Shown: in pieces, positions 1 through 64,000 of the stretch
Numbering within the stretch: position 1 is the stretch's first letter
Layout: every line of letters starts with the position of its first letter
From: Pseudomonadota bacterium
Lineage (GTDB): Bacteria > Pseudomonadota > Alphaproteobacteria > Reyranellales > Reyranellaceae
Direction of reading: 5' to 3'
Assembly (NCBI GenBank): GCA_018240685.1
Contig: JAFEFG010000003.1
Span: 1 to 64,000 of the forward strand
DNA: 64,000 nt
Notes under the pieces: model-generated
The model's input: only the letters and a program-made list of their open reading frames with translations
Told to the model about the DNA's origin: nothing
Database searches by the model: none
Program-made: the position numbers and the translations under genes

Positions 1-1
1 T

Positions 2-26
2 CCCCTTGGCGGCGTTCGCCGAGGGG
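2..26. repeat. 10-bp hairpin at window edge, possible terminator of the CobW gene
   Basis: Arms 2-11 and 17-26 pair over ten positions with one G-T wobble and a five-base loop. It lies 21 bp past the stop codon of the minus-strand CobW gene. Any U-tract would fall outside the window, so its role as a terminator cannot be judged. Confidence 0.35.
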
Positions 27-47
27 AGGGGATGAGCGGCGATCCGG

Positions 48-1214
48 CTACTGCTGCTGTTGCTGCTCGGCCTGGCCCCAGCCCTTCTTCTCGGCTTCGA
101 AGAAGGAGGCGAAGACCTTGCGGATGGTGCTTTCGCCGATGTCGCGGGTGATGAAGACGACGCGGCTCTTGCGGTCGTCGCCCTCGGGCCAAGCGTCGAG
201 CGTGGCGGGCGGATGGAATACGTGCTGCACGCCATGGATCACCACCGGCTTGTCGGTGTCCTTGACGTTCAGGATGCCCTTCATGCGCAGGAGGTCGGGG
301 CCGCGATAGGTCACGAGCGCATCGAACGCCGCCGCCACCGTCGACCAGCTCATCGGCTCGTCGAACGTCATGCAGAAGGCTCTTATGCGGTCGTCATGCC
401 GGTTCGGGTTGTGTGGATCTTGCTCGCCATGGCCGTGCTCGTGATCATGTCCGTGCTCATGCGCGTGATCGTGGCCGTGATGGTGGTGATGATGTCCGTG
501 GCCGTGCTCGTGGCCCTCGGCATAGGCCTCTTCGTGCAGCCAGCGCTTGACGTCGGCGCTCTTGGTTTCGGGATTGTAGAGGCCGGCATTCAGGATCTCG
601 TTGGGGTCGATCTCGCCGCCTGAAACGGTGTGGAAGGGAGCACCCGGATTGAGCTGGTGCAGGCGCGCCTTCAGATCCGAGAGCTTGGGCGCATCGGCGA
701 TATCGACCTTGGTGAGCAGGAGCCGGTCGGCGACCGCCGCCTGCTTCACCGCTTCCTCGTGATTGTCGAGCGTCGAGGCGCCGTTGACGCCGTCCACCGT
801 CGTCACCACGCCGTCGAGGCGGTAGCGCGAGGCGAGCAGCGGATCGGTCATCAGCGTGTGCAGGATGGGCGCGGGATCGGCGAGACCCGTGGTCTCCACG
901 ACCATGCGCTTGAACGGCGTCACCTCGCCCTTGGAGCGCTTCAGGAACAGCTCGCTCATGGTGCGCACCAGATCGCCACGCACCGTGCAGCAGAGGCAGC
1001 CCGAATTCAGAGTCACCATGCCTTCGTCGTTCGATTTCTCGACCAGCAGATGATCGAGGCCGACTTCGCCGAATTCGTTGATGATGACCGCCGTGTCGGC
1101 GAGTTCGGGCCGACGCAGGAGCTTGTTCAGAAGCGTGGTCTTGCCGCTGCCGAGGAAGCCCGTCAGCACGGTTACGGGAATGCGTTCTTCGGCGGCGGTC
1201 TGCGCGTTGCTCAT
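48..1214 (-). CDS. COG0523 / CobW-family metal-handling GTPase with His-rich loop
   Basis: G3E P-loop GTPase of the CobW/COG0523 family, 388 aa, cytoplasmic. Visible are the Walker A GFLGSGKT (res. 19-26), the family metal-binding CLCC (res. 73-76), a TKVD guanine-specificity element near residue 168, a very His-rich linker at about 236-275, then the CobW C-terminal domain. It ends in a short Gln run. The family delivers or inserts metals (Zn, Co), and the CxCC plus His stretch favours a zinc chaperone. It starts 2 bp after the CHAD gene stop codon, so the two are probably co-transcribed. No cobalamin genes are nearby, which argues against a cobalt-chelatase role. Confidence 0.9.
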   Translation of the reverse strand: MSNAQTAAEERIPVTVLTGFLGSGKTTLLNKLLRRPELADTAVIINEFGEVGLDHLLVEKSNDEGMVTLNSGCLCCTVRGDLVRTMSELFLKRSKGEVTPFKRMVVETTGLADPAPILHTLMTDPLLASRYRLDGVVTTVDGVNGASTLDNHEEAVKQAAVADRLLLTKVDIADAPKLSDLKARLHQLNPGAPFHTVSGGEIDPNEILNAGLYNPETKSADVKRWLHEEAYAEGHEHGHGHHHHHHGHDHAHEHGHDHEHGHGEQDPHNPNRHDDRIRAFCMTFDEPMSWSTVAAAFDALVTYRGPDLLRMKGILNVKDTDKPVVIHGVQHVFHPPATLDAWPEGDDRKSRVVFITRDIGESTIRKVFASFFEAEKKGWGQAEQQQQQ

Positions 1215-1216
1215 CG

Positions 1217-2107
1217 TTACTCCGTTCTCACGGGCGTTCGCCAGAACGGCTCGGCCTTCCTGAACGTCTTCCAGGCCCGCTCGATCCGGCGTCGCCGCTG
1301 CTTGTTGCCGGCGGCAGCCTGCTTGGCGAGCTTGCGCAGCACCGGCCCGACCTTCTCGGTCGGACGGGCCGCGGCGGCGATGTCGGCCAGCATGTGGGCC
1401 GCCACCTCGCGGTCGTTCAGGGCTCCGAGCGCACCCTGCAGGCGCACCGTGGTGTCGATATAGGCTTTCGCTGCCCGGGAATCAAAACCGGGGCCCGTGA
1501 AGGCCGGGCGCACGAAGCTCGCAGCATAGCGCAGCTTCTTGATGGCGATCCGCAGCCGGTGCAGCCGCTCGATATCGAGCGACGCGATCTTGCGGCCGCG
1601 CCGGGAGACCTTGCCGTGATGGCGCTCCAGCATCGCGCGGGCGAAGTCGTCGAGCCGGCCGTTGGACGAGGAAGGCGCCTGCACGAAGGCCATGACCTGG
1701 TCCTCGAAGGCGGTGAAACGGGCGCCCGACAGCGCCTCGCGAGCCCGCTCCAGGTGGGCCCGTGCGAGGCGATTGGCAATCCGCTTCACGAGCAGCGGCG
1801 GCTCCCCGACGCTCTCGGTCAGAAAAACGTGCAGGTCGCGTGCGGGGCCGCACTCGCCGGCCAGCCACTTCGCTTCGGCCGCCATCGATCGCACCAGCCG
1901 TTGTTCGATCGGCCCCGGAACCGCATCGCGGAATAAGCCCAGGGCCGCCCGCAGCCGCCGCAGGGCCACCCGCGTCTGGTGGATGCCGATCGAGCGACGG
2001 CTTTTGAGCACGACGGCGCGATACTTGACCAGGTCGGCCTGGCAGTCCGCCACGATCTGGCGCAGGGCCGCGTCGGGCGGCATGTCGGGAGCAAGAGAGC
2101 AGACCAT
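1217..2107 (-). CDS. CHAD domain-containing protein
   Basis: Helical CHAD (conserved histidine alpha-helical) domain protein of about 296 aa. The hallmark is a conserved His/Arg helix near the N-terminus (IHQTRVALRRLRAALGLF) followed by further basic helices with HxxR-type pairs (LHRLRIAIKKLRYAASF). CHAD domains bind inorganic polyphosphate, and this copy lacks the CYTH/triphosphatase domain often fused to it. I chose the ATG at 2107 because GGAGGG lies six bases upstream; an in-frame start at 2155 would add 16 residues. The CobW gene follows after 2 bp, so one transcript for both is likely. Very basic C-terminus. Confidence 0.8.
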   Translation of the reverse strand: MVCSLAPDMPPDAALRQIVADCQADLVKYRAVVLKSRRSIGIHQTRVALRRLRAALGLFRDAVPGPIEQRLVRSMAAEAKWLAGECGPARDLHVFLTESVGEPPLLVKRIANRLARAHLERAREALSGARFTAFEDQVMAFVQAPSSSNGRLDDFARAMLERHHGKVSRRGRKIASLDIERLHRLRIAIKKLRYAASFVRPAFTGPGFDSRAAKAYIDTTVRLQGALGALNDREVAAHMLADIAAAARPTEKVGPVLRKLAKQAAAGNKQRRRRIERAWKTFRKAEPFWRTPVRTE

Positions 2108-2299
2108 GGGGACGCCCTCCGACGGTAGCCGGGGTGGCGATCTGAGCAACCGCAAAAAGCGTCAGTTTGATGAAGGTTTTGTTGCGGCCGCGCCGGGAAG
2201 CTCCAGCTTGAACGGGGCTGGCGCCAAATTTGCCTGTCAAAATGGATAGTTAGCGCCATTTACTGTGCAAATGCCGAGTTGATTGCTAGGATTAAATTT

Positions 2300-2815
2300 A
2301 TGAGTATCGATGCGGCTGCCTTCAAAAAGGGCATGCGCCACCTGGCGGCGAGCGTAACCCTGATCACCACCCGTTATCGCGACCAGCGCGGCGGGCTGAC
2401 GGCAACGGCCGTCTGCTCGGTCTCGGCCGAGCCGCCACAGATCCTGGCCTGCGTGAACAAGTCGGCCTCGGCACACGACCCGATCGCCGACGCAGGCTTC
2501 TTCTGCATCAACATCCTGAGCCCGGACCATCGCAAGATCGCCGAGCGCTTTGCCGGCATGCACGGCATCGAGGGCGATGACCGCTTCATCGACCTCGGCG
2601 AGTGGTCGACATTGACGACCGGGGCGCCGGTCCTGAAAGGCTGCCCGGTCTCCTTCGACTGTCGGCTGGTGACCAAAGTGCCGGCGGGGACGCATACGGT
2701 CTATATCGGCGAGATCGTCGACGTCGCTCTCGATCCCGCCGCCTCGCCGCTGCTCTATGCCGACGGCGCCTTCGTGCATGGCGCGCTCCTGAAGAAGGTG
2801 GCGGCGGGCGAATGA
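2300..2815 (+). CDS. Flavin reductase domain (HpaC/RutF-like) FMN reductase
   Basis: A 171-aa protein of the flavin reductase-like FMN-binding family, which reduces FMN/FAD with NAD(P)H for two-component monooxygenases or acts on its own. Family features are the N-terminal FKKGMRHLAASVTLITT, the TATAVCSVSAEPPQILACVNKSASAHDPI flavin-binding stretch (broken here only by family variation), FCINILSPDH, and a terminal FVHGALL. The ATG at 2300 follows AGGA with eight bases spacing; a TTG at 2279 is the other in-frame option. No monooxygenase gene adjoins it, so the partner is unknown. Confidence 0.85.
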   Translation: MSIDAAAFKKGMRHLAASVTLITTRYRDQRGGLTATAVCSVSAEPPQILACVNKSASAHDPIADAGFFCINILSPDHRKIAERFAGMHGIEGDDRFIDLGEWSTLTTGAPVLKGCPVSFDCRLVTKVPAGTHTVYIGEIVDVALDPAASPLLYADGAFVHGALLKKVAAGE

Positions 2816-2826
2816 CCTCCGTGCGA

Positions 2827-2848
2827 GGCGGCCGAGCTCCTGGCCGCC
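2827..2848 (+). terminator. GC-rich hairpin after the flavin reductase gene
   Basis: GGCGGCC at 2827-2833 pairs with GGCCGCC at 2842-2848 around an eight-base loop, followed by only a weak T-run (GCCTTTGACTT). Possible weak intrinsic terminator between the reductase gene and tRNA-Gln. Confidence 0.4.
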
Positions 2849-2904
2849 GCCTTTGACTTCACTTCGTTAGCCACTATGTTCCGCCGCCTGTTGCCTATGG
2901 TCGT

Positions 2905-2979
2905 TGGGGCGTAGCCAAGCGGTAAGGCAGAGGATTTTGATTCCTCCATTCCCAGGTTCGAATCCTGGCGCCCCAGCCA
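2905..2979 (+). tRNA. tRNA-Gln (anticodon UUG)
   Basis: A full cloverleaf folds by eye. The acceptor is TGGGGCG/CGCCCCA with discriminator G. The D-arm is GCCAAGCGGTAAGGC. The anticodon stem GAGGA/TCCTC encloses TTTTGAT, giving anticodon TTG. The T-arm is CCAGG-TTCGAAT-CCTGG. The 3' CCA is encoded (2977-2979). Confidence 0.97.
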
Positions 2980-3127
2980 TTCTCCCTCCCGCCGAATGCG
3001 ACGAGCCACGACAGTCGTGAACCGGACTCCGTCGGTGTGATGATGGGTCGCGACGGGTGCGGCCATGTAACCGGGCGAAGGGAATAGAACACCGTACTAA
3101 ATGCTGCCCACTATCGTGGAGGAGTGC

Positions 3128-3499
3128 ATGCGACTGACAATCGGTATGGCTGCGGCGCTGATGGCTCTTGGCCTGGCCCACGCGGCATCGGCGCAGGAAG
3201 CGGAAGAAGGCCAGAAGCTCTTCAAGCGGGTCTGCTTCACCTGCCACACCGCCGAAGCCGGGAAGAACAAGATCGGGCCGTCGCTCTTCGGTGTCGTCGG
3301 GCGCAAGGCCGGTTCGGAGCCGGGCTTCTCCTATTCGTCGGCGATGAAGGAAGCCGACGTCACGTGGGACGAGGCGACGATCGACAAGTATCTGACCGAC
3401 CCGCGGAAGTTCGTCCCCGGCAACAAGATGGCCTATGCCGGCCTCAAGAAGGCCGAGGAGCGCAAGGAGGTCATCGCCTACCTCAAGACCCTTCATTGA
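3128..3499 (+). CDS. Class I c-type cytochrome (cytochrome c2-like), periplasmic
   Basis: A 123-aa mono-haem cytochrome c. A signal peptide of about 22 residues ends in ASA-QE. The mature protein has the haem motif CFTCH, the conserved IGPSLFGVVGRKAG loop after it, FSYSSAMKE, YLTDPRKFVPGNKMAYAGL with the axial Met, and a C-terminal amphipathic helix ending at YLKTLH. This is the mitochondrial/cytochrome c2 layout, so a periplasmic electron carrier to an oxidase or reductase is likely. The ATG at 3128 follows GGAGGAG; an ATG at 3101 would put nine extra residues before the signal peptide and is less likely. Confidence 0.92.
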   Translation: MRLTIGMAAALMALGLAHAASAQEAEEGQKLFKRVCFTCHTAEAGKNKIGPSLFGVVGRKAGSEPGFSYSSAMKEADVTWDEATIDKYLTDPRKFVPGNKMAYAGLKKAEERKEVIAYLKTLH

Positions 3500-3512
3500 G
3501 GTCGGAGGCGCG

Positions 3513-4058
3513 TCAAGTTCCGGGTCTCTTCAGCACCCGCTCCCGCGCCGCATAGGCGCGGGCAAGCCGCGTCGGGCGGTCGTCGAACAGGTCGGGGGCG
3601 GCGTTTCCCGCGAGCAGGGTTTCCTCGACCGCGCGGTGCGACCGGATCCCGCCGTCGGCCAGCAGGTGCCCGACTTCCGCGCCGCGCTCCGCCAGTCGCC
3701 GCGCCACGAGCAGGGTGCGGTGGCAGTCGAGCGGCTCCTTCTCCGCACACATCAGGCAGACGGTCGTGTCCGCGCTGCGGGCGATCAGGCGGTCGAGGGC
3801 GTCGGTGAATTCGGGGCGCGCCGCCAGCGCGTCGTAGCTGCCTCCACCGCCGGGCTTGCCGCCCAGGGCCGTACCTTCCCAAGCATACTCTATTCCCGCC
3901 TCGGCCAGATGCCGGGTCAGCCGTTCGCGGCCGAACTGCGGGAAGCGCCGCGAATAGGGAGTCGACCGGACGTCGACCAGCAACCGGACGCCGGCGGCGG
4001 CCAGGAGCTCGACGAAACGCCCGATCGGATGGTTGGAGTGGCCGATCGTCCTGATCAT
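3513..4058 (-). CDS. DUF488 family protein
   Basis: A 181-aa DUF488 protein. It shows the family N-terminal RTIGHSN, the LVDVRSTPYSRRFPQF segment, a YAWEGTALGG region and the conserved C-AEKEPLDCHR motif near the middle. The biochemical role of DUF488 is not established; the Cys-x-x-His/Arg motif suggests a nucleotide-related or redox activity, which is inference. Its ATG overlaps the stop codon of the upstream LysR gene by four bases (ATGA), so the two are translationally coupled. Confidence 0.8.
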   Translation of the reverse strand: MIRTIGHSNHPIGRFVELLAAAGVRLLVDVRSTPYSRRFPQFGRERLTRHLAEAGIEYAWEGTALGGKPGGGGSYDALAARPEFTDALDRLIARSADTTVCLMCAEKEPLDCHRTLLVARRLAERGAEVGHLLADGGIRSHRAVEETLLAGNAAPDLFDDRPTRLARAYAARERVLKRPGT

Positions 4059-4945
4059 GACGGCAGACGCCGGACGAGATCGATGAAGGCGAGCGTTGCC
4101 GGCGAGCGCTCGTCGCGGCGGCAGGCGAGGGTGAGCGGCACCTTGAGCGGCGGCTTGCCGTGCAGGGGACGATAGACGACGCCCTCGAGCGGCAATCGAC
4201 TGAGCGAGGCCGGGACGATGGTGATGCCGAGGCCCGCGGCAACCAGATTGAGCGTCGAGACGATGCGCGGCGCCTCCTGGTCCACATGCGGGCTGAAGCC
4301 CGCCGCGCTGCAGGCCGCGATGATGACGTCGTACAGGCCGCGGCCGTCGGGGCGGCGATAGAGGATGAAGGTCTCCTCGGCGAGATCCTTCAGCGTGAGG
4401 TGCGGGTGCTTGGCGAGCGGATGGCGCGCGGGAAACGCGACGACCGTTTCCTCATGCAGCAGGGCATGGACGTCGATGCCCTGTGGCTCGACCAGGCCGG
4501 AGCGGATGAAGGCGATGTCGAGCCGCTCGTCGCGCAGGCCGCTCACCAGTTCACCGGAACTGCTCTCCTCCAGCACGAAGGAGATTCCGGGGCGCTTCTG
4601 CCGGAACTCGCGGATGGCGCGCGCCACCAGCGGGTGGAACGGGGCCGAGGTGGTGAAGCCCACGGCGATGCGCCCGGTCTCGCCGCGTGCTGTGCGGCGG
4701 GCGCGGACCTTGGCTTGCTCGGCCTGGGCCAGGATCGCCTCGGCATCGGCGAGGAAGGAGCGGCCGGCGTCGGTCAGGGTCACGCCGCGCGGATGCCGGA
4801 CGAAGAGCGCCGCATCGACTTCCCGCTCCAGCGCCTTGATCTGCTGCGACAGGGGCGGCTGCTGGATGTTGAGCTTCTCCGCGGCCCGCGTGATGTGGCC
4901 CTCATGCGCGACGGCGACGAAGTAACGGAGGTGGCGCAGTTCCAT
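4055..4945 (-). CDS. LysR-family transcriptional regulator
   Basis: A 296-aa LysR regulator. The N-terminal winged HTH is MELRHLRYFVAVAHEGHITRAAEKLNI followed by QPPLSQQIKALE, and a type-2 periplasmic-binding-like effector domain spans about residues 90-290. It is transcribed divergently from the TSUP exporter gene 108 bp away and is coupled to DUF488 downstream. The usual LysR logic makes the exporter a likely target, with the effector possibly the exported sulfur or organic anion. An inverted repeat lies in the shared intergenic region (4971-5002). Confidence 0.9.
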   Translation of the reverse strand: MELRHLRYFVAVAHEGHITRAAEKLNIQQPPLSQQIKALEREVDAALFVRHPRGVTLTDAGRSFLADAEAILAQAEQAKVRARRTARGETGRIAVGFTTSAPFHPLVARAIREFRQKRPGISFVLEESSSGELVSGLRDERLDIAFIRSGLVEPQGIDVHALLHEETVVAFPARHPLAKHPHLTLKDLAEETFILYRRPDGRGLYDVIIAACSAAGFSPHVDQEAPRIVSTLNLVAAGLGITIVPASLSRLPLEGVVYRPLHGKPPLKVPLTLACRRDERSPATLAFIDLVRRLPS

Positions 4946-4970
4946 GATGCCGGATCCCCGGAAGCAGAGC

Positions 4971-5002
4971 GCCTCATCATACGGGGATCATATGAATGAG
5001 GC
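4971..5002. promoter_or_regulatory. Inverted repeat in LysR/TSUP intergenic region, candidate LysR operator
   Basis: GCCTCAT at 4971-4977 is matched by ATGAGGC at 4996-5002 with 18 bases between. The dyad sits between the divergent LysR and TSUP start codons, and LysR regulators normally bind such dyads. Assignment is by position only. Confidence 0.4.
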
Positions 5003-5052
5003 ACTTAACATATATTTGAAGATTGGCCGGGGCCGGGACTAGCGTCGCCGGC

Positions 5053-5799
5053 ATGACGGCACTTACAGCGCTCGCCCTTTCGCTTCTGATGATCGGCACG
5101 GCCTTTCTCTCCGGCATCTTCGGCATGGCCGGCGGGTTGATCCTGATCGGCGTGCTGTTGAGCCTGTTTCCGGTGCCGACGGCGATGGTGCTGCATGCGG
5201 TGACCCAGATGGCCTCGAACGGATGGCGCGCCGTGCTCTGGTGGCGGCACATCGGCTGGTCGAGCCTGGTGTTCTACGTCGCGGGCTGCCTGGTCTCCGT
5301 CGGCGTATGGTCGATGACGCTGTACGTGCCGGCCAAGCCGGTGGCCCTGCTGCTGCTTGGTCTCTCGCCATTCGTGATCCGGGCGCTGCCGGAACGGGTT
5401 CTGCCGCGCAGTTTTGGTCCCCTGCAGGTGGCAATCACGGGATTGCTGTCCATGGCGCTGATGCTGGTGACCGGCGTCACCGGGCCGCTGCTCGACACGA
5501 TGTTTCTGCGCTCGCCGCTCGACCGCAAGCGGATCATCGCCACCAAGGCGGCCTGCCAGGTGTTCGGTCACGGCTTCAAGCTGTTCTATTTCGGCGCCCT
5601 CATCCAGCAGACCGGCGAGATCGCGCCCTGGTTCCTGGCGCTTGCGGTCGCCTCGTCGATGATCGGAACGTCGCTGGGCCGCCTCCTGCTCGACCGCCTG
5701 ACCGACCTGCAGTTCCGCGTATGGTCGAACCGGTTGATCACGGTGCTGGCGAGCTACTATGTCGGCTATGGCTTGGTCCTGATGGCGGGCATCGCCTAG
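5053..5799 (+). CDS. TSUP family (TauE/SafE) membrane exporter
   Basis: A polytopic membrane protein of 248 aa with about eight hydrophobic segments. It has the TSUP pattern of an N-terminal Gly-rich element (FLSGIFGMAGGLILIGVLL) and a second half beginning around GLLSMALMLVTGVTGPLLDTMF. The family moves sulfite, sulfonates, sulfoacetate or related organic anions across the inner membrane. The ATG at 5053 is preferred; the in-frame TTG at 5023 would add ten residues without a hydrophobic gain. It is divergent from a LysR gene and followed within 9 bp by two thioesterases, so an operon is plausible. Confidence 0.85.
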   Translation: MTALTALALSLLMIGTAFLSGIFGMAGGLILIGVLLSLFPVPTAMVLHAVTQMASNGWRAVLWWRHIGWSSLVFYVAGCLVSVGVWSMTLYVPAKPVALLLLGLSPFVIRALPERVLPRSFGPLQVAITGLLSMALMLVTGVTGPLLDTMFLRSPLDRKRIIATKAACQVFGHGFKLFYFGALIQQTGEIAPWFLALAVASSMIGTSLGRLLLDRLTDLQFRVWSNRLITVLASYYVGYGLVLMAGIA

Positions 5800-5807
5800 G
5801 ATGGCGC

Positions 5808-6233
5808 GTGTCCAGCATTCCTCCAGGTTTCCGCGAACTCACCGAAGCCACCGGATTCGCCGCGGCCAACGGGCCGTGGTTCGAGAAGATCGAAAATGGT
5901 CGCACCGTCCGCGCCTTCCGGCCCGGCCCGCAGCATGCGAATCCGCTCGGTATCGTGCACGGCGGCATGCTGGCGGCCTTCCTCGATTCGGCGATGGGCG
6001 CCGCGGTCAGGCAGGCACTCGGCCGTCACGCGGTGACGCTCCGCCTGTCATTGGACTATCTCGGCCCGGGTCGGATCGGCGACTGGCTGCAGGCCGAAGG
6101 CGAGGTCGTGGGACACGACGAGCATGTGGCGCAGGTGCGGGGCCGACTCTATGGTCCGCGCCACGACGTGCTGACCGGCCTGGGCGCCTTCGCGCTGCTC
6201 AGCCGCCAGCGCGTCCCCACCGTCAGGAGTTAA
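5808..6233 (+). CDS. PaaI-family hotdog thioesterase (first of two)
   Basis: A 141-aa single-hotdog protein of the PaaI/YdiI type. The conserved helix motif is NPLGIVHGGMLAAFLDSAMGAAV (His-Gly-Gly plus the acidic residue of the hotdog helix), followed by the beta segments VTLRLSLDYLGP and LQAEGEVVGHDEHVAQVRGRLY. Such enzymes hydrolyse acyl-CoA thioesters in the cytoplasm. The start is GTG at 5808, 8 bp after the TSUP stop; no ATG is available in frame. A second paralogue follows after 5 bp, so both probably come from one mRNA. Confidence 0.85.
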   Translation: MSSIPPGFRELTEATGFAAANGPWFEKIENGRTVRAFRPGPQHANPLGIVHGGMLAAFLDSAMGAAVRQALGRHAVTLRLSLDYLGPGRIGDWLQAEGEVVGHDEHVAQVRGRLYGPRHDVLTGLGAFALLSRQRVPTVRS

Positions 6234-6238
6234 GCGTT

Positions 6239-6733
6239 TTGCTGGTCGACAATCCGCCCGAAGGCTTTCTGCGCATCGATTTCGATCGCGGCCGTTCCGA
6301 CCCCACTTTCAACAGCCACATCGGCAACCTTTACGCCAGGCGCGGCGAAAAGGGCACGCGCGACGAGTTCGTCCTCGGCTTCCGCGTCCGGCCGCATATG
6401 TGCAATCCGGCGGGCGGCCTGCACGGCGGCATGATGATGACGGTGGCCGACCTGGTGGGAACGATGGGCGCCGGCGCGCTCGCCGGCGTCCGCAAGTTCC
6501 TGCCGACCGTGAACATGACCTTCGACTTCGTGGCGCCGGCCAGGGTCGACGACTGGGTTGAAGGCCGGGCCGAGCTGGTGCGCGTCACGCGCTCCCTGAT
6601 CTTCAGCAACATCTATCTCACGGTCGGCGACGAGAAGATCCTGCGCGCCTCGGCAATTGCCAAGATCCCCTCGGGCGATGGCCCCACCTTCGGCAAGGCG
6701 CGGCTGGCCCGAGACGAGGCGGCCGCTTCCTAG
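6239..6733 (+). CDS. PaaI-family hotdog thioesterase (second of two)
   Basis: A 164-aa single-hotdog protein with the PaaI motif CNPAGGLHGGMMMTVADLVGTMGA and the downstream strand FLPTVNMTFDFVAPARVDDWVEG. Start is TTG at 6239 (LLVDNPPEGFL); AGGAG at 6225-6229 lies inside the end of the preceding gene with nine bases spacing, and no ATG or GTG fits. The pair may form a hetero- or two-specificity thioesterase set. Its stop codon falls in the loop of a perfect hairpin shared with the convergent GST gene, and the two coding regions overlap by four bases. Confidence 0.83.
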   Translation: MLVDNPPEGFLRIDFDRGRSDPTFNSHIGNLYARRGEKGTRDEFVLGFRVRPHMCNPAGGLHGGMMMTVADLVGTMGAGALAGVRKFLPTVNMTFDFVAPARVDDWVEGRAELVRVTRSLIFSNIYLTVGDEKILRASAIAKIPSGDGPTFGKARLARDEAAAS

Positions 6734-6742
6734 GCGGCCGCC
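6718..6742. repeat. Perfect hairpin enclosing both stop codons of a convergent pair
   Basis: GGCGGCCGC (6718-6726) pairs with GCGGCCGCC (6734-6742). The seven-base loop holds the TAG of the thioesterase and the overlapping stop codon of the minus-strand GST. There is no U-tract on either side. Confidence 0.6.
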
Positions 6743-7461
6743 GGCCAGGGGTGCTCGGGCCAGGGGTGTTCGGGGTAGTAGCGCTTCATCTGGCGCCCCG
6801 TGTAGGCGACGAGATTGGCGTAGCTCTCGGCTTTGCGCCGCAAGGGGGAGTCGAAAAACGGAGTCAGGATGGCGGCCAGGGCACCGAAGGCCGTGGCATC
6901 CACGCCGGCCGGCTGCGCGCCCATGAGATAGGGCTTGTCGGCAAGGATTACTGAAAGCGCCTTGAGCGAGCGGTCGCCAAGCTCCGCCGTCTCCGGCGGC
7001 GTGTGGCGGGCGATACCCTGCGCCTTCATTGCCGCCGCGACCCGGCCCAGCACTTCCTCGTGTGCGCTGGGGGGAATGAGCAGACGCCCCGGTCCCTTGT
7101 CGAAATTCTCCGGCAGCAGCCACCGGGCATAGGCCATCGCCGGGTTGAGGTGGTGCTCGATCATGCGCTCGATGGCCCAGGCCTCGGCGCGCTGGCGGAC
7201 ATCGAGGCCGCGATCGAGATCGATGCCGTACTTCTTCTCGATATGGGCGCGAATGAAGGTCGAATCCGCGACCGGGACGCCGTCGTCCGAGATGAAGGGA
7301 AGCTGACCCTTGGGCGAGGCGTCCGGCCGTGAGCGCTCCTTGGTGTAGGGCAGCCCGGCCATCTTGAGCTGGACCTCGGTCTTGGTGACGAAGGGGCTCA
7401 CTTCCGGCAGGTCGAAACCCGGCCCGAAACCGTAGAGGATGATCGTGGAAGGCATTGGCAT
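6730..7461 (-). CDS. Glutathione S-transferase family protein
   Basis: A 243-aa GST. The N-terminal thioredoxin-like fold runs IILYGFG...LPEVSPFVTKTEVQLKMAGLPY, with the cis-Pro and glutathione gamma-Glu site as KGQLPFI...DSTFI; an all-helical C-terminal domain follows from about residue 95. Substrate unknown. Two ATGs six bases apart (7461, 7455) are possible and GGAG spacing slightly favours 7455. It is divergent from a WYL regulator, with a perfect 9-bp inverted repeat between them, so that regulator probably controls it. Confidence 0.85.
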   Translation of the reverse strand: MPMPSTIILYGFGPGFDLPEVSPFVTKTEVQLKMAGLPYTKERSRPDASPKGQLPFISDDGVPVADSTFIRAHIEKKYGIDLDRGLDVRQRAEAWAIERMIEHHLNPAMAYARWLLPENFDKGPGRLLIPPSAHEEVLGRVAAAMKAQGIARHTPPETAELGDRSLKALSVILADKPYLMGAQPAGVDATAFGALAAILTPFFDSPLRRKAESYANLVAYTGRQMKRYYPEHPWPEHPWPAAA

Positions 7462-7495
7462 CTCCGTGTCGATGAGGTGCTTGCCTAATCCAGTG

Positions 7496-7519
7496 CTGCT
7501 GCCAACGTGGTGGCAGCAG
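7496..7519. promoter_or_regulatory. Perfect 9-6-9 inverted repeat, candidate operator of the WYL regulator
   Basis: CTGCTGCCA at 7496-7504 and TGGCAGCAG at 7511-7519 form a perfect dyad in the 89-bp gap between the GST and the WYL regulator genes. Autoregulation and GST control through this site is inferred from position and symmetry. Confidence 0.5.
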
Positions 7520-7550
7520 TGGCGGACACGATCACGACAAGGCGGACAGC

Positions 7551-8273
7551 ATGAGGCGGGCGGACCGGCTCTTTCAGATCATTCAGATCCTGCGCCGGCC
7601 CTCGCGCCGGCCGATGACGGCGGAGGCGATCGCAGGGGAACTGGAGACCTCGAAGCGCACGGTCTATCGCGATATCGCGCATCTGATCGGCCAGCGCGTC
7701 CCGATTCGCGGCGAAGCGGGCACGGGTTACCGGCTCGACAAGGGCTACGACATGCCGCCCCTGATGCTGACGCCCGATGAGATCGAGGCGGCGATGCTGG
7801 GAGCGCAGTGGGTGGCAGGGCGTGCCGATCCCGTGCTGGCACGGGCCGCGGAAGATCTCATTGCCAAGATCGCGGCGACGGTGCCCGAGCGGTTGCGGCC
7901 CTATGTGATGGAGCCGGCTTCGAGCGCGCCGCCTTCCTGGAATACGCCACCGGACGGTCTCGACCTCGCCAGGGCGCGGGCGCAGATCCATGCTGGCCGC
8001 AAGATACTGTTCGGCTATCGGGACGAGCAGGGCCGGCCAAGCCGCCGCACCGTCTGGCCCGTCGCCATCGGCTACTTCCAGGCCGTGCGGATCCTTGCTG
8101 CCTGGTGCGAGCTGCGGCAGGACTTTCGCGCCTTCCGTACCGATCGAATCAAGGATGTCGAATTCCTCGATGACCGGTATCCGGAGCGGCCGGTAGTCCT
8201 GCGGGCGAAATGGCGCCGGCAGCTCGCCCTAAAGCGACGCGCCGAAATGGCTGCTGAGCGCGCGCCGCCCTGA
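7551..8273 (+). CDS. YafY-type HTH/WYL-domain transcriptional regulator
   Basis: A 240-aa regulator with an N-terminal HTH_11 domain (MRRADRLFQIIQILRR, then AEAIAGELETSKRTVYRDIAHL) and a C-terminal WYL region (KILFGYRDEQGRPSRRTVWPVAIGYF...LAAWCELRQDFRAFRTDRI). WYL modules sense small ligands or nucleic acids. This length and architecture match YafY-like single-gene regulators that sit next to GST or glyoxalase genes. It is divergent from the GST gene. Its 3' end overlaps the convergent ArsR gene by 45 bp. Confidence 0.9.
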   Translation: MRRADRLFQIIQILRRPSRRPMTAEAIAGELETSKRTVYRDIAHLIGQRVPIRGEAGTGYRLDKGYDMPPLMLTPDEIEAAMLGAQWVAGRADPVLARAAEDLIAKIAATVPERLRPYVMEPASSAPPSWNTPPDGLDLARARAQIHAGRKILFGYRDEQGRPSRRTVWPVAIGYFQAVRILAAWCELRQDFRAFRTDRIKDVEFLDDRYPERPVVLRAKWRRQLALKRRAEMAAERAPP

Positions 8274-8927
8274 ATCGGTGAGCCGCACCGTGCGGCCGCG
8301 GCGCAGGCGTTCCGCCCATCCCTTCTTGAAGAAGGTGTCGGCGATCGCCGCGCCCAACGCGCCCGAGATATGCGGCCGGCGTTCGCTCCAGTCGAGGCAC
8401 TGGCGCGCGAAATGCCTCGTATGGGCGGCCTTGGCGCCCTCGATATCGACGCCGAGGCGGGTACAGAAGAGCTCGCCGGACGGAGTGAGCTTCCAGTCGC
8501 GTCGTCCCTTGGGTTCGAGATGGCCGTGCTGCGTCAGGGAATCGGTGACGGCCAGGCCGATCTGGCCCGCAAGGTGATCGTAGCAGGTGCGGCAGAAGCG
8601 CAGGTCCGGATCCCGCCGCCAGGCAGCGGTCCGGGAAGCGGGCGACGCGCGCGTGCCGGCGAGCGCCATTAGGGATTCCATTGCATGAGCGACGTCGCCC
8701 GAGGCGAGGCGGTAGAAGCGGTTGCGTCCCTGGGCGCGGGCGGCCAGCAGACCGGCTTCGACCATGCGGCTGAGATGGCCGGATGCTGTCTGCGGCGTGA
8801 CGCCGGCTGCCAGCGCGAGTTCGGAGGCGGTGTGAGCCCGCCCGTCCATCAGCAGCGACAGCATGGCGGCCCGTGCCGGGTCGCCCATCAGCGCGGCAAT
8901 CTCGGAAAGCGCGTTCACCGTGACCAT
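8229..8927 (-). CDS. ArsR-type winged-helix regulator with C-terminal extension
   Basis: A 232-aa protein. The N-terminal ArsR winged helix runs ALMGDPARAAMLSLLMDGRAHTASELALAAGVTPQTASGHLSRMVEAGLL; a C-terminal region of about 120 aa contains FCRTCYDHLAGQIGLAVTDSL, seen in long ArsR homologues of alphaproteobacteria. The classical ArsR metal-site Cys triad is not evident; the CxxC (CRTC, about residue 112) could bind metal or serve redox sensing. No obvious target adjoins it. It overlaps the convergent WYL regulator by 45 bp at the 3' ends. Confidence 0.82.
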   Translation of the reverse strand: MVTVNALSEIAALMGDPARAAMLSLLMDGRAHTASELALAAGVTPQTASGHLSRMVEAGLLAARAQGRNRFYRLASGDVAHAMESLMALAGTRASPASRTAAWRRDPDLRFCRTCYDHLAGQIGLAVTDSLTQHGHLEPKGRRDWKLTPSGELFCTRLGVDIEGAKAAHTRHFARQCLDWSERRPHISGALGAAIADTFFKKGWAERLRRGRTVRLTDSGRRALSSHFGASL

Positions 8928-9001
8928 GAGCCGACTCTAGGCCCGCGCGCGCAGGCTCGCCACGGCCAATAGTTCGGCAGGCGCCGAAGGATGCGAACGG
9001 A

Positions 9002-9361
9002 TCAGCGCCACTTCGGGTTGGCGATGGCGATCTTGTCGGCGATCGTGGCCTCGAGATGGGCCATCAAGGCTTCGTCCTTCTCGTCGCGTTCGCCGGCGCG
9101 CAGCTGTCGTGCCAGCTCGCGGTTGAGCTCGTCGAGCGTCCCACTGCGGCCGAGCAGGTGGACCAGCCGCTCACGCTCGCGTGCATCGGCGGCCGGACCC
9201 AGTCTGACTTCCCGCTCGAGGATGGCGAGCGCGTTCGCGGCGACACGCATCTGGAAGCCCAGTCCTGGCTCGGCGCGGTCGAGGACGGGTGTCGCCTCGT
9301 CGCGCAGGAAGTCGGCGATCGCCGAAAGGAGTTCGGAGGCGGTCGGCCTGTCCTGTGCCAT
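9002..9361 (-). CDS. DUF6285 protein, LvaB-like partner of the adjacent kinase
   Basis: A 119-aa, helix-rich, soluble protein (MAQDRPTASELLSAIADFLRDEATPVLD...ERLVHLLGR...LRAGERDEKDEALMAHLEATIADKIAIANP). From memory this matches DUF6285, a small family found next to aminoglycoside-phosphotransferase-like kinases; the Pseudomonas LvaB protein needed for LvaA kinase activity is of this kind. It starts 2 bp after the stop codon of the kinase gene, so tight co-expression is clear. It has no catalytic motif; an accessory or stabilising role is inference. Confidence 0.75.
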   Translation of the reverse strand: MAQDRPTASELLSAIADFLRDEATPVLDRAEPGLGFQMRVAANALAILEREVRLGPAADARERERLVHLLGRSGTLDELNRELARQLRAGERDEKDEALMAHLEATIADKIAIANPKWR

Positions 9362-9363
9362 GG

Positions 9364-10389
9364 TCACCCCGCCGATTTCAGCAGTTGCAGCAGATCGACC
9401 TCGGTCTCGACGGCGCGGCGGCCGATCGCGGCATGTTCCATCGACTTGATCGAGCCGGAAAGGTGCTTCCAGGCCTGGTTGAGGCAGATGATGCCCCAGT
9501 GCACCGTGCCGAACACTTCCCACCAGTGCGCGCGGCCGGGATCGACCTTGCGGCCGCCGGCGCGCTCGTAGGCGGCCCAGAGTTCCTCGCGAGAGCCGAA
9601 CCCTCCGGCCGGTTTGTCGATGGCGCCGAAGCGCCAGCTCTTCACACACAGCCAGCCGAGATCCTCCAGCGGATCGCCGAGATGGGCGAGTTCCCAATCG
9701 AGGATCGCCGTCACGCCCGACGCATCGGCGAGGTAGTTGCCGGTGCGATAGTCGCCGTGCACCAGCACCGGCGTGTCGAGCGGCGGCGGCTTGCGGCGAT
9801 CGAGCCAGGTGAGGGCGAGTTCGAACACGGGCTGGGGATGCCCGAGCTGGTCGAGGGAGCGGCGCAGGCCGGCGATATGATCCGCCGCCTCGCGACGCTG
9901 CAGCGGCGGCAGGGTTGCGGGGTCGGTGGCGTGGATCGCGGCAGCGATGGCGCCGAGCTGTCCGGCGATGCGGCTGCGTGCCTCCGCATAGGGAGCGTCG
10001 CGCAACAGCTTGCGTGCGATCGCCGTACCGTCGACGCGGCGCATGACATAGGCATCGCCCAGCCCGTCGGCCGCTCCCAGTTCGAACAGCGGCTCGGGCG
10101 CGCGCACGCCGGCATCGTATGCTGCCCTCAGGACGCGGAATTCGATTGCGCGGTCGATGGCGACGGACTGCTCGCGGTCGGTCTTGGCCTTGGCGGGCGG
10201 ATCGCGGCGCAGGATCAACGCATGGTGCCGGCCATCGGCAACGGCATCGAAACTCCAGGTCTGGCGCGATGCGCCGCCCGACTGGCGGGAGAGGTCTTCG
10301 ATCGTGGCCGCTGCGCGAAAATGCCGGCTGACTGCCGCGGCCAGGGCCTCCCTCACCCGATCGGCCTCACTTTGCATATGAACGGTCAT
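9364..10389 (-). CDS. APH-type phosphotransferase (LvaA / ACAD10-kinase-like)
   Basis: A 341-aa protein-kinase-like phosphotransferase. The nucleotide-binding N-lobe includes LSRQSGGASRQTWSFDA and ILRRDPP. The catalytic loop LVHGDYRTGNYL is the APH Brenner motif HGDxxxxN, and the metal-binding DWELAHLGDPLEDLGWLC follows. This subgroup, linked to acyl-CoA catabolism, phosphorylates 4-hydroxyacyl-CoA (LvaA, ACAD10/11) rather than antibiotics. The DUF6285 gene follows directly and a MaoC hydratase is divergent, which fits acyl-CoA metabolism. Substrate not proven. Confidence 0.82.
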   Translation of the reverse strand: MTVHMQSEADRVREALAAAVSRHFRAAATIEDLSRQSGGASRQTWSFDAVADGRHHALILRRDPPAKAKTDREQSVAIDRAIEFRVLRAAYDAGVRAPEPLFELGAADGLGDAYVMRRVDGTAIARKLLRDAPYAEARSRIAGQLGAIAAAIHATDPATLPPLQRREAADHIAGLRRSLDQLGHPQPVFELALTWLDRRKPPPLDTPVLVHGDYRTGNYLADASGVTAILDWELAHLGDPLEDLGWLCVKSWRFGAIDKPAGGFGSREELWAAYERAGGRKVDPGRAHWWEVFGTVHWGIICLNQAWKHLSGSIKSMEHAAIGRRAVETEVDLLQLLKSAG

Positions 10390-10457
10390 TCAGCGGGACT
10401 GTGGCACAGACCCCGGCACGTGGTAAGAGGGCGCGCCACAAGCGGGAGACAGTCGAC

Positions 10458-10916
10458 GTGACGCAGGGTTTCGAGTCCATGAACGGCCTCTTTCTGGAGG
10501 ACCTCAAGGTCGGGCAGTCGGCCATGTACGGCCGCACCGTGACCGATGCCGACATCACCGCTTTCGCGGGCGTCTCGGGCGATACCAACCCGATCCACCT
10601 GCATGACGGCTTCGCCCGCACGACGCGTTTCGGCCAGCGCATCGCCCACGGCATGCTGAGCGGCAGCTACATCTCGACGGTCATCGGCACCAAGCTGCCG
10701 GGGCCCGGCGCCGTCTATGTCTCCCAGACCATGAACTTCATGGCGCCGGTGATCATCGGCGACACCATCACCGCCATCGCCACCATCACCGCGATCGACG
10801 AGAAGAAACGCCGGGTGACGCTCAAGACCCAGTGCCTGAGCGGCGACAAGGTGGTGATCGACGGCGAGGCCACGGTGCTGGTGCCACGCCGCGACGCGCA
10901 TCGCCCGCCGGCATGA
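10458..10916 (+). CDS. MaoC-like (R)-specific enoyl-CoA hydratase
   Basis: A 152-aa single-hotdog hydratase. It has the hydratase-2 motif: FAGVSGDTNPIHLHDGFARTTRFGQRIAHGMLSGSYIS carries the Asp and His dyad, and GAVYVSQTMNFMAPV the following strand. It converts (R)-3-hydroxyacyl-CoA and trans-2-enoyl-CoA, as PhaJ does. Start options in frame are GTG 10401, GTG 10458 and ATG 10479; I favour 10458 because GGGAGA lies eight bases upstream. Its stop overlaps the ribF start (ATGA), so ribF is translationally coupled to it. Confidence 0.88.
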   Translation: MTQGFESMNGLFLEDLKVGQSAMYGRTVTDADITAFAGVSGDTNPIHLHDGFARTTRFGQRIAHGMLSGSYISTVIGTKLPGPGAVYVSQTMNFMAPVIIGDTITAIATITAIDEKKRRVTLKTQCLSGDKVVIDGEATVLVPRRDAHRPPA

Positions 10917-11854
10917 TTCCCGTCTTCCACGATTGGCGACGCGTCCCTGCGGCGCTGCAGAACGGCGTGGTCGCGCTTGGCAACTTCGACGGCGTGCATC
11001 GCGGTCACCAGGCGCTGCTGCAGCACGCCCTCGATCAGGCGAAGGCACTCGGCGTGCCGCTCGTGGCGCTTACCTTCGAGCCGCATCCGCGCCGCTTCTT
11101 CGTTCCGGACACCGCGCCGTTCCGGCTTACCCTGCTGGCGGCCAAGGTGCGTCTGTTGGAGCAAGCCGGCGTGCATGCCGTGCTGGCGCAACAATTCGAC
11201 GAGGCCTTCGCGGGCCTTTCTCCCGACGAGTTCGTCGACGACGTGCTGCTGGCGGGACTGGGCGCCCGCCATGTCGTCTGCGGCTATGACTTCACCTTCG
11301 GCGCGCGCCGCGGCGGCAATGTCGAGAAGCTGCGCAAGCGGGGGCGTGAGCGCGGCTTCGCCGTCACGGTCCTGGAGCCGGTGATGCGCGAGGGCGAGAT
11401 CTATTCCTCCACGCGCATTCGCGAGGCGCTGCGCGCCGGCTGGGCGAGCGAGGCGGCCGAGCTGCTGGGTCGCCCCTGGGAGATCGAAGGCATCGTCGAG
11501 CACGGCGACCAGCGCGGCCGGGCCATCGGCTTTCCCACCGCGAACGTGGCGCTCGGCGAGCATCTGCGGCCGCGCTTCGGCGTCTACGCCGTGCGCGCGC
11601 TGGTGGATGGCAAATGGATGCCGGGCGTGGCGAATCTCGGCAAGCGGCCGACCGTGGGCAAGCTGCAGGAGAACTTCGAGGTCCATCTGTTCGATTTCTC
11701 GAGTGATCTCTACGGCCAGATCCTGCGCGTGGCGTTGGCCGAATTCATCCGCCCGGAGATGAAATTCAACGGCCTCGATTCGCTCAAGGCCCAGATCGCA
11801 GCCGATGGCGAGGCCGCGCGATCGATCCTCGCGAACGGCAAGTCGGCGGGCTGA
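10913..11854 (+). CDS. ribF: Bifunctional riboflavin kinase / FAD synthetase
   Basis: A 313-aa RibF. The N-terminal FAD synthetase (nucleotidyltransferase) domain has VALGNFDGVHRGHQALL with the HxGH motif and FEPHPRRFF; SSTRIREALRAG closes the adenylylation domain. The C-terminal flavokinase has GRAIGFPTANV and a terminal LYGQILRVALAEFIRPEMKF. It makes FMN then FAD from riboflavin and ATP. It starts at the ATGA overlap with the MaoC gene. The stop codon lies in a 20-bp perfect palindrome shared with the convergent cyclase gene. Confidence 0.97.
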   Translation: MIPVFHDWRRVPAALQNGVVALGNFDGVHRGHQALLQHALDQAKALGVPLVALTFEPHPRRFFVPDTAPFRLTLLAAKVRLLEQAGVHAVLAQQFDEAFAGLSPDEFVDDVLLAGLGARHVVCGYDFTFGARRGGNVEKLRKRGRERGFAVTVLEPVMREGEIYSSTRIREALRAGWASEAAELLGRPWEIEGIVEHGDQRGRAIGFPTANVALGEHLRPRFGVYAVRALVDGKWMPGVANLGKRPTVGKLQENFEVHLFDFSSDLYGQILRVALAEFIRPEMKFNGLDSLKAQIAADGEAARSILANGKSAG

Positions 11855-11864
11855 TCAGCCCGCC
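11845..11864. repeat. Perfect 20-bp palindrome spanning two convergent stop codons
   Basis: GGCGGGCTGATCAGCCCGCC contains the ribF TGA (11852-11854) and the cyclase stop codon (11855-11857, minus strand) back to back. As RNA it makes an 8-bp stem with a GAUC loop on either strand, with no U-tract. Confidence 0.65.
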
Positions 11865-14800
11865 TCGTGCTTAAGTCCGGCGAGAAGGTCGGCGCCGGTC
11901 TCGGCGAGAAGCTGCCGGAAGGCAGGGGAGTCCGGACCGCCGGCGACCCACTCGGCGTAGGCCAGCCAGACCTTGGCACCGCGCCGTCGGGCAACGGCCG
12001 CAGCTTCCTCCGCCGTCGCCTGGGCGCGGGCGGGAAGGCCCGCCTTCAATTGCACATGTGCCAGGTCGGCCAGCATTCGGGCTTCGTTCTCGAGCGCGAT
12101 GTGCCGTTGTCGCGCGAAGCGCAGGGCCTCGGTCAGGGTCGTCGTCGCACCCGAAAGGTCTCCGTGCAGGGCCTGAGCCACGCCCGTGAAGGCGCGGCCA
12201 TACACCTTCAGGTAGGGATTGCCGCTGCGATCGCCCAGTTCCTCATTCAGCCTGCTGTGCTCGGCGGCGACGGCTTCATCGTCCAGTCCCCAGGCGATGT
12301 CGATCATGATGCCGTGGGCGAGCATGCGGTGCAGGGCGTCGACGGAGTTCGCGTCGCTGTGGATCAACTCCTCGGCGAGACTGCGCGCCTCTTCGAAGCG
12401 GCCCATCATGGCCAGGATCTGACCGCGCATGCCCTTGATCCAGACGGCCACCTTGAAGCCGAGGGTCTGCTCGTCCTGCGCGTCGACCTTGTCGATGTTG
12501 GCCAGGGCAACGTCGTTGTCTTCAAGGGCGGCGCGCAGATTGCCGGCGTGTTTCAGCGCGTGGCATCGAATGGCCGTCAGCAGCACGGCGAGGCCGGCAT
12601 GCTTTTGCGGATCGATCAGGCCCAGCGCCTCGTTCACCTTCGCCACGTAATCCGTAGCCGAACCGGTGCTCGCCAGCGCCCGTCCGTAGGCCGCCGTGAG
12701 CAGCGTGATTGCCCGCATGTCACGCAAAGAGGTTGCGATGTTCAAGGCATCCCTGAAGTAGGGCTCGACTTCCGGGGCGGTCAGGCCCTCGCGCCAGCCG
12801 AGATTGACGATCTGTCCGTTCGCCATCAGCAGCGGATATTGCGCCGCGCCGTCGAGCTTCAGTCCTGCCAGGAGACGGCGCGTGCGCTTCCAGGCGTCGA
12901 GGGCCTGGCCGGGATCGCGCGTGCCGTGCCACATCGCCGCCTTCAGCGTATAGGACGCCGCCATTGCGACATTGCCGGCCTCTTCGTGATGGTAGGCAAG
13001 GAAGGCTGCCTGTGCGCCGCCCGGGTCGGGCAGCGACTTCTCCAGTTCGGCTGCGACCGCCGCGTGCAGGTGGCGACGACGATCGGACACCAACGAATGA
13101 TAGACGACCTCCTGCACCATCGGATGCTTGAAGGCGAAGCCTCCGGCGGTCGGTCCGCCGCTCTCGTAGATCAGGCCGGCGCTGGACAGGCGGCGAAGCG
13201 CGCCGTTCACCAGGCTTTCCTGAACCTGTGCGACTCGCGCCAGCACGGCTGCCATGAACTCCCGGCCGATGACTGCGGCGGTCTGCAACAGACTCCGCTC
13301 GAGCTCGGGGCGATCGTCCACGCGTGCGCTCACGATGGCCTGCACGTTGTCGGGGATGACTTTCATGTCCGGCGGGCGCACCAGCCGATAGGCGCCCGGC
13401 CCGCCGACGAGATGGCCGCTTTCCTCGAAATTGCGGATGAGTTCCTCGATGAAGAATGGATTGCCGCGCGCGCGGTCGGCGATGAGCGGCAGCAGCGATG
13501 CAACTGATTCGTCCGGTCCCAGGGCTTCCTGGGCGACTGCGCTGGCGGCGTTGAGGCGCAGGGGGGCGAGGGCGATCTGGTCGTAATGGTCGCCCCGCAT
13601 CCAGGATGCGGCGTAGCCGGGCCGGAAATTGACCAGCAGGAGAATGTGCGTCCCGGCCAGGGTCTCAGCCAGTATCTCGATCAGGGATTCGCTGCCGCTG
13701 TCCATGAAATGCAGGTCTTCGAGCAGGAGAACGGCGGGCGTGTCGCGGCTCGCCAGTTGCACGAGGCGGCGCAGCAGTCCGTTCAGGCGGTCGCGGCGCG
13801 CCGCCGGGTCGAGCTTTTCAGCCGGTGCGGCTCCATCGGCGAGGCCAAGGAAATCGAGGAGCAGGGGCAGCTCCGCCGAGAGTTCGGGTCCAAGGCTCTG
13901 AAGTCTCGCGGCGATCTTCTCCCGCGCATGACCTGGCTCTTCGTCGGACGCGACTTCGAAGAACGCCTTGGCGAGATCGACCATCGGCTCGAAGGGCGTC
14001 GCCCGGCTGTGGGCCACGGCTCGTCCTTCGAGAACGCGCACACCGGCGATGCGGCACCGTTCGGCGAATTCGAAGCACAGGCGGCTCTTTCCCACGCCGG
14101 CTTCGCCGACGAGCCCGATCGCGCAGCCATCGCCCTCGATGGCGCGGTCGAGGCCGCGCTGGAGCAGCTCGATCTCGCGCTCGCGGCCGACGAAGCGCGA
14201 TCGCCTCGCTTCGGATGCGAAGCGGGAGCTGGCGCGACCTCGTCGCAGTCCGGCCAACTGGAAGATTTCCAGCGGCGTGGAAAGCCCGCGGATCGTCTGC
14301 CGGCCCATCGATTCGATGGAGATGAATTGCCGGGCGTTCCTGACGGTCGTTGGCGACAGGACGATGCCGCCTGGCGGGGCGAGGCTCTCGAGCCGGCTCG
14401 CAATGTGCACGGTGACGCCGGTCGCATCGAAGTCGGTCGAAAAGTCCGTCGCCACCGTGCGGGCCAGGACTTCCCCGGAGTGGATGCCGACGCGGACAAA
14501 AAGAGGTTCGCCCGGCAGCGCCTTCACTGCTGACTGCAGCATGAGCGCCGCACAGCAGGCGCGCACGGCGTGATCTTCCTGCGGCCTGGGGGCACCGAAG
14601 AGCGCCATGATGCCGTCGCCCTGAACCCTCACGACCGACCCGTCGTATTCGCGTACGGCCCTTTGCATTGCCGCGAGAGCCGGTGCGAGACGGTTTGCCG
14701 CTTGTTCAGGGTCGAGGGCGGCAATGAGTTCTGTCGAACCGGAAACGTCCGCGAACAGGACGGTGGTCTGCTTCAGTTCCGCGTCCTTTGTGGCCGCGGT

Positions 14801-14974
14801 CTTGTTCGGGGGCGAGCGAACAGCTTCGAGGGCGACGCCGCACTGCGCGCAGTAGCGCGCGTTGGGCATGTTGCTCGCCGCGCACGAGGGACAGGTTCGC
14901 CAGAGAGTGGCGCCGCAACCGATACAGAAGCGCGCATCCGGCGCGTTGTTTGTATCGCAGCTTGAACAGCGCAT
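11855..14974 (-). CDS. Zinc-ribbon / adenylate cyclase / AAA-ATPase / TPR signalling protein
   Basis: A 1039-aa cytoplasmic multidomain protein. Two zinc ribbons occur in residues 3-46 (CSSC...CIGCG and CPSC...CAQCG). A class III nucleotide cyclase domain spans about 68-240, with metal-binding FADVSGS (74-80) and VQGDGIMALFG (117-127). An AAA/STAND ATPase follows with Walker A GLVGEAGVGKS (287-297) and LLLEDLHFMDS as Walker B. The C-terminal 350 residues are helical repeats of TPR type. Such proteins are thought to be regulated cAMP-forming enzymes. There is no membrane segment. It is convergent with ribF and has no operon partner. Confidence 0.9.
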   Translation of the reverse strand: MRCSSCDTNNAPDARFCIGCGATLWRTCPSCAASNMPNARYCAQCGVALEAVRSPPNKTAATKDAELKQTTVLFADVSGSTELIAALDPEQAANRLAPALAAMQRAVREYDGSVVRVQGDGIMALFGAPRPQEDHAVRACCAALMLQSAVKALPGEPLFVRVGIHSGEVLARTVATDFSTDFDATGVTVHIASRLESLAPPGGIVLSPTTVRNARQFISIESMGRQTIRGLSTPLEIFQLAGLRRGRASSRFASEARRSRFVGREREIELLQRGLDRAIEGDGCAIGLVGEAGVGKSRLCFEFAERCRIAGVRVLEGRAVAHSRATPFEPMVDLAKAFFEVASDEEPGHAREKIAARLQSLGPELSAELPLLLDFLGLADGAAPAEKLDPAARRDRLNGLLRRLVQLASRDTPAVLLLEDLHFMDSGSESLIEILAETLAGTHILLLVNFRPGYAASWMRGDHYDQIALAPLRLNAASAVAQEALGPDESVASLLPLIADRARGNPFFIEELIRNFEESGHLVGGPGAYRLVRPPDMKVIPDNVQAIVSARVDDRPELERSLLQTAAVIGREFMAAVLARVAQVQESLVNGALRRLSSAGLIYESGGPTAGGFAFKHPMVQEVVYHSLVSDRRRHLHAAVAAELEKSLPDPGGAQAAFLAYHHEEAGNVAMAASYTLKAAMWHGTRDPGQALDAWKRTRRLLAGLKLDGAAQYPLLMANGQIVNLGWREGLTAPEVEPYFRDALNIATSLRDMRAITLLTAAYGRALASTGSATDYVAKVNEALGLIDPQKHAGLAVLLTAIRCHALKHAGNLRAALEDNDVALANIDKVDAQDEQTLGFKVAVWIKGMRGQILAMMGRFEEARSLAEELIHSDANSVDALHRMLAHGIMIDIAWGLDDEAVAAEHSRLNEELGDRSGNPYLKVYGRAFTGVAQALHGDLSGATTTLTEALRFARQRHIALENEARMLADLAHVQLKAGLPARAQATAEEAAAVARRRGAKVWLAYAEWVAGGPDSPAFRQLLAETGADLLAGLKHEAG

Positions 14975-15058
14975 GGTCGGGCGAACTCGCTCTGGCTGTC
15001 GCTGCGCCGTCTTGTCGTGAGATCAGGGCTGCGACAGGTCGTGAATGATGCTGAGCGC

Positions 15059-15532
15059 TCAGCTCTTGCCCTTCTTGCGGGCGCTCATCCTCTTCTTGAT
15101 GGCTGCGCGCACGACTGCGGCCGTCGGCGTCGCGATCGTGATAACCGCTGAGTACGTGCCGTCGGAGTTGGAGATCTTCGATTCCGAGACGCCGATCGGC
15201 ATGCTCGCCTTCGGGACGACGGTGAAATACATCTCGACGCACCTGTTGTTCCGGTCGAGATGCTTGTGAAATAGGGCTCGTATCGCGGTGGTGGTATCGA
15301 GATCATCGAGCCACCGGAACCATTTCCTGCCGACGGGGCTGCCGTACCCCGCACCAGGATAGATGCCGTTCTGGCCGGCGATGGAGGCGAGACTGGCGCC
15401 GCCTTGTGCAATGGGACCGAACAGGCCGCGCATGCCGGGCTTCTTCCAGTAGTCGATGCTGTCGGCATTGAAGGCGTTGTTGACCTTCCCGTTCATCTCG
15501 GTGGTCGCGGCGGTATTGAAATACATTCCCAT
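15059..15532 (-). CDS. Hypothetical protein, C-terminal basic tail
   Basis: A 157-aa protein that I do not recognise (starts MGMYFNTAATTEMNGKVNN). It has a Gly/Ala/Ser-rich middle (about residues 30-65), a beta-rich second half (EMYFTVVPKASMPIGVSESKI, TYSAVITIATPTAAVV) and a strongly basic end (IKKRMSARKKGKS). No signal peptide, membrane helix or catalytic motif. It lies downstream of a small HEXXH protease gene on the same strand, 70 bp away, with its own promoter-like sequence at 15574-15601. Upstream AT content is clearly higher than average here. An extended GTG start at 15643 is possible but would overlap the protease gene. Confidence 0.55.
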   Translation of the reverse strand: MGMYFNTAATTEMNGKVNNAFNADSIDYWKKPGMRGLFGPIAQGGASLASIAGQNGIYPGAGYGSPVGRKWFRWLDDLDTTTAIRALFHKHLDRNNRCVEMYFTVVPKASMPIGVSESKISNSDGTYSAVITIATPTAAVVRAAIKKRMSARKKGKS

Positions 15533-15573
15533 TGTCGCCCCCCTTCGGTGTCGAACACGCGACACCCTGCGAC

Positions 15574-15601
15574 AAATTAACTTAGGGCATGCGGCAATCA
15601 A
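15574..15601 (-). promoter_or_regulatory. Predicted sigma70 promoter for the hypothetical gene
   Basis: On the minus strand TTGATT (15601-15596), a 16-bp spacer and TAATTT (15579-15574) resemble -35 and -10 boxes. They lie inside or at the end of the protease gene in an AT-rich pocket, about 42 bp before the ATG. Confidence 0.4.
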
Positions 15602-15602
15602 G

Positions 15603-16079
15603 TCATTGACTGGCTTTAATTTCATTAAGTTGTTTTGTGCCACTGACGGTGATGCGGCGTGCCCCCGAGGTACCGAACACCTTTCTCAGCCCTACTGTCG
15701 CGGCCCATGCATCTGCCCGCGTCTCGCTGCTGAGCCATTTCAGCTGCTCATGAAAGGGCGCTCCGCCCAGATGATGGCCGGTCTCGTGGCCAAGCACGAC
15801 GGCGATCCCTTCCATACCGATCAACCGGTGGCGGACGAGGCCGCCGTAGAGGCGGACCCGCCGGACGCCATCCTCCAGAAAGGCCTGTGCGTTGGCCAGC
15901 GGCACATCGAGATCGATGTCGTACTCGAGTTCCGGGAAGGCGATCTGAAAGCGCCTGAGTACGGCACGCGCCCTGCGCCTGGGCCACGGCGCGCTCCGCG
16001 GCCAGAGAAGATCGGGATGGACGGCGCTGTCGAATAGCGGCACAGGCCGGATGCTGGCAGCCATGCCTGAAGCTTGCAA
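15603..16079 (-). CDS. Small M48-like zinc metallopeptidase (HEXXH)
   Basis: A 158-aa soluble protein with the gluzincin zinc motif HETGH at residues 98-102 (GHETGHHLGG) and a downstream Glu in SSETRADAWAA (E119), the M48 pattern of HEXXH plus ExxxAD. It lacks the membrane segments of HtpX and the signal peptide and TPR region of BepA/LoiP types, so it is close to a bare catalytic core. Two start Mets (16079, 16064) are available. Its substrate is unknown; the unknown gene downstream is a candidate partner. Lower-GC 3' end than the surroundings. Confidence 0.7.
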   Translation of the reverse strand: MQASGMAASIRPVPLFDSAVHPDLLWPRSAPWPRRRARAVLRRFQIAFPELEYDIDLDVPLANAQAFLEDGVRRVRLYGGLVRHRLIGMEGIAVVLGHETGHHLGGAPFHEQLKWLSSETRADAWAATVGLRKVFGTSGARRITVSGTKQLNEIKASQ

Positions 16080-16099
16080 TCGATGGCTCTTCGCGCGCC

Positions 16100-16128
16100 T
16101 TGACCCCCCGCACCCCCATCCCTAGATT
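16100..16128 (+). promoter_or_regulatory. Predicted sigma70 promoter of the ileS leader
   Basis: TTGACC at 16100-16105 and TAGATT at 16123-16128 with 17 bp spacing. The start site would fall at about 16135-16138, at or just before the leader-peptide ATG, so the leader may be leaderless or nearly so. Confidence 0.65.
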
Positions 16129-16137
16129 GCCCGCCCT

Positions 16138-26544: not shown

Positions 26545-27157
26545 TCTCGAATGCGGCCAGGATGCGCTGCTCCGCGCCGTGCGTCAGGCGGAAGAACGCA
26601 TCCTGCGGCTTTTCAAGCACGAACATGGCGCGGGCGTCGAGTCCGAGATTGACGCCGCGCAGGACGGCGCCGCTGACGCCGTGGCCCACGACGACGGTGC
26701 GCGTGGCCGAGCCGATGATATCGACCAGCGCGGCTTCGCTGCGGCGGCGCAGGTCGGCATGGCTCTCACCGCCAGGCGGGCAGAAGCCATGCGGATCGGC
26801 CCGCCAATCGGCCAATGCGTTGGGACGCTCGACCTCGATCTCCTTCCAGGAGCGGCCTTCCCATGCGCCATAGCTGAGTTCGGCCAGCCGCGGATCGTCC
26901 TGCCAGACATCCGGTTCGATGCCGAGTTCCCGTCCCACGATCAGCGACGTCTCGCGGGCGCGACCGAGCGGGCTGCGCAGGAAGACCGTCGGTCCCGGCT
27001 CGCCGGCAAGCTCGGCCCTGAGCGCCCGGCCCATCGCACGAGCCTGGGCGCGGCCGCGGTCGGTGAGGTCGGAGTTGCGCAAGCCCTGCATGCGGCGTTC
27101 GGTGTTCCAGGCGGTCTCGCCATGGCGCAACAGATAAAGAGGGGCGACAAGCTTCAT
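26537..27157 (-). CDS. Histidine phosphatase family protein
   Basis: A 206-aa branch-1 histidine phosphatase (phosphoglycerate-mutase-like). The catalytic RHG motif sits in LYLLRHGETAWNTERRMQG; later residues include a second RSP region (FLRSPLGRARET), acidic YGAWEGRSWKEIE and the C-terminal His in VVVGHGVSG. The specific substrate cannot be assigned. Its ATG overlaps the rsmD stop by four bases, placing it at the end of the operon pseudouridine synthase, rsmD, phosphatase. Confidence 0.88.
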   Translation of the reverse strand: MKLVAPLYLLRHGETAWNTERRMQGLRNSDLTDRGRAQARAMGRALRAELAGEPGPTVFLRSPLGRARETSLIVGRELGIEPDVWQDDPRLAELSYGAWEGRSWKEIEVERPNALADWRADPHGFCPPGGESHADLRRRSEAALVDIIGSATRTVVVGHGVSGAVLRGVNLGLDARAMFVLEKPQDAFFRLTHGAEQRILAAFETA

Positions 27158-27723
27158 GGCGCGTGGCGCAGGATCAGGATCTTCGCCGCGCCATACCGCC
27201 TCTCGTCGAGCGCTTCGAACCCGGCGGGCGGCACGAGATCCTCGGTGCCGGCGATCTCGACCGTCACGATGGCGTCCGGCTTCAGCCAGCCCGCATCGGC
27301 CAGGGCCGTGAGCGCCGCCGGCCCGAGGCCCGAACGGTAGGGCGGATCGAGGAAGACGAGGTCGCAGGCCTCGTGCGCCGGGGGCGGTCGCGTCGCGTCG
27401 GCTCGCACGACCTTGGCGGCGGCAGTCTCGCCGAGTTTGCGCAGGTTCTCGCCGATCAGCTTCACGGCGCCGGCGTCGTTGTCGAAGAAGGTGACGTGGG
27501 CGGCGCCGCGCGACAGCGCTTCCAGCCCCAGCGCGCCGGAGCCGGCGAATGCGTCAAGGACGCGGGCGTCGACCAGTGGCGAGGTGCCGTCCGGTCGCCA
27601 GTTCGCGTGCACCAGGATGTTGAACAGCGCCTCGCGCGCCCGACTGGAGGTCGGCCGCGTGGCGAGACCTTCGGGCGTGGCGAGGGCGCGGCCGCGATGC
27701 TTGCCGGCGACGATCTTGATCAT
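27154..27723 (-). CDS. rsmD: 16S rRNA (guanine(966)-N2)-methyltransferase RsmD
   Basis: A 189-aa SAM-dependent methyltransferase that modifies G966 of 16S rRNA in the assembled 30S subunit. It starts with the family IVAGKHRGRALATPEGLATRPTSSRAREALFNIL, then the SAM-binding VLDAFAGSGALGLEALSRGA and the catalytic DPPY in CDLVFLDPPYRSG. The start ATG at 27723 overlaps the stop of the pseudouridine synthase gene by four bases. Usual length for the family. Confidence 0.95.
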   Translation of the reverse strand: MIKIVAGKHRGRALATPEGLATRPTSSRAREALFNILVHANWRPDGTSPLVDARVLDAFAGSGALGLEALSRGAAHVTFFDNDAGAVKLIGENLRKLGETAAAKVVRADATRPPPAHEACDLVFLDPPYRSGLGPAALTALADAGWLKPDAIVTVEIAGTEDLVPPAGFEALDERRYGAAKILILRHAP

Positions 27724-28550
27724 CCGGGCCGCCGGCGTTCGGAATGTGGCCTTTGCCGTTTCGGTTGCGGCGTTCCCGGCCGGCGCGCCCCGGGAGCGTG
27801 GGGCCGCGGTTTGGCCCAGCCCTCCTTGCGCGTCTTGAGGCCCAGCAGGTCGTCGAGGGCGTGCGGCGGCACTTCCTCGATCGTCCCGCGTTCCAATTCG
27901 CCGAGATGGAAAGGTCCGAAGGAGATACGGATCAGACGCACGACGGGCAGGTCGAGATGGGCCAGCACCCGGCGCACTTCCCGGTTCTTGCCCTCGGTCA
28001 GGGCGATGTCGAGCCAGGCGTTGGAGCGCTGCTGGCGGTCGAGGTGCGCCCGGATGGGGCCGTAACGCACGCCGTCGACGGTGACGCCCTTGGCGAGCTC
28101 CGCGAGCCGTTCCTCGTCGACCGCACCGTGCACGCGTGCGCGATAGCGCCGCGTCCAGCCGTTGGCGGGCAGCTCGAGCTTGCGCGCGAGGCCGCCGTCG
28201 TTGGTAAGCAGCAGCAGGCCCTCGGACATGAAGTCGAGCCGGCCGACCGACACCACTCGCGGCATGCCCTTGGGCAGGGATTCGAAGATCGTGCGCCGCC
28301 CTTGCGGATCGCGCGCCGTCACCAGTTCGCCCGGCGGCTTGTGATAGCGCCAGAGGCGCGGCCGGTCGGCCTCGGGCAGCAGCCTGCCGTCCACCTCGAT
28401 GCGGTTGTCGTCGGTCACCACGAAGGCAGGCGTGGTCAACACCTTGCCGTCGACCTTCACGCGACCGGCCTCGATCCAGCGCTCGGCATCGCGGCGGGAG
28501 CACAGGCCCGCACGCGCCAGACGCTTGGCGATTCTCTCTGGTTCGCTCAC
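27720..28550 (-). CDS. RluB/RsuA-type pseudouridine synthase with basic tail
   Basis: A 276-aa rRNA pseudouridine synthase. The N-terminal S4 RNA-binding domain is ERIAKRLARAGLCSRRDAERWIEAGRVKVDG; the catalytic Asp is in VGRLDFMSEGLLLLTNDGG; later GKNREVRRVLAHL is the family motif. The last 45 residues are Arg/Pro/Lys-rich (an RNA-binding tail). Specificity (23S G2604 region as RluB/RluF, or 16S as RsuA) cannot be told. The GTG start at 28550 overlaps the preceding gene stop (GTGA), so translation is coupled to the amidotransferase gene. Confidence 0.9.
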   Translation of the reverse strand: MSEPERIAKRLARAGLCSRRDAERWIEAGRVKVDGKVLTTPAFVVTDDNRIEVDGRLLPEADRPRLWRYHKPPGELVTARDPQGRRTIFESLPKGMPRVVSVGRLDFMSEGLLLLTNDGGLARKLELPANGWTRRYRARVHGAVDEERLAELAKGVTVDGVRYGPIRAHLDRQQRSNAWLDIALTEGKNREVRRVLAHLDLPVVRLIRISFGPFHLGELERGTIEEVPPHALDDLLGLKTRKEGWAKPRPHAPGARRPGTPQPKRQRPHSERRRPG

Positions 28551-29263
28551 TTGGTCGCCGCCGCTCCCAGGAAGGCGCGGAAGAGCCGCGCGTCGCCTTC
28601 GGAGATCAGGAACTCGGGATGCCACTGCACGCCGATGCAGAAGCGATAGGCCGGTGCCTCGATTCCCTCGATCACGCCATCCGAGGCGGTTGCATTGACC
28701 ACGATGCCCGCCGGCGCATCGGCGGCTGCCTGGTGGTGCGCGCTGTTCACGGCGAGCTCCTCGGCACCGACGATGTCGTGGAGCTGCGTGCCCTTGGCCA
28801 CCTTCACCGTGTGGCCGGGCTCATTGCGCGGATTGGGCTGCTCATGGGCGAGCGCGTCGGCGACCGTGTCGGGGATATGCTGGATCAGTCTGCCGCCCAG
28901 CACCACGTGCAGGAGCTGCTGGCCGCCGCAGATGCCCAGGACCGGCTTGTTCTGCGTCAGCGCGCCTCGGGTGATCGCGAATTCGAAGGCCGTCCGCCGA
29001 TCCTTGGTGACGACGGTCGAATGCCGGTCGCCGCCGCCATAGTAGGAGGGGTCGACGTCGAAGGCGCCCCCCGTCACGACGAGCGCGTCGATGCGCTCCA
29101 GATAATCGGCGACGCGATCGGGTTCGTGCGGCAGCGCCACCGGCAGTCCGCCGGCGGCGTCGATGGCGTCGAGATAGTTCTGGCGCAGCGCGTACCAGGG
29201 GAACTTGGAGTAGCCGCCGGGCTTTTCTGCATCCAGCGTGACTCCGATCAGGGGGCGAGGCAT
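28547..29263 (-). CDS. Gamma-glutamyl-gamma-aminobutyrate hydrolase-like (peptidase C26)
   Basis: A 238-aa class I glutamine amidotransferase-like hydrolase of the PuuD/C26 family. Motifs are LVVTGGAFDVDPSYYG, the nucleophile Cys in PVLGICGGQQLLHVVLGG, and the His-Glu pair in IGVQWHPEFL. It cleaves gamma-glutamyl amides, for example in polyamine catabolism, but no puu genes are near. TATACA at 29276-29271 lies only seven bases before the ATG, so the mRNA could be nearly leaderless. Downstream genes are coupled to it by overlap. Confidence 0.87.
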   Translation of the reverse strand: MPRPLIGVTLDAEKPGGYSKFPWYALRQNYLDAIDAAGGLPVALPHEPDRVADYLERIDALVVTGGAFDVDPSYYGGGDRHSTVVTKDRRTAFEFAITRGALTQNKPVLGICGGQQLLHVVLGGRLIQHIPDTVADALAHEQPNPRNEPGHTVKVAKGTQLHDIVGAEELAVNSAHHQAAADAPAGIVVNATASDGVIEGIEAPAYRFCIGVQWHPEFLISEGDARLFRAFLGAAATK

Positions 29264-29287
29264 GTCGCCCTGTATAGCACAGTCGCG

Positions 29288-29317
29288 CGGACCGCGGGCC
29301 GGGCGGCTCGCGGTCCG
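29288..29317. repeat. Perfect 9-bp hairpin between acyl-CoA dehydrogenase and amidotransferase genes
   Basis: CGGACCGCG (29288-29296) pairs with CGCGGTCCG (29309-29317) around a 12-base loop. It follows the stop codon of the acyl-CoA dehydrogenase at 29325 on the minus strand. No U-tract, so perhaps an mRNA 3' stabiliser or Rho-type end. Confidence 0.4.
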
Positions 29318-29324
29318 GACGAGA

Positions 29325-30584
29325 TCAGGAAGCGACGATGTTGCGCGGCACGTCCTTGAAGGGCTTGCTGGTGTCGACGCTGGGTTCCTTGGGCATCTTG
29401 AGCACGCGCTCGGAGATGATGTTACGCTGGATCTCGTCGGTGCCGCCGGCAATCGAGGTCGCGGGAACGGAGATCAGGATCTCGGCGATGACGCCGCCCA
29501 TCGGGCCGTCCTCACCGGAGAGGAGCGCGTCGGCGCCGCTGATATAGGTATGCACGCGTGCGGCCTGGCGGGCGATATGGCTGGAAACCAGCTTGCCGAG
29601 CGATCCCTCGGGACCCTGCGGCTTGCCCTGTTCCTGCGCGGCGCGGGCCCGACGGGCCGTCCATTCGGCCGACTTGGACATGATCAGGAGCCTGGCGATC
29701 TCCTGGCGGATGACCGGATCGTTGATCTTGCCGGTCTCCCGGGCACGCTCCATCACGAGGTCGACCCGGCCGGCGCGCTGCGGATACCACCTGTAGGGCT
29801 CCATCGTGGTCGCGATCTCGGCCCGCTCCTCGTCGTAGATGCGGCCCTTGCGGTCGGAGCCGACGGCCCAGGAGCGCAGGGCGTCGGCGCCGCGCCGCTC
29901 GTGCATCAGCGTCGTCGTCGCCACCGTCCAGCCGTCGCCCACGTCCGAAACCAGGAACTCCGGCTCGACGATCGCATCGGTGAAGAAGACCTGATTGAAC
30001 GAGGCGTGGTAGTTCATCTGCTTCAGCGGATGCACCTGGACGCCGGGCTGCTTCATGTCGAGGATGAAGTAGGCAAGCCCCTTGTGCTTGGGCACGTCCC
30101 AGTTGGCGCGCGCCAGCAACAGGCCCCAATGCGCCTTGTGCGCCGACGTCGTCCACACCTTCTGGCCGTTGATTACCCACTTGTTGCCCTGGCGGTCGGC
30201 GCGGGTGACCGCACCCGCCATGTCGGAGCCGCTGCCGGGCTCGGAGAAGAGCTGGCACCAGGTATCCTCGCCGGTGAGGATGCGGCGCAGGAACTTCTCC
30301 TTATGAAAGTCGGTGCCGTGCGCCAGGATAGTCGCGGCGGCGAGGGTGCGGATACCGGCCTTCGCGACGCCGACGGCGCCGATGCGGGCGAACTCCTCGT
30401 CGACGATGGTGTTGAATTTCACCGGCAGGTCGCGGCCATGCCACTGCATGGGCCAGTGCGGCGCACCCCAGCCGGAATCGACCAGCTTGTTGCGCCATTC
30501 CACCAGGCCGTCGTCGGGATTCCAGTTGGCTTCGAGCCAGGCACGCACTTCGTTGCGGACGCTCTCTTCGGTCGGTTCGGTCAT
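29325..30584 (-). CDS. Acyl-CoA dehydrogenase family protein (419 aa)
   Basis: An FAD-dependent acyl-CoA dehydrogenase with the three-domain fold: helical N-terminus, beta-domain with QLFSEPGSGSDMAGAVTRADRQGNKWVINGQKVWTT (broken by natural variation), and C-terminal helical domain ending ISVPATSIAGGTDEIQRNIISERVL, where the TDEIQ loop contributes to FAD binding. Substrate chain length or branching cannot be deduced. It is followed upstream (30597-31733) by a second ACAD in the same direction with a 12-bp gap, suggesting a heteromeric or sequential pair. Confidence 0.93.
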   Translation of the reverse strand: MTEPTEESVRNEVRAWLEANWNPDDGLVEWRNKLVDSGWGAPHWPMQWHGRDLPVKFNTIVDEEFARIGAVGVAKAGIRTLAAATILAHGTDFHKEKFLRRILTGEDTWCQLFSEPGSGSDMAGAVTRADRQGNKWVINGQKVWTTSAHKAHWGLLLARANWDVPKHKGLAYFILDMKQPGVQVHPLKQMNYHASFNQVFFTDAIVEPEFLVSDVGDGWTVATTTLMHERRGADALRSWAVGSDRKGRIYDEERAEIATTMEPYRWYPQRAGRVDLVMERARETGKINDPVIRQEIARLLIMSKSAEWTARRARAAQEQGKPQGPEGSLGKLVSSHIARQAARVHTYISGADALLSGEDGPMGGVIAEILISVPATSIAGGTDEIQRNIISERVLKMPKEPSVDTSKPFKDVPRNIVAS

Positions 30585-30596
30585 TGCTCGTGCTCC

Positions 30597-31733
30597 TCAG
30601 TGCGTCCAGTGCTGCATCATCTTCTCGCGATGCTCGTTGGCATCGCCGAACAGGATCTCCGAACTCTTGGCGCGCTTGAACCAGAGATGTGTGTCGTTGT
30701 CCCAGGTGAAGCCGATGCCGCCATGCATCTGGACCGCATGGATGGCGGTCTGCAGGTAGGCCTCGGCGGCGCAGGCCTTGGCCAGCGACGCGATCGCCGG
30801 CAGGTCGTCGTCGCCCTCGTCCAGCGCGGCTGCAGCGTAATAGGCGGCGGACTTGGCCAGCTCGACATCGACCAGCATGTCGGCCGCCTTGTTCTTGGTC
30901 GTCTGGAACGAGGCGATCGAGCGGCCAAACTGCATGCGCATCTTCACGTATTCGAGTGCGTCCTCGCGTAGCCGCTCGGCGCCGCCCACCATCTCGTTGG
31001 CGAGACAGACGAGCACCTGTTGCATGGTCCTGGCGAAGGGCGCGGCGGCGGTGCCGGCCTCGCCCAGCAACCGGGCCTCCGCAGACCTGAAGGTGACGCG
31101 CGCGAGCTTGCGCGTCTCGTCCATGGTCTTGAGCAGGTGCCGGTCGACGCCGGGCGCATCGCCCGCGATCGTGAAGAAGGAGAGGCCGTTATCGCCCTTG
31201 CTGCCGGGTTGCCGTGCCAGCACGACGATGAGATCGGCGGTATGGCCGTCGAGTACGAAGCTCTTGGTGCCGTCGAGGCGATAGGCGCTGCCCGACGGGA
31301 TCGCCGTCGTCGTCACGGTGCCGGCCTCGTTGCCGCCGTCCGCTTCGGAGAAGGCGAGCGTCGCCGTCCTCTCGCCCGCGGCGATCGGGGGCAGTAACGC
31401 CTTCTTCTGCTCTTCCGTTCCCGCGTTCAGGATCGCCGTCGTGGCGAGGACCGCCGTCGAGAAGAATGGCGCGCAGAGCAGGCCGCGGCCCATCTCCTCG
31501 AGTACGATACCGAGCTCGGAATAGCCGAAGCCCTGGCCGCCATAGGTTTCGGGGATATGGATACCGGTCAGACCGAGCTCCTGATTGAACTTCTTCCAGC
31601 CCTCGCGGTCGAAGCCGGCGTCGGTCGCCATCAGCCGCCGCACCTCCTTGGTTGGCGACCGGGCTTCGAGAGCGCGCCGCAAGGTGGCGCGAAACTCGTC
31701 CTGTTCCGGCGTGAAGCTGAACCGCATGACCAT
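30597..31733 (-). CDS. Acyl-CoA dehydrogenase family protein (378 aa)
   Basis: A second ACAD, 378 aa, with MRFSFTPEQDEFRATLRRALEARSP at the N-terminus, LAFSEADGGNEAGTVTTTAIP in the beta-domain, and the C-terminal AVQMHGGIGFTWDNDTHLWFKRAKSSEILFGD. The C-terminal QMHGGIGFTWD loop and RAKSS region match ACADs that work in pairs with a 400-420-residue partner, as in the FadE-type heteromers of steroid catabolism; that is inference here. ATGs at 31733 and 31727 both fit. Confidence 0.92.
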   Translation of the reverse strand: MVMRFSFTPEQDEFRATLRRALEARSPTKEVRRLMATDAGFDREGWKKFNQELGLTGIHIPETYGGQGFGYSELGIVLEEMGRGLLCAPFFSTAVLATTAILNAGTEEQKKALLPPIAAGERTATLAFSEADGGNEAGTVTTTAIPSGSAYRLDGTKSFVLDGHTADLIVVLARQPGSKGDNGLSFFTIAGDAPGVDRHLLKTMDETRKLARVTFRSAEARLLGEAGTAAAPFARTMQQVLVCLANEMVGGAERLREDALEYVKMRMQFGRSIASFQTTKNKAADMLVDVELAKSAAYYAAAALDEGDDDLPAIASLAKACAAEAYLQTAIHAVQMHGGIGFTWDNDTHLWFKRAKSSEILFGDANEHREKMMQHWTH

Positions 31734-31785
31734 ACCCCTCCCAATTTTACGCGCGAACGGCCCTTCTTACGGTATTTTCCCCGAT

Positions 31786-32244
31786 ATGGATGCAACGACA
31801 AGACTCTCCCCCATGCAGCGTGCGCTCCGCGAAGCGCGTGCAGCCGCAGAGCGGGGCGAGGTGCCGGTAGGGGCGGTGATCATCGGCCCCGACGGGACGG
31901 TACTGGCGACGGCGGGCAATCGCACCGAGACGGATCGCGATCCCACTGCGCATGCGGAGATGTTGGCGATCCGCGCCGCAGCGGCGAAGTTCGGCGCGCC
32001 GCGGCTGGTCGAGTGCGATCTCTACGTCACGCTCGAACCTTGTCCGATGTGCGCGCAGGCCATCTCCTTCGCGCGCCTGCGCCGTGTCTATTACGGCGCC
32101 CTCGATCCCAAGGGCGGCGGCGTCGAGCACGGGCCACGCATCTTCAGCCAACCCACCTGCCATCACCGTCCGGAGATCTATGGCGGCATCGGCGAGCAGG
32201 AGGCGGCGGAACTCCTTCAGTCTTTTTTCAAGGCGCGGCGCTAG
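31786..32244 (+). CDS. tadA: tRNA-specific adenosine deaminase TadA
   Basis: A 152-aa cytidine-deaminase-fold zinc enzyme. The HAE zinc/catalytic motif (DPTAHAEMLAIRAAA) and PCxxC (LEPCPMCAQAI) are present, with PKGGGVEHGPRIF in the C-terminal half. It deaminates A34 to inosine in tRNA-Arg(ACG). The ATG at 31786 (MDATTRLSPMQRALREA) gives the typical length. It converges on queG, another gene acting on the tRNA wobble base. Confidence 0.93.
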   Translation: MDATTRLSPMQRALREARAAAERGEVPVGAVIIGPDGTVLATAGNRTETDRDPTAHAEMLAIRAAAAKFGAPRLVECDLYVTLEPCPMCAQAISFARLRRVYYGALDPKGGGVEHGPRIFSQPTCHHRPEIYGGIGEQEAAELLQSFFKARR

Positions 32245-32250
32245 GCGGCT

Positions 32251-33417
32251 CTAGGCAAGTTCCCATTCGCGACGCACCGTCTCATCCGGTTCGTCGGTTG
32301 CCGCCCGCCGCCGGTGGAATTCCGGCGGGTCGAGGCGCGACAGCGCCCATGCCGCGGCGCCCCGGACTAGGGGCGACGCATCGCCCAGCAGTCGCTTCAC
32401 CGCGGGAAGCGCCGCTCGGGCCGAGCCGCTGTTGCCCAGCGCATAGGCGACGTTGCGCAGGAAGCGGTCGCGGCCGATGCGCTTGATGGCGGTGCCGGCG
32501 AAGCGGACCCGGAACGCCGCATCGTCCAGTTCGGCGAGATCTGCCAACTGGGGTGCCGAAAGCGCCGCGCGCGGCTGCAACGCCGATTCGCGCGCGGTTT
32601 GCGCGAACTTGTTCCAGGGGCAGACGGCAAGGCAATCGTCGCAGCCGTAGATGCGATTGCCCAGCAACGGACGAAGCTCCCGCTCCACCGGTCCCTCGTG
32701 CTCGATGGTGAGATAGGAGATGCAGCGCCGCGCGTCGATCCGGTACGGCGCCGGAAGGGCTTGGGTCGGACAGATATCGAGGCAAGCCTGGCAGTGACCG
32801 CAGTGATCGGCCTCCGGCACATCGAGGGGCAGCTCGGCCGACAGCAGCAGTTCGCCCAGCAACAGCCAGGATCCGAAGGCGCGCGAGACGAGATTGGTAT
32901 GCTTGCCTTGCCAGCCGAGGCCCGCCATCTGTGCGGCGGGCTTCTCCATCAGGGGCGCGGTATCGACGAATACCTTGATCTCATGGCGGTAGGTGTCCCA
33001 GACGAAGCGGCCCAGCGCCTTCAGCTTGCTCTTCAGAACATCGTGGTAGTCGCGGCCCTGGGCGTAGACCGAAATCGCGCCGCGGCCGGCGTTGCCCAGG
33101 CTGCCGCGCGGGTCGGTCGGTGGCGCATAGTTGAGGGCAAGGGACACGACCGTCCGCGCCTCGGGCCAAAGCGTTGCCGGATCGACGCGTTGCTCGATGC
33201 GTTCGGCGAGCCACCCCATGTCGCCGTGGAGACCCTGTGCCACGAAGGATGCGAGGTGCTTCAGCCGCTCGCGCCGGGCATCGGGACCGGGTGCTGCCGG
33301 AGCGAACCCGATGGCATCGAAGCCGAGCCGGAGCGCTTCCTCGCGGATCGCCTCGCGCAGCGCGGCCGGGCTGGCCGGCCGTGGCGGCCGCTTGGGGGTC
33401 GGGGGGCGGCCGCCCAT
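32251..33417 (-). CDS. queG: Epoxyqueuosine reductase QueG
   Basis: A 388-aa cobalamin- and [4Fe-4S]-dependent enzyme that reduces epoxyqueuosine to queuosine in tRNA. It has two ferredoxin-type clusters (CGHCQACLDICP and CDDCLAVCPWNKF), the N-terminal IGFAPAAPGPDARRERLKHL region, and a C-terminal HEAT-like repeat segment (NVAYALGNSGSARAALPAVKRLLGDASPLVRGAAAWALSRL-type, broken here by variation). It is transcribed 9 bp after queF on the same strand. Confidence 0.95.
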   Translation of the reverse strand: MGGRPPTPKRPPRPASPAALREAIREEALRLGFDAIGFAPAAPGPDARRERLKHLASFVAQGLHGDMGWLAERIEQRVDPATLWPEARTVVSLALNYAPPTDPRGSLGNAGRGAISVYAQGRDYHDVLKSKLKALGRFVWDTYRHEIKVFVDTAPLMEKPAAQMAGLGWQGKHTNLVSRAFGSWLLLGELLLSAELPLDVPEADHCGHCQACLDICPTQALPAPYRIDARRCISYLTIEHEGPVERELRPLLGNRIYGCDDCLAVCPWNKFAQTARESALQPRAALSAPQLADLAELDDAAFRVRFAGTAIKRIGRDRFLRNVAYALGNSGSARAALPAVKRLLGDASPLVRGAAAWALSRLDPPEFHRRRAATDEPDETVRREWELA

Positions 33418-33426
33418 CCGCCAGCC

Positions 33427-33882
33427 CTACCGGCCGCGATAGGCGGCGACACCCTGATCGGGCAGCCACAGCCCCTTCGGCGGCTCTCCGGTTTGCCAGA
33501 AGACGTCGATGGGCATGCCGCCGCGCGGGTACCAGTAGCCGCCGATCCGCAGCCAGCGGGGCCTCAGTGTCTTCACGAGGCGCTGGCCGATCGCAAGCGT
33601 GCAGGCCTCGTGAAAATCTGCATGGTTGCGGAAACTCCCGAGGAAGAGCTTCAGCGACTTGCTCTCGACGAGCTTTGCGCGAGGCGCGTAGTCGATCACC
33701 AAGTGGGCGAAGTCGGGCTGGCCGGTCATGGGGCAGAGCGTCGTGAATTCCGGTGCCGTGAAGCGCACGAGATACAACGCCTTGGGATCGGGATTGGGCA
33801 CGGCTTCGAGGACTGCCTGGTCAGGCGAGGCGGGAAGGGCGGCAGGGCGGCCGAGCTGGCGCAGATGAGGGTATTTAGCCAT
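33427..33882 (-). CDS. queF: NADPH-dependent 7-cyano-7-deazaguanine reductase QueF
   Basis: A 151-aa type I QueF that reduces the nitrile of preQ0 to preQ1, two steps before QueG. The catalytic Cys is in [20 protein letters not shown], with [20 protein letters not shown] carrying the Glu/His. The ATG at 33882 ([11 protein letters not shown]) is chosen; an upstream ATG at 33912 would overlap the divergent reductase gene start by two bases. With queG it forms the queuosine operon; tadA lies on the other side. Confidence 0.94.
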
Positions 33883-33910
33883 GGGCCCATCATATGCTAA
33901 GCGGGCCGCC

Positions 33911-35095
33911 ATGACTCACCGGGTAGCCATCGTGGGCGCCGGGCCCTCCGGCTTCTACGCCGCAGATGGGTTGCTCCGTGGCCAGCCGGGGCTTCGCATC
34001 GACATCATCGACCGCCTGCCGACGCCGTTCGGGCTGGTGCGCGCCGGCGTGGCACCGGACCACCAGGGGACCAAGGCCGTCGTGCGCCAGTTCGACCGCC
34101 TTCTGTCCCAACCGGACGTCCGGTTCATCGGCAACGTGGAGGTCGGCCGCGACATCACCTGGGACGACCTGCGCAAGGCCTACGACGCCGTGATCGTCGC
34201 CACCGGCATGGTGATCGACCGCCCGCTCGGCATCCCCGGCGAGGACCTGCCCCATGTCTGGGGGTCGTGGAAGTTCATCGCCTGGCTGAACGGCCATCCC
34301 GATTTCCGCCGGGGACCGGATCTCGGCTGCGTGCGGAGCGTCGCCGTGATCGGCAACGGCAACGTGGCGCTCGACGTGGCGCGGGTCCTGGCCAAGAGCC
34401 CCGAGGAGATGGCCAAGAGCGATGTCGTGCCCGAGGCGGGTGAGGCCATTGCCGCGGCCCCGCTCACCGATATCTACGTGATCGGCCGGCGTGGCCCCGA
34501 GCACGCCTCTTTCACCGGCAACGAACTGGCCGAGATGGGCCGGCTCGCCCGTGCCGTGGCGCTTGCCGATCCCGGCGCGCTGGCAGCAGAGCCGCCGGCC
34601 GACGGGCCGACACCCGAGCGGCTGCGCAAAGCGAAGAACCTCGAGATCCTGCGCGGCTTCGCGGCGAACAGGGCCGGCGCCAAGCCGCTATCCGTGCATT
34701 TCCTGTTCAGTGCCACACCGGTCGCGATCCGGCCCGGCGAGATCGATCTCTCGACCGGCACGCTGCCTGCCGATCTGGTCGTCACCTGTATCGGTTACCG
34801 TGGCGAGGCATTTCCGCAGGGCGAGGGCATATTCTCCGTGGGCTGGGCGCGGCGCGGCCCGACCGGCACCATCCCCACCAATCGAGCCGACAGTCACGCG
34901 GTGGCCCAGGAAGTGCTTGGCTGGCTCAGGGATCGCGACTCGAAGAACGGTCCCTATCCCCTGCCGTCATCGATCGACGTCGAGGGCTGGCGGCGGATCG
35001 ATCAGGCAGAAGTGGCGGCCGGTGCTGCCCAGGGGCGGCCGCGCGTGAAGGTCACCGACTGGCAAAGGCTTTTGCGCATCGCCCGAGGCGAGTAA
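33911..35095 (+). CDS. FprA/adrenodoxin-reductase-type ferredoxin-NADP reductase
   Basis: A 394-aa FAD- and NADPH-binding oxidoreductase. The N-terminal Rossmann motif [18 protein letters not shown], the [22 protein letters not shown] element typical of adrenodoxin reductases, and the NADP Rossmann [24 protein letters not shown] are visible, with [10 protein letters not shown] toward the C-terminus. It transfers electrons between NADPH and a ferredoxin or adrenodoxin. No ferredoxin gene adjoins it. It begins only 28 bp from the divergent queF start. Confidence 0.9.
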
Positions 35096-35134
35096 GCCTT
35101 CTATTCTGTTATCTTGCGTACAAGGAGAAGTTTC

Positions 35135-36718
35135 ATGTTGTCGACGCTTCGTCGCGTCTTTCTATCGATGGCGGCGGCCGCTGCGGTGGCCGTCCCGCTG
35201 GCGGCCCCGGCGCATGCGCAGACGGTGCTGCGCTTTGCGCCTCATTCGGACCTCAAGATCCTCGATCCGATCTGGACGACGGCGCTTATCACGACCGACC
35301 ACGGCATGATGGTCTACGACACGCTGTTTGCCGTCGACGACAAGCTGGAGGTGAAGCCCCAGATGGTCGACAAATGGGAGGTCTCGCCCGACAAGCTGAC
35401 CTGGACCTTCACCCTGCGTGATGGCCTCGAGTGGCACGACGGTACGCCGGTGACGGCTGAGGATTGCGTCGCCTCGCTCAAGCGCTGGGGTGCCAAGGAC
35501 ACGATGGGCCAGAAGCTGATGGGCGTCGTGACCGAGCTCAGCGCGCCGGATGCCAAGACCATCAAGATGGTGCTGAGCCAGCCCTATGGTCTGGTGCTGG
35601 AATCGCTCGGCAAGTCGAGCTCCAACATTCCCTTCATGATGCCGAAGCGGATCGCGCAGACGGACCCCAATACGCAGATCACCGATCCCATCGGTTCCGG
35701 TCCGTTCATCTTCAAGAAGGATGAATGGAAGCCGGGCGAGAAGGTCGTGTACGTCAAGAACCCGCGCTACAAGCCGCGCAACGAGCCGCCCTCGGGCCTG
35801 GCCGGCGGCAAGGTGGCGAAGGTCGACCGCGTCGAGTGGATCTGGATCGCCGATACGCAGACGCAAGTGAACGCGCTGCTGGCCGGCGAGATCGACGCCA
35901 TGGAGATGGTGCCGCCGGATCTGCTGCCGCTGCTCGAGAAGGAGAAGAGCGTCAAGACCTTCGTCATCAACACGGCGGGGCGTCAGTATGCGATGCGCTT
36001 CAACACGCTCTACAAGCCGTTCGACAACCCGAAGATCCGCCTCGCCGCACTCTATGCGCTCGACGAGAAGGAGATCCTCGAGGCCAATGTCGGCGATCCG
36101 AAATACTATACGATCTGCAAGTCTCTGTTCCCGTGCGGCTCGCCGCTCGAATCGACCAAGGGATGGGAGGACAAGCTCTCCGGCAATGCTGCCAAGGCCA
36201 GGCAGCTCCTGCAGGAGGCGGGCTATGACGGCACGCCGATCGTGATGATGCACCAGACAGACGTGCCCGGTCACAACAACCTCGCCACCGTCGCCAAGCC
36301 GCAGCTCGAACGTGCGGGCTTCAAGGTCGACCTGCAGCCGATGGACTGGCAGACCCTGGTGGCGCGCCGCGCCAAGAAGGATCCGCCGGACAAGGGCGGC
36401 TGGAACGTCTTCTTCACCTCCTGGGGGGCGACGGACGTGCTGAACCCGGTCTCGACCGCGTTCCTGAACGCCGCCTGCGACAAGGCGACGTTCGGTTGGC
36501 CGTGCGATGCGGAGCTCGAGAAGCTGCGCGACGCCTATGCCAAGGAGACCGACCCGGCCAAGCAGAAGGCGATCGCCGAGCAGGTGCAGCTGCGCGTGAT
36601 CGAGTACCCGACGCATGCGCCGCTCGGCCAGTACACCGCGCCGTCGGCGGTGCGCAGCAACGTGACCGGCCTTCTGCACGCGCCGGCGCTGGCGCTGTGG
36701 AACGTCCAGAAGAACTAG
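35135..36718 (+). CDS. Peptide/opine-type ABC transporter substrate-binding protein (orphan)
   Basis: A 527-aa SBP_bac_5 family binding protein. The signal peptide MLSTLRRVFLSMAAAAAVAVPLAAPAHA is cut before QTVLRFAPHSDL. It contains DGLEWHDGTPVTAEDCVASLKRW (cluster C signature) and SDLKILDPIWTTALITTDHGMMVYDTLF. It should bind peptides, glutathione, opines or similar in the periplasm. Start ATG 35135 has AAGGAG at 35122-35127; TTG 35114 is in frame. No permease or ATPase gene is adjacent. A strong terminator follows. Confidence 0.93.
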   Translation: MLSTLRRVFLSMAAAAAVAVPLAAPAHAQTVLRFAPHSDLKILDPIWTTALITTDHGMMVYDTLFAVDDKLEVKPQMVDKWEVSPDKLTWTFTLRDGLEWHDGTPVTAEDCVASLKRWGAKDTMGQKLMGVVTELSAPDAKTIKMVLSQPYGLVLESLGKSSSNIPFMMPKRIAQTDPNTQITDPIGSGPFIFKKDEWKPGEKVVYVKNPRYKPRNEPPSGLAGGKVAKVDRVEWIWIADTQTQVNALLAGEIDAMEMVPPDLLPLLEKEKSVKTFVINTAGRQYAMRFNTLYKPFDNPKIRLAALYALDEKEILEANVGDPKYYTICKSLFPCGSPLESTKGWEDKLSGNAAKARQLLQEAGYDGTPIVMMHQTDVPGHNNLATVAKPQLERAGFKVDLQPMDWQTLVARRAKKDPPDKGGWNVFFTSWGATDVLNPVSTAFLNAACDKATFGWPCDAELEKLRDAYAKETDPAKQKAIAEQVQLRVIEYPTHAPLGQYTAPSAVRSNVTGLLHAPALALWNVQKN

Positions 36719-36737
36719 CCCGAACCCCGTCAGAGAA

Positions 36738-36769
36738 GGGCCGCAGGCATCGCGCCTGCGGCCCTTTTT
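36738..36769 (+). terminator. Strong intrinsic terminator after the peptide-binding protein gene
   Basis: GGGCCGCAGGC (36738-36748) pairs perfectly with GCCTGCGGCCC (36754-36764), a five-base loop between, directly followed by TTTTT (36765-36769). Canonical Rho-independent form. Confidence 0.93.
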
Positions 36770-36787
36770 GATTCCGGTCCTTCGATC

Positions 36788-37603
36788 TCAATCGAGCCGC
36801 ACACTCACGCCCTCCAGCCCCTTCCTTGAGGCGGGGAAGCGCTTGGTCACTTCGGCGTCATGGCCCGGGATGATCATTTCGGTGCGGCCTTCGGCGAGCT
36901 TCTTGAGCTTGTCGTAGCCGGCGAGCATGTCGGCCACCGAATAGACGATCGAGAACAGCTTGTCGTTGTTGACGCCCCAGAAGTAGTGCGAGGCATCCGA
37001 CGCCAGCACCAGCCAGCCGTTGCGGGTCATGATGCGCACCGACTGGATGCCCATCGTATGGCCGCCGATCAGATGCACCGACAGGCCGGGCCGGATTTCC
37101 TCGTCGCCGTCGTGGAAGACGACGCGGTTGCCGTAGAGCGCGCGCACCATGCCGACGATGTCGTCGCACTCGTAGGCGTGCCGGAAGGTGCCCTTGCACA
37201 TGTGCCGGCCGGTGGCGAACTGCATCTCCTTGTCCTGCAGGTGGAAGCGGGCCTTGGGGAAGCGGTCCCAGTTGCCGATATGGTCGTAATGCAAGTGGGT
37301 GACGATCACGTCCTCGACCTCGCCGGCATCGATGCCGAGGTCGGCCAGCAGGTCGGCGGGGTTCTTCTTGACCTCGCGGCCGCGCTTCTTGCCGACCTGG
37401 GCGTTGAAGCCGGTGTCGATCACGATCGGCTTGGCGCCGATCTCGCGCTTGCCCTCGGCGTCGAGCGGGATCGCGACCCACACGAAGTAGTCCATCGGGC
37501 AGTCGGCGTCGTGTGGATCGGGGTTGATCTGCACTTCCCAAGCCTTGCGCGGCAGATGGGCGTACTTGACCGCGTGGACCTCGTAGATGGGCGTCGAGCG
37601 CAT
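36788..37603 (-). CDS. Metallo-beta-lactamase-fold N-acyl homoserine lactonase-like hydrolase
   Basis: A 271-aa MBL-fold hydrolase with the two-zinc motif THLHYDHIGN (HxHxDH), an additional His in LIGGHTMG, an Asp in ASDASHYFW and a His in IIPGHD near the C-terminus. The order and size match AhlB-type quorum-quenching lactonases; a general lactonase or esterase role is equally possible without a luxI/luxR context. The upstream leader and ACT-like gene are divergent from it. Confidence 0.85.
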   Translation of the reverse strand: MRSTPIYEVHAVKYAHLPRKAWEVQINPDPHDADCPMDYFVWVAIPLDAEGKREIGAKPIVIDTGFNAQVGKKRGREVKKNPADLLADLGIDAGEVEDVIVTHLHYDHIGNWDRFPKARFHLQDKEMQFATGRHMCKGTFRHAYECDDIVGMVRALYGNRVVFHDGDEEIRPGLSVHLIGGHTMGIQSVRIMTRNGWLVLASDASHYFWGVNNDKLFSIVYSVADMLAGYDKLKKLAEGRTEMIIPGHDAEVTKRFPASRKGLEGVSVRLD

Positions 37604-37664
37604 TTTTGTTTCCTTCCCGTCGTTTCTCGGCGGCGGAGCGTAGCGCGGGCGGCGGTTCGGGCGC

Positions 37665-37670
37665 TATACT
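37665..37670 (+). promoter_or_regulatory. Candidate -10 box of a leader preceding the ACT-like gene
   Basis: TATACT matches the -10 consensus except one base, and the leader-peptide ATG begins six bases after it, so the transcript could be leaderless. No good -35 is visible 16-18 bp upstream. Confidence 0.4.
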
Positions 37671-37675
37671 GTGAC

Positions 37676-37807
37676 ATGGTCAAGCGAGACCTCCTCGGTG
37701 GGCGAATTAGCACCCCGGTTTGCACTGCAAGCCGGGCCGTTGCTGCGTTTGCCTTTTTCCGTTCCGAGGAGCCGTCCCATGTCCGCCGTCCTGGCGCTCA
37801 AGCGTAA
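37676..37807 (+). CDS. Leader peptide overlapping the ACT-like gene start
   Basis: A 43-codon frame (MVKRDLLGGRISTPVCTASR then AVAAFAFFRS...) that starts at an ATG placed for leaderless initiation and ends at TAA 37805, 29 bp inside the ACT-like gene. The RISTPV core matches the ileS leader (RIISPV) and the DNA around it is alike (GCGAATTA, then CCCGGT). It contains a 10-bp hairpin and a later T5 run (37754-37758). Function as a translated regulatory leader is inferred from this resemblance; it may also be non-coding. Confidence 0.4.
   Translation: MVKRDLLGGRISTPVCTASRAVAAFAFFRSEEPSHVRRPGAQA
37714..37736 (+). terminator. Hairpin in the ACT-like gene leader
   Basis: CCCGGTTTGC pairs with GCAAGCCGGG (one G-T wobble) with a three-base loop. 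A T5 run follows 17 bases later (37754-37758), so it is not a textbook terminator, but it lies in the same place as the ileS-leader terminator relative to the shared peptide core. Confidence 0.4.
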
Positions 37808-38033
37808 TTCGTCGACTGTCCGTTACTGTTTCGAAGCCGATGCCGAACCCGGCGTCCTGCCGCGCGCGCTGGAGCTGCTGGCGAAGCGCGGCCTCGTGCC
37901 CGCCCGCGTCTATGCCCAGGCCGATGCCGACCAACTCTCGGTCGAGATCGAAGTCGAGGGGCTGGAGCCCGACACGGCCGAGCATGTCGGCCGCAGCCTG
38001 TCGCAGATCGTAGGCATTCGACACGCCTTCTAG
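37779..38033 (+). CDS. Small ACT-like protein
   Basis: An 84-aa protein consisting of one ACT-like fold (VRYCFEADAEPGVLPRALELLAKRGLVPARVYAQADADQLSVEIEVEGLEPDTAEHVGRSLSQIVGIRHAF). The beta-alpha-beta-beta-alpha-beta pattern with a Gly after the first strand is that of ACT domains and of the small acetolactate-synthase subunit. It is not attached to an enzyme domain here. The leader before it resembles the ileS Ile leader, which hints at branched-chain amino-acid sensing. It is convergent with a racemase-like gene, with stop codons in a hairpin at 38030-38055. Confidence 0.65.
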   Translation: MSAVLALKRNSSTVRYCFEADAEPGVLPRALELLAKRGLVPARVYAQADADQLSVEIEVEGLEPDTAEHVGRSLSQIVGIRHAF

Positions 38034-38055
38034 CGGCGCGCACTCACGCCGCTAG
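38030..38055. repeat. Perfect 9-bp hairpin at the convergent ACT / racemase-like ends
   Basis: CTAGCGGCG (38030-38038) pairs with CGCCGCTAG (38047-38055). The ACT stop TAG is in the left arm and the minus-strand racemase-like stop (TCA, 38044-38046) is in the loop. No U-tract. Confidence 0.55.
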
Positions 38056-38721
38056 CCGCTCGACAATCGTGTCGATGTGCAGACGCGCCACGTCGACGGC
38101 AGGGAAGCCGGCAGTCTGTTCGTCGAACATGACGGCGAGGTCGGTGCCGGCAAGCAGGATCGCCTCCACGCCGTCGCGACGCTGCAGGTCGGCGGCGATG
38201 CGGCGCAGGCCTGCCGCGTCCGCGGCATCGGCCTTCTGGGTGTCGAGAATGGCCTGGTAGGCGCGGCCGATGAAGGCGAGCTCGTCGGGCTGCGGCTTCA
38301 CGATTTCCACCTCCTTGAGCTGGCCCCACAGGCCGCCTTCCATGGTGAAGACGGTGCCGAACAGCGCCACGCGCCTGAGCCTGCGGGCGCGAAGCTCGGC
38401 GGCGATCGAATCGACGATGTCGATGATCGGCAGGCGCGTGCGCTGGCGAATCTCGCCGATGCAGATATGGGGTGTCACCGCGGGCATGGCGACCGACTGG
38501 GCGCCGGCGCGGGCCAGCCGCTCCATGAAGCTCACGAGATAGTCCGCCAGTGCGTCCAGCCGGCCGGCGCGGATGAGGCTCTGGCCGTGCTCAACATCGG
38601 CATGGACGAACACGAGGTCGGGCGAGAAGCCGCGCGCCTTGCAGGCCGCCGCGATCCGCTCGTAGTAGTGAATCGTGGCGCCGACGCCCAGCCCGCCGAC
38701 GATGCCGACGCAGCTCGTCAT
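38044..38721 (-). CDS. Aspartate/glutamate racemase-like protein lacking both catalytic Cys
   Basis: A 225-aa protein with the Asp/Glu racemase superfamily fold: CVGIVGGLGVGATIHYYERI at the start, RVALFGTVFTMEGGLWGQL in the middle. The two sites that normally hold the catalytic cysteines read MPAVTPH instead of MPCNTxH and LAGTDLAVMF instead of xGCTExxLL, so both thiols are absent while the His is kept. Racemase activity is therefore unlikely. Its start overlaps the stop of the upstream GST gene by four bases. Confidence 0.8.
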   Translation of the reverse strand: MTSCVGIVGGLGVGATIHYYERIAAACKARGFSPDLVFVHADVEHGQSLIRAGRLDALADYLVSFMERLARAGAQSVAMPAVTPHICIGEIRQRTRLPIIDIVDSIAAELRARRLRRVALFGTVFTMEGGLWGQLKEVEIVKPQPDELAFIGRAYQAILDTQKADAADAAGLRRIAADLQRRDGVEAILLAGTDLAVMFDEQTAGFPAVDVARLHIDTIVERLAA

Positions 38722-39350
38722 GTCGGCCAGTTCCGCCGCCACACCGCGGCCAGTTCGGGCCGCTGGTCGGCGTGGCGGGCGATCGCGAACAGCCGCGGCG
38801 CTTCGATCTCGAACCAGCCGCGCTTGGGCCGCCAGCGCGTCATGACGGCGACATAGATATCGAGGGCGGAGAAGCGCTCGCCCAGGAACCACGGCGAGCC
38901 CGCCACGCCGTTGACCTGCCGCCACAGCCGTTGCGCGTAGGCGTCGGTGGCGGCGCGGAAGGGATCGCGCGCAGTGTTTACCGCAACGAAGCGCGCCGGG
39001 TCGTCGGCATAGGTGAAGGTCGGATAGATGTTGGCGACGATGAAGACCAGCCAGCGCAGGAACTTCGCGCGTTCCGGCGTGCCCGGTCCCGGCACCAGCG
39101 ACTCCTGACCGGTGATGTCGGCCAGCAGCAGCGTGATGGCCGCGCTCTCGCTCATCACTGTGCCATCGGGCAGCATGAGCGTCGGCACTTGCGCTAGCGG
39201 ATTGACCTTTTCCAGCTTGGCGCGCGCGTCGGACGACTTGAAGAGGTCGTCCACCGGCTCGAAGGTGAAGGGCAGACCATACCAGGCGAGCTGCGCCTCG
39301 ACGATGGCTGATCCCCAGCCGGCGCGGCCATAGAGTTTGTAGCCGGCCAT
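38718..39350 (-). CDS. Glutathione S-transferase family protein
   Basis: A 210-aa GST. The N-terminal thioredoxin-like domain includes AQLAWYGLPFTFEPVDD and VNPLAQVPTLMLPDGTVMSESAAITLLL with cis-Pro and the SES glutathione site; an alpha-helical C-terminal domain has FLGERFSALDIYVAVMTRW. Substrate unknown. It is 7 bp downstream of the HIBADH-like gene and overlaps the next gene by four bases, so the group is one transcription unit. Confidence 0.87.
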   Translation of the reverse strand: MAGYKLYGRAGWGSAIVEAQLAWYGLPFTFEPVDDLFKSSDARAKLEKVNPLAQVPTLMLPDGTVMSESAAITLLLADITGQESLVPGPGTPERAKFLRWLVFIVANIYPTFTYADDPARFVAVNTARDPFRAATDAYAQRLWRQVNGVAGSPWFLGERFSALDIYVAVMTRWRPKRGWFEIEAPRLFAIARHADQRPELAAVWRRNWPT

Positions 39351-39357
39351 GGCAGTG

Positions 39358-40227
39358 TCAGGGCTTCTGTAGCGGTTCGATCAGGCTCGACGTGTCCCAG
39401 CGTCCGCCGCCGCGCTCCTGGACGCGGGCATAGAACTGGTCGACCAGCGCCACTAGCGGCATCTGTGCCTTCCACCGCTTGCCCTCGCTCAGGCAGATGC
39501 CGAGATCCTTGCGCATCCAGTCGACGGCGAAGCCGTAGTCGAACTTGCCCGCCAGCATGTTCTGCCAGCGATTCTCCATCTGCCAGCTCTGCGCCGCGCC
39601 CTTGGAGATGGCGCCCAGCGCCTTCTCCATGTCGAGGCCGGCGCGCTGGCCGAGATTGAGCGCCTCGGCGAGGCCCTGGACGATGCCGGCAATGCACATC
39701 TGGTTCATCATCTTGGTGATCTGGCCCGTGCCTGGCGGCCCGATCAGCGTGATGGCCTTGGCATAGGAATCGGCCACGGGCTTTGCCTTGTCGAAGGCGG
39801 CCGGGTCGCCGCCGCACATCACGGTGAGCTGGCCGTTCTCCGCGCCGGCCTGGCCGCCGGAGACCGGCGCATCGATGAAGTCGATGCCGAGCTTCTTGCC
39901 CGTTGCGTGGAGTTCACGCGCCACGTCGGCGGAGGCGGTGGTGTTGTCGAAGAAGATCGCGCCCTTGCCCATGCCGGCGAAGGCGCCGTTCTCGCCCAGC
40001 ACGACCGAGCGCAGGTCGTCGTCGTTGCCGACGCAGCAGAAGACAATCTCGCGACCTGCGGCCGCTTCCTTGGGGGTCTTGGCGACCGTGCCCTTGTGCT
40101 TCTTGGTCCAGGCCTCGGCTTTGGCGAAGGTCCGGTTGTAAACCACGACCTCGTGGCCCTTGGCAGCGAGATGCCCCGCCATCGGGAAGCCCATCACGCC
40201 CAGACCCAGAAACGCCACCTTGGCCAT
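39358..40227 (-). CDS. 3-hydroxyisobutyrate dehydrogenase / tartronate semialdehyde reductase-like
   Basis: A 289-aa beta-hydroxyacid dehydrogenase. The N-terminal Rossmann motif is VAFLGLGVMGFPMAGHLAAKGHEVVVYNR, the substrate motif DAPVSGGQAGAENGQL follows, and the catalytic Lys is in GPPGTGQITKMMNQ. The family oxidises or reduces 3-hydroxyisobutyrate, glycerate and related short hydroxy acids with NAD(P). The specific substrate is not clear; GST and racemase-like genes follow in the same unit. Confidence 0.9.
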   Translation of the reverse strand: MAKVAFLGLGVMGFPMAGHLAAKGHEVVVYNRTFAKAEAWTKKHKGTVAKTPKEAAAGREIVFCCVGNDDDLRSVVLGENGAFAGMGKGAIFFDNTTASADVARELHATGKKLGIDFIDAPVSGGQAGAENGQLTVMCGGDPAAFDKAKPVADSYAKAITLIGPPGTGQITKMMNQMCIAGIVQGLAEALNLGQRAGLDMEKALGAISKGAAQSWQMENRWQNMLAGKFDYGFAVDWMRKDLGICLSEGKRWKAQMPLVALVDQFYARVQERGGGRWDTSSLIEPLQKP

Positions 40228-40342
40228 CGTCTGCTCCCATGCTGCCTTGCGTTACGGGCGGGATCATAGAACCAAATGCCCGCGATGCCAGGGGCGGTGC
40301 TGAAAAAGGACACAGAGCCGCTCCAGAGGGGAAATCGCCCGT

Positions 40343-40864
40343 TCAGTTGGCGTCGATCCCCGTCTTCTCGCGCTGGGGTGGCCAGACCGGCTTGCCGTCC
40401 GCGACGGCGATGCTGAAGCGTGCGCCGATGCCAAGGCGGTTGTCCAGATAGCGGATGCGCGTCGGCCGGAAGACATGGGCGTGGGCGCGAAAGGCGGTCC
40501 GAACGGCGCCGACCGGGTTGGCCATGAGGTCGCGGGCGAAAGGGAATTTCTCGAGATAGGTCGCGAGCGCCCGGGCCTTGTCGCCGACCGTCTCCGCGAG
40601 GCCGGCCATCCCTTCCATCTGCAGACCGCGGATGTCCCGCCAGGTCGCCACGGGTGCGTGCACCGTGACGGCACAGGCCGGATTGGCGGCGAGGTTGCGG
40701 CAGTGCCGCGAATCGAGCGACGAAAAGAAGACGAGGTCGAAGCCGGACGCGGCGAAGTAGACGTCGCTTGCCCACGGGACGTTGTCGGCGCAGGTCGCCA
40801 GCGTCATGGGGGCGACCTCCTTGAACAGGGCACCCGCCGCCGCCTCGAATTCCTCAGGTGTCAC
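40343..40864 (-). CDS. PNPOx-like (pyridoxamine 5'-phosphate oxidase family) FMN-binding protein
   Basis: A 173-aa split-barrel protein of the PNPOx-like flavin family (VAPMTLATCADNVPWASDVYFAASGFDLVFFSSLDSRHCRNLAANPACAVTVH, broken here by family variation). The FMN-site pattern and the HCRNL strand fit. These proteins bind FMN, F420 or haem. Start GTG 40864 overlaps the UbiX stop by eleven bases, so it is translated with the prenyl-FMN genes and could serve the flavin chemistry or reduction there. Enzymatic role not assigned. Confidence 0.75.
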   Translation of the reverse strand: MTPEEFEAAAGALFKEVAPMTLATCADNVPWASDVYFAASGFDLVFFSSLDSRHCRNLAANPACAVTVHAPVATWRDIRGLQMEGMAGLAETVGDKARALATYLEKFPFARDLMANPVGAVRTAFRAHAHVFRPTRIRYLDNRLGIGARFSIAVADGKPVWPPQREKTGIDAN

Positions 40865-41423
40865 CGCCGCTCCAGCGCTTGAACAGGCTGTGCTCGATCT
40901 CGAACTGGTCAAGGACCTTGCCGACCGTCTGGTCGACGACGTCCATGATGGTCTTCGGGCCGTGATAGAAGGACGGCGCCGGCGGCAGGATGACACCGCC
41001 CATCTCCGCGACGGCCGTCATGTGCCGCAGATGGCCGAGATGGAGCGGGGTCTCGCGCGGTACGAGGACGAGCTTGCGGCGTTCCTTGAGCGTCACGTCG
41101 GCGGCGCGGGCGAGGAGGTTGTCGTTCAGGGACAGGGCGATCTGGGCCAGGCTCTTCATCGAGCAGGGAACCACCGCCATGCCGGCAACCCGGAACGAAC
41201 CGCTCGAGACCGAGGCGGCGAGATTGTCGTGGGCGTGGACGACATCGGCCAGTGCCCTGACCGATTCGACGCTGCGATCGGTCTCCAGGCGCAAGGTCAC
41301 TTCGGCGCCCTTGCTCAGGATCAAGTGGGTCTCCACGTCGCGGATGTCCTTGAGCACTTCAAGCAGGCGAATGCCGAAGATGACTCCGCTCGATCCGGAC
41401 AAACCCACAATCAGACGCTTCAT
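40854..41423 (-). CDS. UbiX-like flavin prenyltransferase
   Basis: A 189-aa UbiX. It has the family Gly/Ser-rich start RLIVGLSGSSGVIFGIRLLEVL, a VVPCSMKSLAQIALSLNDNLLARAADVTLKE element, LVLVPRETPLHLGHLRHM and the C-terminal VVDQTVGKVLDQFEIEHS. It makes prenylated FMN from FMN and dimethylallyl (mono- or di-)phosphate, the cofactor used by UbiD decarboxylases. Three UbiD paralogues lie immediately upstream on the same strand, which identifies this as their dedicated prenyltransferase. Confidence 0.93.
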   Translation of the reverse strand: MKRLIVGLSGSSGVIFGIRLLEVLKDIRDVETHLILSKGAEVTLRLETDRSVESVRALADVVHAHDNLAASVSSGSFRVAGMAVVPCSMKSLAQIALSLNDNLLARAADVTLKERRKLVLVPRETPLHLGHLRHMTAVAEMGGVILPPAPSFYHGPKTIMDVVDQTVGKVLDQFEIEHSLFKRWSGGDT

Positions 41424-41453
41424 GACAATTCTCCTGCTGCTGTCGGCCGCTTG

Positions 41454-43070
41454 CTAGCTTTCTGCTGCATCCTTGGCCCCTTGCCGATAGACGAAGCACG
41501 AATCGGCGATCGTATAGGGATATTCGGGACGCTGGTCGGCCACGCGGCCGAGCCTGGGGCGCAAGGTGCCGAAGGCCCGATAGATGTTCGGGTAGGGCTG
41601 GCCATGGAACTTCCGGAGGATGTCCTCCCAGGTGCGGGGGGCTTCCTTGATGTAGGCCTCCATTGCCTGTTCGAGCGCCGGCTCCTCCAGAGTCGGAGCG
41701 TTCGCGGGCGGCACGCCGAACGGCTCGGTCACGGAGCACTTCATGAAACTGACTCGATCGATGTTGCCGACGATGGGGATGGTGCAGTCGAAGCCTGCCT
41801 TCGGCGTGTGCACAGGTGGATGGTTGGTCTGGGCCAGCGGATCGAGGGGGAGGATGTTCAGATCCGGGATGATGACCGTGTCGATCTGCGGGTTGTATCG
41901 CCAGGCCATCGCCCATTTCACCTGATCGTCGTCGAAGATGTCGATATCCTCATCGAAGACATAGGCGAGCTTCGGGAACCACTGCCGCGAGCAGGTCAGC
42001 ATGAGGCCAAGCGCCTGCTTGGCGTCGCCGCCGCCCACGACCTTGAGCCTCGCATAGACGATGTTGTGGCTACCGCCATAGGGCGCGTGGACGTCGAGGA
42101 CGTGCAGGCCGGCCAGCTTCAGCGCGCTGTAGATGTCCGATTCGATCGTCGGGTTGAAGATCATGAGATCGGTGCGGCCAGGATGCAGGCCGCCGATCGT
42201 GGCGTACTGGTAGATCGCATTCCTGCGATAGGTGATGCAGTCGACGACGAAGCGGCAGTTCTTGGGCAGGCCGGAGCCGTAGGTGCCGGTATATTCGCCA
42301 TAGGGACCCTCGTCGTAGATCCAGCCCTCGGACGTCATCATGCGGCCTTCGAGGATGATCTCGGCGTTGGCGGGAACCGTCAGGTCGTTGGTCTCGCACT
42401 TCACGACCTTCGCCGGCTCGCCGTAGAAGCCGCCCAGGATGTCCCAGTCGTCCTCGCCCGCGAACGAATACATCGATGCGACCTTGTCCAGCGTGGGGCC
42501 GCCGATGACCACGGCGACCGGCATGTCCTTGCCGGCCTTCTGGTACTTCTTGGCATGGATGCGCGCGTTGTGGCTGTCGTTCCTCATGTCGATGTTGGTC
42601 TCGTTCCGAGAACGATACATGAAGCGGTAGATGCCCCAGTTGATGAGGCCGGTCTCAAGATCCCGCGAGACGACGTTGGTGTCCTGGATGAACGCGTGGC
42701 CGTCGTATTTGTGATACAGGAACAGCGGGAACCGCGTGAGGTCGACGTCCTTGCCCTTCAGGATCACCTCCTTGCAGGGCGCGGTCTCGACCAGGACGGG
42801 CTTCTCCCGCTTGAGGTTGACCCGCGAGATGGCCTTGCCCAGGTCGCGCGGATCGCATTTGAGGGCGTGCGCATATTGCTCGCGCGTGCTGTAGGCGCCG
42901 GCGAGGAACATGAATTCGCTGTCGATGACCTTCTCGACCAGGATCGCCTTGTTGGGTGAGGCTTCCATCAGGGCCGGAAGCTCGTCCACGCGCTTCGGCT
43001 CCTTGATGCGCGTCAGTTGGCCGATGGCCTCCAGTTCCTCGACGAATGAGGTCATGTCCTGCTGCGGCAT
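41454..43070 (-). CDS. UbiD-family decarboxylase, member 1 (538 aa)
   Basis: A prenyl-FMN-dependent UbiD enzyme. It has the acidic catalytic motif DEGPYGEYTGTYG, INWGIYRFMYRSRN with the Arg that holds the prenyl-FMN phosphate, and the central MPVAVVIGGPTLDKVAS. UbiD enzymes decarboxylate (or carboxylate) unsaturated and aromatic acids. The closest paralogues in this cluster (members 2 and 3) resemble each other more than this one. Its gene is preceded by a 16-bp perfect hairpin that separates it from member 2. Substrate unknown. Confidence 0.9.
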   Translation of the reverse strand: MPQQDMTSFVEELEAIGQLTRIKEPKRVDELPALMEASPNKAILVEKVIDSEFMFLAGAYSTREQYAHALKCDPRDLGKAISRVNLKREKPVLVETAPCKEVILKGKDVDLTRFPLFLYHKYDGHAFIQDTNVVSRDLETGLINWGIYRFMYRSRNETNIDMRNDSHNARIHAKKYQKAGKDMPVAVVIGGPTLDKVASMYSFAGEDDWDILGGFYGEPAKVVKCETNDLTVPANAEIILEGRMMTSEGWIYDEGPYGEYTGTYGSGLPKNCRFVVDCITYRRNAIYQYATIGGLHPGRTDLMIFNPTIESDIYSALKLAGLHVLDVHAPYGGSHNIVYARLKVVGGGDAKQALGLMLTCSRQWFPKLAYVFDEDIDIFDDDQVKWAMAWRYNPQIDTVIIPDLNILPLDPLAQTNHPPVHTPKAGFDCTIPIVGNIDRVSFMKCSVTEPFGVPPANAPTLEEPALEQAMEAYIKEAPRTWEDILRKFHGQPYPNIYRAFGTLRPRLGRVADQRPEYPYTIADSCFVYRQGAKDAAES

Positions 43071-43120
43071 GGCATTGGTCCTGATGTGATCTGGTGTGGG
43101 ATTGGGTTCGCGGGGGCGTC

Positions 43121-43158
43121 CGGCAGCCCGGCCGGAACGGTGTCCGGCCGGGCTGCCG
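43121..43158. repeat. Perfect 16-bp intercistronic hairpin within the UbiD cluster
   Basis: CGGCAGCCCGGCCGGA (43121-43136) pairs perfectly with TCCGGCCGGGCTGCCG (43143-43158) around a six-base loop, in the 95-bp gap between UbiD member 2 and member 1. On the coding (minus) strand no U-tract follows, so it is more likely an mRNA-stabilising or attenuating element than a terminator. Confidence 0.6.
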
Positions 43159-43165
43159 CGTCCGA

Positions 43166-44929
43166 CTATTCGTCGGTGTCGAAGCGATCCTTCAGCGGGA
43201 AGCCGGGCGGATAGTCGACGTCGCCGTTCTTCTCATTCCAGCGCACCACGCCCTCGCGCGGTACGCCGGCCGTCGGACCGCCCACGGCATCGGTATCGAC
43301 CAGGCGCGCCGTCCGCAGGCCGTTGATCAGCCAGTCGCCGTTGACGGCGCGATCGGCGCACTTCGTCCATTCCTCGCACCAGTCGCCGAGGCTGTAGCCG
43401 TACCACTTCCAGCGCGGCGTGACCGGTGGCAGGCCGGCCTTGTCCCACAGGACCTTGGCTTCCTCCATGATCTCGCGCTTCGGCAGTGCCACCGGCGGCA
43501 TGTCGTAGTGGAGGGTCGCGTCGATCATGATCTTGGCTTCCCATTCGCGATCGCGCAGCTTCGGCGCATGGCCATTGGCCTGATGGTCCTCGATCTTTAC
43601 GGATTTCATCAGGTCGGTGCGGTAGGCGATGGCCCACAGCACCTCCTCGACATTGTTCGGATTGATGTCCTCGTCGACCGCGACGGTGATCTTGCCCACC
43701 GAGCGCATGAAGGTGGTGGCGCCCTCCAGCGCCCGCCAGATCTCGGTCTTGGGCGTGTTCCGCTGCAGGACGATGACCGTGAACCTCGAAACGCCGATCA
43801 TTGGGCCGTGCAGGGCGACGTCCTTGACCTGCCGGATATACAGCGTGTTCTTCAGATGGTTGAGCATGATCGCGCTGTAGTTGAGCTGCTTGATGACGCC
43901 CGACTCGGACGGCGCCATCTGCGAGATCATCGAGCTCAGGATCGCCTTCTTGCGCCGCGTGATGGCGGTGACGGTGATCGAATGGTTGTATTCCTCGACC
44001 GACATGTTGCCATAGGACTCGCCGAACGGCGCTTCCATCTCGAGCTTGCTGGGATCGAGCCAGCCCTCGATGACGATCTGCGCGTCGGCCGGGACCATAA
44101 GCGGGATGGTCTTGCACCTGACCTTGCGGTAGGGCGCGCCGGCCAGGGCGCCGGCCACGTCCATGTCGTCGAGATACTCGGGCACCTTCTGCGGTCCCAC
44201 GACCTGCAGGCTGGGTGGTGCGCCGGCGATCAGCGCCACCGGCATCATTTCGCCGCGCTCCTTGTACTTCGCCCAGTTCTGGTGGGCGCCGCCATTGGTC
44301 TGGATCAGCCACATGCCTGTCATGCGGTCGGACGCCTTCAGGCTGCAGCGGTTCTGGCTGATGTTCTGGATGTTCGTGTCCGGATTGAGCGTGACGAACA
44401 GGCCGGCGGAGAAATACGGCGCCGTGTCCCAGCCGGCCGTGTTGTTCGGGACCGGCAGGGTGTCGAGGCCCTTGCCCGCGCCGCCCTTCAGGTCGTCTCC
44501 CGTCAGCACGACTTCATGGACCGGCGCTTCCTCCGATGGAATCTCGACAGCGGGGATCGGATTCTGAAAGGCATGCGTCCACTTGTCGAAGATCTTCTGC
44601 GACAGGTCCGACAGGCCTTCGCCCTTGTAGTCGATGCCCATGGACATCGCATAGATCTCGGGCGATCCGGCCGTGCCGCCGACCTGCACGTCGCAATCCC
44701 CCTTGTACTTGCGTCCCTTGGCATCGGTGACGTTCGTGAACAGGAAGGCCCGCTTCGGGTTGCTGTTGAGCACGGTGCCGACGTCGCCGACATAGCCCCA
44801 GCGGACGAAGGCATGCAGATGCTTGTCCTTGTTGATCTCCTGGTCGATCGTCCACAGGAGATCGGCTTTCTTGAGCTTCTCCAGATGGTCGTTGAGATCG
44901 TCGTACTTGCGTTGAAATCCCTTCTGCAC
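43166..44929 (-). CDS. UbiD-family decarboxylase, member 2 (587 aa)
   Basis: A UbiD paralogue that shares with member 3 the N-terminal YDDLNDHLEKLKKADLLWTID region, the variant acidic motif EAPFGESYGNMSVEEYN and the C-terminal YGYSLGDWCEEWTKCADRA. The prenyl-FMN-contacting Arg region is NIQNISQNRCSLKASDR. It is longer than ordinary UbiD by an N-terminal and C-terminal extension. It probably forms part of a heteromeric or multi-substrate decarboxylase with the neighbours. Substrate unknown. Confidence 0.88.
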   Translation of the reverse strand: MQKGFQRKYDDLNDHLEKLKKADLLWTIDQEINKDKHLHAFVRWGYVGDVGTVLNSNPKRAFLFTNVTDAKGRKYKGDCDVQVGGTAGSPEIYAMSMGIDYKGEGLSDLSQKIFDKWTHAFQNPIPAVEIPSEEAPVHEVVLTGDDLKGGAGKGLDTLPVPNNTAGWDTAPYFSAGLFVTLNPDTNIQNISQNRCSLKASDRMTGMWLIQTNGGAHQNWAKYKERGEMMPVALIAGAPPSLQVVGPQKVPEYLDDMDVAGALAGAPYRKVRCKTIPLMVPADAQIVIEGWLDPSKLEMEAPFGESYGNMSVEEYNHSITVTAITRRKKAILSSMISQMAPSESGVIKQLNYSAIMLNHLKNTLYIRQVKDVALHGPMIGVSRFTVIVLQRNTPKTEIWRALEGATTFMRSVGKITVAVDEDINPNNVEEVLWAIAYRTDLMKSVKIEDHQANGHAPKLRDREWEAKIMIDATLHYDMPPVALPKREIMEEAKVLWDKAGLPPVTPRWKWYGYSLGDWCEEWTKCADRAVNGDWLINGLRTARLVDTDAVGGPTAGVPREGVVRWNEKNGDVDYPPGFPLKDRFDTDE

Positions 44930-45025
44930 GGCAAGCTCCTCTTATTATGCGGGTGCGGGATCGGGTGAAGACAGTCCTGGGCTCTGACGGGCAGCCGAAC
45001 GGGTCGGTGTTAGGACCGTCGATGC

Positions 45026-46660
45026 CTATTTGTCCTCGTAGGGAATGCCGCGCGCGGGATCCTGCGGCTGGGCGGTCGTGCTCATGTGCGCCGCCGAGCG
45101 GCGGCCGTTGGCGATCCAGTCGCCGCGCGCGGCGCGGGCCGCACAAGCGTCCCAGGTCTCGGACCAGTCGCCCAACGAATACCCGCTCCAGGGCGACTGG
45201 GGTCGGAGCGGCGGAAGCTTGAGGTCCTCCCAGATCGTGCGCGCCCGCTCCATGTATTCCTTCTTCGGCAGCGCGACGGGCGGATAATCCCCCTTTGCGG
45301 TGGCGTCGATCAGCATGGTCGCGTCGATCTCGGACCCCTTGAGCGCGGGGCCATGGCCCTTCCCTCGGTTGGGGACGACATGGGCGTCCGTCAGCGGATT
45401 GGAGCGGTAGGCGAGCGCCCACAGGACATGGTCGGTGTCCTCGGGGTCGATGTCCTCGTCCAGAGCGATGCAGAACTTGCCGATCGCGGGCGTGAGCGAG
45501 GCGGTTCCCATCAGGGCCCGCCAGATCTCCGATTTCGGCGTGCCCTTCTTCATGATGAGGAAGACGAACGGCCTGAGGTTGGTCAGGGGCTCGTGCATCG
45601 AGACGCGGATGACGCCCTTGATGTTGAGGGCGTCGCGCAGGTGCGAGAGGTACAGTGGCTCGTAGGCCACCTTCTTGATGACGCTCGACTCACTGGGGGT
45701 GACCTGCGAGATGATCGAGGTGATCGTGTAGGAGGCGCGGCGCGTGATCGCCGTCACGCGCATTGAGAAATTGTACTCCTCCAGCGCCATGTAGCCGTGC
45801 GATTCGCCGAACGGACCTTCGGGTTCGAGCCGATCGGTGTCGATCAAGCCCTCGATGACGACCTGGGACTCCGCCGGAACCAGGAGATCGACCGTCTTTG
45901 CCTTCACGACGTTGATCGGGCATCCGGCAAGCCCGCCGGCCACGGTGAGTTCGTCGCAATCGAGCGGCATCTTCTGGGGACCGACGAAGGCCACGATCGG
46001 CGGCGCGCCCAGCACCACCGCCACCGGCATCGGCTGGCCGCGCTTCTTGTACTTGAGCCAGTGCACGCCGCCGCCGGCGAGCGTCGAGCGTTCCATCATC
46101 ACGGCCAGACGGTCCGGCGCCTTCAGGTTGCCGCGATAGAGGCCCATGTTCTGGATGCCGTTGTCGGGGTCGCGCGTGAACCAGAGCGCCGCGGTGAGAT
46201 AGGGCGCCGTGTCGTAGCCGGGCGTCGAGATCGGAATGGGCAGGCCATCCAGCCCGTGACCCGGTTTTGACAGTTGCTCGCCGGTCTCGATGACCTCCTG
46301 GCAAGGTGCCGTCGCCACCTGCTTCGGACTGATGGGGCGTGCGATCGCGTCGAGCCAGGCCTTGCCGATTTCGGCTTCAGGCCTCTTCATGCCCAAGGCG
46401 TAGATCTGGCGACTGCCGGCCAAGGCGCCGATGACGACGCGGGCGCCGGGATAGTGTCGTCCGGTGGCGTCGACGATATTCGTGAACAGGAAGGCCTTGC
46501 GATCCGATTCCGCGATGCCGCCCCTGTATTGCCAGCGGACCAGTGGATGCATCTCGGTGTCTTTGTCGATGGCGCGGTCGATCGAGTAGAGCAGCCCGCG
46601 GGCCTTCAGCTTGTCGAGATGCGCATCAATATCGTCATATGCGCGCGACTCTTCCCCCAT
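45026..46660 (-). CDS. UbiD-family decarboxylase, member 3 (544 aa), first gene of the unit
   Basis: A UbiD paralogue similar in layout to member 2: YDDIDAHLDKLKARGLLYSID at the N-terminus, motif PEGPFGESHGYMALEEYN, IQNMGLYRGNLKAPDR with the Arg, and YSLGDWSETWDACAARAARGDW at the end. It is the promoter-proximal gene: a perfect FNR/FixK box lies 90 bp upstream of its ATG with class II spacing to a predicted -10, so the cluster is likely induced at low oxygen. A GGGGGGAG ribosome-binding site precedes the ATG. Confidence 0.88.
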   Translation of the reverse strand: MGEESRAYDDIDAHLDKLKARGLLYSIDRAIDKDTEMHPLVRWQYRGGIAESDRKAFLFTNIVDATGRHYPGARVVIGALAGSRQIYALGMKRPEAEIGKAWLDAIARPISPKQVATAPCQEVIETGEQLSKPGHGLDGLPIPISTPGYDTAPYLTAALWFTRDPDNGIQNMGLYRGNLKAPDRLAVMMERSTLAGGGVHWLKYKKRGQPMPVAVVLGAPPIVAFVGPQKMPLDCDELTVAGGLAGCPINVVKAKTVDLLVPAESQVVIEGLIDTDRLEPEGPFGESHGYMALEEYNFSMRVTAITRRASYTITSIISQVTPSESSVIKKVAYEPLYLSHLRDALNIKGVIRVSMHEPLTNLRPFVFLIMKKGTPKSEIWRALMGTASLTPAIGKFCIALDEDIDPEDTDHVLWALAYRSNPLTDAHVVPNRGKGHGPALKGSEIDATMLIDATAKGDYPPVALPKKEYMERARTIWEDLKLPPLRPQSPWSGYSLGDWSETWDACAARAARGDWIANGRRSAAHMSTTAQPQDPARGIPYEDK

Positions 46661-46721
46661 CGGACACTCCCCCCAAGGCGACCATTTCGGCGCAAACTAA
46701 TCTTGCACTCATTATTCAATA

Positions 46722-46727
46722 ACCATA
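46722..46727 (-). promoter_or_regulatory. Predicted -10 box of the UbiD operon
   Basis: On the minus strand TATGGT (46727-46722) places a start site near 46715, which is 41.5 bases from the centre of the FNR box at 46756.5. That is the class II FNR geometry. Confidence 0.5.
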
Positions 46728-46728
46728 G

Positions 46729-46747
46729 CCACACGCCGCGCGTGTGG
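46729..46747. promoter_or_regulatory. Perfect 8-3-8 palindrome in the UbiD promoter
   Basis: CCACACGC at 46729-46736 and GCGTGTGG at 46740-46747 form a perfect dyad, next to the FNR box and in the space where a -35 would lie. Could be an operator for a second regulator, or a hairpin ending the upstream protease transcript. Confidence 0.5.
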
Positions 46748-46749
46748 AA

Positions 46750-46763
46750 TTGATTCAAATCAA
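46750..46763 (-). promoter_or_regulatory. Perfect FNR/FixK/Anr box upstream of the UbiD cluster
   Basis: TTGATTCAAATCAA matches the consensus TTGAT-N4-ATCAA at every defined position; it is a 90-bp distance upstream of the UbiD member 3 ATG. It implies control by an FNR/FixK-type regulator not encoded in this window. Confidence 0.8.
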
Positions 46764-46839
46764 TGGCTGTGGGTGTGCGGGCTCGATGGCCACGCCAACA
46801 ATCTGGATGTTGTGCGATCGGAGGCGTCCGCCCGATCCG

Positions 46840-47739
46840 TCAGGCCGTGAACTGCAGCCCGGGCACGTTCGACAGCAGCCACGAGCGCACGCCCGAGACG
46901 CGCGCAAAATAGGAGCGGTCACCATAGGTATCGCCGCCATTGGCGTTCACGCCGGCGATCGCCCAGCCTGCGGCGGCCTGAACCCAGAGGGAGCCGCCGC
47001 TGTCGCCCGACCCGAGCAGCCCGTCGAGCCGGCCGGCGCCTTCGCTCTCACGGCGCAAGGTCACGCTCAGCCAGTTGCCGCGGTCCTCGTCGCGGGGCGG
47101 CGGTTGTGCCGCGTCCGTCACCTCGTCGATGACGTTGGTGGCTGCGGCCTTGACGCCGTTTGCGCCGTCGAACTTGGAGTCTTCGCCGACCGAGCCAATG
47201 CCGCGGGCGCCGTAGCCGACCATTACGGCCTGGGCGTCGAGTTCCTGGTTGCCGCCATAGAGCAGGGGCTGGCGGCCGCCGCCCTGCATCGGGCCATTGA
47301 TGCGGACCAGGGCGAAATCGTAGCCACCGCTGACGTGGTTGACGCCGTTGAAGTTGGGGTTGCGCACGAGTTGCGCGCCTTGGCAAATCCTGCCATCGGG
47401 CGCGCGATAAACGTAATCGAAGACCGAATCCTGACGCACGAAAGTATGCGAGGCGCACAGGAGCCAGGCATTGCCGCCGAAATTGCCAAGCCAGGTCGCC
47501 GAGCTGTTGCCCCAGGTCTCGCCACGATCCAGTGACAACGGGATGACAGGGGCGAATTGCGGCTGTCGAGCCAACGCCTCATGCGCGCGAAAGCCGGCGC
47601 TTTCCCGGTTGGGTCCACCGCCTTCGGCGCGCCACGTGCTGTCGAGGATGATGACAGCCTGCGCCGGCCGGCTGGCGGCGAGAGACGCGGCCGCGAGCGT
47701 GCCGGAAAGCACTCGGCGCCGACTCAACGGCATGGGCAT
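46840..47739 (-). CDS. Tat-type secreted trypsin-like serine protease, copy A
   Basis: A 299-aa S1-fold protease. A twin-arginine signal (MPMPLSRRRVLSGTLAAASLAASRPAQA) precedes VIILDSTWRAEGG. The triad is readable: His in LLCASHTFV (in place of the standard TAxHC), Asp in YDFALVRI, Ser in SGDSGGSLW. It is the second of a tandem pair with 43 bp between, both starting with a D-S-T-W-R-A-E segment after the signal. Start could be either of two close ATGs (47739, 47733). Function and substrate unknown. Confidence 0.85.
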   Translation of the reverse strand: MPMPLSRRRVLSGTLAAASLAASRPAQAVIILDSTWRAEGGGPNRESAGFRAHEALARQPQFAPVIPLSLDRGETWGNSSATWLGNFGGNAWLLCASHTFVRQDSVFDYVYRAPDGRICQGAQLVRNPNFNGVNHVSGGYDFALVRINGPMQGGGRQPLLYGGNQELDAQAVMVGYGARGIGSVGEDSKFDGANGVKAAATNVIDEVTDAAQPPPRDEDRGNWLSVTLRRESEGAGRLDGLLGSGDSGGSLWVQAAAGWAIAGVNANGGDTYGDRSYFARVSGVRSWLLSNVPGLQFTA

Positions 47740-47782
47740 GACAGCAGCACGGGCAGCAGCTCCAGCAACGGGACGAGCTCGT

Positions 47783-48661
47783 CTATTGGGTGAAGCGCAA
47801 GCCCGGCAAGATGGTATTAAGCCACGGCCGCACGCCGGGGAGGCGCGTGAAATACGAATGGTCGCCATACTTGTCGCCGCTGCCGGTGACGTTGACGCCG
47901 ACCACGAGCCAGCGCCCGCCGCGCTGGATCCAGGCCGAGCCGCCGCTGTCGCCACCGCCCAGGATCCCGTCCATCCGCTTGCCGCCGTCGGAGTCGGGGC
48001 GCAACGTGATGCGCAGCCAGTTGCCGGCGTCGTCCTCGGCCGGCACCGGCAGGACCGGCATCATGATCCGGTCGACCGTGTTCTCCGCCGCGGTCTTGTT
48101 GTTGAGAGGCTCGTCGAAATCCGACTGCTCGCCCTTCGTGCCGGTACCGCGGCTGCCGAAGCCCACGAAGACGATGCGCTCGCCCTCCCGGACCTCTCCG
48201 CCGTAGAGCAGCGGCGGCGGGCCGGCATCGGTTACCTCATCGTCGAGGGCCACGATCGCCACGTCGTAGCCGCTGCGCGTGTCGCCGTCGCCATTGTAGA
48301 GCGGGTGCATGAACAGCCGGGTGCCCTCGCGGACCTCGCCGCTGTTGGTGCGATAGAGATACTGGTCGGCAGGCTCGCCGCTCTTGAAGCAGTGGCCCGC
48401 CGTCAGCACGTAGCCGACGCCGCCGAAATTGCCGAGCCAGGTGCCGGAGGCGTCGTCCCATTCCTCGCCATCGTCCTCGGAGAAAGCGATCAGCGGCGCG
48501 AATTGCGGCTGGCGCGCGAGGGCGATATGCGGCCGGAATCCTTCGGCACGCCAGGTACTGTCCATGATCACGACGGCGTCAGCCGGACGAGACGGGAGGA
48601 GGGGCGCCGACGACGCGCCGGCAAGGGCGCCCAGCAGGGCGCGGCGGCGGGAAAGCTTCAT
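47783..48661 (-). CDS. Tat-type secreted trypsin-like serine protease, copy B
   Basis: A 292-aa S1-fold protease with a twin-arginine signal (MKLSRRRALLGALAGASSAPLLPSRPADA) followed by VVIMDSTWRAEG. The triad is classical: His in VLTAGHCF, Asp in YDVAIVAL, Ser in GGGDSGGSAW. It is promoter-proximal relative to copy A and shares with it the C-terminal PGxRxWLxxxLPGLxFT pattern. The pair looks like a local duplication that has diverged strongly. Confidence 0.87.
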   Translation of the reverse strand: MKLSRRRALLGALAGASSAPLLPSRPADAVVIMDSTWRAEGFRPHIALARQPQFAPLIAFSEDDGEEWDDASGTWLGNFGGVGYVLTAGHCFKSGEPADQYLYRTNSGEVREGTRLFMHPLYNGDGDTRSGYDVAIVALDDEVTDAGPPPLLYGGEVREGERIVFVGFGSRGTGTKGEQSDFDEPLNNKTAAENTVDRIMMPVLPVPAEDDAGNWLRITLRPDSDGGKRMDGILGGGDSGGSAWIQRGGRWLVVGVNVTGSGDKYGDHSYFTRLPGVRPWLNTILPGLRFTQ

Positions 48662-48953
48662 CTGGTTGCCGATGCTGCCAGAACCGGGGCGATTGCCGCA
48701 AATCCCATGAGCCGCTTTACCCGCGCCAGCGGCCAGGTGCGGCGATAGCCCCGCGGCGAGGGCACCGGTCCGGTCCGACGCTGGCAGGACCAGGGTGAGA
48801 AACAGCGGCAGCGGTGTATGCCGAGGCCGTATTTGCGCTTCCGTAGCTGCCCCGAGAGCCCACCGCCCCGAGGAAATCGAAGGGCCGCGTTGGAAAAGCC
48901 GGTTCAAACGCCATCTTGCGTCCGGGGCCCCTTTCCCTTAAACCCGCCGCCGT
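48662..48953. other. Intergenic region between protease copy B and tRNA-Thr
   Basis: No convincing gene, RNA or repeat was found in this 292-bp stretch. It should hold the promoters of the divergent protease pair and tRNA-Thr. Confidence 0.5.
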
Positions 48954-49029
48954 GCCCCGATAGCTCAGCTGGTAGAGCACGTCATTCGTAATGATGGGGT
49001 CGGCGGTTCGATTCCGTCTCGGGGCACCA
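48954..49029 (+). tRNA. tRNA-Thr (anticodon CGU)
   Basis: The acceptor is GCCCCGA/TCGGGGC with discriminator A and an encoded CCA. The D-arm is GCTCAGCTGGTAGAGC. The anticodon stem CGTCA/TGATG encloses TTCGTAA, giving CGT. The T-arm is GGCGG-TTCGATT-CCGTC with a G-T pair. Confidence 0.95.
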
Positions 49030-49055
49030 TTCAGCTTTTCGTCGCCGGATCGCGG

Positions 49056-49925
49056 TCAGCGCCCGCAGCGCGAAGCAAGCAATATCGTGACCGCAAGCAG
49101 ATCGGCGCAGCCGCCGGCCGACAGGTTGCGGGCGATGAAGTCGCGATGCAGCCCTTTGGCTGTCGCCTGCCAGCCGGTGTCGTGGCAGCCGCCGCGGGAC
49201 AGAAACGCCCGGGCGGCCTTCCGTACGAACTCGCCGGCCTGAACGCCGCCCCGGTACAACACGGTCGTGTCCTCGACGGCTTCCATCAGCGTGAACAGCG
49301 TCTGAATGGCGGCCGCGTTGGTATCCAGTCCTGCCCACAACGCCTTCCGATAGGCGGGAAGCGCCACCTCGAATACGTTGGGAAATGCGAGGGCGGCTTC
49401 CCGCCGCGCACCGTCTTGGCCCGTCGCCCGGCGGACCACTGCCCCGTGACTGTCCCCGGCATGGCCTTCCGCAGCATGTGCCTCGAGAGCCGCGCCCCAT
49501 TCTCGCTTCAATGTCCGGCGAACGGCATCGGCGGAAATGTCCGCGTGCGGCGTGGCCGTGCGCGCGATCGCGGCCACCATCAGCCCCATCGAGAAGATGG
49601 CACCGCGATGCGTATTGACGCCGCCGGTAGCAGCCAGCATGCGTCGCTCCGCCATGATCCCCAGTGGCTTCAACACGGTGTCGAACGGCTTCGCTGCGCG
49701 TCCGGCGATGGCCATCGCCTCGAACGGTTCGGCGAGCGAGGCCGCCGACCGGCACATGAGAGCGAAGTCCATGTCGGCATGAGCGCCGGAATCGACCGGG
49801 CTGACAAGGCCAGGCTTGGGGTAGGCGGAAAGCTCGTCGTGCAATGCCTTGACTGCGGCCGAGGCCAGGGCGGCATCCGCGCTCGCAGCGGGAGCGGCAA
49901 CGTCGAAGGTGGTGTCGGGGCTCAT
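49056..49925 (-). CDS. mdcB: Triphosphoribosyl-dephospho-CoA synthase MdcB
   Basis: A 289-aa CitG/MdcB-type enzyme that makes the 2'-(5''-triphosphoribosyl)-3'-dephospho-CoA precursor of the malonate decarboxylase prosthetic group from dephospho-CoA and ATP. Motifs are SAYPKPGLVSPVDSGAHADMDFALM, KPLGIMAERRMLAATGGVNTHRGAIFSMG and the Gly/Asp-rich VLYRGG near the C-terminus. The start ATG overlaps the mdcG stop (ATGA). It is the last gene of the cluster. Confidence 0.92.
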   Translation of the reverse strand: MSPDTTFDVAAPAASADAALASAAVKALHDELSAYPKPGLVSPVDSGAHADMDFALMCRSAASLAEPFEAMAIAGRAAKPFDTVLKPLGIMAERRMLAATGGVNTHRGAIFSMGLMVAAIARTATPHADISADAVRRTLKREWGAALEAHAAEGHAGDSHGAVVRRATGQDGARREAALAFPNVFEVALPAYRKALWAGLDTNAAAIQTLFTLMEAVEDTTVLYRGGVQAGEFVRKAARAFLSRGGCHDTGWQATAKGLHRDFIARNLSAGGCADLLAVTILLASRCGR

Positions 49926-50557
49926 GGCGCGAGCGCCGTACGCGGGACGAGCCGCAGGGTATCGATGGATTTCAGGACGATTTCCGGCTTGCCCTGATGA
50001 TATTCGCGCCAATGCACTTCACCCCGGCCGGCAAGGGACAATTCGCCATCAATTCGAAAGGCCAGCATCGGCTCCTCGCGGGCGAGCATCGCCGCTGCGC
50101 GACCTGCCTCGGCGGAGGACGCGACATCGATCACGACATCGAGGTCTGACGCGTCGTGCACATGCGGTTCGTCCGTGAGCGCCTGCCACATCCAGCTCCC
50201 ATAGATGCGGACAACGAGGCCGGCCTCCGAGGCAGCGGCCTGCAGGCGCATGAAGGATGGCTTGTTTGTTCGGGCAGCCGCACACCGAGCCACCGCGTCG
50301 AGCGGCGGGGGGCGCGTGCTGTCGACAATGTGTCCTGGAATGGTCTGGGCAGCGACCCGCCGCGGCCGCAGGCCGGGATGGCGGAGATCGGTGGTGCAGA
50401 AGCCGAGGCCGATCTCGGCGCCCTCGCCACGGCGCCGGGTGACGACGAACGGTCGTCCCTGGGCGTGCCACGCCACGGCGCGGGCACGATCATCCGTATC
50501 GAAAGTCTCCGGCGGTTCGGAGAGCCAGACCAGGCAGTGGCGGCGAAGCGGCGTCAT
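49922..50557 (-). CDS. mdcG: Phosphoribosyl-dephospho-CoA transferase MdcG
   Basis: A 211-aa nucleotidyltransferase-like MdcG that attaches the prosthetic group to apo-MdcC. The motif GSWMWQALT...DASDLDVVIDV has the Gly-Ser and Asp-x-Asp of the nucleotidyltransferase fold. It is coupled by four-base overlaps to mdcE upstream and mdcB downstream. Order A-C-D-E-G-B differs slightly from the better-known Klebsiella order but the set of parts is the same. Confidence 0.92.
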   Translation of the reverse strand: MTPLRRHCLVWLSEPPETFDTDDRARAVAWHAQGRPFVVTRRRGEGAEIGLGFCTTDLRHPGLRPRRVAAQTIPGHIVDSTRPPPLDAVARCAAARTNKPSFMRLQAAASEAGLVVRIYGSWMWQALTDEPHVHDASDLDVVIDVASSAEAGRAAAMLAREEPMLAFRIDGELSLAGRGEVHWREYHQGKPEIVLKSIDTLRLVPRTALAP

Positions 50558-51288
50558 CGCGCCGATTCGGTCAGCACCTTCTTGCGGATGTCGAGGGCGA
50601 GCTTGCGGCCGCCGCGTTTCTTGCCCAGCTCCGCGCGATTGTCCTCGGTCGAGGCCGTCGCAATCGCCTTCTCGAGCTTGGCGGCGACGCCGTCATCGAG
50701 CGTCCACACGGCCTCGACGCCGCCCAGAAGCGCGAAGGGATGCGCTCCGAATTCCAGGGACGGCATGGTCTTCGAAAGCTTGCGCAGCACCGGGACGGGA
50801 ATTTTGGTGACGGCCGACATCGCCTCGACCGGCATCAGTCCGACGCGGGCGGAATCGAGGGCATAGATGCGATCGCCGAACATGCCGTAGCAGATGAACG
50901 CGCCGCCCACCGCCTGGCCAGTGGCGACCGTGATGAGCTTATGCCCGTTGCGGCGCGCGAGTTCGAGACAGTTCAGCAGATGGCCGAAATAACTGGCGAG
51001 CCCCAGCATCTCGGCAACGCGATTGGGCTCCTGACCGGCACTGTCGACCAGCATGACGATCGGCATCTTGGGGTGATGCTCGATGCAATCGATGACCTGT
51101 GCCGCCAGATGCAGGGCGGCGGCGTTGTCGACATAGGTTCCATTGCAGGTGCCGATGACGCAGACCCTGGTGGCCCCGACGGAGGCGTAGCCGGTCACCA
51201 GGGACTTCTCGACCGCGATACCCTTGGCGGACGTGCCGAAGAGCTGGGAGAGCAGGGCGCGGGAGGACAGCTTCTTCATTGGTCTCAC
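50554..51288 (-). CDS. mdcE: Malonate decarboxylase gamma subunit MdcE
   Basis: A 244-aa carboxyltransferase-fold subunit. With MdcD it forms the decarboxylase that converts malonyl-S-ACP to acetyl-S-ACP and CO2. Typical segments are LHLAAQVIDCIEHHPKMPIVMLVDSAGQEPNRVAEML, VATGQAVGGAFICYGMFGDRIYAL, and MSAVTKIPVPVLRKLSKTMPSLEFG. The GTG at 51288 overlaps the mdcD stop by four bases as elsewhere in this operon; ATG 51279 is the other candidate. Confidence 0.93.
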   Translation of the reverse strand: MRPMKKLSSRALLSQLFGTSAKGIAVEKSLVTGYASVGATRVCVIGTCNGTYVDNAAALHLAAQVIDCIEHHPKMPIVMLVDSAGQEPNRVAEMLGLASYFGHLLNCLELARRNGHKLITVATGQAVGGAFICYGMFGDRIYALDSARVGLMPVEAMSAVTKIPVPVLRKLSKTMPSLEFGAHPFALLGGVEAVWTLDDGVAAKLEKAIATASTEDNRAELGKKRGGRKLALDIRKKVLTESAR

Positions 51289-52163
51289 TTCTCGCGCTTC
51301 GCCATGGCTGCAAACTCCGGTCCGGAGGCGAGCGACGCGGCCTCGATGTCGCGCACGCCCATGCCCTTCCAGACTGCGTCCGCATCTTCTGTCTGGCCGA
51401 ACCGCTTCAGGCGCTTGGCGAGCTCGGCCTGGCGCGCCTTGACCGCCTTGAGCGACACCGCGCTCGACTTGCCGAGCAGCTTGCTGATCGCCTCCCGGAT
51501 CGCACCGGCATCGTCAAGGACCAGTGAATCGGCATCGCCGAGCAGGTACTTGGTCTTGCCGCCACTCGTCTTCCACACCAGCGCCCGGTTCGACGAGTCG
51601 TAGGCCTTCTTGCCCATCCACTTCTCGATGACGATGGGACCGGAAATGCCTAGCCGGCCATGCTCGGTCATCACCCTGAAGTCGCAGCAGGTCGACAGGA
51701 TGCCCATGCCGCCATAGGCGCCGATGTCGGAACAGATGACGGCGATGGTCGGCACTTTCTTGGCGCGGCATTCGAATATGGCGCGCATGGTCTCGGCGAT
51801 GGCGATCTCGCCGGCCGATCCTTCATGCAGGCGCACGCCGCCGCTTTCGACGATCACGATGCAGGGCGTACGATCTCGCGCGGCGGCCTTGAACAGGCCC
51901 GTGAGTTTGGCGCCATGGATCTCGCCCACGGCACCGCCCACGAACTGGCCGACCTGGGCGGCGAGATAGACCTTGCGGCCGCCGATCTTCGCGTGGCCGA
52001 TCACGACACCGTCATCGAACGACACCGGGATGCCGAGCTGGGCGAGATAGGGGCTCGTGATGCGTTCCGGCGGCGGCAGCAGTTCGTCGAAGCTGCCGGG
52101 ATCGACCAGGGCTGCGATGCGCTGCCGGGCGGTCTGTTCGTGGAAGAGGGGGCCGCGCGTCAT
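51285..52163 (-). CDS. mdcD: Malonate decarboxylase beta subunit MdcD
   Basis: A 292-aa crotonase/carboxyltransferase-fold subunit of malonate decarboxylase. Conserved pieces are SYLAQLGIPVSFDDG-like sequence, AAQVGQFVGGAVGEIHGAKLTGLF, VIVESGGVRLHEGSAGEIAIAET and the oxyanion-hole SDIGAYGGMGILSTCCDFRVMTEHGRLGISGP (broken here by natural variation). It joins mdcC upstream and mdcE downstream by four-base overlaps. Confidence 0.94.
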   Translation of the reverse strand: MTRGPLFHEQTARQRIAALVDPGSFDELLPPPERITSPYLAQLGIPVSFDDGVVIGHAKIGGRKVYLAAQVGQFVGGAVGEIHGAKLTGLFKAAARDRTPCIVIVESGGVRLHEGSAGEIAIAETMRAIFECRAKKVPTIAVICSDIGAYGGMGILSTCCDFRVMTEHGRLGISGPIVIEKWMGKKAYDSSNRALVWKTSGGKTKYLLGDADSLVLDDAGAIREAISKLLGKSSAVSLKAVKARQAELAKRLKRFGQTEDADAVWKGMGVRDIEAASLASGPEFAAMAKREK

Positions 52164-52480
52164 TTGTCGCCTCCGGTCAGATGATCGTAGGCCTGACGGA
52201 GGCGCAGGTTGACGAGCACTGGCGGCGCTCCCTGGTCATGGATGGTCACCTTGGTGCCGCCAGCCGGATAATGGGTGGCGAAGTCCGCGAGAGCGGCCAG
52301 CCAGGACGACTTGTAGCCGGGGATCGAGGTCTCGACGTGGCATTCCATGGTGCCCGAGGCGCCGGCGCGTTCCAGCAGCACTTCGAGGTTGCCCGAGCCC
52401 ACGACCCCTGCCAGTGCCCACGGCTTTGCAGTCCTGGCCTTGAGCGGCTTGGACGGAAAGGCCTTTGTGAACTTTTCCAT
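52160..52480 (-). CDS. mdcC: Malonate decarboxylase acyl-carrier protein MdcC (delta subunit)
   Basis: A 106-aa acyl-carrier subunit. The prosthetic-group Ser sits in VVGSGNLEVLLE (Ser29), the same Gly-Ser-Gly-x-Leu-Glu motif as citrate lyase CitD. It carries malonyl and acetyl thioesters on a 2'-(5''-phosphoribosyl)-3'-dephospho-CoA group added by MdcB and MdcG. The gene starts 11 bp after mdcA and overlaps mdcD. Length is in the normal range. Confidence 0.92.
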   Translation of the reverse strand: MEKFTKAFPSKPLKARTAKPWALAGVVGSGNLEVLLERAGASGTMECHVETSIPGYKSSWLAALADFATHYPAGGTKVTIHDQGAPPVLVNLRLRQAYDHLTGGDK

Positions 52481-52491
52481 ATTGCGTGGTC

Positions 52492-54141
52492 CTACCAGTC
52501 GACGAATTGCGGCGGTGGGTCGTAGAGACCGTTCGACCACCGCACCAGGCCCTTGATGTCCTGCGCGGCGAGCAGGCTGCGGCTCGCCTCGCGTGGCGAC
52601 ACGCCGACATCCTCGGGGAACTGCACGATGCCCCGGCGCCGCAGCTCCTCGGTGTCGCGCTTCCTGCGCTTGAGGCCGACGGGCGTGTAGCCGGCGACCG
52701 AACGGATGGCGGCCTGGCGCTCGGCGATCGACCGGCAGGCGGCCAGATTGGCGATGCCTTCCTCGGTGACGATATGCGTGACGTCGTCGCCGTAGATCAT
52801 CACCGGCGTTACACCATGGAGCGCCTTGCGGATGCTGGGATCCTGCGCGTCGAGCTCCTCGACGAAGGTCGGAACGCGGCCGGCCTGGAACGTCTCGACC
52901 ATCTGCACGACCAGCTTGCGGCCCGGCGGCGAGCCCGGCCCGGGATTGGCTTCCGCACCGACCTTCAGCCACGCCTCGGTGGGATGGCGGCGGCCGGCCG
53001 GCTGGCAGCCCATGTTGGGCGCACCGCCGAAGCCCGTGATGCGGTTCTTCGAGACCGTCGACGAGTTGCCGTTGATGTCGACCTGCAGCGACGCGCCGAT
53101 GAACATGTCGATGCCGTAGTGACCGGCAAGCTGGCCCATAGCGCGGTTGGAATGGAAGCTGCCGTCGCGGCCGGTGAAGAACACGTCGGAATGAGCCGCC
53201 GTGTAGCGTTCCATGCCGACCTCGCCACCGACGGCGAAGACGCTTTCGACCCAGCCCGATTCGATCGCCGGGATCATGGTCGGCAGCGGGTTGACCATCC
53301 AGTACTTGCAGATCTTGCCCTTGAGGCCGAGGCGCTCGCCGTAGGTCGGCAGCAGCAGCTCGATGGCGGCGGTATTGAAGCCGACGCCGTGGTTCAGCGA
53401 CTGCACGCCATACTTCTCGTAGATGCCGCGCAGCGCGACCATCGCCATCAGCACCTGCACGTCGGTGATGGCGGCGGGATCGCGCGTGAACAGCGCCTGC
53501 AGGTGCATCGGATACGGTGCCTGCACCACCAGGTCGACCTGGTCGGCCGGAATGTCGATGCGCGGCAGCGTGTCGACGATCTCGTTGACCTGCGCGAACA
53601 CGATACCGTCGGAGAAGGCGGTCGGCTCGACGATGGCCGGCGTTTCCTCGGTGTTGGCGGCGAGGAAAAGGTTGCCCTTGCGATCGGCCTGCGCGGCCGC
53701 GATCAGCGCCACGCGCGGCGTCAGATCGATGTAATAGCGGGCGTAGAGTTCGTTGTAGGTATGGATCGCGCCAACGGGGAACTTCTTCGCCTTCACCAGA
53801 TCTGCGACGGCAGTGCCCTGGGGGCCGGCGTAACAGAAGTCGACCTGCCGGATCATGCCCTTCTTGAAGAGCTGAATATGGGCCGGCAGCGTGATGCACG
53901 ACATCACGAGATGAATGTCGCGGAGATCCTTGCGTTCAAGCGAGGCAAGCTGGCTGGCGAGGAAGTCGGCCTGCTTCTGATTGTCGCCTTCGAGGCAGAG
54001 GATGTCGCCTGGTTCGATGATCCGCTTGAGAACCTGGGGGACATTGTCCGGGGAAACGAATTTCCCCCTAGCAAGCCTACCCACCTTTTGGAGACGTTTT
54101 GCCTTGTTCTGACGGCGCAAGGCCAAATTCGCAGCGGTCAT
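52492..54141 (-). CDS. mdcA: Malonate decarboxylase alpha subunit MdcA (acetyl-S-ACP:malonate ACP transferase)
   Basis: A 549-aa CoA-transferase-fold protein that exchanges acetyl for malonyl on MdcC. It begins with MTAANLALRRQNKAKRLQKVGRLARGKFVSPDNVPQVLKRII-like sequence, has DICLEGDNQKQADFLA-type elements and EVGMERYTAAHSDVFFTGRDGSFHSNRAMGQLAGHYGIDMFIGASLQVD (segments as read in the translation). It is the first gene of the cluster; the 260-bp region upstream shows no clear operator. mdcH and a transporter gene are not nearby. Confidence 0.93.
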   Translation of the reverse strand: MTAANLALRRQNKAKRLQKVGRLARGKFVSPDNVPQVLKRIIEPGDILCLEGDNQKQADFLASQLASLERKDLRDIHLVMSCITLPAHIQLFKKGMIRQVDFCYAGPQGTAVADLVKAKKFPVGAIHTYNELYARYYIDLTPRVALIAAAQADRKGNLFLAANTEETPAIVEPTAFSDGIVFAQVNEIVDTLPRIDIPADQVDLVVQAPYPMHLQALFTRDPAAITDVQVLMAMVALRGIYEKYGVQSLNHGVGFNTAAIELLLPTYGERLGLKGKICKYWMVNPLPTMIPAIESGWVESVFAVGGEVGMERYTAAHSDVFFTGRDGSFHSNRAMGQLAGHYGIDMFIGASLQVDINGNSSTVSKNRITGFGGAPNMGCQPAGRRHPTEAWLKVGAEANPGPGSPPGRKLVVQMVETFQAGRVPTFVEELDAQDPSIRKALHGVTPVMIYGDDVTHIVTEEGIANLAACRSIAERQAAIRSVAGYTPVGLKRRKRDTEELRRRGIVQFPEDVGVSPREASRSLLAAQDIKGLVRWSNGLYDPPPQFVDW

Positions 54142-54402
54142 GCTATCTTTTCGCTCATTGCCGTTGATGGGTCAATCAGCCAATCGACCGGAACCGGCAA
54201 GGCGATCTGCCGAAGCTTAATCTCGGCAAGCCATGTGCTGTTGATGCCGGCGAGGACTGAGCGCCCTCCACTTTGAGTCATCCGGATTGATGTGCGCAGC
54301 CAGCCGCAGGGGAGAGCATCCATTGAGGCCGCCTCCGGTCGCGATCGTCACGAGCGCTCGATCACCAAGCCTCGCGCTCCGCGACTTCGTCCGGCTTCTT
54401 CG

Positions 54403-54675
54403 TCAGGCCCGGCGATCCAGCAGGTGGATCAGCTCATCGATCTTGTCCTGGCGTTCCTTGTCGGAACCGCCATGGAAGGCATTCGTGACGCAATGTTGCA
54501 GGTGGGATCGCAGGATCTCCTGCTCGACCTTGTCGAGCGCGGCCTGCGCGGCCCGCAATTGCGTCAGGATATCGATGCAGTAGCGATCTTCCTCGACCAT
54601 CCGGGCGATGCCGCGCACCTGACCTTCGATCCGGCTCAGCCGGCCGAGCTGAGATTTCTTTAGCCTGTCATCCAT
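54403..54675 (-). CDS. csoR: CsoR/RcnR-family copper-sensing repressor
   Basis: A 90-aa all-helical repressor. The Cu(I)-binding triad reads Cys33 (YCIDIL), His58 and Cys62 (SHLQHC), the CsoR pattern with His-x3-Cys spacing, rather than the His/Pro-start of RcnR or FrmR. It binds a G-tract dyad and releases on Cu(I). It is divergent from a copper P1B-ATPase gene; a matching dyad lies at 54685-54703, so autoregulation and control of the pump follow. Confidence 0.9.
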
Positions 54676-54684
54676 GGCTTGAAC

Positions 54685-54703
54685 TATACCCCAGTAGGGT
54701 ATA
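54685..54703. promoter_or_regulatory. CsoR-type operator in the csoR/copA intergenic region
   Basis: TATACCC (54685-54691), five bases, GGGTATA (54697-54703): a perfect 7-5-7 dyad with the G-tract form typical of CsoR sites. It occupies half of the 38-bp gap between the two start codons. Confidence 0.8.
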
Positions 54704-54713
54704 TGCAGCAAGT

Positions 54714-57137
54714 ATGGAACCGAAAAGCTGCTGCGCCGGTGCCGGCGCCCATACCGATCAGCGCCAGGAGCACAGCCATGGCGGGTCTGCTGGACAGGGT
54801 CATGCCTGCTGCGGCCATACGCATGCGGCGCCGGCGGAACTCGAGCCTGGCAAGGCCCGCGATCCCGTCTGCGGCATGAAGGTGACGATCGCGACCGCCA
54901 AGCACACGACCGTGCACGACGGCCAAACCTTCTATTTCTGCAACCCCAAGTGCCTGCAGAAGTTCACGGCCGATCCCGACCGCTACCTCGGCGAACAGGA
55001 AGCGCCGCCGCCTCCGGTGGCGCCGGGTACGATCTTCACCTGCCCGATGCATCCGGAGATCCGCCAGGTCGGACCGGGCAGCTGCCCGATCTGCGGCATG
55101 GCCCTGGAACCCGCCGAGGTTACGCTCGAGCAGGGGCCGAACGAGGAACTGGTCGACATGACGCGTCGCTTCTGGATCGGGCTCGCCTTGAGCCTGCCGG
55201 TGGTGGTGCTGGAGATGGGAGGCCATCTCACGCCTTTGCATGGGCTGGTCGGGCAGAAGCTATCGGCGTGGATACAGTTCGCCCTCTCGACGCCAGTCGT
55301 GCTCTGGGCCGGTTGGCCCTTCTTCGTGCGGGGCTGGCAGTCGCTGCAGACCCGCCATCTCAACATGTTCACCCTGATCGCGATGGGAACCGGCGTCGCG
55401 TGGATCTACAGCGTCGTGGCCCTGCTCTTCCCGGACTTGTTCCCGCCGGCCTTCCGGTCCGCCGAGGGAACCGTTGCCGTCTACTTCGAGGCCGCTTCGG
55501 TCATCATCGTGCTGGTCCTGCTGGGCCAGATGCTGGAACTGCGGGCACGCGAGCACACCTCGGGTGCGATTCGCGCCCTGCTCGACCTGGCGCCCAAGAC
55601 GGCGCGCCGTATCCAGGCCGACGGCAGCGAAGAGGAGGTCGGCCTCGATGCCATCGCCGTGGGCGATCGGTTGCGCGTGCGACCCGGAGAGAAGGTGCCC
55701 GTCGATGGTGAGGTTCTCGAGGGGCGCTCGTCGCTCGACGAATCAATGGTCACCGGCGAGTCGATGCCCGTCACCAAGGAGGTCGGCGCCCGGGTCATCG
55801 CCGGGACCCTGAACACGACCGGCAGCTTCGTCTTCCGCGCCGAGAAAGTCGGCCGCGACACGATGTTGGCGCGGATCGTCCAGATGGTGGCCGAGGCCCA
55901 GCGCAGCCGCGCCCCCATCCAGCGCCTGGCCGACCAGGTTTCGGGCTGGTTCGTGCCAGCCGTGATCGGCGTTTCCATCGCCGCCTTCGTCGCCTGGAGC
56001 CTGTTCGGGCCCGAGCCGCGGCTGTCGTTCGGGCTGGTCGCGGCCGTGGCGGTGCTGATCATCGCTTGCCCTTGCGCGCTGGGGCTGGCGACGCCGATGT
56101 CGATCATGGTCGGTGTCGGCCGCGGCGCCCAGGCGGGCGTGCTGATCAAGAACGCCGAAGCGCTGGAGCGCATGGAGCGCGTCGACACGCTGGTGGTCGA
56201 CAAGACCGGGACCCTGACGGAAGGCAAGCCGAAGCTGGTTGCGATCGTTCCCGCTCCGGGTTTCGCCGAGCAGGATGTGCTGCGCCTGGCGGCCGGCGCG
56301 GAGCGGATGAGCGAGCATCCGTTGGCGCGCGCGATCGTCGCCGCTGCAAACGAGCGTGGCTTGGATCTCCCTACAGCCTCGGACTTCGACTCGCCGACCG
56401 GCAAGGGTGTCAACGCCACCGTCGAGGGGCACCGCCTGTCCCTGGGCCATGCCCGGTTCCTCGCCGAGGGGGGCATTGACACGGCACCGCTGGCCGACCG
56501 AGCCGAGGCGCTGCGGCATGACGGTGCCACGGCCGTCTTCCTCGCAGTCGACGGCAAGGCTGCGGGCGTTCTTGCCATTGCCGATCCCGTCAAGACGACC
56601 ACGCCGGAGGCGCTACGCGTCCTCGCGGGCGAGAAGATCCGGGTCGTGATGCTGACCGGCGACAACCGCACGACGGCCGAAGCCGTGGCCCGTCGGCTCG
56701 GCATTGCCGAGGTCGAGGCCGAGGTCCTGCCAGATCAGAAGAGCGCCGTGGTCGAGCGGCTGCGGCGCGAAGGCCGCATCGTGGCCATGGCCGGCGATGG
56801 CGTGAACGATGCGCCGGCCCTGGCGGCCGCCGATGTCGGCATCGCCATGGGGACCGGGACCGACGTCGCGATCGAGAGCGCAGGGGTCACGCTGCTCAAG
56901 GGCGATCTGACGGGCATCGTGCGTGCTCGGCGGCTGTCGGAGGCGACGATGCGCAACATCCGGCAGAACCTGTTCTTTGCCTTCATCTACAACGCGGCCG
57001 GCGTTCCGATCGCGGCCGGCGTCCTGTATCCCCTGTTCGGTATCCTGTTGTCGCCGATCATCGCCGCTGCGGCGATGGCGCTGAGTTCGGTCAGCGTCAT
57101 CAGCAACAGCCTGCGCCTGCGGCAGATCCGCTTCTAG
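54714..57137 (+). CDS. copA: Copper-translocating P1B-type ATPase with YHS and Cys/His-rich N-terminus
   Basis: An 807-aa inner-membrane heavy-metal pump. The N-terminus is rich in Cys/His (CC at 6-7, ACCGHTH at 31-37), then a YHS domain ([18 protein letters not shown]; about 48-93) and a heavy-metal-binding domain (FTCPMHPEI...[10 protein letters not shown], 107-133). Eight membrane segments follow. The transport site CPC is at about residue 452 ([13 protein letters not shown]), the phosphorylation motif DKTGTLT near 497, and SEHPLARAI in the nucleotide domain. It exports Cu(I) using ATP. Controlled by CsoR. Confidence 0.95.
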
Positions 57138-57152
57138 GGCGGGCTGCCGACG

Positions 57153-57171
57153 GTCGCGACCTAGACGCGAC
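57153..57171. repeat. Short hairpin with stop codon in its loop, copA / binding-protein ends
   Basis: GTCGCG (57153-57158) pairs with CGCGAC (57166-57171). The loop includes the TAG stop (CTA at 57161-57163) of the minus-strand binding-protein gene. No U-tract. Confidence 0.45.
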
Positions 57172-58771
57172 GCAGGTCGCGGAAGTCGGCCTGCCGGTAG
57201 AACTGGTAGGTGTAGCCGTCGACCGACTTGGCCATCGTGGCGTCGTGGTTGGGCTGCCACAGCATGACCAGCGGGGTCTCGTCGTTGAAGAGCGAGATCA
57301 TCTCCTTGCAGTCCGTGTCGTACTTTGCCGCGTCGGTCTGGTAGCGCGCGTCGAGGGTGAGTTCCTCCATCTTGGTGCTCTTCCAGCTTGCGAAGTTCCA
57401 GCGCTGGTCGCGCGTGAAGTAGAGATAGAAGAAGTAATAGGTGTAGGGCAGCCACGCCGTCGCGCCGTCGGTGAAGAACGGCATCTTCTTGTCCGACTCG
57501 AGTGTGTTGAATTCGGCATCCGGCTTCTTCTGGACATCGACCTTGATGCCGATTTTGCCCAGCGATTCTTTGATCAGGGCCGCCATCGGCTCGGCGGTGG
57601 CGCTCTGCCCGACCGTGAACGCGAAGGAGGTCGAGAAACCGTCGGGGAAACCCGCCTCGGCCAGCAGCTTCTTGGCCGCTGCGAGGTCGGTCTTGTTGGG
57701 GATCGGCTGCGGGAAGCTCGCATCGGGCGGCGTTGTGGTCCAAGCGCCGTCATAGAGCTTCTTGCCGCGGGAGAAGAGCGCGGCCTTGAACATGTCGTCG
57801 TAGGGCAGCGCCGCGGCGACCGCCTTGCGCACCTTCGGATTGTCGAACGGCGCCATGCGCGTGTTCATCGAGATGTGCGTGAAGCCGTTGGTCTGGGGGA
57901 TCGAGACCACCTTGGCCTTGGCCGACTTCTCGATCGTCGGGATGTCGCTGGCGGCAAGGTCGATCGCGAGGTCGGCGTCGCCGCGCTCGATCAGGATGGC
58001 GCGCGTCGGCGCCTCGGGTACGGTCTGGATGATGACGCGCTTGAAGGCCGGCAGGGCACCGTTGGCGCCGCCGACCCATTTCTCGTTGCGGCGCAGGACC
58101 GTGCTCTCACCGGGCTTGTGGCTCTCGATGATATAGGCGCCGCTTGCCGCCGTGTTGGTCTTCATCCACTCGGTCGCCCAGGGATCGTCGGCGGTCGCGT
58201 GCTTCTTGGCGAGCTTGCTGTTGATCATGATGGCGTAGCAGACGCAGAGATTGGCCAGCGCCAGCCTATCCGGCTTGTCGAGCGTGACGGTGAGGGTATG
58301 CGCGTCGACGATCTTGAACTGGTCGGCCTTGAGGAGGGAGCCGGTCGAGAACTGCGGGGCAGCCAGGGTTTTGGCCGTGACATGGCGGTCGAGCGACCAT
58401 TTCACGTCCTCCACCGTCACCGGCGAGCCGTCGTGCCAGGTGGCATCGGGACGCAACGTGACGGTGATGACCTTCTTGTCCGGGCTGATGCTGTAGGTCT
58501 TGGCCAGCTCACCGCGGATCGTGTCGGGATCGAAGGCCCAGGCGCCGTCGCCGATCTTCTTGCGGCCGAAAGTGAACAGCCGGTCGTAGACGTTCATGCT
58601 GAGCCCGAAGGCCTCGCGCGTGGCACCGGGCATCGTGGTGTCCAGCGTGTTGATGGTGGCCCCCGTCACGTACCGCAGCGTCTCCGCGCGGCTTTGTGCC
58701 AAGGCCTCGGTCGCGCCGCCTGCGAGCAGCGTTGAACCGGCCATACCCTTCAGGAGAACGCGACGCTTCAT
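57161..58771 (-). CDS. Peptide-type ABC transporter substrate-binding protein with Tat-like signal (orphan)
   Basis: A 536-aa SBP_bac_5 binding protein. The signal peptide MKRRVLLKGMAGSTLLAGGATEALA has a twin-arginine-like motif with Leu-Leu-Lys. Body motifs are ATWHDGSPVTVEDVKWSLDRHV and GETLRYVTGATINTLDTTMPGA-like sequence. It binds peptides or oligo-ligands in the periplasm. No permease or ATPase gene is adjacent, so the transporter partner is elsewhere. It is divergent from a branched-chain-type binding protein with a 211-bp gap. Confidence 0.92.
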   Translation of the reverse strand: MKRRVLLKGMAGSTLLAGGATEALAQSRAETLRYVTGATINTLDTTMPGATREAFGLSMNVYDRLFTFGRKKIGDGAWAFDPDTIRGELAKTYSISPDKKVITVTLRPDATWHDGSPVTVEDVKWSLDRHVTAKTLAAPQFSTGSLLKADQFKIVDAHTLTVTLDKPDRLALANLCVCYAIMINSKLAKKHATADDPWATEWMKTNTAASGAYIIESHKPGESTVLRRNEKWVGGANGALPAFKRVIIQTVPEAPTRAILIERGDADLAIDLAASDIPTIEKSAKAKVVSIPQTNGFTHISMNTRMAPFDNPKVRKAVAAALPYDDMFKAALFSRGKKLYDGAWTTTPPDASFPQPIPNKTDLAAAKKLLAEAGFPDGFSTSFAFTVGQSATAEPMAALIKESLGKIGIKVDVQKKPDAEFNTLESDKKMPFFTDGATAWLPYTYYFFYLYFTRDQRWNFASWKSTKMEELTLDARYQTDAAKYDTDCKEMISLFNDETPLVMLWQPNHDATMAKSVDGYTYQFYRQADFRDLRRV

Positions 58772-58982
58772 GACTTACCACCCTGTTCGTTCGGATTGCG
58801 GCGCGTCCGGCTGCGAATAACACCGCAATGGTTGCGCTTTTGGGGAACGCAAGTTCCGCGCCATCGGAGCGGGCTGGTCGAAGGAGGACCTGCGCAAAGG
58901 GTGACCCTGTGCTAGTCTCGCCCGGCAAAGGCAAAGACAAGAACGAACAAAGACCAAGAACAAAGACAGCAGGGAGGAAGCA

Positions 58983-60203
58983 ATGCGGTACGCACGCATC
59001 GTCGTGGCGTTGTTGTCCTGTTGCGTGGTAGCGGTCCCGGCGTTGGCCCAGAAGGCGTGGGCTCAGAATAAAGCGGTGAAGATCGGCGTGCTGGACGACA
59101 TGTCCGGCCCCTATGCCGAGAATACGGGCCCGGGCGATGTCGCCGCGGTCAAGTTTGCTATTGCCGATTTCGGCGGCTCGGTGCTGGGCAAGCCGATCGA
59201 GATGGTGAGCGCCGATTTCCAGAGCAAGGTGGATGTCGGCGTCGGCATCGCCAAGCGCTGGTACGACGACGAGGATGTCGACATGATTATCGGCATCCCG
59301 AACTCGGCGATCGCGCTCGCCCTGGTGAAGGTCGCTGGCGAGAAGAACCGCATTCTGATGCCGACGGCGGCGGCCACCTCGGCGCTGACCGGCAAAGGCT
59401 GCGGCTCGAACAGCATCCATTGGATCTACGACACCTACGGCCAGACCAAGACCATCGTCAGCGCGCTGGCCAAGCAGGGCGGCAACAGCTGGTTCTTCAT
59501 CACCGTCGATTACGCCTTCGGTCTGGCGATCGAACAGGACGCCACCGGCTTCATCAAGGCTGCAGGCGGCACGGTGCTGGGCTCGGCGCGCCATCCGCTG
59601 AATACCCAGGACTTCTCCGCCTATCTGCTGCAGGCACAGGCGTCGAAGGCCAGGAACCTGATCTTCGCCAACGGCGGTGGCGACATCATCAACGGCGTCA
59701 AGCAGGCGGCCGAGTTCGGTCTCGCCAAGCAGGGCGTGCGGATCAGCGCGCCGCTGGCGCAGTTCCCGGACATCCACGGCATCGGCCTCAAGATCGCGCA
59801 GGGTCTGCTGATCGCGAGCCCGTTCTATTACGACATGACTCCACAGGCGCGGGCTTTCACCGACCGCTTCACCAAGGAGATCGGCCGGCCGCCCAGTTTC
59901 ATCCAGGCCGGCACCTATGGCGCCGTGATGCACTACCTGAAGGCGGTGAAGGCCGCCGGCACCGACGAGGCCAAGGCCGTTCTGGCCGAGATGAGGAAGC
60001 TGCCGATCAATGACTTCATGACCAAGAACGGCCACATCCGTGCCGACGGCCGGGTCATCCGCGACATGTACCTGATGCAGGCGAAGACGCCCGCGGAGTC
60101 GAAGGGCGAATGGGACCTGGTGAAGATGGTCGCCACGGTGCCGGGCGCGGAGGCCTTCCGGCCGCTTGGCGAAGGTGGCTGTCCGCTGGTGGCGAAGAAG
60201 TAG
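58983..60203 (+). CDS. Branched-chain-amino-acid-type ABC transporter substrate-binding protein (orphan)
   Basis: A 406-aa periplasmic binding protein of the Peripla_BP_6 (LivJ/urea/aromatic) family. The signal peptide MRYARIVVALLSCCVVAVPALA precedes QKAWAQNKAVKIGVLDDMSGPYAENTG. The binding-fold segments GDVAAVKFAIADFGGSVLGKPIEMVSADFQSKVDVG-type sequence and IMPTAAATSALTG are typical. GGGAGGA precedes the ATG at 58983 by about five bases. Ligand may be an aromatic or amino acid; no transporter genes adjoin it. Confidence 0.92.
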   Translation: MRYARIVVALLSCCVVAVPALAQKAWAQNKAVKIGVLDDMSGPYAENTGPGDVAAVKFAIADFGGSVLGKPIEMVSADFQSKVDVGVGIAKRWYDDEDVDMIIGIPNSAIALALVKVAGEKNRILMPTAAATSALTGKGCGSNSIHWIYDTYGQTKTIVSALAKQGGNSWFFITVDYAFGLAIEQDATGFIKAAGGTVLGSARHPLNTQDFSAYLLQAQASKARNLIFANGGGDIINGVKQAAEFGLAKQGVRISAPLAQFPDIHGIGLKIAQGLLIASPFYYDMTPQARAFTDRFTKEIGRPPSFIQAGTYGAVMHYLKAVKAAGTDEAKAVLAEMRKLPINDFMTKNGHIRADGRVIRDMYLMQAKTPAESKGEWDLVKMVATVPGAEAFRPLGEGGCPLVAKK

Positions 60204-60249
60204 CGTATCGCCGCCTGCCCGGTCCGGGCCGTCTCATCGGGGCGTTCGG

Positions 60250-60274
60250 GGCCGGGCTGTTCTCCGGCCCGGCC
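60250..60274. repeat. Perfect 8-bp hairpin between a binding-protein gene and an MFS gene
   Basis: GGCCGGGC (60250-60257) pairs with GCCCGGCC (60267-60274) around a nine-base loop, in the 82-bp gap between the convergent genes. No U-tract. Confidence 0.5.
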
Positions 60275-60285
60275 AGCCGGCGCGA

Positions 60286-61530
60286 TCAGGCGCGCGCCGG
60301 CTGGGCCAGGCCGGTCGCCGGCATCGTGTCCTTGATCGGGAAGTGCAGGAGCGCCGCCAACGCGCCCGATGCTGCAGTCAACAGCCATACGGGGCCGTAC
60401 GAACCGGTGAGATCGAACACGACGCCGCCCAGCCATGCGCCCAGGAACGATCCGATCTGATGGCTGAAGAAGCAGACGCCGAACAGCGTGCCCAGATGGC
60501 CGACGCCGAACACCTTGGCGACCCAGCCGCTCGTGAGCGGCACCGTGCCGAGCCAGGTGAGCCCCATGACGGCCGCGAAGGCGACGACGCCGGCCTCGCT
60601 CTTGGGCATCAGGAAGAATGCGGCGATGGCCGCACCGCGGATGAGGTAGAGCCAGCCCAGCACATGTTGCTGCCGGAAGCGCCCGCCCAGCCAGCCGCAG
60701 GCCCAGCTGCCGGCCATGTTGAAGAGGCCGATCAGCGACAGCGCCGTCGCGCCGAGGCCGAGCGGCATGTGGCACAGGGTCAGGTATCCCGGCAGATAGG
60801 TGGAGATGAAGGCAAGTTGGAAGCCGCAGGTAAAGAAGCCGAGCGTGAGCAGGCGATAGCCTCGGTGACGCAGCGCCTGGGTCAGCATCTCGTTGAGTGA
60901 GGGGATGTGCAGGCCGGCCGACGCGTGGGCGGCCGCGCCGCGGCGGTCGAGCAGCAGGCCGAAGGGGCTCGCCGAGACCAGCAGGATCGCCAGTCCGAAC
61001 AGCGAGGCGGCAAGCCCCCAGCTCTCAATCGTCGCCTGGGCGATGGGGGCAAGCGCGATCTGCCCCAGCGAGCCGCCGGCGCTCGCAAGCCCCATGGCCA
61101 GGCTGCGCTTCTCGGGTGTGGCGGACCGGCCGACGGCGGTCATCACGACGCCGAAGGTGGTGCAGCTCATGCCAATGCCGACCAGCAGGCCCAGGCCGAG
61201 CATCATGACGATTCCGGAAGCCGTGGTGGCGGCGAGCGCGAGGCCGGCGGCATAGGCGATGGCGCCCAGCGCGACGATCGGCGCGGCGCCATGGCGATCG
61301 GCCGCGGCACCGGCCAGCGGCTGGGCAAGGCCCCAGACGAGGTTGTGCAGGGCGATGGCGAGGGCGATCTGGCCAACGGGCAGGCCGCGCTCGAGGGCGA
61401 GGGGGCCGAGGAACAGCCCGAAGGTTTGCCGCGCGCCCATGGCGGCGCTGATGATGAGCGACGCCGCCACGACGACGATGACGATAGGGTTGCGAAAGAG
61501 ACTCTGGCTGGCACTGACGACGGATCGCAT
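60286..61530 (-). CDS. MFS transporter (414 aa)
   Basis: A 12-segment major facilitator superfamily protein. The first helices are NPIVIVVVAASLIISAAMGARQTFGLFLGPLALERG and VGQIALAIALHNLVWGLAQPLAGAAADRHGAAPIVALGAIAY; the loop AAADRHGAAP carries the usual D-R-x-G element between helices 2 and 3. It resembles oxalate/formate-type or general anion carriers in the first helices, but substrate assignment is not possible. It is on the opposite strand to the binding-protein gene; a LysR gene of the same strand lies upstream at 61613. Confidence 0.88.
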   Translation of the reverse strand: MRSVVSASQSLFRNPIVIVVVAASLIISAAMGARQTFGLFLGPLALERGLPVGQIALAIALHNLVWGLAQPLAGAAADRHGAAPIVALGAIAYAAGLALAATTASGIVMMLGLGLLVGIGMSCTTFGVVMTAVGRSATPEKRSLAMGLASAGGSLGQIALAPIAQATIESWGLAASLFGLAILLVSASPFGLLLDRRGAAAHASAGLHIPSLNEMLTQALRHRGYRLLTLGFFTCGFQLAFISTYLPGYLTLCHMPLGLGATALSLIGLFNMAGSWACGWLGGRFRQQHVLGWLYLIRGAAIAAFFLMPKSEAGVVAFAAVMGLTWLGTVPLTSGWVAKVFGVGHLGTLFGVCFFSHQIGSFLGAWLGGVVFDLTGSYGPVWLLTAASGALAALLHFPIKDTMPATGLAQPARA

Positions 61531-61612
61531 CTTTTTCCTCCGCTCGCCGCCACGATGCGAGGCCTGCGTCGCGGCGGCAAAAGAGAAGGAGGCGATGGTC
61601 GATGAGCTGGAT

Positions 61613-62506
61613 TCACCCGTCGGTGCCAGCCTCGGCGACCAGCCAGCGCCTGAAGTCCCGCAGCTCGGGACGGCGCCCGGAATCGGGGGCGCTCACCAGC
61701 CAGTAGGCGGTCTCGGCGGCGACGGCCTCGCCGGCGAGCTCGACCAGCGTGCCGTCCGCCAGCTCGCGATCGGCCAGGGGCCGCCGGCCGATGGCCACGC
61801 CGAGTCCGGCAGCCGCGGCGCCGAGGGCGAGGCCGACGGTGTCGAAGCGCAGCCCGCCCTTGGTGTCGACATCGCGGAGGCCGCTGGCCTCGAGCCAGCT
61901 CTGCCATCCCTCGCTGGCGGTGGTGACATGGATCAGTGTTGCGCGGGCGAAATCGACCTTGCCTGAGCGGCCGATGATCCGGTCCCGATAGGACGGGCTG
62001 CAGACCGGGATGAGTGCTTCGCCCAGCAGCTTTGCCCACGCAAGGCCGCGGCTCGGCGAGCGGCTCATGCGGATCGCGAAATCGAATCCGTCGACAGGAA
62101 AGCCGACGTGACGGCGCGAGGTGTCGACCGTGACGCCGACCCCGGGCCAGCGTGCGGCGAAGGCCGGCAGGCGCGGCAGCAGCCAGCGCGAGGCAAAGGT
62201 GGGCGCGCAGCTGACCGCAATGACGCGGTCGCCACGGCGGCTGGGCAGGCGCTGCGTACCGACGGCGATCAGCGACAGCGCCTCGCCGACATAGGCGAGA
62301 TAGTCGGCGCCCGCGGCGGTCAGCGACAGGCCGCGCGGACTGCGTACGAAGAGCCGGGTGCCCAGTGTCTCCTCCAGCCCGACGATGCCGTGGCTGACCG
62401 CGCTGGGCGTGAGGCCGAGCTCGGCCGCAGCCAGCTTGAAGCTGCGCAGCCGGCCGGCGGCCTCGAACAGACGCAGCGCGGGCAGGGGCGGAAGACGAAG
62501 CGCCAT
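61613..62506 (-). CDS. LysR-family regulator, GcvA type
   Basis: A 297-aa LysR regulator with the GcvA-like start MALRLPPLPALRLFEAAGRLRSFKLAAAELGLTPSAVSHGIVGLEETLG (helix-turn-helix) and a C-terminal effector domain of type-2 periplasmic fold. The ATG at 62506 fits best; the frame is open to 62566. Its target could be the MFS gene downstream on the same strand. Upstream are the DsbA-like, YXWGXW and fabI genes in the same direction. Confidence 0.88.
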   Translation of the reverse strand: MALRLPPLPALRLFEAAGRLRSFKLAAAELGLTPSAVSHGIVGLEETLGTRLFVRSPRGLSLTAAGADYLAYVGEALSLIAVGTQRLPSRRGDRVIAVSCAPTFASRWLLPRLPAFAARWPGVGVTVDTSRRHVGFPVDGFDFAIRMSRSPSRGLAWAKLLGEALIPVCSPSYRDRIIGRSGKVDFARATLIHVTTASEGWQSWLEASGLRDVDTKGGLRFDTVGLALGAAAAGLGVAIGRRPLADRELADGTLVELAGEAVAAETAYWLVSAPDSGRRPELRDFRRWLVAEAGTDG

Positions 62507-62629
62507 GGACGAACTCCGGTGCGATGCTTTCCTAAGGACGGCCGATGTTACGCCGGCCTTGGCCAAAGGGCCGTCGGCTGCCCATCAATCTTCCTCATCC
62601 GAAGCGGCCGCGCCTCGCGGCGGCGAGGC

Positions 62630-63262
62630 CTAGGCCGATGCGGTCGCCTGCGCCTTCTCGCGTGCCATCTGGAAGGCATCCTCGAGACGGTCGTTGCCCC
62701 AGAACATCTCCTCGTCGACGAAGAAGGTCGGGGCGCCGAAGATGCCGCGCCGGCCAGCCTCTTCGGTCTGCTGCCGCAGCCGTGCCTTGTTGGAGTCCGC
62801 CTGCGCGCGGCCGAGGAGATCAGCGGCGGGTAGGCCCAGCGCGGCGAGGATCGGGGCGAGCTGGTCGGGCGCATTGATGTCCCGGTCCTTCGCGAAGTTG
62901 AGCTCCATGACCGCGCGGCTGAAGGCGCCGATCCAGGGCTGGTCGGCGCCAAGCAGGGCGATGCGCGCGGGCAGCACGCTCAGGCGCGGAAAGACGCTGG
63001 GCGGCGTCCAGGGCGCGAGCCCGTATTTACGGCATTGTCGCGCCATGTCGCGCTGGACGTAAGCGCCCTTCTGCTTCTGCTCGACGAAGGGCGAGTTCTC
63101 CATGCCGAGGGCTCGGAAAATCGGCCCCAGCAGGAACGGCTTCCAGATGAGGCGCACACCCTGTCGTCGCGCCTCGTCCTCAATGCGCATGACGCTGAGG
63201 TAGCTGTAGTTGCTGGCGAACTCGAACCAGAACTCGACGGTGGGCAGAGGTGCGGAGACCAT
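62630..63262 (-). CDS. DsbA-family isomerase/oxidoreductase, HCCA-isomerase-like
   Basis: A 210-aa DsbA-fold protein of the 2-hydroxychromene-2-carboxylate isomerase group: VEFWFEFASNYSYLSVMRIEDEARRQGV at the start with a Ser in place of the CxxC site (FASNYSY), VIFRALGMENSPF-like sequence, and FGAPTFFVDEEMFWGNDRLED at the end. It should bind glutathione and isomerise an aromatic-degradation intermediate, or act as a GST-kappa-like enzyme. The start ATG at 63262 is the one with the usual N-terminus. Confidence 0.85.
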   Translation of the reverse strand: MVSAPLPTVEFWFEFASNYSYLSVMRIEDEARRQGVRLIWKPFLLGPIFRALGMENSPFVEQKQKGAYVQRDMARQCRKYGLAPWTPPSVFPRLSVLPARIALLGADQPWIGAFSRAVMELNFAKDRDINAPDQLAPILAALGLPAADLLGRAQADSNKARLRQQTEEAGRRGIFGAPTFFVDEEMFWGNDRLEDAFQMAREKAQATASA

Positions 63263-63294
63263 GGCTGCCGGCTGCGGTTGCTGGTCTTGGCGCG

Positions 63295-63666
63295 TTACTG
63301 CCAGTAGCCTGGCGTCCAGCCCCAATTGTCGTCCTTCAGGGTCCAGCTGCCGTTGGTCCAGATGGAGGTCGGATAGGGCTGCTCGACCCAGCCACCCGGC
63401 ATCCAGCTGAACGAGCCGTTGTTGGGATCGTCGGTGTAGCCCCAGTGATAATGGCCGGGGTTCCAGACGAAATGCCCCTCGGGTGCCGGAGGCTTGGGCG
63501 GGATGGTCTCCGTCTTCGGCGGCGGCGGTTTCACCGGCGCCACGATGGCGACGCCCGGCTTCGGGCGCGGCGGCGGCGGAGCCGACGTGGTGACGGCCTG
63601 CTGGCCCTGCTGCGTACACGCGGCAAGGAGAACAGCTGCCGTGAACACCGTCACGATGCGTTTCAT
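63295..63666 (-). CDS. YXWGXW-repeat lipoprotein
   Basis: A 123-aa lipoprotein. The signal peptide MKRIVTVFTAAVLLAACTQQG has a clear lipobox (LAAC). A Pro-rich linker leads to Trp/Tyr repeats (NPGHYHWGYTDD, FSWMPGGW, DDNWGWTPGYWQ) that are the YXWGXW-type repeats of many alphaproteobacterial surface proteins. Function is not known, perhaps carbohydrate or peptidoglycan binding. ATG 63666 lies 91 bp after the fabI stop. Confidence 0.85.
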   Translation of the reverse strand: MKRIVTVFTAAVLLAACTQQGQQAVTTSAPPPPRPKPGVAIVAPVKPPPPKTETIPPKPPAPEGHFVWNPGHYHWGYTDDPNNGSFSWMPGGWVEQPYPTSIWTNGSWTLKDDNWGWTPGYWQ

Positions 63667-63757
63667 CGGAAGATCCCCCAAAACGTTCGGCAACGAGTTT
63701 GCGGCATGCGGCCGCCGATGCCCATTGACCTGCATCAACAGCGCCCGCGCCCCTGCG

Positions 63758-64000
63758 TCAAGCGCGATCGCCTTCCTCGGCCGAGACTTCCGTTTCGACC
63801 TCTGCGTCGGCTGCCGCCTTCTGCCGTTCCGCCTGCGCCCCGAGATCGGCAAGGACGGGGACGCTGCGCAGTGCCTCGTCGACGGCGAGCATGCCGATGA
63901 CGTTGTAGCCGTTGTCGACGTGAAGGATCTCGCCGGTGATGCCCTGGCCGAGATCGCTGATCAGGCTGAGCGCGGCCCGCCCGACATCCTCGATGGTCGT
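63758..64000 (-). CDS. fabI: 3' end of enoyl-[acyl-carrier-protein] reductase FabI (partial)
   Basis: The 5' part lies outside the window. The 80 translated residues begin [20 protein letters not shown] and include [17 protein letters not shown], the C-terminal signature of NADH-dependent FabI. The protein then continues about 35 more residues in an Ala/Glu-rich tail ([24 protein letters not shown]), longer than in most FabI; whether this tail is normal for the genus is unknown. It acts in fatty-acid elongation. Confidence 0.85.

Follow-up and report, generated by a model that had tools for sequence, protein, structure and literature searches.

A probable FixK-type class II promoter in front of a multi-UbiD gene cluster of Reyranella and its close relatives

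Results

The UbiD cluster and its upstream region

The window, by which we mean the whole stretch of 64,000 nt that was analysed, carries on its minus strand a cluster in which three genes for UbiD-type decarboxylases are joined by one each for a UbiX flavin prenyltransferase and a PPOX-fold protein. The first gene, UbiD1 (45026-46660, minus strand; 544 aa), matches PF01977 with E = 1.4e-48 and falls in the TIGR00148 family, under the cut-off of that model. It is followed on the same strand by UbiD2 (43166-44929; 587 aa; PF01977, 8.8e-44), UbiD3 (41454-43070; 538 aa; PF01977, 1.5e-53; TIGR00148 over cut-off), the UbiX-family flavin prenyltransferase (40854-41423; 189 aa; NF004685, 273 bits versus a cut-off of 188) and the PPOX-fold, pyridoxamine oxidase-like protein (40343-40864; PF01243, 1.3e-11 with a longer start), whose gene adjoins UbiX in related loci too. 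UbiD domains encoded next to a UbiX flavin prenyltransferase identify the locus as a UbiD/UbiX prenyl-FMN system. The codon-based gene caller is rough in this region, missing UbiD3 and favouring an antisense ORF there. Assignment to the UbiD of ubiquinone biosynthesis (equivalog NF008175) was rejected, UbiD1-3 scoring 117, 115 and 116 bits versus a cut-off of 788, as was assignment to phenylphosphate carboxylase alpha or beta (TIGR02723/TIGR02724), for which the scores reached at most 146.6/116.5 bits versus cut-offs of 564.6/468.95.

Downstream on the same strand (38044-40227) lie HIBADH-like, GST-like and Asp/Glu racemase-like genes, which may be cotranscribed with the cluster; their membership of the operon is uncertain, since none had a match at 1e-15 beside UbiD1 in the best 80 related loci. 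On the other side, the minus strand at 49056-54141 carries a malonate decarboxylase cluster (CitG-like, MdcE, carboxyltransferase, MdcD-type acyl carrier, alpha subunit).

In front of UbiD1, the minus strand reads TTGATTTGAATCAA at 46750-46763 (TTGATTCAAATCAA in forward-strand letters), an exact FNR/FixK-type box centred at 46756.5, ~96 bp from the UbiD1 ATG (46660). It is the sole exact match to TTGAT-N4-ATCAA in the window and is intergenic, lying in the 179-bp gap between the end of the upstream minus-strand ORF (46840) and that ATG. Boxes with at most one mismatch occur four times in the window versus 0.53 expected from shuffles, a count reached by 1 of 100 shuffles. After a spacer of exactly 22 bp (46728-46749) comes the candidate -10 element TATGGT (46722-46727, minus strand; ACCATA on the plus strand), which agrees with TATAAT at only 4 of 6 positions. 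This is the geometry of a class II (-41.5) promoter, from which a transcription start is predicted at 46715 (minus strand), 7 bp past the hexamer and 41.5 bp from the box centre. No -35-like hexamer is found at the usual distance from TATGGT, a place taken instead by the box end and the GC-rich spacer, and other -10-like hexamers are available in the AT-rich DNA past the box. The initial annotation had described a perfect box centred at 46756.5, with TATGGT at 46727-46722 and a start near 46715 at a distance of 41.5 bp; the box is borne out and the geometry confirmed, the start being a prediction.

FNR/FixK-type boxes in the genome

We counted 28 perfect boxes in the whole genome, 21 intergenic and 7 inside genes by a rough gene call. 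The intergenic share of the examined 327 kb is ~10%, giving a binomial tail of 3e-16 for 21 of 28. These intergenic counts are approximate owing to the rough gene caller, and the stretches examined were those surrounding perfect boxes, Crp/Fnr genes or ccoN. The genes next to intergenic boxes (universal stress, hemerythrin, flavin reductase, cation ATPase, SPFH, transport and unassigned) are compatible with a microoxic regulon.

Spacing was then scored over 47 box-to-gene orientations, comprising intergenic perfect and one-mismatch boxes with the window's own included, after repeated contexts had been collapsed. Over spacings of 8-44 bp, TANNNT was hit 11 times; the 22-bp spacing accounts for 5 of these hits and the 21-bp spacing for 2. 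A mirrored-pattern control for the perfect boxes of the genome gave 0 matches, which we do not take as a rate, because the mirrored word contains TAG and may be under-represented on that account. The cbb3 oxidase genes are classic FixK targets, and ccoN (733 bits) is preceded by TTGACTCATATCAA, then 22 bp, then TAATGT. This layout is the strongest internal control for the UbiD1 promoter.

Conservation of the promoter in relatives

A search for UbiD1 in the window's own genome and those of 100 relatives gave a match in 7 of 101; within the family, UbiD1 is found in 6 of 75 genomes, all of one genus, Reyranella. All six Reyranella orthologues are preceded by a box with at most one mismatch, exactly 22 bp and a TANNNT hexamer (TATGGT, TACCGT and, four times, TAGCTT), the box lying 89-109 bp from the start codon. 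In a box-anchored comparison of these promoters with the window, 9 of 10 positions of the box arms are identical, while the flanks have diverged to 14-23 identical positions out of 60 upstream and 5-8 out of 30 downstream (17-38%). Among the six, the G030 site, TTGATCTGGAACAA, departs from the strict TTGA-N6-TCAA form. When each 200-bp promoter was shuffled 4000 times with dinucleotides preserved, a box with at most one mismatch arose in 0.1-0.9% of shuffles, and no shuffle of any of the six produced a box with TANNNT at 22 bp. Near copies make up three of the six promoters, which reduces them to about four independent lineages. Together with ccoN, the six orthologues support the class II FNR/FixK reading that the initial annotation had offered. 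That the box stands above chance level is a matter of its conservation and spacing in the compared sequences and not of the perfect match itself, which is not telling because the genome holds 28 such boxes.

The spacer of the window also contains a GC-rich inverted repeat at 46729-46747, CCACACGC-CGC-GCGTGTGG, which might be the operator of a second regulator. As a conserved operator it was rejected, only G011 being partly alike among the six Reyranella orthologues.

Outside the genus, the G068 UbiD1 (57% identical) has no TTGA-N6-TCAA within 420 bp upstream. We also examined relatives from a named genome collection, taking the best 80 of at least 566 confirmed ones, of which 77 had enough upstream DNA (L088, L093 and L133, with less than 150 bp, were left out). 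Within a 220-bp upstream stretch, the box is present in 4 of 4 Reyranella/Enhydrobacter promoters versus 1 of 73 from other relatives; on the same relatives, 19 control palindromes with permuted arms matched 0-2 promoters versus 5 for the real box. Deep conservation of the box across the UbiD1 family was rejected on this 1 of 73 among the best relatives. The sole outside box (L099) stands ~211 bp out, with no TANNNT at 22 bp, and a one-mismatch box in Methylocapsa (L084) lies ~221 bp out, beyond the 220-bp stretch, and hence was not counted.

Crp/Fnr-type regulators

The ccoN contig also holds hemN, usp and fixO, together with genes for FixL, with haem-PAS and kinase parts (1e-98 to a solved FixL chain), and FixJ (3e-63 to a solved FixJ chain). 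Two 3' ends of fixK-type genes with an ETVSR helix stand at contig ends, at the start of C168 (L017) and the end of C91 (L018). At least their 99 first bases are identical and their neighbours differ; because identical ends stand before different neighbours, the genome probably has two fixK copies, both broken by assembly at duplicated genes. Two further FNR/FixK-like proteins are encoded on C199 (L019, ORF near 976-1764) and C41 (L020, 985-1767); both have GAVSR in the recognition helix where FNR has ETISR, and a perfect FNR/FixK box lies directly before each of the two genes. The initial annotation had named the absence of an FNR/FixK-type regulator from the genome as an outcome that would speak against its reading; FixL, FixJ, the fixK 3' ends and the two FNR/FixK-like proteins exclude it.

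PF13545 matches 12 times in the genome, 6 of them over cut-off, and the FixK model has a match at 1e-15 in 39 of 61 relatives' genomes, none over the curated cut-off. No N-terminal cysteine cluster is present in the C41 and C199 proteins, nor are there N-terminal cysteines in the FixK-type ORFs of the relatives G030 and G031; the fixK copies of the window's own genome are cut by contig ends before this region.

The cluster in other hosts

The closest UbiD1 relatives, among the matches listed, and a tree place the host in or next to Reyranella. Outside this genus, again among the matches listed, the closest UbiD1 are those of Chromatiaceae bins (79%), Solidesulfovibrio (74%) and Methylocapsa (72%), whose loci also have UbiD2 (81-90%) and UbiX nearby. 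In the tree, built from 24 hand-chosen loci of the best 80 plus the window and G008, the Reyranella genes stand in a clade with those of Chromatiaceae and Solidesulfovibrio; the wider forks have 99-100% support, and Reyranella as a single group just 76/67. Because this clade joins such hosts, the tree suggests that the module has moved between hosts far apart in the phylogeny, provided that the bins are free of foreign contigs.

The promoter appears to differ by host, because a TetR-family gene lies upstream of the Solidesulfovibrio copies (L082:682-1401; L083:5126-5728), whose promoter carries not the box but a palindrome, CTAACCAACC(A/G)GTTAG (L082 about 3480, L083 about 5907), and because the Chromatiaceae bins have no box at UbiD1, which is not the first gene there.

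Discussion

We propose, with a probability of about 0.83, that UbiD1 is preceded by a class II promoter at which a FixK/FNR-type activator under the FixLJ cascade would drive microoxic expression of the UbiD-UbiX genes. When oxygen is scarce, FixL, a haem sensor, would act with its partner FixJ to raise FixK; a FixK-type dimer would bind the box at -41.5, in place of a -35 element, and recruit RNA polymerase to TATGGT, with transcription starting near 46715. The three prenyl-FMN decarboxylases, the prenyl-FMN synthase and the PPOX-fold protein would then be made mainly in microoxic cells. We infer how FixL leads to FixK, and that FixK binds, by analogy with the nosR, bad and bzd systems of proteobacteria, considered below; the acting Crp/Fnr member, the start site and the dependence on oxygen are likewise predictions.

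The initial annotation had inferred low-oxygen expression, in keeping with the oxygen sensitivity of prenyl-FMN, a rationale that agrees with published work. On exposure to O2, prFMNH2 is readily converted into an inactive radical (PMC10865409), although an oxidant is in turn required to mature the cofactor to its active iminium form (PMC13040415).

The box could be functional and yet chiefly serve a different member of the Crp/Fnr family, the signal then being not simply oxygen sensed by FixLJ. Candidates are the two GAVSR paralogues, a [4Fe-4S] FNR missed in the draft, and a nitric-oxide-responsive member. We hold this to be unlikely, though a reading to be taken seriously: both paralogues exist with a perfect box before each gene, PF13545 matches 12 times in the genome (6 over cut-off), and members of the superfamily have nearly one box in common, as described in the part of PMC4999443 dealing with their sites. 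However, FixL, FixJ and fixK-type genes are all present and the cbb3 genes have the same layout as UbiD1, while the GAVSR paralogues are without the N-terminal cysteine cluster and without the recognition-helix Glu, so that their site preference may differ.

We consider it improbable that the box is a repressor site overlapping the promoter, or that it acts in class I fashion, at another distance and with transcription starting elsewhere. The start at 46715 is indeed predicted from geometry, the AT-rich DNA past the box offers alternative -10-like hexamers, and FixK-type proteins can repress, as in the negative autoregulation of fixK2 mentioned in PMC9104804; but the 22-bp spacing to TANNNT recurs in 6 of 6 orthologues and is also the genome-wide peak, and the usual place of a -35 element before TATGGT has no matching hexamer. 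We give very little credence to the box being a chance match or a relic, with some other element, for instance a TetR-type operator or the inverted repeat of the spacer, driving the cluster. Perfect boxes do occur within genes (7 of 28), and the Solidesulfovibrio version of the cluster does combine an upstream TetR-family gene with a promoter palindrome; against this, box and spacing were kept while their flanks diverged, and the spacer repeat is unconserved apart from the partial likeness in G011. A FixK/FNR-type class II promoter remains our preferred reading.

Both ubiD and anaerobic aromatic pathways are already known to come under FNR-type control. One of the closest cases is ubiD of Rhodobacter sphaeroides (RSP_0467-8), for which the sections on this gene report an FnrL box, TTGATgtagGTCAA, with activation (PMC2908626) and CrpK ChIP-seq (PMC4263372). 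Like UbiD1, it is an alphaproteobacterial ubiD with an FNR-family box, there under direct control; unlike the window, which has three UbiD genes, none over the ubiquinone-UbiD cut-off, its ubiD is annotated as a ubiquinone enzyme. In R. capsulatus the box is kept before ubiD (TTGATCAATATCAA), the portion of that study presenting the RNA-seq reporting no ubiD change (PMC4634722), and ubiD-ubiX form one operon, according to the passage on these genes in PMC10626278. The PN promoter (bzd) of Azoarcus sp. CIB, as summarised in PMC6678401, is activated in an anaerobic aromatic pathway by the FNR-family protein AcpR, centred at -41.5; unlike the window cluster, bzd encodes a benzoyl-CoA pathway with the specific repressor BzdR added. 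For the window cluster, no specific regulator emerged from an unsystematic look. Rhodopseudomonas palustris, from the account in PMC6191541, has a FixLJ-FixK-AadR cascade leading to badDEFGAB in anaerobic aromatic catabolism, but this acts via AadR on benzoyl-CoA reductase, whereas the window cluster encodes UbiD enzymes. At nosR of Bradyrhizobium diazoefficiens, the FixK2 box lies 40.5 bp from the mapped start and its deletion abolishes expression, as given in the nosR section of PMC5582078; that promoter differs in having a respiratory target, a measured start and an imperfect box (TTGATCCAGCGCAA), the UbiD1 start being predicted.

What is newer is the multi-UbiD cluster, together with the promoter change that it appears to have undergone from host to host. 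No FixK-controlled multi-UbiD cluster was found in the open-access papers covered, and among their full texts UbiD, FNR and FixK occur together in the R. sphaeroides study only. The promoter is of an ordinary kind before an unusual gene cluster, and its interpretation draws on good comparative evidence from sequence.

Prenyl-FMN enzymes carboxylate or decarboxylate aromatic compounds without oxygen as a substrate. The conserved FixK-type promoter would mean that this cluster is used in microoxic growth, which could guide cultures aimed at finding the substrate, and it would extend likely direct FNR/FixK control past the ubiquinone ubiD. We further suggest, tentatively and at less than even odds, that a UbiD1-UbiD2-(UbiD3)-UbiX-PPOX module has passed between anaerobes and oxygen-exposed alphaproteobacteria and was rewired to a FixK class II promoter in Reyranella. 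The module would be an uncharacterised multi-UbiD (de)carboxylase set of anaerobes such as Solidesulfovibrio and purple sulfur bacteria, under TetR-type control in the Solidesulfovibrio copy, with the FixK class II promoter acquired on entering Reyranella. The same genes behind a FixK-type versus a TetR-type promoter would offer a natural comparison of how a pathway is refitted to oxygen on transfer; if true, the rewiring would be a traceable case of the oxygen-labile prenyl-FMN chemistry of an anaerobe placed under a microoxic switch and so fitted to an oxygen-exposed host.

In Enhydrobacter aerosaccus ATCC 27094 (L076), which shares the promoter, the cluster includes a fourth UbiD gene (L076:8800-10407), 68% identical to UbiD3 and absent from the window. 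In the Lamprocystis bin, a PrpF-family gene (PF04303; L081:3630-4799) is embedded in the UbiD cluster and may point to the substrate, and in a Reyranella bin the cluster is followed by a gene for a protocatechuate 3,4-dioxygenase-type beta subunit (L079:12508-13215), which hints at aromatic acids.
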